This document shows positions 1 through 33,825 of a stretch of 33,825 nucleotides of DNA, one piece after another. Source of the stretch: Candidatus Atribacteria bacterium (lineage in GTDB: Bacteria; Atribacterota; Phoenicimicrobiia; Phoenicimicrobiales; Phoenicimicrobiaceae); assembly GCA_011056645.1 (NCBI GenBank), contig DSEL01000159.1, forward strand, positions 1 through 33,825. The letters run 5' to 3'. The notes beneath the pieces are model-generated. The model saw only the letters and a list, made by a program, of their open reading frames with translations, was not told the DNA's origin and made no database searches. The stretch's first letter is position 1, and each line of letters opens with the position of its first letter. The translations under genes were made by a program, and so were the position numbers.

Positions 1-1
1 A

Positions 2-163
2 GAGGAAGGTATTCTGGTAAATATTAGTTTGGTGCTCAGATATGGGGAAAATATTCCTCAAATTGGATTTAAAATTCAAAAAAGTCTGAAAAAGGAATTA
101 GAATATATAACCGGTATAAATGTCATTCTAATTAATATTTTTGTTTATAATTTAAAGTACTAA
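2..163 (+). CDS. Asp23/Gls24 family protein, 3' end only
   Basis: An open frame runs in from the window edge and stops at TAA 161-163, giving 53 residues. The segment has the pattern of the C-terminal half of Asp23/Gls24 (DUF322) proteins: a beta strand (ILVNISLVLRYG), the 'NIPQIGFKIQKSLKKELE' helix, then 'TGINVILINIFVYNL' as the last strand. Family members are small cytoplasmic or envelope-associated proteins of about 110-150 residues, often encoded near cell-envelope or central-metabolism genes. The start and N-terminal half lie outside the window. The call rests on pattern recognition of a short fragment. Confidence 0.6.
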   Translation, partial: EEGILVNISLVLRYGENIPQIGFKIQKSLKKELEYITGINVILINIFVYNLKY

Positions 164-378
164 ATCTTGTGTATCGTATATCGTATATCGTAAAAAGAAT
201 AATAGCCGGTAATCAGAATCCAGTTTTCAAAAGAAAATAATAATATGTATTGAGTGATGGGTAGAAGTTTGATTTATCAAACCCTTAATAATTAATAGAT
301 ACAGAAGTTTATTCAAATAAATCTGAACAAGATACGAGATACGAACAATGGGATACGATTTTGTAAGAGAGGTGTAAG
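164..378. repeat. Intergenic repeat-rich leader of the methylmalonyl operon
   Basis: A 215-base gap with no gene. Three near-tandem copies of a 7-base unit (ATCGTAT) lie at 173-192, and the complementary unit ATACGA recurs three times at 332-358, so the gap is bounded by long, imperfect inverted arms. Inside are AATCAGAATCCAG at 211-223, which recurs at 4058-4070, and a 16-base palindrome GTTTGATTTATCAAAC at 267-282, part of which recurs at 27713-27727. I see no convincing promoter. A Shine-Dalgarno sequence (AGAGAGGTG, about 366-374) sits just before the mutase ATG at 379. Confidence 0.5.
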
Positions 379-2058
379 ATGTTTGATAAAGAAGAAATAA
401 AAAAAATTAAACAATTAAGGAAAGAATGGGAAAACAATATGGTCCAAAAAACGCTCGAGCGTTTTCCTGAAAGAAAAGAAAAATTTGTTACCGGATCAGG
501 AGAAAGGATTGAGCGATTATATACTCCTGAAAATTTAGAAGAGTATGACTATAGTAAAGAATTAAATTTTCCTGGGCAATTTCCCTACACCCGTGGAGTT
601 CAACCCACTATGTATCGGGGTCGATTTTGGACTATGCGACAATATGCGGGCTTTGGTACAGCTGAAGAATCTAATAAGCGTTATAAATATCTATTAGGTC
701 AAGGACAAACCGGATTAAGCGTTGCTTTTGATCTGCCTACACAAATTGGTTATGATTCGGATCATGTTATGTCATTAGGCGAAGTAGGAAAAGTAGGAGT
801 AGCCATAGATTCCTTAAAAGATATGGAAACGTTATTTGATGGGATTCCTCTTGATAAAGTAAGCACTTCAATGACCATAAATGCTCCAGCAACTGTATTA
901 TTAGCCATGTATATAGCTGTAGCAGAAAAACAAGGTATCTCTCCCGACAAACTAAACGGGACTATCCAAAATGATGTATTAAAAGAATACATTGCCCGTG
1001 GAACTTATATTTTTCCTCCTGCTCCTTCAATGAGATTAATTACCAATATTTTTCAATATTGTTTTAAAGAAATGCCTTTATGGAATACTATCAGTATAAG
1101 TGGCTATCATATTAGAGAAGCAGGTTCTACAGCAATTCAGGAAGTTGCCTTTACTTTAGCTGATGGAATAGCCTATGTAGATGCCGCAGTAAAAATCGGA
1201 TTAGAAGTTGATAATTTTGCGCCAAGATTATCTTTCTTTTTTAATGCCCATAATGATTTATTAGAGGAAGTAGCTAAATTTAGAGCAGCTCGAAGATTGT
1301 GGGCTAAGATTATGAAAGAAAGATTTGGAGCTAAAAATAAAAAATCTTTAATGCTTAGATTTCACACTCAAACAGCTGGTTGCACTTTAACTGCTCAACA
1401 AGCGGATAATAATATTGTTCGGGTTACTATTCAAGCCTTAGCAGCAGTATTGGGTGGAACCCAATCTCTCCACACAAATTCAAGAGATGAAGCTCTGGCT
1501 CTTCCTGCTGAGGATTCGGTAAGGATTGCCCTTAGGACTCAACAAGTTTTAGCTTATGAAAATGGCGTAACCGAAACCGTTGATCCTTTAGCCGGTTCCT
1601 ATTATCTAGAAACTATAACTAATAAAATTGAAAAAAAGGCTTTAGAATATATTGAAAAAATTGATAAATTAGGTGGTGTTATTCAAGCCATTGAAAAGGG
1701 ATTTATTCAGCAAGAGATACAAAACAGTGCTTATAAATACCAGAAAGATATTGAAGAGGGTAAAAGGATAGTAGTAGGAGTAAATAAATTCAAGATTAAC
1801 GAGGGATCTCCAAACGGTCTTTTAAAAGTTAATCCGGAAGTTGGACGTCAGCAAGTTGAGGAACTTAAAAAGTTAAAAGAAACAAGAAATAACAATGAAG
1901 TAAAAGAAAATTTAAAGTTATTGGAAGAGTCTGCTAAGACAGATAAAAATTTAATGCCCATAATCTTAGATTGTGTCAAATCTTATGCTACATTGGGTGA
2001 GATTTGTGATGTATTAAGAAGTATCTTTGGTGAATATAAAGAGTCTGTAAAGCTTTAA
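379..2058 (+). CDS. mcmA1: Methylmalonyl-CoA mutase, catalytic (large) subunit
   Basis: Catalyses the reversible adenosylcobalamin-dependent interconversion of (R)-methylmalonyl-CoA and succinyl-CoA. The 559-residue protein is the acyl-CoA-binding TIM barrel only, the usual length when the B12 domain is a separate subunit, as in archaeal and many anaerobic bacterial enzymes. Visible active-site positions carry the same numbers as in the Propionibacterium enzyme: Tyr89 (MRQYAGF), Gln197 (IQND), Arg207 (IARGTY) and His244 (SGYH). Tyr89 plus Arg207 argues for methylmalonyl-CoA rather than isobutyryl-CoA, where the family has Phe and Gln. The B12 subunit follows after 19 bases. A good Shine-Dalgarno supports ATG 379. 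Confidence 0.95.
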
Positions 2059-2077
2059 AGGTGGAGGAAATAAAATA

Positions 2078-2482
2078 ATGGAAGGAAAAAAAATTAGAGT
2101 ATTAATTGCTAAACCCGGGCTTGATGGACATGACCGGGGGGCAAAGGTGATAGCAAGAGCTTTAAGGGATGCCGGGATGGAAGTAATATATACTGGATTA
2201 CGACAAACACCTGAACAGATTGTGGAAACCGCTATCCAGGAAGATGTAGATGTTATTGGATTAAGTATTTTATCCGGTGCCCATACTCATCTTTTCCCCA
2301 AAATAATGGAACTTTTAAAAGAAAATAACATTGAAGATATAATTATTATAGGTGGAGGAGTAATCCCCGAAGAAGATATTCCCGAATTAAAAAAAGCGGG
2401 CGTAGCAGAAATATTTACTCCAGGAACTGATACCCGTAATATTATTAAGTTTATTAAGGAGAAAGTAAAACAGCAAAATTAG
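2078..2482 (+). CDS. mcmA2: Methylmalonyl-CoA mutase, B12-binding (small) subunit
   Basis: Cobalamin-binding partner of the preceding catalytic subunit; together they form the heteromeric mutase. The 134 residues are a single Rossmann-like B12-binding domain. The DxHxxG signature is [11 protein letters not shown] with His18, the lower axial ligand to cobalt. The other two conserved loops are GLSILSGAH (about residues 62-70) and [11 protein letters not shown] (about 89-99). The start is preceded by a strong GGTGGAGG Shine-Dalgarno. Mutase subunits of this length pair with about 560-residue catalytic subunits, so nothing is missing. A 200-base gap follows before meaB. Confidence 0.95.
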
Positions 2483-2682
2483 TATAAAGAAATATTCTGA
2501 AAAAGAATAACAGAATAAATAGAAGAAAAGAAAAGTGTAGAAAAAACAATTTAAGGCTTTAATGATTTGGCTAAAGATAGATAAATAAAATTAATTGAAA
2601 AATTAGATTATCTTTGTAGGATGATTTTAAAAATAATTATGGGGCTTTAACGCAATACGAGAAAAAGGTAAATTAGATTAAG
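2483..2682. other. 200-base gap between mutase small subunit and meaB
   Basis: Very A-rich sequence with only short open frames. I see no tRNA-like fold, no strong hairpin followed by a T run, and no clear promoter. A purine-rich AAAAAGG at about 2662-2667 lies somewhat far (about 15 bases) from the meaB ATG. Confidence 0.4.
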
Positions 2683-3654
2683 ATGGAAATAGTAAAAAAA
2701 ATAACTAATGGTGATCGCAGAGCAGCTGCGAAATTAATTACTTTAGTAGAAAATAACTTTAAACAAGCTCAAGAGATTTTGAAAAAACTCTATGATTTTA
2801 CCGGGAATGCCCTAATAATTGGTATAACCGGTCCTCCCGGTTCAGGAAAAAGTACTGTTACCGATAAGGTTTCCAAAATTTTAAGAGGACAGGGGAAAAC
2901 GGTTGGAATAATTGCCATTGACCCTACCAGCCCATTTACCGGGGGAGCATTGTTGGGGGATAGAATTCGTATGCAGGACCTTAGTTTAGATCAAGGTGTT
3001 TTTATAAGAAGCATGAGTACACGAGGGCATCTAGGGGGACTTTCTCAAGCTACCCAGGCAACGGTTAAGATATTAGATGCGATGGGTAAGGATATAATAT
3101 TTATTGAAACGGTAGGTGTAGGTCAATCAGAAGTAGATATAGTTAAAGTAGCTGATACAGTCGTATTGGTCAGCATGCCGGGAATGGGAGACGATATCCA
3201 GATCATAAAAGCCGGGATAATGGAAATAGGGGATATTTTTGTGGTAAATAAAGCCGATAAAGAAGGATGTGAAGGTTTAGTTACAGAAATAGAAATGATG
3301 TTGGATTTAAACCGAGATAGAAGATGGCGTCCTCCGGTTTTAAAGACCATAGCTAAAGACAATGTCGGGATGAAAAAACTCTTGGAAGAGATTAATCGAC
3401 ATTTCCAATCTCTAAAGGAAAGTGGTGAGTTAGAGCAAAGACGCCGGGAGAGTGCCAAGAAAGAGATATTTGATCTTATTCAAGAACAATGGAAAGAAAT
3501 ACTTTCAACTTTTATTGATAACGGATTTTTAAATAAGTTAGTAACCAAAATAGTAAAACGAGAAGAAGATCCATACACTGCTGTAGAAAAATTATCAAGC
3601 ATAGTAATGCATTCTTATGCAAAGGGAGGCATAAAAAATGATAGAAAAGATTGA
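2683..3654 (+). CDS. meaB: MeaB/ArgK-type G3E GTPase, mutase chaperone
   Basis: Homologue of MeaB (human MMAA), a GTPase that gates adenosylcobalamin delivery to methylmalonyl-CoA mutase and protects it from inactivation. The Walker A loop is GITGPPGSGKST with Lys56; the switch/Walker B region reads IFIETVGVGQSEVDI, and the guanine-specificity motif is NKADK. The length of 323 residues is typical. The older name 'LAO/AO transport ATPase ArgK' for this family is misleading. Its place between the mutase subunits and the epimerase fits the chaperone role. Its 3' end overlaps the epimerase start by 17 bases, which suggests translational coupling. Confidence 0.95.
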   Translation: MEIVKKITNGDRRAAAKLITLVENNFKQAQEILKKLYDFTGNALIIGITGPPGSGKSTVTDKVSKILRGQGKTVGIIAIDPTSPFTGGALLGDRIRMQDLSLDQGVFIRSMSTRGHLGGLSQATQATVKILDAMGKDIIFIETVGVGQSEVDIVKVADTVVLVSMPGMGDDIQIIKAGIMEIGDIFVVNKADKEGCEGLVTEIEMMLDLNRDRRWRPPVLKTIAKDNVGMKKLLEEINRHFQSLKESGELEQRRRESAKKEIFDLIQEQWKEILSTFIDNGFLNKLVTKIVKREEDPYTAVEKLSSIVMHSYAKGGIKNDRKD

Positions 3655-4042
3655 CCATATTGGTATTGCGGTAAAAAGCATTGAAAAGACCAGCGAGTTT
3701 TTTAGCAATATGCTGGGATTGAAAGTTACCGGTGAAGAAAATGTAGAAGAACAGAAAGTGAAAGTTGCTTTTTTGCCTTTAGGAGATAGCGAATTAGAGC
3801 TGTTAGAATCCACTGCACCCGAGGGTCCCATTGCAAGATTTATTGAGAAGAAAGGTGAAGGAATTCAACATATCGCCTTTAGAGTTGATAACATCGAGAA
3901 AACACTAGAAAAATTGAAAAAGGAAGGAGTTAGATTAATTGACGAAAAACCGAGATACGGAGCAGGTGGCGCAAAGATAGCCTTCTTACATCCTAAAGAT
4001 ACTAATGGTATTCTTATTGAACTAAGCGAAAGAAGTGAATAA
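3638..4042 (+). CDS. mce: Methylmalonyl-CoA epimerase
   Basis: Interconverts the (S) and (R) epimers of methylmalonyl-CoA, linking the decarboxylase/carboxylase (S form) to the mutase (R form). It is a vicinal-oxygen-chelate/glyoxalase-fold protein of 134 residues with two beta-alpha-beta-beta-beta repeats. Metal ligand candidates are His7 (IDHIGIAV), His78 (IQHIAF) and Glu128 (ILIELSE); these are the standard family positions. The frame starts inside meaB (17-base overlap) after AAAGGGAGGC. Epimerase beside mutase and MeaB is a common arrangement in bacteria that make or oxidise propionate. Confidence 0.93.
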   Translation: MIEKIDHIGIAVKSIEKTSEFFSNMLGLKVTGEENVEEQKVKVAFLPLGDSELELLESTAPEGPIARFIEKKGEGIQHIAFRVDNIEKTLEKLKKEGVRLIDEKPRYGAGGAKIAFLHPKDTNGILIELSERSE

Positions 4043-4171
4043 AAAAATGATGTAGAGAATCAGAATCCAGAAGCCAGAAGATGTATTAAAAATACCTCTG
4101 ACTCCTAACTCTTGGATTCTGAATACTCGAGAACTTTTAAAAAGAACAGAGAAAGGTGGTAAGATAAATTA
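4043..4171. repeat. Imperfect inverted repeat between mce and mmdA
   Basis: CAGAATCC at 4061-4068 faces GGATTCTG at 4114-4121, with degenerate extensions of both arms (AGAAGCCAGAAG on one side, CTGACTCCTAACTCTT on the other), so most of the gap could fold into one long imperfect hairpin. The core AATCAGAATCCAG also occurs at 211-223. This looks like a dispersed intergenic palindromic repeat rather than a regulatory site for one gene. Confidence 0.5.
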
Positions 4172-4891
4172 ATGAAATTATCAATTGATGAGTTAATGAA
4201 GAATTTAAGGGATAGAGAAGAAAAAGTAAAGGCAGGTGGGGGAGAGAAAAGGATAAAAGCCCAACATGAGAAGGGAAAACTTACTGCTCGGGAAAGAATC
4301 GGAATTCTCTTGGATAAGGATAGTTTTGTCGAGCTTGATCTTTTAGTTGAACACCGATGTAGTAATTTTGGAATGGATAAAGTAGAAGCACCCGGTGAGG
4401 GAGTTATAACCGGTTATGGAACTATAGACGAAAGACTGATTTATGTTTTTGCTCAGGATTTTACCGTTATTGGTGGTTCATTAGGAGAAATGCATGCTAA
4501 CAAGATATGTAAAGTAATGGACATGGCAATGAAAATGGGAGCGCCATGTATCGGAATAAACGATTCAGGTGGAGCTCGCATTCAAGAAGGGGTAGATTCC
4601 CTGAGCGGTTATGGTCAAATATTTTATCGTAATACCATTGCTTCCGGGGTAATTCCTCAAATTTCTATTATTGTGGGACCAGCAGCCGGAGGAGCAGTCT
4701 ACTCTCCTGCAATAATGGATTTTGTATTTATGGTAAAAAATGTGGGGATAATGCATATTACCGGTCCAGATGTGATTAGAGCTGTAACCGGAGAAGTAGT
4801 CACCTCTGAGAAATTAGGTGGAGCCATGACTCATAATAGGAAAAGTGGAGTGGCTCATTTTGCTGCAGAGAATGAAGAAGAAGTATACTAA
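4172..4891 (+). CDS. mmdA: Methylmalonyl-CoA decarboxylase carboxyltransferase, N-terminal half (split)
   Basis: First half of the carboxyltransferase (alpha) subunit that moves the carboxyl group of (S)-methylmalonyl-CoA to biotin. These 239 residues cover the N-terminal crotonase-fold domain: the [10 protein letters not shown] segment, [15 protein letters not shown]-like CoA/oxyanion region ([11 protein letters not shown]), and [12 protein letters not shown]. The frame ends at TAA 4889-4891 just after NEEEVY; the same frame continues without a shift into the next entry, which starts with ATG on the next base. Intact MmdA/PccB proteins are about 510-520 residues; the halves add up to 517. 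The halves may be separate subunits, a disrupted gene, or a sequence error. Confidence 0.88.
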
Positions 4892-5728
4892 ATGGTAAGA
4901 AAATTGATTAGTTATTTACCCTCTAACAATATGGAAAATGCTCCCGCAATTGAATGTCAAGATGATCCTAATAGAATGGAAGAAGCTCTTTTAAATCTTG
5001 TACCTACCGATCCTAATAAACCTTATGAAATGAAAGAGGTAATAAACTATATCGTGGACGGAGGAGATTTTTTTGAGTGCCATCCTTATTTTGCAACTAA
5101 TATGCTTACTGGATTTGCCAGGTTAAACGGTCAATCTATTGGCATAATAGCTAATCAACCAAAAGTGTTAGCAGGTTGTTTGGATATTGATGCATCTGAT
5201 AAAGCTGCCCGTTTTATTAGGTTTTGTGATGCTTTTAATATTCCTATTTTAACCTTGGTAGATGTTCCGGGATTTTTGCCAGGAACTGCGCAAGAGTATG
5301 GAGGGATTATCCGCCATGGAGCAAAGTTACTATATGCTTATTCCGAAGCGACTGTTCCCAAAGTAACCTTAATTGTTCGAAAATCCTATGGTGGAGCTTA
5401 TCTGGCTATGTGTAGTAGAGATTTAAGAGCAGATCAAGTTATCGCCTGGCCTACAGCAGAAATTGCGGTAATGGGTTCTCAAGGAGCAGCAAATATTATC
5501 TTTAGAAAAGAAATAGCTAAGGCAGATGATCCTGAAAAAGTACGCCAGGAGAAGATTGATGAATTCCAATTAAAATTTTCTAATCCTTATGAAGCAGCTA
5601 AACGAGGTTATGTGGATATGGTCATTGACCCACGAGAGACCAGACCTCGCTTGATAACAACTTTTGATATGCTATCTACAAAAAGAGAAAGTAGACCAGC
5701 GAAGAAACATGGCAATTTCCCAGTTTAA
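4892..5728 (+). CDS. mmdA: Methylmalonyl-CoA decarboxylase carboxyltransferase, C-terminal half (split)
   Basis: Second half (278 residues) of the carboxyltransferase, in the same frame as the first and separated from it only by the TAA. It begins MVRKLISYLPSNN, the conserved interdomain segment of MmdA, PccB and related proteins, then carries the C-terminal crotonase-fold domain with DVPGFLPGTAQEYGGIIRHG and KSYGGAYLAMCSRDL, which bind carboxybiotin and CoA. Upstream of ATG 4892 is only a purine-rich GAAGAAGAAG (4874-4883), a weak Shine-Dalgarno, so expression would need termination-reinitiation or stop readthrough. The break point resembles the natural AccD/AccA division. Conservation right up to both ends argues against old decay. 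Confidence 0.87.
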   Translation: MVRKLISYLPSNNMENAPAIECQDDPNRMEEALLNLVPTDPNKPYEMKEVINYIVDGGDFFECHPYFATNMLTGFARLNGQSIGIIANQPKVLAGCLDIDASDKAARFIRFCDAFNIPILTLVDVPGFLPGTAQEYGGIIRHGAKLLYAYSEATVPKVTLIVRKSYGGAYLAMCSRDLRADQVIAWPTAEIAVMGSQGAANIIFRKEIAKADDPEKVRQEKIDEFQLKFSNPYEAAKRGYVDMVIDPRETRPRLITTFDMLSTKRESRPAKKHGNFPV

Positions 5729-5898
5729 ATTAGCATATAGTTAATTTATTACTTGGTTAGCTAGTTAAATAGTTACTTGTTTTTAAGAATTCGTCAATAA
5801 TAAATTATTTATTAAATATTTTTCAATAGATATTATTAACCGGCTAACTAAGTAACTGACTAACCATATAACAACTAAAGAAGGAGGATAGGGCAGAT
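5729..5898. repeat. Palindromic repeat between mmdA and mmdD
   Basis: GTTAG/GTTA-type units at about 5754-5778 face their complements (CTAACTAAGTAACTGACTAACC) at about 5843-5864, forming a long imperfect inverted repeat. TTAGCATATAG at 5730-5740 recurs at 8208-8218. The gap ends in a consensus AGGAGG (5882-5887) in front of the next ATG. Confidence 0.5.
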
Positions 5899-6267
5899 AT
5901 GTTTGAAGGAATAAAGGGAGCAATACAAATAGCAGTTATAGATATGATTTTAGTCTTTATGGTTCTTGGTGGATTAGCTTTAGTAATGGGATTATTAAAA
6001 AAAATTGTAGGAATTAAAAAAGAAAAAAAAATACCTAAAGAAGTTACAGTTACTCCATCACAATCAAGTATTACTTCGATAGAATCAAAAAAAGAAGTTG
6101 AAGGCAAATTAATAGCGGTCATTGCTACCGCTGTGGCTTCATGTTTAGAAAAACCACAAAGTAGATTTAAAGTACTGAGTATAAAAAAATATAATACCTC
6201 TTTAATTAATCCCTGGGCAGCTATGGGGAGACAAGAAATAATGTTAGAAAAAAATAATCAATATTAA
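5899..6267 (+). CDS. mmdD: Sodium-pump decarboxylase gamma/delta subunit (OadG/MmdD family)
   Basis: Small membrane-anchored subunit that holds together the carboxyltransferase, the biotin carrier and the integral beta subunit of Na+-translocating decarboxylases. The 122 residues contain one N-terminal membrane segment (about residues 13-35), a Lys-rich cytoplasmic linker, and the conserved C-terminal block IAVIATAVASCLE...NPWAAMGRQEIM seen in OadG/MmdD proteins. AGGAGG lies 11 bases upstream of the ATG. Its position between carboxyltransferase and biotin carrier matches known mmd/oad operons. Confidence 0.88.
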   Translation: MFEGIKGAIQIAVIDMILVFMVLGGLALVMGLLKKIVGIKKEKKIPKEVTVTPSQSSITSIESKKEVEGKLIAVIATAVASCLEKPQSRFKVLSIKKYNTSLINPWAAMGRQEIMLEKNNQY

Positions 6268-6297
6268 TATTGAAGATAAAGGAGTAGATAAAATAAA

Positions 6298-6711
6298 ATG
6301 AGAAAATTCCAAGTAAAAGTAGACGGTAAAGTGTATGAGGTAGAAGTAGAAGAGGTGGGAGGGAATGAATCATCAGGGGGAACTATTCCTGTTCCTCAAC
6401 CGATTGTGAACAAAGTAAAAGAAGTACCGGTAAGCCAAAAGGTAATGAAGGCTTCATCTAATTTAACTCCCGCTAAAGCGCCAACTGCAGAGGTAGCCGG
6501 AGAAGAAGTGACCGCGCCTATGCCTGGTAAAGTACTTCAACTCAAGGTATCTGAAGGAGACAGTGTAAAAGACGGAGATACTTTATTGATCTTAGAGGCT
6601 ATGAAGATGGAAAATGAAATTATCGCCAATGCTTCCGGAAATATAAAAAAAATAAATGTAGCCGTAAATGATATGGTAGATACTGGCGATGTCTTAATGG
6701 TTATAGGTTAG
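6298..6711 (+). CDS. mmdC: Biotin carrier subunit of methylmalonyl-CoA decarboxylase
   Basis: Biotinyl carrier that shuttles the carboxyl group from the carboxyltransferase to the membrane beta subunit. It has 137 residues: a short N-terminal strand region (MRKFQVKVDGKVYEVEVEE), a Pro/Ala-rich flexible linker (about 30-65), and a C-terminal biotinyl domain (about 70-137). The biotinylation motif EAMKMEN puts the biotin on Lys103. Linker plus domain order is typical of MmdC/GcdC-type carriers. Upstream is AAGGAG and downstream, after 19 bases, the beta subunit. Confidence 0.95.
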   Translation: MRKFQVKVDGKVYEVEVEEVGGNESSGGTIPVPQPIVNKVKEVPVSQKVMKASSNLTPAKAPTAEVAGEEVTAPMPGKVLQLKVSEGDSVKDGDTLLILEAMKMENEIIANASGNIKKINVAVNDMVDTGDVLMVIG

Positions 6712-6730
6712 AATAGAGAGGAGAATTTAA

Positions 6731-7849
6731 ATGGATCTTTTAATGAAAGTCCTTTCCTTATTTACCCTTTCAGGATTTGCTAAACTTACTGGTGGTAATA
6801 TAATAATGCTAATTGTGGGTGGAGTATTATTGTATTTTGCCATAGTAAAGAAATGTGAGCCTTTACTTCTTGTACCTATCGGCTTTGGAGCAATATTAGT
6901 AAATCTACCCATTACCGGAATAATGGAAGAGGGTGGTTTATTATATTTTATTTCATGGGGAATAAAACATGAAGTATATCCCTGTTTAATATTTATGGGT
7001 ATTGGAGCAATGACTGATTTCGGCCCTTTATTGGCTAATCCGATAACCTTCCTTTTAGGCGCGGCAGCTCAAGTAGGGGTATTTGTAGCTTTAATTGGTT
7101 CAGTGCTTTTAGGATTTAATATTCAGGAAGCAGCTTCAATTGGAATTATCGGAGGGGCAGATGGACCAACAGCAATTTATCTTACAGTTAAAATGGCTCC
7201 TCAATTATTGGGGGCTGTAGCAGTAGCAGCTTATTCTTATATGTCATTGGTTCCTATCATTCAGCCTCCTATTATGAAATTATTAACTTCACCAGAAGAA
7301 AGAAAAATAGTGATGAAGCAACTAAGACCGGTATCCCGGTCAGAGAAGATACTCTTTCCTATTATATCAACTGTTTTAATTGGTCTTTTATTACCAGCTT
7401 CTGTTCCCATTATTGGAATGTTAATGCTGGGAAACTTATTTAGGGAAAGTTTGGTAGTGGATAGATTGTCTAAAACTGCTCAAAATGAATTAATCAATAT
7501 CGTTACTATATTTTTATCTACCTGTGTTGGGGCTACCATGCAAGCCGAATATTTTTTAACCTTCAATACAATTAAAATAATAATATTAGGTTTAATTGCC
7601 TTTGGTTTTGGCACAGCCGGAGGGGTATTATTTGCTAAACTATTGAATAAAATAACTGGGGGAAATATTAATCCTTTAATTGGAGCTGCAGGTGTGTCTG
7701 CTGTGCCTATGGCTGCTAGAGTCGCCCAGAAAGTAGGGCAAGAAGCTAACCCCAGCAACTTTTTATTGATGCATGCTATGGGACCAAATGTAGCCGGAGT
7801 GATTGGAACTGCAGTTGCTGCAGGAGTAATGTTGACTTTACTCCAATAA
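6731..7849 (+). CDS. mmdB: Na+-translocating decarboxylase beta subunit
   Basis: Integral membrane subunit that decarboxylates carboxybiotin and couples this to Na+ export (OadB/MmdB/GcdB family). The 372 residues are almost wholly hydrophobic with about ten membrane segments. Family signatures are present: [11 protein letters not shown] with Asp144, corresponding to the essential Asp203 of Klebsiella OadB; the repeat [14 protein letters not shown]; and [13 protein letters not shown] near the C-terminus. Running in the decarboxylating direction the complex would conserve energy during propionate formation; in reverse it would spend the Na+ gradient for propionate oxidation. The sequence does not decide the direction. 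Confidence 0.95.
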
Positions 7850-7914
7850 AGCTAATTCATGTGTTTGTGGATAGTATTAAATAGTATAAACTAAGTCGCA
7901 ATATTTGATTTTTT

Positions 7915-7940
7915 ATAACGCAGGCTAAAGCCTGCGTTAT
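7915..7940 (+). terminator. Perfect 11-bp hairpin after mmdB
   Basis: ATAACGCAGGC and GCCTGCGTTAT pair perfectly around a TAAA loop, 65 bases after the mmdB stop. The sequence after the stem (TTATTTATAT) is only a weak T tract, so termination may be partial. The core GCAGGCTAAAGCCTGC resembles palindromic elements I have seen repeated in unrelated bacterial genomes, so it may be a dispersed repeat reused as an operon end. Confidence 0.6.
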
Positions 7941-8062
7941 TTATATGGGAATTAATAAATTGATTATATGGGTAAAATTAGTTTAAGATGATAATGAATT
8001 ACACTTATAGGAGAAAATAAAACCTTAGAAAAAATAGCAGATTCCGATATAGGAATAATAAG

Positions 8063-8143
8063 ATGAAAAAATTAACTAAAAAATATTGTTTGGGAATGGA
8101 AATATTAAATGGTAACCACAATTATGATGAAGGGGGATATTGA
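8063..8143 (+). CDS. Possible 26-residue small protein
   Basis: ATG 8063 to TGA 8141-8143 encodes 26 residues beginning MKKLTKKYCLGMEILNGN and ending DEGGY. AGGA at 8051-8054 lies eight bases upstream. I do not recognise it. It has no signal peptide and no run of a single amino acid, so it is not an obvious attenuator leader. It may be a chance frame in AT-rich spacer DNA. Confidence 0.2.
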   Translation: MKKLTKKYCLGMEILNGNHNYDEGGY

Positions 8144-8366
8144 GTATAAATCAGTATCTCCAACTCGTGAATAGCATCTCGTATTCTAGTGCGTAGTGCA
8201 TAGTTATTTAGCATATAGAAAAAGTCATTATGTAAAGAAATTATCCCTCTTTTTATCCTTTGCGTTAATCCATATATTCCAACGACTAATTCAATTGGAG
8301 AATTGGAGAATTGGTCAATCGCAGCATTAATCCATTGCTAACTTTAAAAATTTAGCAATTGATTTT

Positions 8367-8395
8367 TTTACTTCTTATTGTAAATATGCTAAAAT
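8367..8395 (+). promoter_or_regulatory. Promoter of the envelope cluster
   Basis: TTTACT (8367-8372), a 17-base spacer and TAAAAT (8390-8395), with TG at 8387-8388 giving an extended -10. It lies about 47 bases upstream of the DUF5693 start and is a good sigma-70-type match. Confidence 0.6.
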
Positions 8396-8441
8396 ATCTT
8401 CAGTTTACCAGAGATTAAATGAGGGAAAAGGAAATTTTATT

Positions 8442-10439
8442 ATGTTGAAAAAATCTTATTCGATTATGGTTTTTTTTATTATTATTTCTTTGTTGGTAGC
8501 CGGAGTTATTGTTTTTCATCGCTCCTATTTAGAGAATAATTTTAAACAGGTAGAAATGGTCATGAGCCTGAATGAATTAAGAGAATTATCTTACCAGGAA
8601 GGTCGCGATGAAATTGAGCTATTAGCCAAAATAAAAAAGTCCGGGATTAATTCAATAGCTATTCATGAAGATACCCTAGAAAGTCTCGTTATTTCCGGAA
8701 AAATACTCTATTTTTCTAATCAAGAACTAAATAAATTAAATTTCTTTTTAACTTCGATCGATCCCTTTGAAAAATTTAAACCTTCCCCAGGAGAAGCTTA
8801 TATTATATGCAATGATAAAAATGATTATTTTCGCTTAAAAGAAAATTTACAAAGGCAATTAGGAGAAGATCTGGTAAGAGATATTGGCTTTCTTCCCAAT
8901 TTAGGTTTAAAGGTGAAAGGAAGCGAAGATAAACTTGCTAAATTGGGTTTAGGATTTCGTGAAGAAGATGTTAAAATGATAAAAAATAATGGGTTTCAGG
9001 TCATTTTACGTCTTAAAAATTTCTCTCAAATTAATAAGCAAGATATAGATTTTAAATTTAGCGAAAGTGAAAAAACCGGAAAGATTTCAGGAATAATTTT
9101 TGAAGGGGAAACGGTTTTAGGTTACCCTTCAAAAGAAAATTTGATTCATACTGCAGCACTTTTAAAAACAAAAGATTATCCCTTTGGAATAATAGAATTT
9201 GCCGATCAAAAAGGGATTGAGACAATCGCTCAGCAAGCAAGCGGCTTAGCAGTTAGAGTCCATAGTATCACTAAAGAAGAAATGGAAATTATTTCTAAAC
9301 AAAAAGCTACAGAAAGATGGATTAGGGCAGCAAAAGAAAGAAAGGTAAGGATTTTTTATATTAAACCCTTTATGAAGTCTGATTCTAATCTTATTGAAGA
9401 AAATTTAGCTTATATTAAAACCATAACAGAAGAGTTAAAAGCTAGTGGCTTTAAGACAGGACAAGCTAGTATCCTTTCTGCAAATTACCAAGAACCAAAA
9501 ATATTTATTCTTTTGTTGATTCTAGGGGTTATTTCTGCAGGCATCATTCTTTTAAAAAATACCTTCAACCTAAAAAACTATCAAGAGTATTCTCTGTTAA
9601 TTTTAGGAATTTTATTTTCTTTAATGCTCCTCTTTTTCAATCAAAAGATATTGTTAATTAAGCTAATGGCATTACTAGCAGCTCTTATATTTCCTACTTT
9701 GGCAGTTATTAGTAACCAAAAATATTTTCTGGAAAATGATAATTTTAGATTAAAAGATATCCAAAATATTTCTAAAAATAATCTTAGTTTTACCAAGATG
9801 ATAAAAAAAGTTTTATGCGGATTTTTCAAGGTAATTTTAATTACCTTAACTGGCGCTTTGTTGATTGCAGCTTTATTAAGCAATAGTAAATTTATGTTGG
9901 GGATAGAGCAGTTTAGCGGAATAAAGATTTCTTATTTGCTTCCTCTACTTTTGGTTCTGGCAATCATATGGTTAAAGGTGAATAAAGGAAAATTAATGAT
10001 TTTGGAAAACATGAAGAAGCCTATTCTTATTGAACACGTAGTTATAATACTTTTCTTTGCGGTATTTTTGGTAATTTATATCTCTCGATCAGGGAATTTC
10101 TCTTTTCTCCCTGTGTTGGGCATTGAAGAAAAGATAAGAATATTTTTAGAAAAAACTTTAATTGCTCGACCCAGAAATAAAGAATTTTTAATCGGTTATC
10201 CCGCTTTATTATTGGCCATGAGTATGAATTTCTTAAAGATAAAAGAATTCAAGATTCCGATAATTATTATCGGTGTTATAGGTCCGGTTACTTTAATTAA
10301 TACCTTTTGTCATCTTCATACTCCCTTTTTGTTTTCGATGCTGCGTACATTTAACGGGATATGGTTAGGTTTAGCGTTAGGACTAGTAGCCGTTACAATA
10401 TTTTATTACTTAGTAAAAACATTTAGGGAAAATATTTAA
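8442..10439 (+). CDS. DUF5693 family multi-pass membrane protein
   Basis: A 665-residue protein of unknown function. An N-terminal membrane anchor (about residues 8-26) is followed by an extracytoplasmic domain of about 310 residues and then by many hydrophobic segments from about 350 to the C-terminus. Motifs such as GINSIAIHEDTL, LGFREEDV and IFEGE in the soluble part fit the DUF5693 family, which I recall as usually sitting directly before csaB. That is the case here: the stop overlaps the csaB ATG by one base. A role in export or assembly of the wall polymer that CsaB pyruvylates is an inference from this neighbourhood. The start has AAGGA upstream. Confidence 0.75.
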   Translation: MLKKSYSIMVFFIIISLLVAGVIVFHRSYLENNFKQVEMVMSLNELRELSYQEGRDEIELLAKIKKSGINSIAIHEDTLESLVISGKILYFSNQELNKLNFFLTSIDPFEKFKPSPGEAYIICNDKNDYFRLKENLQRQLGEDLVRDIGFLPNLGLKVKGSEDKLAKLGLGFREEDVKMIKNNGFQVILRLKNFSQINKQDIDFKFSESEKTGKISGIIFEGETVLGYPSKENLIHTAALLKTKDYPFGIIEFADQKGIETIAQQASGLAVRVHSITKEEMEIISKQKATERWIRAAKERKVRIFYIKPFMKSDSNLIEENLAYIKTITEELKASGFKTGQASILSANYQEPKIFILLLILGVISAGIILLKNTFNLKNYQEYSLLILGILFSLMLLFFNQKILLIKLMALLAALIFPTLAVISNQKYFLENDNFRLKDIQNISKNNLSFTKMIKKVLCGFFKVILITLTGALLIAALLSNSKFMLGIEQFSGIKISYLLPLLLVLAIIWLKVNKGKLMILENMKKPILIEHVVIILFFAVFLVIYISRSGNFSFLPVLGIEEKIRIFLEKTLIARPRNKEFLIGYPALLLAMSMNFLKIKEFKIPIIIIGVIGPVTLINTFCHLHTPFLFSMLRTFNGIWLGLALGLVAVTIFYYLVKTFRENI

Positions 10440-11575
10440 TGATCAAGAAGTCTAAAACCATGGTAAAGATAATGATTTCCGGCTATTATGGTTTCAATAA
10501 TACCGGGGATGAAGCGATTCTTAAATCTATGGTAGGAGCCTTTAAGGAAAAAATACCCCAAATTAAGATAGTAGTTCTTTCTTGCAGGCCTTTGCAGACC
10601 TCTCAATCTTGTCAGGTTAAAGCTATAAAACGACTGAATGTTATTAAAATTATCTGTAATTTAAGAAATACCAATCTTTTTATTAGCGGAGGAGGCGGGT
10701 TACTTCAAGATTCATCCGGAAAAGGCTGGAGCATATTATATTACTTGGGATTGATATGGCTCGCAAAAATAACTAAAGTACCGGTTATGATTTATGCTCA
10801 AGGCATTGGTCCAATAAATAAGTATGTAAACAAAAAACTTATAAAGCGGACTTTAAACAAAGTTGATTTAATAACTCTAAGAGATAGTCCCTCCCAGAAA
10901 ATATTGAATAATTTGGGAGTGTTAAAACCGTCGATCTTTGTAAATTCTGATCCTGTTTTTTTACTAAAGAAAAAAAACATTAATCAAACTCTGAATAATC
11001 ATCCTTATATTAAGAAAATGATCAATACAGTTCATAATCGTCCCTTGATTGGATTTTCGGTGAGAAAATATAAAAGTAATGGATTAGATCCGAAAAGAAT
11101 ATTCGCCCAAACTGCCGATTATTTAGTTGACTGTTATAAAGCAAAGATTATTTTTTTCCCTTTTAAATATGATGAAGATGTGCATATTAGCGAAGAAATA
11201 TTATCCTTGATGAAAAACAAAGCTGAAGTACTTAAAGCAAAACTTGAACCCGAAGAACTACTTTCTATTTTATCTCGACTATCTTTGATGATTGGAGTAA
11301 GGCTTCACTCCATTATATTTTCCAGTATGGTGAATATTCCTTTTTTAGCTTTTAACTACGATCCAAAAGTGAAATATTTTGTAGATGAGTTGGGCTTGTC
11401 TGAACTACTCATAGAGACAGATAAAGATATCTCTTTTAAAAATATTCAAGAGAATATAAAATATATTAGAGAAAATAATGATAAAATAAAAAATATTTTA
11501 CAAAAAAAAGTAATCAATTTAGAAGAACAAGCCCTTGCTAATAATGAATTGATGTACAAGTTTTTAAACCAATAA
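10439..11575 (+). CDS. csaB: Polysaccharide pyruvyl transferase CsaB
   Basis: Adds ketal-linked pyruvate from phosphoenolpyruvate to a sugar of a secondary wall polymer; the pyruvylated polymer anchors SLH-domain surface proteins. The 378 residues match the family: N-terminal ISGYYGFNNTGDEAIL, the glycine-rich FISGGGGLLQD (about residues 80-90), YAQGIGP, and C-terminal GVRLHSIIFSS. The ATG overlaps the stop of the DUF5693 gene; a second in-frame Met (MVKIMISG) eight residues in could be the real start. It suggests an S-layer or outer structure held by SLH domains in this organism, though no SLH protein is in the window. Confidence 0.88.
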   Translation: MIKKSKTMVKIMISGYYGFNNTGDEAILKSMVGAFKEKIPQIKIVVLSCRPLQTSQSCQVKAIKRLNVIKIICNLRNTNLFISGGGGLLQDSSGKGWSILYYLGLIWLAKITKVPVMIYAQGIGPINKYVNKKLIKRTLNKVDLITLRDSPSQKILNNLGVLKPSIFVNSDPVFLLKKKNINQTLNNHPYIKKMINTVHNRPLIGFSVRKYKSNGLDPKRIFAQTADYLVDCYKAKIIFFPFKYDEDVHISEEILSLMKNKAEVLKAKLEPEELLSILSRLSLMIGVRLHSIIFSSMVNIPFLAFNYDPKVKYFVDELGLSELLIETDKDISFKNIQENIKYIRENNDKIKNILQKKVINLEEQALANNELMYKFLNQ

Positions 11576-11602
11576 CCTTTAACCTTTGAGAGTATCATAA
11601 AT

Positions 11603-12277
11603 ATGATTAGAATGTTTCATGTATACAAAAATTATCCCAATAAAATACAAGCTTTGCGTGATATCAATATTCATATAAAAAAGGGTGAATTTGTTTTTTT
11701 GGTTGGTCCTACCGGAGCAGGGAAGAGTACTTTTTTAAAATTAATTTATCGTGGGATTGTACCTACCAAAGGTCAGGTAATTGTCGATGGTATAAATATA
11801 GCCCGGCTTAAACCCAGTTATATACCTTATTTAAGGCGGAATATAGGTATTATCTTTCAAGATTTTAAATTACTTTATGATAGAACGGTATACGAGAATA
11901 TTTCTTTTGGTTTGAAAGCAATTGGGGCAACTAATTTTGAGATAAAACAACAAGTTAAAAAGGTCCTTAATTTAGTAGGGCTGGAGCATAAAAAGAAAAT
12001 AAAGCCACATTTATTATCCGGTGGGGAACAACAAAAATTATGTATTGCCCGGGCTATTGCCAATGAACCATTAATATTGCTTACTGATGAACCAACAGGT
12101 AATTTAGATCCTTACACTTCCTGGGAGATTATGAAACTTTTATTTCATATAAATATTAGGGGAACTACTATAATCATGGCTTCACATGACAAACTGATGA
12201 TAGATAAAGCAAAAAAACGAATAATAAGGGTGGAGCGAGGCCGAATAATAGAAGACATCCAACGAGGAATATATTAA
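11603..12277 (+). CDS. ftsE: Cell division ATP-binding protein FtsE
   Basis: ABC-type ATPase that with FtsX forms a mechanotransmitter at the division site, controlling peptidoglycan hydrolases outside the membrane. The 224 residues have Walker A GPTGAGKS (Lys41), the signature LLSGGEQQ (Ser139-Glu142) and Walker B LLTDEPTGNLD (Asp162-Glu163). FtsX begins one base after the FtsE stop, and an EnvC-like factor follows, the usual functional trio. Identity as FtsE rather than a LolD/MacB-type ATPase is fixed by this context. Confidence 0.95.
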   Translation: MIRMFHVYKNYPNKIQALRDINIHIKKGEFVFLVGPTGAGKSTFLKLIYRGIVPTKGQVIVDGINIARLKPSYIPYLRRNIGIIFQDFKLLYDRTVYENISFGLKAIGATNFEIKQQVKKVLNLVGLEHKKKIKPHLLSGGEQQKLCIARAIANEPLILLTDEPTGNLDPYTSWEIMKLLFHINIRGTTIIMASHDKLMIDKAKKRIIRVERGRIIEDIQRGIY

Positions 12278-12278
12278 A

Positions 12279-13163
12279 ATGATTTTTGAAAATATGAGAT
12301 TTTATTTTAGAGAAGCTTTACTTAGTTTTAGAAGAAGTATTTTAATGAGTATAGCAACAATATTAAGCATTACTACTATTTTACTTATTGTGGGCATCTT
12401 TGTATTAATATCAGCCAATTTAAATCTATTTTTGGAAAATTTAGAATCTCAATTAGAAATTATCACTTATTTAGAAGATAATATTTCAAATACAGAGCTA
12501 AATACTTTAACAGAAAAATTGAATTCTATAAAGGGAATAAAAGAAGTAAATTTTGTATCTAAAGAAGAAGCTTACCAAAGTTTATCTAAGGATTTAGGAG
12601 AGCAAAAGGACATATTAGGCGTTATTGAAAAAAATCCACTTCCTGCCTCTTTTGAGATAAGAATAGAAGAGCCAAGAATGATCGAGCAAATTGCTAATCA
12701 GATAACCAAGTTAGAAAAAGTGGAAGAAGTTGAGTACGGCCGGGAAACAGCTGAAAGATTGTTAAACTTTACTTATATATTTAGAAGAGCGGGAATGTTA
12801 GTATTAATTCTTCTAGTTTTTGCTTCAGTTTTGATTATATCTAATATCATTAAAATCACTGTGTATGCCAGAAGAAATGAAATTGAAATAATGAGCTTGG
12901 TTGGAGCTACTCCCTGGTTTGTTAAGTGGCCTTTTATAATTGAAGGTTTTTTACAGGGTTTTATCTCAAGCATTTTTTCTATAATAATTTTATATTATTT
13001 TTATTCTTTTGCAATAAATATAGTGCATCAAGCCATTCCTTTTTTACCATTAGTGGTGGATAATATAGATTTATTACCTATTGGCATAGCGATCGTATTA
13101 TTAGGAAGTTTGGTAGGAATTTTAGGTAGTATATTTTCGGTAGGGAAATATTTGAATGCATGA
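12279..13163 (+). CDS. ftsX: Cell division protein FtsX
   Basis: Membrane partner of FtsE; its extracytoplasmic loop recruits murein hydrolase regulators. The 294 residues show the FtsX topology: a membrane segment at about 20-45, a periplasmic/extracellular domain (about 50-165, with EIITYLEDNIS and the VEEVEYGRE segment), then three further segments at about 168-192, 215-245 and 265-290. The cytoplasmic motif MSLVGATPWFVKWPF is typical. Its end overlaps the start of the LytM gene by eight bases. Confidence 0.93.
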   Translation: MIFENMRFYFREALLSFRRSILMSIATILSITTILLIVGIFVLISANLNLFLENLESQLEIITYLEDNISNTELNTLTEKLNSIKGIKEVNFVSKEEAYQSLSKDLGEQKDILGVIEKNPLPASFEIRIEEPRMIEQIANQITKLEKVEEVEYGRETAERLLNFTYIFRRAGMLVLILLVFASVLIISNIIKITVYARRNEIEIMSLVGATPWFVKWPFIIEGFLQGFISSIFSIIILYYFYSFAINIVHQAIPFLPLVVDNIDLLPIGIAIVLLGSLVGILGSIFSVGKYLNA

Positions 13164-14370
13164 AAAGAAATTAGATCTAATAAAAAAGAAAATATTTTTT
13201 ATGGTAATATTAATTTTAATCTTCACCTTGTTGATTATATTTTTAAGTTATAGTGATAGTAATGGAGATTACAGTCAAAAGATAAATGAGGAAAACCAGA
13301 GATTAGAAAAAATAGAACAACAGATCAAGAATGTTAAAAATGAAATTAATAATTTGCAAAAAAAGGAAATTAGTTATCTAGAGACACTTCCTAAAATAGA
13401 AAAGCTTTTACAAGATGCAGAAAAAGAATTACAAACTATCGAAAAGGATTTGGAATTTGCCCAAAAAGAGATAATAGCGACCGAAAAAGAAGCGGTTATT
13501 GAGAAAGAGAAGTTAAAAGAAAAGACCAAGCTATTAGAAAGCAGATTAAGGGAGATATACAAACATCGCTTAACAGGTTATCTGGAAATTCTATTTAACA
13601 GTGAAAGTTTTTCTGATTTTCTTACTCGTTTTAGATATATTAAAAATATTTTGTCTTTAGATGCCGAGGTAATCCGGGATATTCGACAGCAGATGAAAAA
13701 AATAGAAGAGAATAAAATAAAACTGGAAAACAGGGAAGCAATTTTAAATTTGTTAAAACAAGAAGTAGAGAAAGAGAAAGAAAATATTGAATTTTCTATT
13801 CAAGCTAAAAAGTCCATTATTAACAAGTTAGATTCTCAAAAAGAAACCTATTTAAAATCTTTAAAAGAGCTAGAGCAATCTTCTCAAGATATAAAAAATA
13901 TAATAGAAAAAATTTATAAACAGCAAGAAGAGGATTCCAAGAAAACCTCTCAGAACGAAGTGCCCACAATAATACTTCAGCCTAAGAAGGGAATTTTAGC
14001 TTTACCTATCCAGGGCAAATTAATTTCTGAATACGGAAGACAAAAAAATACTGATTATAATACTGATACTTTTAATTCCGGAATAGATATCAGCGTACCT
14101 CTCGGACAGGTAGTTCATGCAGCAGGTTCAGGAGAAGTAATTTATACTGGAAATATAAAAGGATATGGACAGATAATAATTATTGATCATGGAGGAAGAG
14201 TGACTACTCTATATGCTCATCTTTCTAAAATTTTAATAAATATTGGAGATAAAGTAAAAAAGGGACAGTCTATAGCTCAAGCCGGTGATAGTGGCGGAGT
14301 TTCTTCCACTAGGCTACATTTTGAAGTCAGGGTAGAGGGCAAACCTACTGATCCTATGAACTGGTTATAA
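13156..14370 (+). CDS. EnvC-like coiled-coil/LytM protein, predicted non-catalytic
   Basis: Extracytoplasmic murein hydrolase regulator of the FtsEX pathway. The 404 residues have an N-terminal membrane anchor (about 11-29), a long Glu/Lys-rich coiled coil (about 35-260) and a C-terminal M23/LytM domain (about 275-404). The zinc site of active LytM enzymes is degenerate: the first His of HxGxD is Asn307 (NSGID, Asp311 kept), and the first His of HLHFE is Arg386 (RLHFE, His388 kept). E. coli EnvC is similarly degenerate and acts by activating amidases, so the same role is inferred. The gene overlaps ftsX by eight bases. Confidence 0.88.
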   Translation: MHEKKLDLIKKKIFFMVILILIFTLLIIFLSYSDSNGDYSQKINEENQRLEKIEQQIKNVKNEINNLQKKEISYLETLPKIEKLLQDAEKELQTIEKDLEFAQKEIIATEKEAVIEKEKLKEKTKLLESRLREIYKHRLTGYLEILFNSESFSDFLTRFRYIKNILSLDAEVIRDIRQQMKKIEENKIKLENREAILNLLKQEVEKEKENIEFSIQAKKSIINKLDSQKETYLKSLKELEQSSQDIKNIIEKIYKQQEEDSKKTSQNEVPTIILQPKKGILALPIQGKLISEYGRQKNTDYNTDTFNSGIDISVPLGQVVHAAGSGEVIYTGNIKGYGQIIIIDHGGRVTTLYAHLSKILINIGDKVKKGQSIAQAGDSGGVSSTRLHFEVRVEGKPTDPMNWL

Positions 14371-14395
14371 ACATAAACATTCTAAAAATTGGACG

Positions 14396-15592
14396 GTGAA
14401 AATTTTGATAAATATTAAAAGAAAAAGAATAGTTACTTTAATTTCGATTTTTGTGTTAATTTCCATAATTGGCGGATTCCTGTTTTATAATGTTAGAGCA
14501 AACGGTAAAAACAATGAAGAGAAGTTGTTTGACAATTTAGAGCCTTTCTTTGAAGCTTTAAATTTAGTCAGGTTTGAATACGTAAAGAAAGACATAGATC
14601 TAGATCTGGTTATTCAAGGAGCTATAAAAGGGATGCTAAAAACGCTTGATGACCCCTATACTCGTTTTATGGACCCGCAAGCACTTAAAAGAGAGCAGGA
14701 AGATATGTTTTTAGGTCGTTTTGGAGGATTAGGGATAATTATCTCTATAAAAGATGATCAATTAACTATAATTTCTCCCATTGAAGATACTCCAGCTGAT
14801 AGAGCCGGAATAAAACCAGGAGACAAAATAATAGAGATTGATGGAAAATCAACTGAAGGAATGGGGTTAGATGAAGCAGTGAATATTTTAAGGGGGGAGA
14901 AAGGAACTGAAATAACTATTGGAATCAAGAGAGAAAAGGTAGAAGAAATTTTTGAAATTCCCATAATCCGGGATATAATCGAGGTCACAGCAGTAAAAAA
15001 GGAAACGATGGGTAAGTATGATAACCTTGCCTATATCCGAATTTCTACTTTTAATGTGAACACCGAACCTGAGTTAAGAGAAGCCTTAAATAAATTTAAA
15101 GAAGATAGTAATATTCAGGGGATTATTCTCGATTTGCGCAATAATCCAGGAGGATTATTAGATAGTGCAATAGAGGTAACCAGCAAATTCATAAAAGAAG
15201 GACCGATTGTTCACATCAAAGATAGAGATGGAATAGTAGCTACGATAGAATCAAGGGGGAACGAATACCCAGAATGGCCTTTATTCGTGTTAGTTAACGA
15301 GGGAAGTGCCAGTGCTTCTGAAATTGTAGCAGGGGCAATTCAAGATTCCGGAAGAGGTAAGTTGTTGGGAGAAAAAACATTTGGCAAGGGCGTAGTACAA
15401 CAAGTATTTAATCTGTATAATGGCTCGGGAGTTGCTATTACTACATCTGAATATTTTACCCCTAGTGAGCGTTCAATTAATCATATTGGGATTGAACCGG
15501 ATATATTAATAGAACCAGTAGAAGATGATGAACAGGACATGCAATTGAATAAAGCTATACAGTTATTGGAAGAAGAATTAAGATCGTCGTAA
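14396..15592 (+). CDS. ctpA: C-terminal processing protease, S41 family
   Basis: Membrane-anchored extracytoplasmic serine protease that trims or degrades envelope proteins. The 398 residues contain an N-terminal anchor (about 11-31), a PDZ domain (about 105-190, with FGGLGIIISIKDDQL and PADRAGIKPGDKI) and the S41 catalytic domain. The dyad is visible as Ser306 in GSASASE and Lys331 in GEKTFGKG, with the 25-residue spacing normal for the family. The start may be GTG 14396, but GGTGA at 14395-14399 would suit TTG 14405 equally well. Following FtsEX and the LytM factor, it plausibly controls turnover of cell-wall hydrolases. Confidence 0.92.
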   Translation: MKILINIKRKRIVTLISIFVLISIIGGFLFYNVRANGKNNEEKLFDNLEPFFEALNLVRFEYVKKDIDLDLVIQGAIKGMLKTLDDPYTRFMDPQALKREQEDMFLGRFGGLGIIISIKDDQLTIISPIEDTPADRAGIKPGDKIIEIDGKSTEGMGLDEAVNILRGEKGTEITIGIKREKVEEIFEIPIIRDIIEVTAVKKETMGKYDNLAYIRISTFNVNTEPELREALNKFKEDSNIQGIILDLRNNPGGLLDSAIEVTSKFIKEGPIVHIKDRDGIVATIESRGNEYPEWPLFVLVNEGSASASEIVAGAIQDSGRGKLLGEKTFGKGVVQQVFNLYNGSGVAITTSEYFTPSERSINHIGIEPDILIEPVEDDEQDMQLNKAIQLLEEELRSS

Positions 15593-15673
15593 GTGAATAA
15601 TGAATAGTTTTAGTTAGAAAGATAAAGAAGAAAAGACAAATAACTAACCAACCAAATTGAAAAGGATTTTATT
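15593..15673. repeat. Short inverted repeat between ctpA and the deacetylase gene
   Basis: TTAGTTA (15610-15616) and TAACTAA (15641-15647) are complementary. The units resemble those of the palindrome at 5729-5898. There is no T run after it, so it is not a convincing terminator. Confidence 0.35.
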
Positions 15674-16591
15674 TTGAAAAAGAATCAAAGAGAAATGATA
15701 AACATTATTGCATTGATAGTTATTTTAATTATTGCCTTTAATATTTCTAATTTATTTCATAAATCTATTGAGGAGGAAAGCGGCCTTCTTAACATATCTA
15801 GTGCCGACCTCCCACCTATCCATGAAATAGAGTTAGAATCAAAGATAGTCGAAAATGTTACTTATGATAGTGAACAATATGCAGATTTGATCATTAATGA
15901 TTTAGCCTCTTCCGAGGAAGAGATACGCATTTCTCCTAAAGTAGCTTTTATAATAGATGATTTAGGATATGAAACAGACGTAGCCAAGAAAATGATAGAA
16001 TTGGAATTTCCAGTAACCTTATCTATCTTACCTTTTCTTCAGTATTCTGATTTTATTGCTGAAGAAGGTAGGAAAAATAATAAGGAAATTATCTTGCATC
16101 TACCCATGGAGCCTAGTAACACTACTGCTAATCCCGGACCCGGCGCTATTAAGTCCTATATGTCGGAAGAAGAAATTAGACAATCTGTCCGCAAATCTAT
16201 TTTAGATTTCCCTTATATTATAGGGGTTAATAATCATATGGGCTCAAAGATTACCGAAAACAGAAAACTCATGGAAACAGTTTTGGAAGAAATTAAAGAA
16301 TATAATTTATTTTTTATAGATAGCATGACTACCAAGGACTCTATTGCCTATATAGTAGCACAAGAGATGGGAATAAAGTCTTCGGTAAGGTCGGTATTTT
16401 TGGATAATGAGAACGATATGGAATATATTAAAGGACAGATGTTGAATGTTCAAGAGATTGCTTTAAAAAAAGGAGAAGCCATTGCCATCGGTCATAGCCG
16501 TATAAACACCTTTTATGTTTTAAAGAGGATGTTCCCTGAATTAGTTAAGGTAGGTATAGAAATAGTCCCGGTCTCAAAATTAGTTAAATAA
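15674..16591 (+). CDS. Divergent polysaccharide deacetylase (DUF610/YibQ family)
   Basis: A 305-residue protein with an N-terminal membrane anchor or signal (about 8-28), a spacer, and a divergent polysaccharide deacetylase 2 domain (about 88-305). Family blocks are FIIDDLGYE (Asp95, Asp96), VTLSILPF, LHLPMEPSN, GVNNHMGSKIT and AIGHSR. Catalytic activity of this family is uncertain. TTG 15674 is the likely start, with AAAGGA (15661-15666) upstream. In many bacteria this family lies downstream of an EnvC-type and a CtpA gene, exactly as here, which suggests a peptidoglycan or envelope role. Confidence 0.85.
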   Translation: MKKNQREMINIIALIVILIIAFNISNLFHKSIEEESGLLNISSADLPPIHEIELESKIVENVTYDSEQYADLIINDLASSEEEIRISPKVAFIIDDLGYETDVAKKMIELEFPVTLSILPFLQYSDFIAEEGRKNNKEIILHLPMEPSNTTANPGPGAIKSYMSEEEIRQSVRKSILDFPYIIGVNNHMGSKITENRKLMETVLEEIKEYNLFFIDSMTTKDSIAYIVAQEMGIKSSVRSVFLDNENDMEYIKGQMLNVQEIALKKGEAIAIGHSRINTFYVLKRMFPELVKVGIEIVPVSKLVK

Positions 16592-16893
16592 GAATTTTAG
16601 CCCTAACTTGTCTAGTCAGATTATTAGAAGGGTAAGTATTTATAGGACTGACGTTTCGCCTGTCCCAATTTCTAATTGATTGACAATTGTGTTATCAATT
16701 CTTTTGTATTATAATAATCTTGTTTAATATAAAAAATAACGTGTTTAGTGGTGATGATTGGTAGAAAAGAATAATTAATAATAAGAATATTATGTTCCAC
16801 AAAATTAACGGGAATAATAGAAATCCTATTCTTGGTGAAATACTATATACTCTAACAACCATTCACTAAAAACTGATTAAGGGTGGAAAAAGA
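16592..16893. promoter_or_regulatory. gltX: Spacer with probable gltX promoter
   Basis: A perfect TATAAT (16710-16715) with TTGTGT (16687-16692) 17 bases upstream is the best promoter. A perfect TTGACA (16680-16685) also exists but would leave a 24-base spacer to TATAAT, or 21 to TATTAT (16707-16712). An imperfect hairpin with GGAC/GTCC ends lies at about 16647-16667 without a T tract. The 178 bases after the -10 form a long leader; I found no T-box motif and no leader peptide in it. Confidence 0.5.
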
Positions 16894-18381
16894 ATGGAAA
16901 ACAAAAAAATACGGGTAAGGTTTGCTCCCAGTCCAACTGGATATCTGCATATTGGTGGAGCCCGGACGGCTTTATTTAATTGGCTTTATGCCAGACATTA
17001 TAATGGGACTTTTATTTTACGTATAGAGGATACCGACCAAATAAGGTCGACCGAAGAAGCAGTAAATGTGATACTAGAAGGCATGAAATGGTTGGGTTTA
17101 GATTGGGATGAAGGTCCTGGAAGAAATGGGGAATACGGTCCCTATTATCAGATGAAACGCTTACACATATATCGTGAATATACGGAAAAACTTTTAAAAG
17201 ATAAAAAAGCATATCCTTGTTATTGTTCTAGAGAAGAGCTGACTAAAAGCAGAGAAAAACAGGTAAAGGAAAATAAATCTCTTAAGTATGATAGGCATTG
17301 TTTTAACCTTAGTGAAGAGGAAAGGAAGAGATATGAAGCAGAAGGTAGGAAACCGGTAATAAGACTTAAAATTCCCGCCAAAGAAATTGTTTTTGATGAC
17401 CTATTAAGAGGGAAAGTGACTTTTGACGGTGAGTTGTTAAGTGATTTTGTAATTATGAAATCAGACGGAATTCCTACTTATAATTATGCAGTAGTTATTG
17501 ATGACGCCTTAATGAGGATTAGTCACATTATGAGAGGAGATGACCATATTTCTAATACACCTAAGCAGATTGTAATATATGAAGCATTGGAATTTGATTT
17601 ACCAGAATTTGCTCATATTCCTATGATTATGGGGCAAGATCACACCAGGTTGAGTAAGCGTCATGGAGCAACTTCGGTTATGGAATATAAAAAAATGGGT
17701 TATATCCCTGGCGCGGTAGTGAATTATATTACTCATTTGGGCTGGTCTTCTGGTGACGAAAGGGAGATATTCACCAAAGAAGAATTAATTAAAGAGTTTA
17801 GTTTGGAAAAAATTTCCAGACACGCTGCGGTTTTTAACATAGAAAAATTAAACTGGTTTAATAGTGAGTATTTAAAGAAGGAACCAATCGATTCCTTAAC
17901 CGATATGCTTATTCCCTTTCTTGAAGAGGCCAATTATATCGAAAGTAAAAAAAATCTTTCTTCGGAAAAATATGATTATATAAAAAAAGTATTAAAACTA
18001 TTGCAGGAAAGAATTAAAAATTTTTCTCAGTTTATCGAATATGCGGATTATTTTTTTGTGGATAAAATAAATATTGAACCTCAGGCTTTTGATAGCGTAC
18101 TAAATAAAGAAGGTGTATCAGATATTTTACAAGCCTTAAGGGTAAAGCTTTTTACCCTTAGATGTTGGGATGAAGGAAATATTGAAAATGCAGTAAGAGA
18201 AGTTGCCTCTTCTTTACAAATAAAGGGCGGTCAAATAATTCATCCCACTAGGGTTGCTCTTAGCGGAAAAAAAGTAGGTCCTGGCTTGTTTGAATTAATG
18301 GTAGTATTAGGTCAAGATAAAACAGCCAAACGCTTAAAAGAAGCAATAGAAAAAATAGAAGAGGTGAAGAAAAATAATTAA
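16894..18381 (+). CDS. gltX: Glutamyl-tRNA synthetase
   Basis: Class I aminoacyl-tRNA synthetase that charges tRNA-Glu, and in organisms lacking GlnRS also mischarges tRNA-Gln for later amidation by GatCAB. The 495-residue length is typical. The HIGH motif is YLHIGGART (His19) and the KMSKS motif is RLSKR (252-256). The zinc-type insertion CYCSREE is present. GGGTGG upstream supports ATG 16894. Two tRNA genes, for Gln and Glu, follow directly; both could be substrates of this enzyme. Discrimination cannot be read reliably from sequence here. Confidence 0.95.
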   Translation: MENKKIRVRFAPSPTGYLHIGGARTALFNWLYARHYNGTFILRIEDTDQIRSTEEAVNVILEGMKWLGLDWDEGPGRNGEYGPYYQMKRLHIYREYTEKLLKDKKAYPCYCSREELTKSREKQVKENKSLKYDRHCFNLSEEERKRYEAEGRKPVIRLKIPAKEIVFDDLLRGKVTFDGELLSDFVIMKSDGIPTYNYAVVIDDALMRISHIMRGDDHISNTPKQIVIYEALEFDLPEFAHIPMIMGQDHTRLSKRHGATSVMEYKKMGYIPGAVVNYITHLGWSSGDEREIFTKEELIKEFSLEKISRHAAVFNIEKLNWFNSEYLKKEPIDSLTDMLIPFLEEANYIESKKNLSSEKYDYIKKVLKLLQERIKNFSQFIEYADYFFVDKINIEPQAFDSVLNKEGVSDILQALRVKLFTLRCWDEGNIENAVREVASSLQIKGGQIIHPTRVALSGKKVGPGLFELMVVLGQDKTAKRLKEAIEKIEEVKKNN

Positions 18382-18387
18382 TTAGAC

Positions 18388-18416
18388 TTTTCAAATAATC
18401 AGATTTAGTATAAAAT
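18388..18416 (+). promoter_or_regulatory. Possible tRNA promoter
   Basis: TTTTCA (18388-18393), 17 bases, TAAAAT (18411-18416) just before tRNA-Gln at 18444. It is a moderate match; the tRNAs might instead be processed from the gltX transcript. Confidence 0.4.
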
Positions 18417-18443
18417 GACGAAAAGAAAAGATTATTGTAGAGT

Positions 18444-18517
18444 TGAGGGATCGTCTAGTGGTAGGACACCAGACTCTGGATCTGGGAGCGGTGGTTCGAG
18501 CCCACCTCCCTCAGCCA
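18444..18517 (+). tRNA. tRNA-Gln (anticodon CUG)
   Basis: Cloverleaf by eye: acceptor TGAGGGA/TCCCTCA, anticodon stem CCAGA/TCTGG with seven-base loop CTCTGGA (anticodon CTG), T stem GGTGG/CCACC with loop TTCGAGC, discriminator G and encoded CCA (18515-18517). It reads CAG only, so a UUG isoacceptor must exist elsewhere. Confidence 0.95.
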
Positions 18518-18571
18518 TTTTTGTTATTTTACTGGATATCTGGTTAGCTGGCAAATCGGTAAATAGGTTCC

Positions 18572-18646
18572 GGCGCAATCGAATAGTGGTTAATTCAGCT
18601 GGCTCTCAATCAGCAAACGGGGGTTCAATTCCCCCTTGCGCCACCA
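18572..18646 (+). tRNA. tRNA-Glu (anticodon CUC)
   Basis: Acceptor GGCGCAA/TTGCGCC, D stem GAAT/ATTC, anticodon stem GCTGG/TCAGC (one G-U pair) with loop CTCTCAA (anticodon CTC), T stem GGGGG/CCCCC with loop TTCAATT, discriminator A and encoded CCA (18644-18646). It reads GAG; a UUC isoacceptor for GAA must be elsewhere. Confidence 0.95.
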
Positions 18647-18676
18647 TTTTTTTAGGTGAAATATAGATTTATTTTG

Positions 18677-18703
18677 AGCAGGAACTACCTACCTGCTTTT
18701 TTT
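18677..18703 (+). terminator. Intrinsic terminator after the tRNAs
   Basis: AGCAGG (18677-18682) pairs with CCTGCT (18692-18697) around a nine-base loop, followed by an uninterrupted T run to 18703. This closes the gltX/tRNA unit. Confidence 0.75.
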
Positions 18704-18770
18704 AGTTGCTATAGCTAATTCACCAAAGAGAATTAAAATAATGAAATTGATAAAGTAAAAGAGGCTAAAA

Positions 18771-19241
18771 GTGAAAGATAACGAAATATTTTTAAGTAGA
18801 GAAGGATTAGAGAATTTAAGAGAAGAAATAAAGCACTTAGAAGGTGCAAAAAGAAAAGAGATACAAGAAGATATTAGCCGGGCATTAGAATTCGGAGATA
18901 TTACCGAGAATGCAGAATATAACCTTGCTTTGGAAGCTCAACGTATGAATGAAATAAGCATTGTTAGATTAAAGCAGAAGCTAAGCCGGGCAAAAGTAGT
19001 AAAAAAAGACCCCCCTTCAGGAGAGATTGGTATTGGCTCTATCCTAAAGCTTTTAAATTTAGATTCCGGAGAAGAAATTGAATATACATTTGTAACGGAT
19101 GATCAAATAGATTTTGCTCATAATAAGATATCGATCAGTTCTCCCTTGGGAAAGGCATTTTTAAATCACCGGGAAGGAGAAAGAGTTGAGATTGAAGTTC
19201 CTATCGGAATTTTAAGGTTTAAAATACTAAAAATTATTTAA
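18771..19241 (+). CDS. greA: Transcription elongation factor GreA
   Basis: Rescues backtracked RNA polymerase by stimulating transcript cleavage through its secondary channel. The 156 residues comprise an N-terminal antiparallel coiled coil (about 8-78) and a C-terminal FKBP-like globular domain. The acidic tip that coordinates the catalytic metal is GDITENAEY (Asp43, Glu46). GTG 18771 is the start, six bases after GAGG. The stop overlaps the ATG of the next gene by one base (TAATG), so greA and sua5 are probably co-expressed. Confidence 0.95.
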   Translation: MKDNEIFLSREGLENLREEIKHLEGAKRKEIQEDISRALEFGDITENAEYNLALEAQRMNEISIVRLKQKLSRAKVVKKDPPSGEIGIGSILKLLNLDSGEEIEYTFVTDDQIDFAHNKISISSPLGKAFLNHREGERVEIEVPIGILRFKILKII

Positions 19242-20263
19242 TGAAAACTAAAATATTAATAATAGATCCCAAGAGAATAGATTTTACTAAAATAAAAAAG
19301 GCTGCTGAGGAAATAAAAAAAGGTAATTTAGTAGCTTTTCCTACTGAAACAGTTTATGGATTAGGAGCGGATGGCCTGAACGAGAAAGCGGTGGCGAAAA
19401 TATTTCATGCCAAAGGAAGACCATTTAATGATCCTTTAATTGCTCATATTGCCGATATAAAAGAATTGTATAAATTGTCCAAGCATGTCCCCCCGATTGC
19501 CTTAAAATTAGCCAAAACATTTTGGCCTGGTCCTCTAACCTTAATCCTAAAAAAGTCTGAATTGGTTGCTGATATTGTTACCGCTGGTTTAGATACCATT
19601 GCAATTAGGATACCGGCGAACGATATCGCTTTAAGTTTAATTAGGGAAGCTAAAACTCCTATTGTTGCTCCCAGCGCTAATCTTTTTGGGAGGACAAGTC
19701 CGACCAATGCTCAACATGTAGCCGATGATTTAGGGGGAAAAATAGACATGATCATTAACGGAGGCAAAACTAAAGTAGGGGTAGAATCTACTGTTTTAGA
19801 TATAACTGTTGAACCTGCCCAGGTATTAAGGGCAGGGGGGATATCGATAGAAAAATTAAAAGAAATCATTGAACAGGTAAAAATAAGTATGGAGATAGAA
19901 GAAGGTTTTCGCTCTCCGGGGATGCTAAACAGTCATTATTCTCCTCAAGCAAAACTAATTTTAGTAGAAGAAAAAGAGGAAGGCGAAATAGAAGAAGTTC
20001 GTCAGCTGGCTTCTGAGTATAAAGCAAAAGGATTTAAAGTAGGGATAATGGCAAAAGGAGAAAATCAAAATGAATATAATGGATTTAAGGTTAAGGTAAT
20101 AGGCAAGAGCGCTGAATTAGAGAGATGTGCGGCAAATCTCTTTGCTATTTTAAGAAATTTTGATAAAGAAGGATATGAAATTATTATTGCTGAAGGATTA
20201 GAAGAACAGGGTTTGGGGTTAGCTATAATGGAGAGATTAAGAAAAGCAGCAGCTCCCAAATAA
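19241..20263 (+). CDS. sua5: L-threonylcarbamoyladenylate synthase, Sua5 type
   Basis: Makes threonylcarbamoyl-AMP from threonine, bicarbonate and ATP for the t6A37 modification of ANN-decoding tRNAs. The 340 residues are the long Sua5 form: an N-terminal YrdC/TsaC domain (about 1-205; FPTETVYGLGADGL, KGRPFNDPL, APSANLFGRTSPT, GVESTVLD) plus a C-terminal Sua5 domain (about 230-340) joined by the RSPGMLNSHYSPQA linker that gates the active site. The shorter TsaC lacks this second domain. No terminator follows before the aromatic-operon promoter. Confidence 0.94.
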   Translation: MKTKILIIDPKRIDFTKIKKAAEEIKKGNLVAFPTETVYGLGADGLNEKAVAKIFHAKGRPFNDPLIAHIADIKELYKLSKHVPPIALKLAKTFWPGPLTLILKKSELVADIVTAGLDTIAIRIPANDIALSLIREAKTPIVAPSANLFGRTSPTNAQHVADDLGGKIDMIINGGKTKVGVESTVLDITVEPAQVLRAGGISIEKLKEIIEQVKISMEIEEGFRSPGMLNSHYSPQAKLILVEEKEEGEIEEVRQLASEYKAKGFKVGIMAKGENQNEYNGFKVKVIGKSAELERCAANLFAILRNFDKEGYEIIIAEGLEEQGLGLAIMERLRKAAAPK

Positions 20264-20288
20264 ATATTAAAAATCATTGTAAAATAAT

Positions 20289-20317
20289 TTGACAGAAAAG
20301 AAAGGTTATGCTAATAT
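20289..20317 (+). promoter_or_regulatory. Promoter of the aromatic amino acid operon
   Basis: A perfect TTGACA (20289-20294), a 17-base spacer, and TAATAT (20312-20317) with TG at 20309-20310 giving an extended -10. Transcription would start near 20324, a few bases before the Shine-Dalgarno of the leader peptide. Confidence 0.8.
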
Positions 20318-20344
20318 TTTAAAAAATGTTAAGGAGTAAGTAAG

Positions 20345-20440
20345 GTGGCAATAAATAATAAACTTGCTAAATTGATAAGTTTCTTTAATTATTATTTTTA
20401 TTACTATTATTCCACCGATGTTTATGCCTTAGCATCTTAA
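20345..20440 (+). CDS. Phe/Tyr-rich attenuator leader peptide
   Basis: A 31-codon frame from GTG 20345 to TAA 20438-20440. AAGGAG (20331-20336) lies eight bases upstream. Residues 13-22 read FFNYYFYYYY, and Tyr recurs at 27; there is no Trp. Such runs mark leader peptides whose translation speed reports charging of the matching tRNAs, as in pheL. The Tyr codons (20390-20410) end just before RNA segment A (20414-20429), and the stop codon lies 12 bases before segment C (20453). It is too short to be a normal enzyme and is followed by an intrinsic terminator and the genes for aromatic synthesis. The peptide itself is probably not functional. Confidence 0.88.
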   Translation: MAINNKLAKLISFFNYYFYYYYSTDVYALAS

Positions 20441-20549
20441 AAGGTAAACAATAAGATATCATAGGCATAGACATCGGTTTTATGCCTATGATATCTTTAT
20501 ATATTTTTATATAAAGGTCATAGGTTATTTAATTCCTATGACCTTTTTT
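20414..20549 (+). promoter_or_regulatory. Ribosome-mediated transcription attenuator of the aro operon
   Basis: Four pairings can be drawn. A:B is 20414-20429 with 20463-20478 (16 bp, one G-U). C:D is 20453-20469 with 20481-20497 (17 bp, perfect). The antiterminator D:E combines 20484-20492 with 20517-20525 and 20495-20503 with 20508-20516 (18 pairs including two G-U, two-base bulge). E:F is the terminator at 20513-20546. A:B and C:D share 20463-20469, C:D and D:E share 20484-20497, and D:E and E:F share 20513-20524, so alternate structures exclude each other. Inferred logic: stalling at Tyr/Phe codons leaves A free, A:B and D:E form, and transcription continues; a ribosome reaching the stop covers A, so C:D and E:F form and transcription ends. 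Confidence 0.82.
20513..20549 (+). terminator. Attenuator terminator hairpin
   Basis: AAAGGTCATAGG (20513-20524) and CCTATGACCTTT (20535-20546) pair perfectly over 12 bp around a ten-base loop; the T tract runs 20544-20549. It lies between the leader peptide and chorismate mutase. Confidence 0.85.
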
Positions 20550-20700
20550 ATTTTATAAGAATAGTTGTTTAAAAAGTGTAGGAACTCCATTGATCGAATA
20601 GAAAAACAAGAGAAATGTTATTGCACACTTTAATATGGTAGGCGGAGTAATATCAAATCGTATCAATGGGCTGTCCTCTAACAAGAAAAGAGGTGAGAGT
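20550..20700 (+). other. Untranslated leader between attenuator and aroH
   Basis: CCATTGATCGA (20587-20597) can pair with TCG-T-ATCAATGG (20658-20669, one bulged T), and AAAGTGT (20573-20579) with ACACTTT (20625-20631); the two cross and would compete. CCTCT (20675-20679) can pair with AGAGG (20689-20693), the aroH Shine-Dalgarno. No T-box consensus is present. Confidence 0.35.
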
Positions 20701-21096
20701 ATGTTAGTAAGAGGAATAAGAGGTGCTATAACGGGAAAGAGTAATACTAAAGAAGAAATTATAACAATCACCAAAGAATTGCTAATTGCCTTACAGAGAG
20801 AAAATCATTTTAAGATTGAAGAAATAGTAAGTGTGTTTTTCAGTGCCACTTCTGATTTAAATGCAGCTTTTCCAGCTCAAGCAGCACGAGAATTAGGCTG
20901 GGACCAAGTTCCCCTTTTTGATATGCAAGAAATCGAAGTCCCAGAGAGCTTGCCCAAATGTATTCGAATATTAATCCAGGTAAATTGCCAAAAAAGCCAG
21001 AGAGAAATAAAGCACTGTTATTTAAGGGGAGCAGAAATATTAAGAAAAGATTTAGTTAAAAAGAACCTCAATTTAAAGGAGAGTGATTCCAAGTGA
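20701..21096 (+). CDS. aroH: Chorismate mutase, AroH class
   Basis: Converts chorismate to prephenate, the first step toward Tyr and Phe. ATG 20701 is chosen because GAGGTGAG sits just before it and the protein then begins MLVRGIRGA like Bacillus AroH; an in-frame ATG at 20635 would add 22 unmatched residues. The 131-residue protein has the trimeric pseudo-alpha/beta barrel pattern. Catalytic positions are kept: Arg7, Phe57, Arg63, Glu77, Arg89, Tyr107 (Bacillus Glu78, Arg90, Tyr108). Bacillus Cys75 is Asp74 here (FDMQE). It is the first gene after the attenuator and overlaps the next by four bases. Confidence 0.93.
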   Translation: MLVRGIRGAITGKSNTKEEIITITKELLIALQRENHFKIEEIVSVFFSATSDLNAAFPAQAARELGWDQVPLFDMQEIEVPESLPKCIRILIQVNCQKSQREIKHCYLRGAEILRKDLVKKNLNLKESDSK

Positions 21097-22145
21097 TTAT
21101 AGTGATAAATGGCCAAACCAGCGAGTTTCATATAGAAAAAGTAGTGCAGAAGCTACGTGAAATGGGACATGAAGTACACATCTCTCGGGGAGAAAAACAG
21201 ATTGTTTTAGGAGTAATAGGTGATGTAGAAAATTTAAATTCAGTTCCTCTTTACGCCTATGACGGTGTAGAGGAAATTATTCCCATTGCAAAACCCTATA
21301 AGTTGGCAAGTAGGGAGTTTAAAAGTTTTGATACTATTGTAAAAATAAAGGACGTAATTATAGGCAGCAAAGAGGTGATAGTAATGGCTGGACCATGTGT
21401 GGTTGAAAATAAAAAACAGATATTTGAGACAGCAAAACAAGTAAAAGCTGACGGGGCAAAGATATTAAGGGGAGAAGCCTTTAAACCTCGTACATCCCCT
21501 TATAGTTTTCAGGGGTTGGAGGAAGAAGGTTTGAAGTTATTAGCTCAGGCGGGAGAGGAGGCAGGTTTACTAGTTGTAACTGAAGTGATGTCAGTTAACC
21601 AGATAGAATTAGTAGGTAAGTATACCGATATATTTCAAGTAGGTACTCGTAATATGCAGAATTTTATATTATTAAAAGAATTGGGTAAAATTAAAAAACC
21701 AATATTATTAAAAAGAGGAATGTCAGCTACTATAGAGGAGCTACTATTATCAGCAGAATATATTTTATCTCAAGGGAATTATGAAGTGATATTATGTGAG
21801 CGAGGAATTCGAACTTTTGAAAACTATACCCGCAACACTTTGGATTTAAGCGCAATCCCCGCATTAAAGAGGTTAAGCCATTTGCCGGTAATTGTAGATC
21901 CCAGCCATGCTACCGGGAAGTGGAGATTGGTAAGCGCAATGTCTAAAGCTGCTATAGCTGCAGGAGTGGATGGCTTGCTTATCGAAGTTCATCCTGACCC
22001 CAAAAATTCATTTAGCGATGGAGCTCAGACCTTAAAAATAGCTACTTTTGCTCAGTTGATGAGAGAACTTAAACCTATAGCTCAAGCAGTAGGTCGAGAA
22101 TTGAGTGCACCTATTGAAAAAGATTTAGAGAGGATGAAAAATTAA
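21093..22145 (+). CDS. aroF: 3-Deoxy-7-phosphoheptulonate (DAHP) synthase
   Basis: Condenses phosphoenolpyruvate and erythrose 4-phosphate, the entry step of the shikimate pathway. The 350 residues have an N-terminal ferredoxin-like domain (about 1-70; MIIVINGQTSEFHIEKVV), which in this type I-beta class gives feedback control by Tyr or Phe, and a KDO8PS-like barrel (about 80-340; AGPCVVE, RGEAFKPRTSPYSFQG, VGTRNMQNF, DPSHATGKW). GTG 21093 overlaps the aroH stop. With chorismate mutase as a separate neighbour, prephenate or chorismate inhibition as seen in fused enzymes is less likely than control through the ferredoxin-like domain. Confidence 0.95.
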   Translation: MIIVINGQTSEFHIEKVVQKLREMGHEVHISRGEKQIVLGVIGDVENLNSVPLYAYDGVEEIIPIAKPYKLASREFKSFDTIVKIKDVIIGSKEVIVMAGPCVVENKKQIFETAKQVKADGAKILRGEAFKPRTSPYSFQGLEEEGLKLLAQAGEEAGLLVVTEVMSVNQIELVGKYTDIFQVGTRNMQNFILLKELGKIKKPILLKRGMSATIEELLLSAEYILSQGNYEVILCERGIRTFENYTRNTLDLSAIPALKRLSHLPVIVDPSHATGKWRLVSAMSKAAIAAGVDGLLIEVHPDPKNSFSDGAQTLKIATFAQLMRELKPIAQAVGRELSAPIEKDLERMKN

Positions 22146-23435
22146 ATGGAGCTTGTTTTAGAAAAAGTAAACAAATTAAAAGGGAATATATTTGTTCCGG
22201 GAGATAAATCAATATCTCACCGTTCTCTAATTTTAGGTTCTATTGCTCAAGGAGAAACTCGAGTATACAATTTATTAAATTCCTTAGATTGCCAGAGCAC
22301 CTTAGAATGTATGCAATCCTTAGGAGTGAAAATAGATTTGGATATAAATAATTCTGTTCATATTGAGGGAAAAGGACTATATGGATTACAAGAACCAAAA
22401 ATTATCCTTGACGTGGGGAACTCAGGAACGAGTATTCGTCTTTTAACCGGATTACTTAGCGGACAAAATTTTTACTCTGTTTTAAATGGCGATAATTCAA
22501 TTAGGAAAAGACCCATGAAAAGAGTAGTACAGCCTCTTCGCTTGATGGGTGCAGATATTTGGGGGAGAGAAGAGGGTCATTTTGCTCCTTTAAGTATTAA
22601 GGGAAATAAACTTAACCATTTTCAATATACTTTACCAGTTGCCAGTGCTCAGGTGAAATCAGCTCTTCTGTTGGCTGGTCTTTATACTAGTGGGGAAACA
22701 GTAATTAGAGAACCTCTTTCCACCCGGGATCACACCGAAAGGATGTTAGAAATTATGCGGGCAGATATAAAGATTTCGTCTTCAGAAATTAAAATAAAAG
22801 GTGGAAAGGAATTAAGGAGTACTGATATTTTTATCCCCGGTGATATTTCTTCCGCGGCTTATTTCCTAGCAGCTGCTGGATTAATAAGAAATTCTAAAAT
22901 TACAATCAATCAAGTAGGGGTTAATCCAACCAGGACGGGAATCATTGAAATTTTTAAAAAAATGGGGACAAAGATTGATATCTTAAATTATCAGATACAA
23001 TCTAATGAACCTCGCGCAGATTTAATAGTAGAATGTTCAAAATTAAAAGGTGTAGGGATTAAAAAAGAAAGTATTCCTTTTTTAATCGATGAATTACCTC
23101 TTATTGCGGTAATAGCAACTCAGGCATATGGAAAAACATTGGTAAGCGGAGCGAGAGAACTAAGAGTAAAAGAGTCTGACCGGATACAAGCTATCGTTAG
23201 TGAACTAAAAAAAATGGGAGCCGATATTCATGAAAAAGAAGATGGCTTTATGGTAAATGGTCCCACAAGATTGAAGGGAGCAGTCTGTGAAAGTTATAAT
23301 GATCACCGAATTGCTATGTCCTTAGCAGTTGCCGCCCTATTGGCTGAAGGTAAAACTGTGATAAGAAATTCAGAATGTATAAATATTTCTTTTCCCAGAT
23401 TCGAAAAAATTTTACAGGATTTAATTGATTGGTAA
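22146..23435 (+). CDS. aroA: 5-Enolpyruvylshikimate-3-phosphate synthase
   Basis: Transfers enolpyruvyl from PEP to shikimate 3-phosphate. The 429 residues have the two-lobed inverse alpha/beta barrel pattern. Visible motifs are GDKSISHRS (Lys21, Ser22, Arg26), GNSGTSIRLL, RKRPMKRVVQPL, STRDHTERML, FIPGDISSAAYF and RVKESDRIQAI. The ATG is on the base after the DAHP synthase stop (TAAATG). The GNSGTSIR loop has Ser-Ile where glyphosate-sensitive class I enzymes have NAGT, as is usual for bacterial class II enzymes; that class assignment is by motif only. Confidence 0.95.
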   Translation: MELVLEKVNKLKGNIFVPGDKSISHRSLILGSIAQGETRVYNLLNSLDCQSTLECMQSLGVKIDLDINNSVHIEGKGLYGLQEPKIILDVGNSGTSIRLLTGLLSGQNFYSVLNGDNSIRKRPMKRVVQPLRLMGADIWGREEGHFAPLSIKGNKLNHFQYTLPVASAQVKSALLLAGLYTSGETVIREPLSTRDHTERMLEIMRADIKISSSEIKIKGGKELRSTDIFIPGDISSAAYFLAAAGLIRNSKITINQVGVNPTRTGIIEIFKKMGTKIDILNYQIQSNEPRADLIVECSKLKGVGIKKESIPFLIDELPLIAVIATQAYGKTLVSGARELRVKESDRIQAIVSELKKMGADIHEKEDGFMVNGPTRLKGAVCESYNDHRIAMSLAVAALLAEGKTVIRNSECINISFPRFEKILQDLIDW

Positions 23436-23492
23436 TCGTTATATTGAAGAAAGTATAAGTAATTACTATCAAAAATTAAGAGGGGAATGCAA

Positions 23493-24398
23493 ATGAAAAA
23501 AGAAATAAATGGAAAGACTGAAATAATAGGCGTAGTTGGAAAGAATATAGAAAATAGTCTTTCCCCACTTATTCATAACCAGATAATAGATAGATATTCT
23601 TTAAATTTTTGTTATCTGCCTTTTCAAGTAGCAGAAATCAATTTGGGTAACGCTATCCAAGGGATAAGTGCTTTAAATATAAAAGGTGTAAATGTTACTT
23701 TTCCCTATAAAGAGAAAGTAATTAAATTTTTAGATAAAGTGGAAGAATCAGCTCGAAGGATTGGGGCGATAAATACAATTGTCAATGATAAAGGGAATCT
23801 TACAGGTTACAATACCGATGTAATTGGTTTCAAGAAGAGCCTGCAGGAAGAAGGAAAATCTACAGTAAAAGGGAAGAAAGCAATTATTTTAGGAGCGGGA
23901 GGAGCTGCCCGTGGAGTGATTTACGCCCTTCTAGAGGAAAAAATTGAAGAGATAACTATCTTCAATCGAACTTTAGAAAGAGCTAAGAAGATCAAACAAG
24001 ATTTTTCTAACTTTTTTCCCAAGAGCTGTATTAGAGCATTTTCCTTAGAAGAAGAAAATATAAAAGATAAAATAAGAAGAGCTCATTTTCTGGTTAATAC
24101 TACTTCTTTTGGAATACCCCCTCAAATTGATAAAACACCTTTACCAAATGAAAAATTATTTCATCCCAACCTCTTAGTTTATGACCTTATTTATCATCCC
24201 ACCAAAACTCTTTTTTTAAGACAAGCAGAGCAGGCGGGAGCAAAAATAATGAACGGTTTACCGATGTTGGTCTATCAAGGGATAGAAAGTTTCTTTCTTT
24301 GGACTGGTATTAAAGTAGAAGGGAAAGAAGTTATAGAAATGATTAGAAAAATTGAATTTTTACAAAATATTGACGACCAACAGATAACGACTATTTAA
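23493..24398 (+). CDS. aroE: Shikimate dehydrogenase
   Basis: NADP-dependent reduction of 3-dehydroshikimate to shikimate. ATG 23493 is preferred over ATG 23487 because AGGGGA (23481-23486) touches the first ATG but is six bases from the second; this gives 301 residues. The N-terminal catalytic domain has NSLSPLIHN and GVNVTFPYKEKV with the catalytic Lys, NTIVNDKG and GYNTD; the nucleotide-binding domain has ILGAGGAARGV and NRTLERAK, the Arg/Lys pattern of NADP-specific enzymes; the end has GLPMLVYQG. Confidence 0.95.
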   Translation: MKKEINGKTEIIGVVGKNIENSLSPLIHNQIIDRYSLNFCYLPFQVAEINLGNAIQGISALNIKGVNVTFPYKEKVIKFLDKVEESARRIGAINTIVNDKGNLTGYNTDVIGFKKSLQEEGKSTVKGKKAIILGAGGAARGVIYALLEEKIEEITIFNRTLERAKKIKQDFSNFFPKSCIRAFSLEEENIKDKIRRAHFLVNTTSFGIPPQIDKTPLPNEKLFHPNLLVYDLIYHPTKTLFLRQAEQAGAKIMNGLPMLVYQGIESFFLWTGIKVEGKEVIEMIRKIEFLQNIDDQQITTI

Positions 24399-24416
24399 GA
24401 AGGGAGAAAATTTAAC

Positions 24417-25565
24417 ATGCTAAGGTTTCTTGATGCGGGAGAATCTCATGGCAAATGTTTGTTGGGAATAATAGAGGGCTTACCGGCAGGATTTTGCATA
24501 AACCAAGAAAAGATCAATATTAATCTGGCTAGGCGACAAGGAGGTTATGGTAGAGGAAATAGGATGAAGATTGAAAAGGATCGAGTTGAAATATTATCGG
24601 GATTAGTAGAAGGAAAGACCATAGGAAGCCCCCTTGGTCTATTGATAAAAAATAAAGACTGGGAAAATTGGCAAGACAAAAAAATTCCTTCTTTAAGCAT
24701 TCCCCGGCCAGGTCATGCAGATTTTGCCGGAGCAATAAAATATGGATTTAAAGATGTGAGGAAAGTCTTAGAGAGAGCCAGTGCTCGACAGACGGCTATG
24801 AGAGTAGCAATAGGTTCAATAGCACAACAATTTTTGGAAGAATTTAATTTAAATATTTATAGTTATACATTACAGATAGGTCAGATAAAAGCATCGAGGA
24901 CTACTACTTTTAATCCCAAGATTAGAGCTGAAATTGATAAATCACCTGTATATTGCATAGATGAGAAAGCATCAACCGGAATGTGCAGAGAAATTGACCG
25001 TACTCGGGAAACAGAAGATACTTTAGGGGGAGTATTTGAGGTAGTAGCCACCGGCGTTCCAATCGGTTTAGGAAGTTATGTCCAATGGGATAGACGTTTA
25101 GACGCTCATTTAGCTTCAGCTCTTATGAGTATTCCAGGAGTAAAGGCAGTAGAGATCGGTGAAGGAATAAAGATTTCAGGGGAAAAAGGTTCGGATGTTC
25201 ATGATGAAATTTTTACTAAGATAGAAACAAGAAAAAAATTCTGCCGCTATTACCGAAAGACTAATCGAGCTGGTGGCATTGAGGGCGGAGTGACCAATGG
25301 AGAAGAAGTTATAATTAGAGCTTATATTAAACCCATACCTACTTTGATTAATCCCCTTTATTCTGTTGATTTTTCCAGCAAAAAGGAAACAAAAGCATTA
25401 TATCAAAGATCTGATATCTGTATTGTCCCTGCGGCCAGTATAGTGGGAGAGGCAGTAACTGCTTGGGAAATAGCGATTGCTTTTTTAGAGAAATTTAGCA
25501 GTGATTCTTTAGGGGAAATAAAAGAGAATTATGAAAATTATAAGGAGCGACTCCAAGAGGTATGA
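24417..25565 (+). CDS. aroC: Chorismate synthase
   Basis: Converts EPSP to chorismate with reduced FMN as a catalytic cofactor. The 382 residues carry the three family signatures: GESHGKCLLGIIEGLPAG near the N-terminus, the central ERASARQTAMRVAIG (about residues 119-133), and RAGGIEGGVTNGE toward the C-terminus (about 280-292). Length matches the bacterial monofunctional type without a flavin reductase domain. AGGGAG lies upstream of the ATG, and its stop overlaps the aroK ATG by four bases. Confidence 0.96.
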   Translation: MLRFLDAGESHGKCLLGIIEGLPAGFCINQEKININLARRQGGYGRGNRMKIEKDRVEILSGLVEGKTIGSPLGLLIKNKDWENWQDKKIPSLSIPRPGHADFAGAIKYGFKDVRKVLERASARQTAMRVAIGSIAQQFLEEFNLNIYSYTLQIGQIKASRTTTFNPKIRAEIDKSPVYCIDEKASTGMCREIDRTRETEDTLGGVFEVVATGVPIGLGSYVQWDRRLDAHLASALMSIPGVKAVEIGEGIKISGEKGSDVHDEIFTKIETRKKFCRYYRKTNRAGGIEGGVTNGEEVIIRAYIKPIPTLINPLYSVDFSSKKETKALYQRSDICIVPAASIVGEAVTAWEIAIAFLEKFSSDSLGEIKENYENYKERLQEV

Positions 25566-26074
25566 GAAAAAATATCATTATTACCGGATTTATGGGAACC
25601 GGCAAGAGTGTTACAGCTAAAGAATTAGCTCAAAGATTAGAAATGGAATTTATAGATATGGACCGGGTAATTGAAGAACGCCAGGGGGCGAGCATCGCGG
25701 ATATTTTTGATAGATATGGGGAAAAATATTTTCGAGAACAAGAGAATATATTAGTAAGAGAACTTTCTCTACAAGAAAATTTAGTTATTGCTACTGGTGG
25801 AGGTACATTTCTTAATCTGGATAATATTAAAACAATGAATCAAGAGGGGAAGGTAATTTGTCTTTATGCTACCCCACAGGCTCTTTATAGTCGCTTAGAG
25901 AAAAAGAATAATCGTCCACTCATAAAAGGAGATAATCTTTTAAACAAAATAAATCATTTATTAGAAAGGAGAAAGAAAATATACGAAAGTTTCGATTATA
26001 AGATTAATACTTCTAATCTTAGCGTTCAGGAAGTCGTAGATAAAATAGTTACACTTTTGAAATTGGAAAGGTGA
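25562..26074 (+). CDS. aroK: Shikimate kinase
   Basis: Phosphorylates shikimate at O3 using ATP. A 170-residue NMP-kinase-fold protein: Walker A GFMGTGKS (Lys15), shikimate-binding DMDRVIEE (Asp34, Arg35) and YFREQE (Arg58), the Walker B-like ATGGGTF (about 77-83), and the lid with NRPLIKG. The ATGA overlap with aroC and a four-base gap to aroB fit tight co-translation. Confidence 0.95.
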   Translation: MRKNIIITGFMGTGKSVTAKELAQRLEMEFIDMDRVIEERQGASIADIFDRYGEKYFREQENILVRELSLQENLVIATGGGTFLNLDNIKTMNQEGKVICLYATPQALYSRLEKKNNRPLIKGDNLLNKINHLLERRKKIYESFDYKINTSNLSVQEVVDKIVTLLKLER

Positions 26075-26078
26075 ATAA

Positions 26079-27182
26079 GTGAAAGAAATAAAAGTAAAAA
26101 TTATAGAAGATAAAGAATATAGAGTAATTATAAAAAGAGGGATTCTCAGCAATTTAACTGATCATTTATCGGGAATAATAAAAAATAAAAAGGTTATTGT
26201 AATTACTAATCCTTTGGTACATGATCTATATGGAACTAAACTATTATCCGTTTTGAAAAAGGGTCAATTTAACTATGATTTAATAGAAATACCTGATGGA
26301 GAAAAATACAAGTCTCTATCTACCGCAAATTATCTCTATGATGAATTATTAAAAAAGAAAGTAGACCGAACCACAGCTCTTATTGCTTTGGGAGGAGGAG
26401 TAATAGGAGATTTAGTTGGATTCGTAGCTTCTACCTATATAAGAGGCCTACCTTTAGTACATATTCCTACTACTCTTTTATCTCAGGTAGATAGCAGTAT
26501 TGGGGGAAAAGTTGCAGTTGATCATCCTTTAGCTAAAAATATTATTGGGGGCTTTTATCAACCAAAGGCAGTTTATGCCGACCCTGAAGTTTTGCAGACC
26601 CTATCAGATAAGGAAATAAAAAATGGAATTGTAGAGGCTATAAAGATTGCAGTTATTAAATCTCCAACTTTCTTTAAATGGTTTGAAAGAAGTATTGATC
26701 AGCTATTTAAAAAAAGGGAAGACTTGCTATGTAAACTGGTTAAAGAAGCTGTTTCTCTAAAAGTAGAAATAGTTTTGCAAGATCCCTGGGAAAACGGGTT
26801 ACGCAAAATACTTAATTTTGGTCATAGTATTGGACATGCCCTGGAAGCAAGATCAGGATATCAAGGTTTAAGTCATGGTGAGGCAGTAGCTTTAGGTATG
26901 CTAATCGAGACTAAAATAGCTAGGAATAGAGGGATGTGTTCGGAAGAGTTTAAAGAAAAAATTAGTAAAATACTGTCATTTCTAGGAAAATACGAATCAA
27001 TATTTGAATATATTAAAAAAATAGACTACAAACAGTTCTGGGAAACCCTAACTTTAGATAAAAAAAACTATTCAGGCCATATGACATTTATTTTACCGAA
27101 AGATATAGGGAAAGTGTGTTTAATTGATAATATTACTAAAGAAGAAGTAATGAAAAGTATAGAAGAAATAAAAAAGGAGTGA
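26079..27182 (+). CDS. aroB: 3-Dehydroquinate synthase
   Basis: NAD- and metal-dependent cyclisation of DAHP to 3-dehydroquinate. The 367 residues show DGEKYKS and ALGGGVIGDLVGFVAST for NAD binding, HIPTTLLSQVDSSIGGK, and metal ligands Glu186 (GIVEAIK), His249 (FGHSIGHALE) and His266 (LSHGEAV), with the same spacing as E. coli 184/247/264. GTG 26079 follows GGAAAGGTGA. Its stop lies in the leader of aroQ. Confidence 0.95.
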   Translation: MKEIKVKIIEDKEYRVIIKRGILSNLTDHLSGIIKNKKVIVITNPLVHDLYGTKLLSVLKKGQFNYDLIEIPDGEKYKSLSTANYLYDELLKKKVDRTTALIALGGGVIGDLVGFVASTYIRGLPLVHIPTTLLSQVDSSIGGKVAVDHPLAKNIIGGFYQPKAVYADPEVLQTLSDKEIKNGIVEAIKIAVIKSPTFFKWFERSIDQLFKKREDLLCKLVKEAVSLKVEIVLQDPWENGLRKILNFGHSIGHALEARSGYQGLSHGEAVALGMLIETKIARNRGMCSEEFKEKISKILSFLGKYESIFEYIKKIDYKQFWETLTLDKKNYSGHMTFILPKDIGKVCLIDNITKEEVMKSIEEIKKE

Positions 27183-27187
27183 AGATT

Positions 27188-27640
27188 ATGTTAAAGATAG
27201 GAATAATTAATGGACCAAATTTGAATATGCTGGGAAAAAGGGATCAAAAAATTTACGGAAATTTAACCTTAGAAGAAATGAATCATAAAATTGAATCCTT
27301 TGCCAAAGAGGAAGATATTGAACTAACAATAAAACAGTCAAATTCTGAGGGAGAGATTATTGATTCTATTCAGTATTTTTCTTCCCAAGTAGATGGTTTA
27401 ATTATTAATCCGGCAGCTTATACCCATTATAGTTATGCGATTGCCGATGCTCTTAGAGACTGTTCGATTCCCACAATTGAAGTTCATCTTTCTGATATAT
27501 TTTCTCGAGAAGACTTTCGGAGGAAATCAGTTACAGCTTCTGCTTGCACGGAACAGATTGCTGGATTTGGATATCAGAGTTATATTCTTGCGATATATGC
27601 TCTTAAGGATTTAGTAAAGAACAAACAAGGAAAAAAATAA
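27188..27640 (+). CDS. aroQ: 3-Dehydroquinate dehydratase, type II
   Basis: Dehydrates 3-dehydroquinate to 3-dehydroshikimate by the dodecameric type II mechanism. ATG 27188 is preferred over GTG 27179, since AAGGAG (27174-27179) is eight bases upstream and the protein then begins MLKIGIINGPNLNMLG as the family does (150 residues). The catalytic Tyr is in KIYGN (Tyr23); further motifs are INPAAYTHYSYAIADAL and EVHLSDIFSREDFRRKS. It completes the set of seven shikimate enzymes in the operon. Confidence 0.95.
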   Translation: MLKIGIINGPNLNMLGKRDQKIYGNLTLEEMNHKIESFAKEEDIELTIKQSNSEGEIIDSIQYFSSQVDGLIINPAAYTHYSYAIADALRDCSIPTIEVHLSDIFSREDFRRKSVTASACTEQIAGFGYQSYILAIYALKDLVKNKQGKK

Positions 27641-27757
27641 ATAAAAAATATTAGTTTATAATTTTGAAATGCCTTAATGACAAAATAATCTCTATATCAA
27701 ATGTCTAAGCTCGATTTATCAAACCCTAAATATTCTCTATAGAAAGGAGAAAACAAA
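27641..27757. other. 117-base gap inside the aromatic operon
   Basis: The only sizeable gap after aroH in the operon. It contains GATTTATCAAACCCT (27713-27727), an exact 15-base match to 271-285. No promoter or terminator is evident. AAAGGAG precedes the tyrA ATG. Confidence 0.4.
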
Positions 27758-28630
27758 ATGGAAGAAGAAAGTGACTTTAATATTCACATGATAAGTATTA
27801 TTGGTGTAGGCCTAATCGGTGGATCATTGGGATTGGCTTTAAAAAAAAAGAAGCCGAATTTCAAAATTATGGGAATAGATAAACCAGGAATAATCGATAG
27901 AGCACTTGCCCGAGGCGCTATTGATGAAGGGGCAATCAATCTCGAAGAAGGATTAAAAAAAGCAGATGTAGTAATTTTATCCACTCCAGTAAAAACAATT
28001 TTAGACTTATTGACCCAAATTAATCCCTTTCTTAAGAGAGGATGTCTGGTAACTGATACAGGCAGTACCAAAAGACAAGTAGTAGAAAAAGCTACTGAAG
28101 TATTATCTAAAGATGTTTTCTTTATTGGTGGACACCCCATGGCCGGCTCTGAAAAATATAGTATAGAGGAAGCTAATTCTCAACTCTTTAATGATAAAAC
28201 CTATATCTTAACTCCTACGAATAAAAATAATTTAATTGCGCAGAAGAGAATGTTTTTATTGATCAAAACGATCGGTGCAAAAAAATTAATATTAGATCCT
28301 CAAGAACATGACAAAATTATCGCTGCAATAAGTCATTTACCTCAAATTTTAGCAGTTTCTCTCACCAACATGATAAGCAAGCTTATTCAAGAAGAAAATG
28401 ACCAACATTATTTTAAAGTAATAGGAGGAGGGTTTAAAGATATGACTAGAATAGCTTCTAGTCCTTACAAAATGTGGGAGGATATTTGTCAAACCAATAA
28501 AGAAAATATTTTAAGTTCTATACAGGAATTTAGAAATTATCTTGAAGCAATAGAAGAAAAACTCAAAAATGATCCAGGCAGTTTGAAAGAAGAATTCCAA
28601 AAAGCAAGCAAGTTAAGAGAAACTCTTTAA
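27758..28630 (+). CDS. tyrA: Prephenate dehydrogenase
   Basis: NAD(P)-dependent oxidative decarboxylation of prephenate to 4-hydroxyphenylpyruvate, the committed step to tyrosine. The 290 residues have an N-terminal Rossmann domain (ISIIGVGLIGGSLG, Gly16-x-Gly18-x-x-Gly21; DKPG ends the second strand), then GGHPMAGSEK and ISHLPQILA in the catalytic helical region and GGFKDMTRIASS. No ACT domain follows, so feedback inhibition would not be through ACT; the attenuator may supply the tyrosine control. As last gene of the operon it ties tyrosine synthesis to the Tyr-rich leader. Confidence 0.94.
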   Translation: MEEESDFNIHMISIIGVGLIGGSLGLALKKKKPNFKIMGIDKPGIIDRALARGAIDEGAINLEEGLKKADVVILSTPVKTILDLLTQINPFLKRGCLVTDTGSTKRQVVEKATEVLSKDVFFIGGHPMAGSEKYSIEEANSQLFNDKTYILTPTNKNNLIAQKRMFLLIKTIGAKKLILDPQEHDKIIAAISHLPQILAVSLTNMISKLIQEENDQHYFKVIGGGFKDMTRIASSPYKMWEDICQTNKENILSSIQEFRNYLEAIEEKLKNDPGSLKEEFQKASKLRETL

Positions 28631-28672
28631 ATTAAAAATTTTCTACCTACCAAAAATCTACCTAATAACTTT

Positions 28673-28702
28673 TTGACAAGGATATTATATTTATGTTAAA
28701 AT
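28673..28702 (+). promoter_or_regulatory. Promoter of the GntR-led cluster
   Basis: A perfect TTGACA (28673-28678), 18-base spacer, TAAAAT (28697-28702) with TG at 28694-28695 (extended -10). It separates this cluster from the aromatic operon. Confidence 0.75.
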
Positions 28703-28714
28703 ATAAAAAAGTGA

Positions 28715-28729
28715 TATATCAATGATATA
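28715..28729. promoter_or_regulatory. Candidate GntR operator palindrome
   Basis: TATATCA-A-TGATATA is a perfect 7-1-7 palindrome just after the predicted transcription start (about 28709). The overlapping TGATATATCA (28712-28721) is itself a palindrome. Its position would let a repressor block the promoter; binding by the adjacent GntR protein is inferred. Confidence 0.5.
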
Positions 28730-28755
28730 ACTATGTTATTACAAGAAAATATTAT

Positions 28756-29415
28756 TTGAACGAGGTGAGAGAAATAGAGAAAGAATTTCTAAGTGAAAAG
28801 GCATATAGATTAATTAAGAATAAAGTTAGCGTTTCTAACGATCAACATATTAGCATAAGAAAAATATCTAAAGAATTTAATATAGGATATTCCCCAATAA
28901 GAGAAGCATGTCAACGTTTGCATCGAGAAGGATTACTAGAAGGCTTAGCGGGAGTAGGTTATTTCATTCCCCAAATGGAAATGAAAAGTATTATTGAAAT
29001 ATTTGAAGTCCGTAAAATTTTAGAAAAACATGTTTTTAAAGAAATTTTTGACTCCTTAACCGACGAACATTTAACCGCTCTTTCAGATTATACTGCAAAA
29101 GAAATTATTTCTCTAAAACAAAAAGATATTAAAGGTTTTCATAAATATGATAAAAAATATCATATGTTATTTTTTGAAATATACAATAATTCAGTTTTAC
29201 TAAATCTAATGAAAAATGTTATGGATAAATATTTTATTTGTTCTTATAAAACTTTTAATAGTATTCGCAAAAAAGGAAACGTTGATGCGATTGAAGAACA
29301 CGAGAGCATCATTAATTATATAAAACAGAAAAACAAACAAAAAGCAGTTTTAGAATTAACAAGACACATTCGTAATAGTGAAGAAAGAATAAAAAAGGGA
29401 TATTACCATCGGTAA
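28756..29415 (+). CDS. GntR-family regulator, FCD subfamily
   Basis: Ligand-responsive transcription factor: an N-terminal winged helix (about residues 9-75; ISIRKISKEFNIGYSPIREACQRLHREGLLE) and a C-terminal all-helical FCD domain (about 80-215). FCD metal/ligand residues are visible as Asp-x3-His (YDKKYH), EEHESI and TRHIRN, so a metal-assisted carboxylate effector is plausible. The start is unclear: TTG 28756 lacks a Shine-Dalgarno; GAGGTGAG (28762-28769) would better serve a start near 28774, but only ATA is there in frame; GTG 28765 is a further choice. It probably represses the downstream genes and itself. Confidence 0.85.
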   Translation: MNEVREIEKEFLSEKAYRLIKNKVSVSNDQHISIRKISKEFNIGYSPIREACQRLHREGLLEGLAGVGYFIPQMEMKSIIEIFEVRKILEKHVFKEIFDSLTDEHLTALSDYTAKEIISLKQKDIKGFHKYDKKYHMLFFEIYNNSVLLNLMKNVMDKYFICSYKTFNSIRKKGNVDAIEEHESIINYIKQKNKQKAVLELTRHIRNSEERIKKGYYHR

Positions 29416-29503
29416 TAGAAAATTTCTTTACTATTATTTGATACTAATTATAGAGTAAATAATCCTATGAAATTTCAAATCTATATCAAAGGAGATGTGC
29501 TAA

Positions 29504-30175
29504 ATGATACATGTGATAACTAAAATAAAAAGACCACCAAAAGATTTAGTTGAACAGTTTAAATCAATTGCTGTTGCAACAGTTTATGAAGCTTCGAGTA
29601 GAAAAGGATTTATAAACCCTAAAATTAAGCCGATATTTAGAGGGATGAAATTGTGCGGTCCGGCCTTTACAGTCCAAACTGCTCCAGGAGACAACATAAT
29701 GTTACACAAAGCTTTAGAAAAAGCACAAGAAGGAGATATTATAGTAGCAACAGTTGGTGATGAGTATGAATATGGATATTGGGGCGATTTAATGGCTATT
29801 CAAGCTAAAACAAAAAAAATAGGTGGGTTAGCAATTGACGGGTGTGTTAGAGATTCTGAGGAGATTATCGAAATGGGATTTCCCATATTTTCTAGAGGGG
29901 TAGCTATCCGAGGAACAGTAAAAGCATCTTTGGGACTTATAAATTACCCAATAAATTTTGGTGGAACAACAGTTAATCCTGGAGATCTCATTTTGGGCGA
30001 TGATGATGGAATGGTTTGTGTTAAACTTCAGGATTGCATCGAAATATTAGCTAAATCTAAAGAAAGGGTACAAAAAGAAGAAGTAAAAGCAAAAGCTCTT
30101 ATGAGTGGAATAAGTAGTGTAGAGTATAACCGTTTAGATAAAATTTTCGAATCTTTGAATTTAAGAGAGGAATAG
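29504..30175 (+). CDS. RraA-like protein, aldolase/decarboxylase family
   Basis: A 223-residue member of the RraA/HMG-aldolase family, often mislabelled 'demethylmenaquinone methyltransferase'. Enzymes of this family cleave 4-hydroxy-4-methyl-2-oxoglutarate-type compounds or decarboxylate oxaloacetate with Mg2+. Signature residues are present: GDNIMLHKAL, EYGYWGDLMAIQAK and GGLAIDGCVRD (residues 107-117, with Arg116 and Asp117), so it is likely an enzyme rather than an RNase E regulator. AAAGGAG precedes ATG 29504. The next gene starts seven bases after its stop. The substrate is unknown; a branched hydroxy-oxo acid would fit the neighbours. Confidence 0.82.
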   Translation: MIHVITKIKRPPKDLVEQFKSIAVATVYEASSRKGFINPKIKPIFRGMKLCGPAFTVQTAPGDNIMLHKALEKAQEGDIIVATVGDEYEYGYWGDLMAIQAKTKKIGGLAIDGCVRDSEEIIEMGFPIFSRGVAIRGTVKASLGLINYPINFGGTTVNPGDLILGDDDGMVCVKLQDCIEILAKSKERVQKEEVKAKALMSGISSVEYNRLDKIFESLNLREE

Positions 30176-30182
30176 TGCTGTC

Positions 30183-31217
30183 ATGATCACTGAAAAAGAA
30201 TTGAAAAAAATTGCAACGGAAATATTAAAACTTTACGGAGAAAACGAAAATAGTGCATCATTAGCTGCTGATTGCTTGGTTAAGGCTGACATGCGGGGAA
30301 TTTTTACCCATGGCACTTATCTATTAATTCCTATGCATGATAGAATCAAAGCCGGTATGTTACAAATTCCCACAAAAACCTCTTTAGTAAAAGACAATGA
30401 CGCAGCTTCAATAATTGATGGTGGAAATGGATTAGGACAATTAGTAGCAAGACAGGCAATGGAAATAAGTATTAAAAAAGCAAAAAAATTTGGAGTTGCA
30501 ACCACCTTAGTGAAAAATACTAATAATATCAGTTTTTTAGGTTATTATACTGATTTAGCCTCTCAAAAAGGGATGATTGGAGCAGTTGGTTGCAATGCAG
30601 CTCCTTCAATGGCACCATGGGGTAGTACTGAAGCTTTTATCGGCACAAGTCCTTTTTCGGTTTCCATACCTGCCAAAAATGAAAGGCCAATTATTTTAGA
30701 TATGTCATCAAGTATTGTTGCTCGTGGAAAAATTAGAAAAGCTTCACGAAACAAAGAACAAATTCCTTTAGGATGGGCAATTGATCAGGAAGGTAATCCC
30801 ACCACAGATCCGAATGAGGCATTAAAAGGGACACTTCTTCCCATTGCAGGTCCTAAAGGTTCAGCGCTGGCTATTGTTATCGATATTGTTACTGGCATGC
30901 TGTCAGGATCAAAATATGGAACGGATGTGAAAACATTTCATAAATTAGAAGGACCAACTGGTGTTGGAGTGTTTTGCATAGCTATTGATATTAGCCACTT
31001 CATTGAGTTAGATACATTTTATTCTAAAATTGATGATTATATTCGTTCTATCAAGAATTTAAAAAAAACAAAAGATACCTCAGAAATCTATTTACCTGGA
31101 GAAATAGAATTTCTAAGAGAAGAAAAAGCTCAAAAAGAAGGGATCGAATTTAGTTCCCAAACGATGAATAAGTTAAATGATATCTTGGTCAAATTAGGCA
31201 GTAATTTGAGGTTATAA
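30183..31217 (+). CDS. Ldh2/malate dehydrogenase-family oxidoreductase
   Basis: NAD(P)-dependent dehydrogenase of the L-sulfolactate/malate/ureidoglycolate (Ldh2) family, which oxidises 2-hydroxy acids or reduces 2-oxo acids. The 344 residues show FTHGTYLL with catalytic His43, IIDGGNGLGQLVARQAM, NAAPSMAPWGSTEAFIGTSPFSV and LDMSSSIVARGKI. Two usual motifs are altered: the family NSNHFG is KNTNNIS (His replaced by Asn115) and GTNP is GTSP, suggesting an unusual substrate. It sits between an RraA-like enzyme and an AOR-family enzyme, in a likely acid-degradation pathway. Confidence 0.85.
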   Translation: MITEKELKKIATEILKLYGENENSASLAADCLVKADMRGIFTHGTYLLIPMHDRIKAGMLQIPTKTSLVKDNDAASIIDGGNGLGQLVARQAMEISIKKAKKFGVATTLVKNTNNISFLGYYTDLASQKGMIGAVGCNAAPSMAPWGSTEAFIGTSPFSVSIPAKNERPIILDMSSSIVARGKIRKASRNKEQIPLGWAIDQEGNPTTDPNEALKGTLLPIAGPKGSALAIVIDIVTGMLSGSKYGTDVKTFHKLEGPTGVGVFCIAIDISHFIELDTFYSKIDDYIRSIKNLKKTKDTSEIYLPGEIEFLREEKAQKEGIEFSSQTMNKLNDILVKLGSNLRL

Positions 31218-31237
31218 AATAAAAAGGGGCATAATCG

Positions 31238-32968
31238 ATGAAATGGATAATGAGAGTAAATATGCGAAATGGAAAAATTGAAAAATGCAAAGTTACGTCC
31301 GAAGAAGAACACTGGGGTGGTCGCTTATTAATCTCCAAGTTACTCTTAAGAGAAGCGCCTCCTACTTGTGAATCACTGGGTCGTTACAATAAATTAATAT
31401 TTTCCTCAGGTCTGATTGCTGATACAGCAATCACTACTACTGGTCAACTTTCTATTGGAGGCAAGAGTCCTTTGACAGGTGGAGTTAAAGAGAGTAATGT
31501 CGGAGGGTCTGCAGGTAAGAAAATCGCCAATTTAGGTATCAAGGCTTTAGTGATCGAAGATACCCCAAAGGAGATCTTAACTCAGTGCTTGCTTCTATCT
31601 TCTAACAAAGCTGAGATCATTAATATACCTGAACTAAAGCATAAAACTGTCGGAGATACCATTAAGATCATCAGAAAAAAATTTGGATCAAGCGTTGGTA
31701 TTATCAGTATCGGACCAGCGGGGGAGATGAAGCTTTATGGTTCAGGGATTGCGGTTACCGATGACAAAGATATTCAACTTAGATATGCTGCTAGAGGTGG
31801 CCTTGGGGCATTGATGGGCTCTAAAGGATTAAAGGCTATTATTATTGATGATACCAAGACTGAAAAACCTGAGTATTTTGATTCAGGCTTGTTAAAAAAG
31901 ACGGGAAAAGAAATAATCCAGTTTTTAAAGAAAGACCCCAAAACTGAGAATAGACATATGTATGGAACCCCCGCTATTACGCAAATGGCCAATGAGCTTG
32001 GCTTATTACCTACCAGAAATTTTTCTTCTGGAAATTTTGAAGACATTCAAAATATTAACGGCGAGAGAGTAAGAGAGGTTATTTTAAAACGTGATGGTGA
32101 AGGTCGTGCTGGTCATTTTTGTGTCACTGGATGTGCCATAAAGTGCTGTAATGTGTTTCCAGATGTAAAAGGGAGAAAGATTGTATCTTCAATCCAATAT
32201 GAGAATATAGTTCTTTTAGGTCCAAATTGTGGTATCGGTGACCTGGATGATATAGCGGAAATGAATAATTTATGTAATCAAGTTGGTGTAGATGCAATAG
32301 AAACAGGAGCCGCTTTAGGTGTTTTAATGGAAGCAGGAGAGATTGAATTTGGAGATGCCGAAGCAGCAAAGGATGTGATACGTCAGATCGGAAAAGGCTC
32401 TTATCTTGGCCGTATTATAGGAAACGGAGTAAGTCTGACCGGTCAAGTTTTTGGAGTAAGAAGAATTCCCGCGATAAAAGGGCAAGCCATACCTGCTTAT
32501 GACCCAAGAGCTTTAAAAGGTAATGGCGTAACTTACTTTACCTCACCAATGGGAGCAGATCATACAGCCGGAAATACTTTTGGATCTGCTGGGAAAATTA
32601 ATCCCTTAAGTGGTACGGGGCAAATAGAAGATTCAATGAAATTACAATTACGAGTAGCACTTTTAGATACACTTGGGCTTTGTTTATTTGTAAGACCTCC
32701 ATTTGTAAAGCACCCTGAATTTTATATATCTCTTTTAAAAGGTAGATATGGATGGGAATTGGAATTAAAAGATATCAAAAAAATTGCCGAAGATGTATTA
32801 CAAACAGAAAGAGAGTTTAATAGAAAAGCAGGTGTCTCTGAAGAATTTTGGTCTTTTCCTGAATTTATGAAAGAGGAACCTTTACCCCCGAATAACACTG
32901 TATTTGATATATCTCAAGAAAAAATGAAAAGAATATGGGATGTTAAAATTCCAATTGATGAATTTTAA
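31238..32968 (+). CDS. Aldehyde:ferredoxin oxidoreductase family protein
   Basis: Tungsten/molybdenum-bis-pterin enzyme of the AOR family, normally oxidising aldehydes to acids with ferredoxin. The 576 residues have the N-terminal domain (LLISKLLLREAPP, GQLSIGGKSPLTGG, AARGGLGALMGSKGLKAI) and the two helical domains. Cluster ligand candidates are Cys295, Cys299, Cys303/Cys304 (FCVTGCAIKCC) and Cys482 (LGLCLF). The first spacing is C-x3-C rather than the C-x2-C of archaeal AOR, a variant I associate with poorly characterised bacterial subfamilies. DPRALKGNGVTYFTSPMGADHTAGN matches the pterin/substrate region. No ferredoxin or AorB-type gene is adjacent. Confidence 0.88.
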   Translation: MKWIMRVNMRNGKIEKCKVTSEEEHWGGRLLISKLLLREAPPTCESLGRYNKLIFSSGLIADTAITTTGQLSIGGKSPLTGGVKESNVGGSAGKKIANLGIKALVIEDTPKEILTQCLLLSSNKAEIINIPELKHKTVGDTIKIIRKKFGSSVGIISIGPAGEMKLYGSGIAVTDDKDIQLRYAARGGLGALMGSKGLKAIIIDDTKTEKPEYFDSGLLKKTGKEIIQFLKKDPKTENRHMYGTPAITQMANELGLLPTRNFSSGNFEDIQNINGERVREVILKRDGEGRAGHFCVTGCAIKCCNVFPDVKGRKIVSSIQYENIVLLGPNCGIGDLDDIAEMNNLCNQVGVDAIETGAALGVLMEAGEIEFGDAEAAKDVIRQIGKGSYLGRIIGNGVSLTGQVFGVRRIPAIKGQAIPAYDPRALKGNGVTYFTSPMGADHTAGNTFGSAGKINPLSGTGQIEDSMKLQLRVALLDTLGLCLFVRPPFVKHPEFYISLLKGRYGWELELKDIKKIAEDVLQTEREFNRKAGVSEEFWSFPEFMKEEPLPPNNTVFDISQEKMKRIWDVKIPIDEF

Positions 32969-33004
32969 AAAATATTTGAAAAAAGAAGTGAAAGGAGTTT
33001 TATA

Positions 33005-33751
33005 ATGCTATTGAAAGATTGTGTTGCCATTATTACAGGTGCAGGTAAAGGCTTGGGACAAAGTATCGCTGAAGAATTTTTTAAAGAAGGTGCTCTTTTA
33101 GCTTTATTTGATATTCAATATGATTTAGTAGAAAATCTCGCCAAGAAATTAGATTCTTCAGGAAAAAAAATTATAGCTATTAAAGCCGATGTCACAGATG
33201 AAATCATGATTAAGAATGCTATGGAGCAGGTATTTGATAAATTTGGTAAGATTGATATTCTGATAAATAATGCCGGAATTTCTTTACACAAAACAATCAA
33301 GGAAATGTCGGTGGAAGACTTTAATAAGGTTATTAATATTAATCTAAACGGTACATTTATCTGCAGCAAAACTGTCATTCCTTACATGGAAAAACAGAAA
33401 AGGGGTAAGATCGTCAACATTGCCTCTTTAGCCGGCAGAACAGGCCGACCGGGAGTTGGAGTTAACTATGCTGCTTCCAAAGCAGGAGTCATTGGTTTAA
33501 CTCAGACTTTAGCACGGGAACTTGGTCCCAGTGGAATTTATGTCAATTCAATCTGTCCGGGTCCCATATTAACGGAACAGACTAGACAATATCCGGCTGA
33601 AGTTTTTGCCAGCTGGAATGCTGGTCGCGCGATCCAAAAGGATGGTTTACCGGAGGATATTGCTCAGTTAGCTGTTTTTCTATCTTCCGATAAATCGGAC
33701 TGGATTACCGGTATTGCCCTTGATATTAATGGTGGAATTTTAATAAGGTAA
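33005..33751 (+). CDS. Short-chain dehydrogenase/reductase
   Basis: NAD(P)-dependent alcohol/ketone oxidoreductase of the classical SDR family, 248 residues. Cofactor motif TGAGKGLG (residues 11-18), NNAG (89-91 region), and the catalytic residues Ser141, Tyr155 and Lys159 (NYAASKAG) are all present. The acidic FDIQYD at the end of the second strand (Asp36) favours NAD over NADP. AAAGGAG precedes ATG 33005. It probably oxidises a hydroxyl group of the cluster's substrate; the precise substrate cannot be read from sequence. Similarity to 3-oxoacyl-ACP reductases is family-wide and not evidence for fatty acid synthesis here. Confidence 0.9.
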   Translation: MLLKDCVAIITGAGKGLGQSIAEEFFKEGALLALFDIQYDLVENLAKKLDSSGKKIIAIKADVTDEIMIKNAMEQVFDKFGKIDILINNAGISLHKTIKEMSVEDFNKVININLNGTFICSKTVIPYMEKQKRGKIVNIASLAGRTGRPGVGVNYAASKAGVIGLTQTLARELGPSGIYVNSICPGPILTEQTRQYPAEVFASWNAGRAIQKDGLPEDIAQLAVFLSSDKSDWITGIALDINGGILIR

Positions 33752-33777
33752 GGTTAAAAATAGATGGAGGTAAAGAC

Positions 33778-33825
33778 ATGTCAAAGGTGAAAGTAGTTCG
33801 AATAAAAGATGTAAAAGGAGAAAGA
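33778..33825 (+). CDS. Start of another gene, truncated by window end
   Basis: ATG 33778 follows GGAGG (33766-33770) with a seven-base spacing and stays open for 16 codons (MSKVKVVRIKDVKGER) to the edge. Position and Shine-Dalgarno support a real gene in the same cluster. The fragment is too short to assign a family. Confidence 0.6.
   Translation, partial: MSKVKVVRIKDVKGER

Follow-up and report, generated by a model that had tools for sequence, protein, structure and literature searches.

The locus described here raises the question of how an uncultured bacterium might set the expression of its whole aromatic pathway. It lies on contig C159 of an Atribacterota MAG (2.25 Mb, 97% complete), in a stretch of 33,825 nucleotides that we call the window, where nine biosynthetic genes follow a short leader region. 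The original prediction, made from the letters of the window alone, described this region as a Phe/Tyr-rich leader peptide with an attenuator. Our results indicate that the leader very probably switches the whole pathway on when charged tyrosine and phenylalanine tRNA is low.

The operon and its surroundings

All nine genes are on the forward strand and matched their NCBIfam families; together they make chorismate and the tyrosine precursor. They are aroH (monofunctional chorismate mutase, 20701-21096; TIGR01796), aroF (DAHP synthase of the B. subtilis type, 21093-22145), aroA (EPSP synthase, 22146-23435), aroE (shikimate dehydrogenase, 23487-24398), aroC (chorismate synthase, 24417-25565), aroK (shikimate kinase, 25562-26074), aroB (3-dehydroquinate synthase, 26079-27182), aroQ (type II 3-dehydroquinate dehydratase, 27179-27640), and tyrA (prephenate dehydrogenase, 27758-28630). 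The start of aroH is most likely at 20701 and not at the ATG at 20635, since only residues from 25 onward of the longer frame fall within the family match. The DAHP synthase of this type is present in a single copy in the genome.

Terminator-like matches inside the operon did not exceed the frequency in shuffles. For promoters, the highest-scoring site 3' of the leader was at 28673, past tyrA. The gene order from aroH to tyrA was kept in all relatives with contigs long enough to tell. The proposed control of the whole pathway, and not only of a terminal branch, thus agrees with the gene content: all steps to chorismate are encoded, together with aroH and tyrA, and relatives keep the same arrangement.

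The leader region is flanked by a tsaC-like gene (19241-20263) upstream and by aroH on the other side. The predicted consensus promoter with an extended -10 was present by sequence match on the forward strand (sigma-70-type, 20289-20317): TTGACA begins at 20289 and is followed by a 17-nt spacer and TAATAT with the extended TG. Most relatives had similar TTGACA and TATGxTAxT-like boxes in the leader alignment. Further upstream, two tRNA genes occupy 18444-18643, flanked by a gene for a Glu/Gln-type tRNA synthetase and by greA; an 83-aa ORF at 18415 overlaps both and is probably spurious.

The pheA gene lies outside the operon and adjoins ilv/leu-type genes behind a T-box. About ten T-boxes were found on other contigs of this genome (L210-L218), at sites that include the ilv/leu-type genes beside pheA and several aminoacyl-tRNA synthetase-like genes, and the genome probably mixes T-boxes with peptide-leader attenuation. 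On L210, a sub-threshold match to the Guanidine-I riboswitch (2494-2611; 50.3 bits, gathering threshold 63) lies between a T-box and an ilvB-like gene.

Leader peptide, alternative stems and predicted switching

The leader contains a translatable ORF rich in codons for the end product of the operon. Translation of the frame and alignment of its homologues gave a 31-aa peptide with a GTG start (MAINNKLAKLISFFNYYFYYYYSTDVYALAS; 20345-20440, forward strand), preceded at 8 nt by the Shine-Dalgarno sequence AAGGAG (20331-20336); both the 31-codon frame and its good ribosome-binding site had been foreseen. The control codons FFNYYFYYYY fall at residues 13-22 (20381-20410), exactly as claimed. The codon make-up is seven Tyr against three Phe, with Phe at codons 13, 14, and 18, in the early part of the run. 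None of 1000 dinucleotide shuffles of the region yielded a run with nine of ten residues Phe or Tyr in a frame of at least 15 aa, and in the window this was the sole sense-strand short frame of such kind, even at seven of ten.

Six segments of the forward strand make up the structural part of the leader. Segment A (20326-20348) covers the Shine-Dalgarno and start region and is complementary to segment 1 over 21 bp in three blocks. Segment 1 (B in the lettering of the his attenuator chain; 20412-20435) is at the end of the ORF, and its positions 20414-20429 pair with segment 2. Segment 2 (C; 20453-20478) can pair with 1 or 3, segment 3 (D; 20481-20503) with 2 or 4, and segment 4 (E; 20508-20524) forms an antiterminator with 3 or a terminator with 5. 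Segment 5 (F), with its T tract (20535-20549), is the 3' arm of an intrinsic terminator at 20513-20546.

The original prediction spoke of four mutually exclusive stems. Four overlapping stems were found, of 16 bp (1:2, 20414-20429/20463-20478), 17 bp (2:3, 20453-20469/20481-20497), 16 bp as 7 + 9 (3:4, 20485-20503/20508-20524) and 12 bp (4:5, 20513-20524/20535-20546, then the T tract), the last being the 12-bp intrinsic terminator already proposed. Only neighbors exclude each other, however: 1:2 is compatible with 3:4, and 2:3 with 4:5. The intrinsic terminator (20513-20549) thus stands between the leader ORF and the first structural gene and is excluded by an antiterminator, both being conserved; hairpins 2:3 (C:D) and 3:4 (D:E) are additional to the first stem and the terminator and lie between them, as in a his-type chain. 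The minimum free energy of the leader RNA was -75.4 kcal/mol (z = -9.1 vs. shuffles). The leader had no Rfam match at the gathering threshold, T-box included. The T-box covariance model (RF00230) matched elsewhere in the genome and not at the leader locus, and a T-box here was rejected.

Switching was examined by partition-function folding, at equilibrium, of only the RNA ahead of the ribosome. With the ribosome front at a stall on Phe13 to Tyr20, the combination 1:2 + 3:4 had a probability of 0.93-0.99 for transcript ends at 20526-20536, before segment 5 is made. The front at Tyr21 gave a mixed state. With the front at Tyr22, Tyr27, or the stop codon, 2:3 had a probability of about 0.9 and 3:4 of 0.31-0.43, and 4:5 then reached at least 0.91. 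The switch point therefore lies where the aromatic run ends, and the on/off logic expected from ribosome-masked folding was recovered: a stall at the control codons gives antitermination, and completion gives termination. The two global states are nearly equal (-40.1 and -39.8 kcal/mol, 0.3 kcal/mol apart). When the ribosome footprint alone was masked and A:B was free to pair, the full-length fold showed no switch; at full-length equilibrium the terminator wins regardless of the ribosome, so that the switch must be kinetic, with the choice made during transcription.

In the reading that we consider highly likely, the leader acts as a ribosome-mediated transcription attenuator and monitors how fully tRNA-Tyr (mainly) and tRNA-Phe are charged; the codon content suggests that both would be sensed. 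Termination itself, ribosome stalling, tRNA sensing, and the default state are inferred here from computation. Slowing of the ribosome on codons 13-20 would leave segment 1 free to form 1:2, which would release segment 3 to pair with 4; this antiterminator would block 4:5, and RNA polymerase would continue through aroH-tyrA. A ribosome that reaches the end of the leader would cover segment 1, so that 2:3 would form, segment 4 would pair with 5, and transcription would stop at about 20549. If no ribosome is loaded, the Shine-Dalgarno/start region would pair with segment 1 and favor 2:3 + 4:5. This pairing of segment A with segment 1 would make termination the default state without translation. 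Despite the 21 bp of A:B in the window leader, the growing RNA without a ribosome still passes through the antitermination state (1:2 + 3:4, at 20526-20536), and default termination may therefore leak.

Conservation and a sister element before a predicted tyrosine importer

The leader was first traced in relatives by DNA similarity and then by a covariance model, and the search revealed 16 homologous leaders in two families, f1 and f2. Parts, conservation, covariation, and energetics were all computed. The aromatic run and all four stems were kept across the 16 leaders. Helices 1:2 + 3:4 were paired in 96.4% of the cells (24-54% in slid controls), and helices 2:3 + 4:5 in 96.6%. The latter had seven doubly changed pairs and 25 such cells, a result matched by 0 of 500 shuffles; with only two families among the relatives, these changes go back to a small number of events. 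One chain of columns, 73-105-146-170, takes part successively in 2:3, 3:4, and 4:5: f1 leaders have T-A-T-A or T-A-T-G there, and f2 leaders have C-G-C-G, as does L018, an f2-like second leader copy in genome G006. A substitution that runs in this way through segments 2-3-4-5 is what mutually exclusive stems would demand. Both the aromatic run and the alternate stems were thus conserved in the alignment of relatives, with covariation through four segments. Antisense covariance matches at the leader sites were discarded as palindrome artefacts.

The intact leaders that were read in f1 and f2 kept a Phe/Tyr run without Trp, mostly with more Tyr than Phe; L018 is dominated by Phe. The N-terminus of the peptide drifts among relatives, and the aromatic run is kept in all intact leaders. 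The C-terminus is a near-constant DVYALxS that overlaps segment 1, and the alignment shows conservation of both the ORF and its start signals.

Segment A would be the sixth segment of the chain. In f1 leaders, its pairing with segment 1 (A:B) was present in 98.4% of the cells, with zero double changes, and the duplex had z values of -3.3 to -7.6; L011 had a weak A:B (z -0.9). For the majority of the f2 leaders tested, segment 1 instead had the start-codon region GATGCTAAGG as its partner. Such pairing would occlude the Shine-Dalgarno sequence in f1 and the start codon in f2. Segment A, if real, would couple translation initiation to the switch; its pairing is similar to that of the A:B stem in the his attenuator.

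Within f1 and f2, every leader is either in a genome that has aroF or at the end of a contig; genomes that lack aroF otherwise lack the leader. Some f2 genomes have two aroF copies in the aro region (L045, at 4885 and 6001; G020, contig C11). The search for aromatic leaders ahead of aroF also covered families f4-f7 of the phylum and gave just weak frames here and there, none of them convincing. A related leader with similar stems (L135, ...SSYYFFYFIPEVNAFGDW; G017 contig C33, 10353-10495) precedes an M20-type peptidase-like gene.

Through weaker covariance matches, we reached leaders like MKIEIQSTNKTINNYYYYYYYYYYYYPEGVYA that precede an ABC importer, one component of which is an ABC_sub_bind protein. 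These importer leaders, upstream of the ABC_sub_bind gene (L148-L151, L153-L161, L163), mostly have 6-13 Tyr codons in the run. Where the upstream sequence is long enough, almost every importer locus of f1 and f2 carries the sister leader; no convincing aromatic leader was found upstream of f4-f7 importer loci, and the importer is absent from the genome of the window (G000). In eight f2 copies of the sister element, the four stems were paired in 98-99% of the cells, with slight covariation.

The binding protein of the importer resembles TrpX, below the TrpX cut-off, and its best solved relative is CD0873 of C. difficile, a tyrosine-binding protein in which Glu-263 contacts tyrosine. At the Glu-263 position, Ala is reported for the relatives that bind Phe and Trp, and the Trp-binder has Gln elsewhere. 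By our own column assignment, the importer protein has Asp aligned to Glu-263 and Tyr where the Trp-binder has Gln. The predicted substrate is tyrosine: the Tyr-run leader gives this prediction, and the binding-site residues are independently consistent with it.

We also surveyed 80 aroF loci from many phyla. Phe/Tyr-rich short frames with a terminator-like hairpin numbered 18 on the sense strand vs. two on the antisense strand. Eleven of the 18 were outside Atribacterota (L041, L043, L051, L053, L056, L082, L087, L098, L100, L104, and L108), in Chloroflexi, KSB1, Spirochaetes, Caldithrix, Clostridiales, Phascolarctobacterium, and one further bacterium; each of the eleven lies no more than about 600 nt from the aroF that it precedes.

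Other readings of the leader were weighed against these results. An attenuator might sense translation of the leader in general, through any slowing or through loading via A:B, with the aromatic run a by-product of A/T-rich DNA. The region is A/T-rich, and the occlusion of the Shine-Dalgarno sequence or start codon fits such a sensor. However, the run persists in every intact leader while the N-terminus drifts, shuffles of the region failed to produce it, the sister element before the tyrosine-type importer has its own Tyr codons, and aromatic runs with terminators precede aroF in other phyla with the strand bias given above; we regard this reading as very unlikely. Still less credible is control by a direct binder (a T-box, a tyrosine-binding RNA, or a regulatory protein) with an irrelevant ORF. 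The end of the ORF and the alternate stems overlap at the very place where a ribosome would exert its effect, the ORF and start signals are conserved, and the leader fits no Rfam family, even though the same genome has about ten T-boxes.

The switch may also work as described and act mainly on tRNA-Phe, as in aroR of C. glutamicum, which answers Phe and not Tyr though it holds both, according to the account in PMC11802643. The early Phe codons and the Phe-dominated L018 point the same way. Most leaders nevertheless have more Tyr than Phe, tyrA is the last gene of the operon, pheA is elsewhere behind a T-box, and the importer leaders are Tyr runs, which makes a mainly tRNA-Phe response rather unlikely. 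An attenuator that reads mainly tRNA-Tyr is the reading that we carry forward.

Relation to known systems and biological meaning

The attenuators of E. coli pheA, pheST, and trp have fewer segments and control a terminal branch or a synthetase. They share with the Atribacterota leader a leader peptide, alternative stems, and a terminator. The his operon attenuator of E. coli and Salmonella also has a long run of control codons and alternative helices that form a chain; in both, one more hairpin stands between the first (pause) hairpin and the terminator (described for his in PMC1183508). Unlike it, the Atribacterota leader has Tyr/Phe codons, its control codons lie between segments A and 1, and its segment A is the ribosome-binding region. 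The T-box control of tyr/aro genes in Firmicutes also reads tRNA charging and acts by transcription termination, but that RNA binds tRNA directly, and the aro leader has no T-box.

Two elements are partial precedents. In C. glutamicum, aroR is a Phe-Tyr-Phe leader before an aroF operon, with ribosome-mediated attenuation (Neshat 2014, as related in PMC11802643); it likewise joins a Phe/Tyr leader peptide to a DAHP synthase operon, whereas in that account it has Phe-Tyr-Phe only, responds to Phe and not Tyr, and belongs to a different phylum. The uORFC-13-1 motif of Acholeplasma combines a uORF containing Phe codon(s) with a terminator, likewise ahead of aroF (PMC8632094); its structure and taxon differ, it has at least one Phe codon and not a Tyr run, and its basis is computational only. 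A 2005 survey of Actinobacteria reported no conserved RNA regulatory structure before tyrosine or phenylalanine operons. The novelty first supposed for this element is thus narrowed: the open-access literature yielded no tyrosine-run attenuator and no Atribacterota leader-peptide case, while aroR and uORFC-13-1 anticipate part of it. Leader peptides before aroF are not new, and the Atribacterota leader is a well-supported further case, whose reach is broad and whose sixth segment is unusual.

There is perhaps an even chance that all of the following hold together: a Tyr-specific attenuator family of Atribacterota, with a switching segment at the ribosome-binding site, controls both the shikimate/tyrosine operon and an importer, and Phe/Tyr attenuation of aroF is widespread and overlooked. 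Most descriptions of attenuation by peptide leaders concern terminal branches and come from a few phyla. Phe/Tyr leaders before aroF in further phyla would offer a cheap marker for genome mining. If our reading is true, a single leader would control all of the common aromatic pathway in this uncultured phylum, amid T-boxes for other amino acids.
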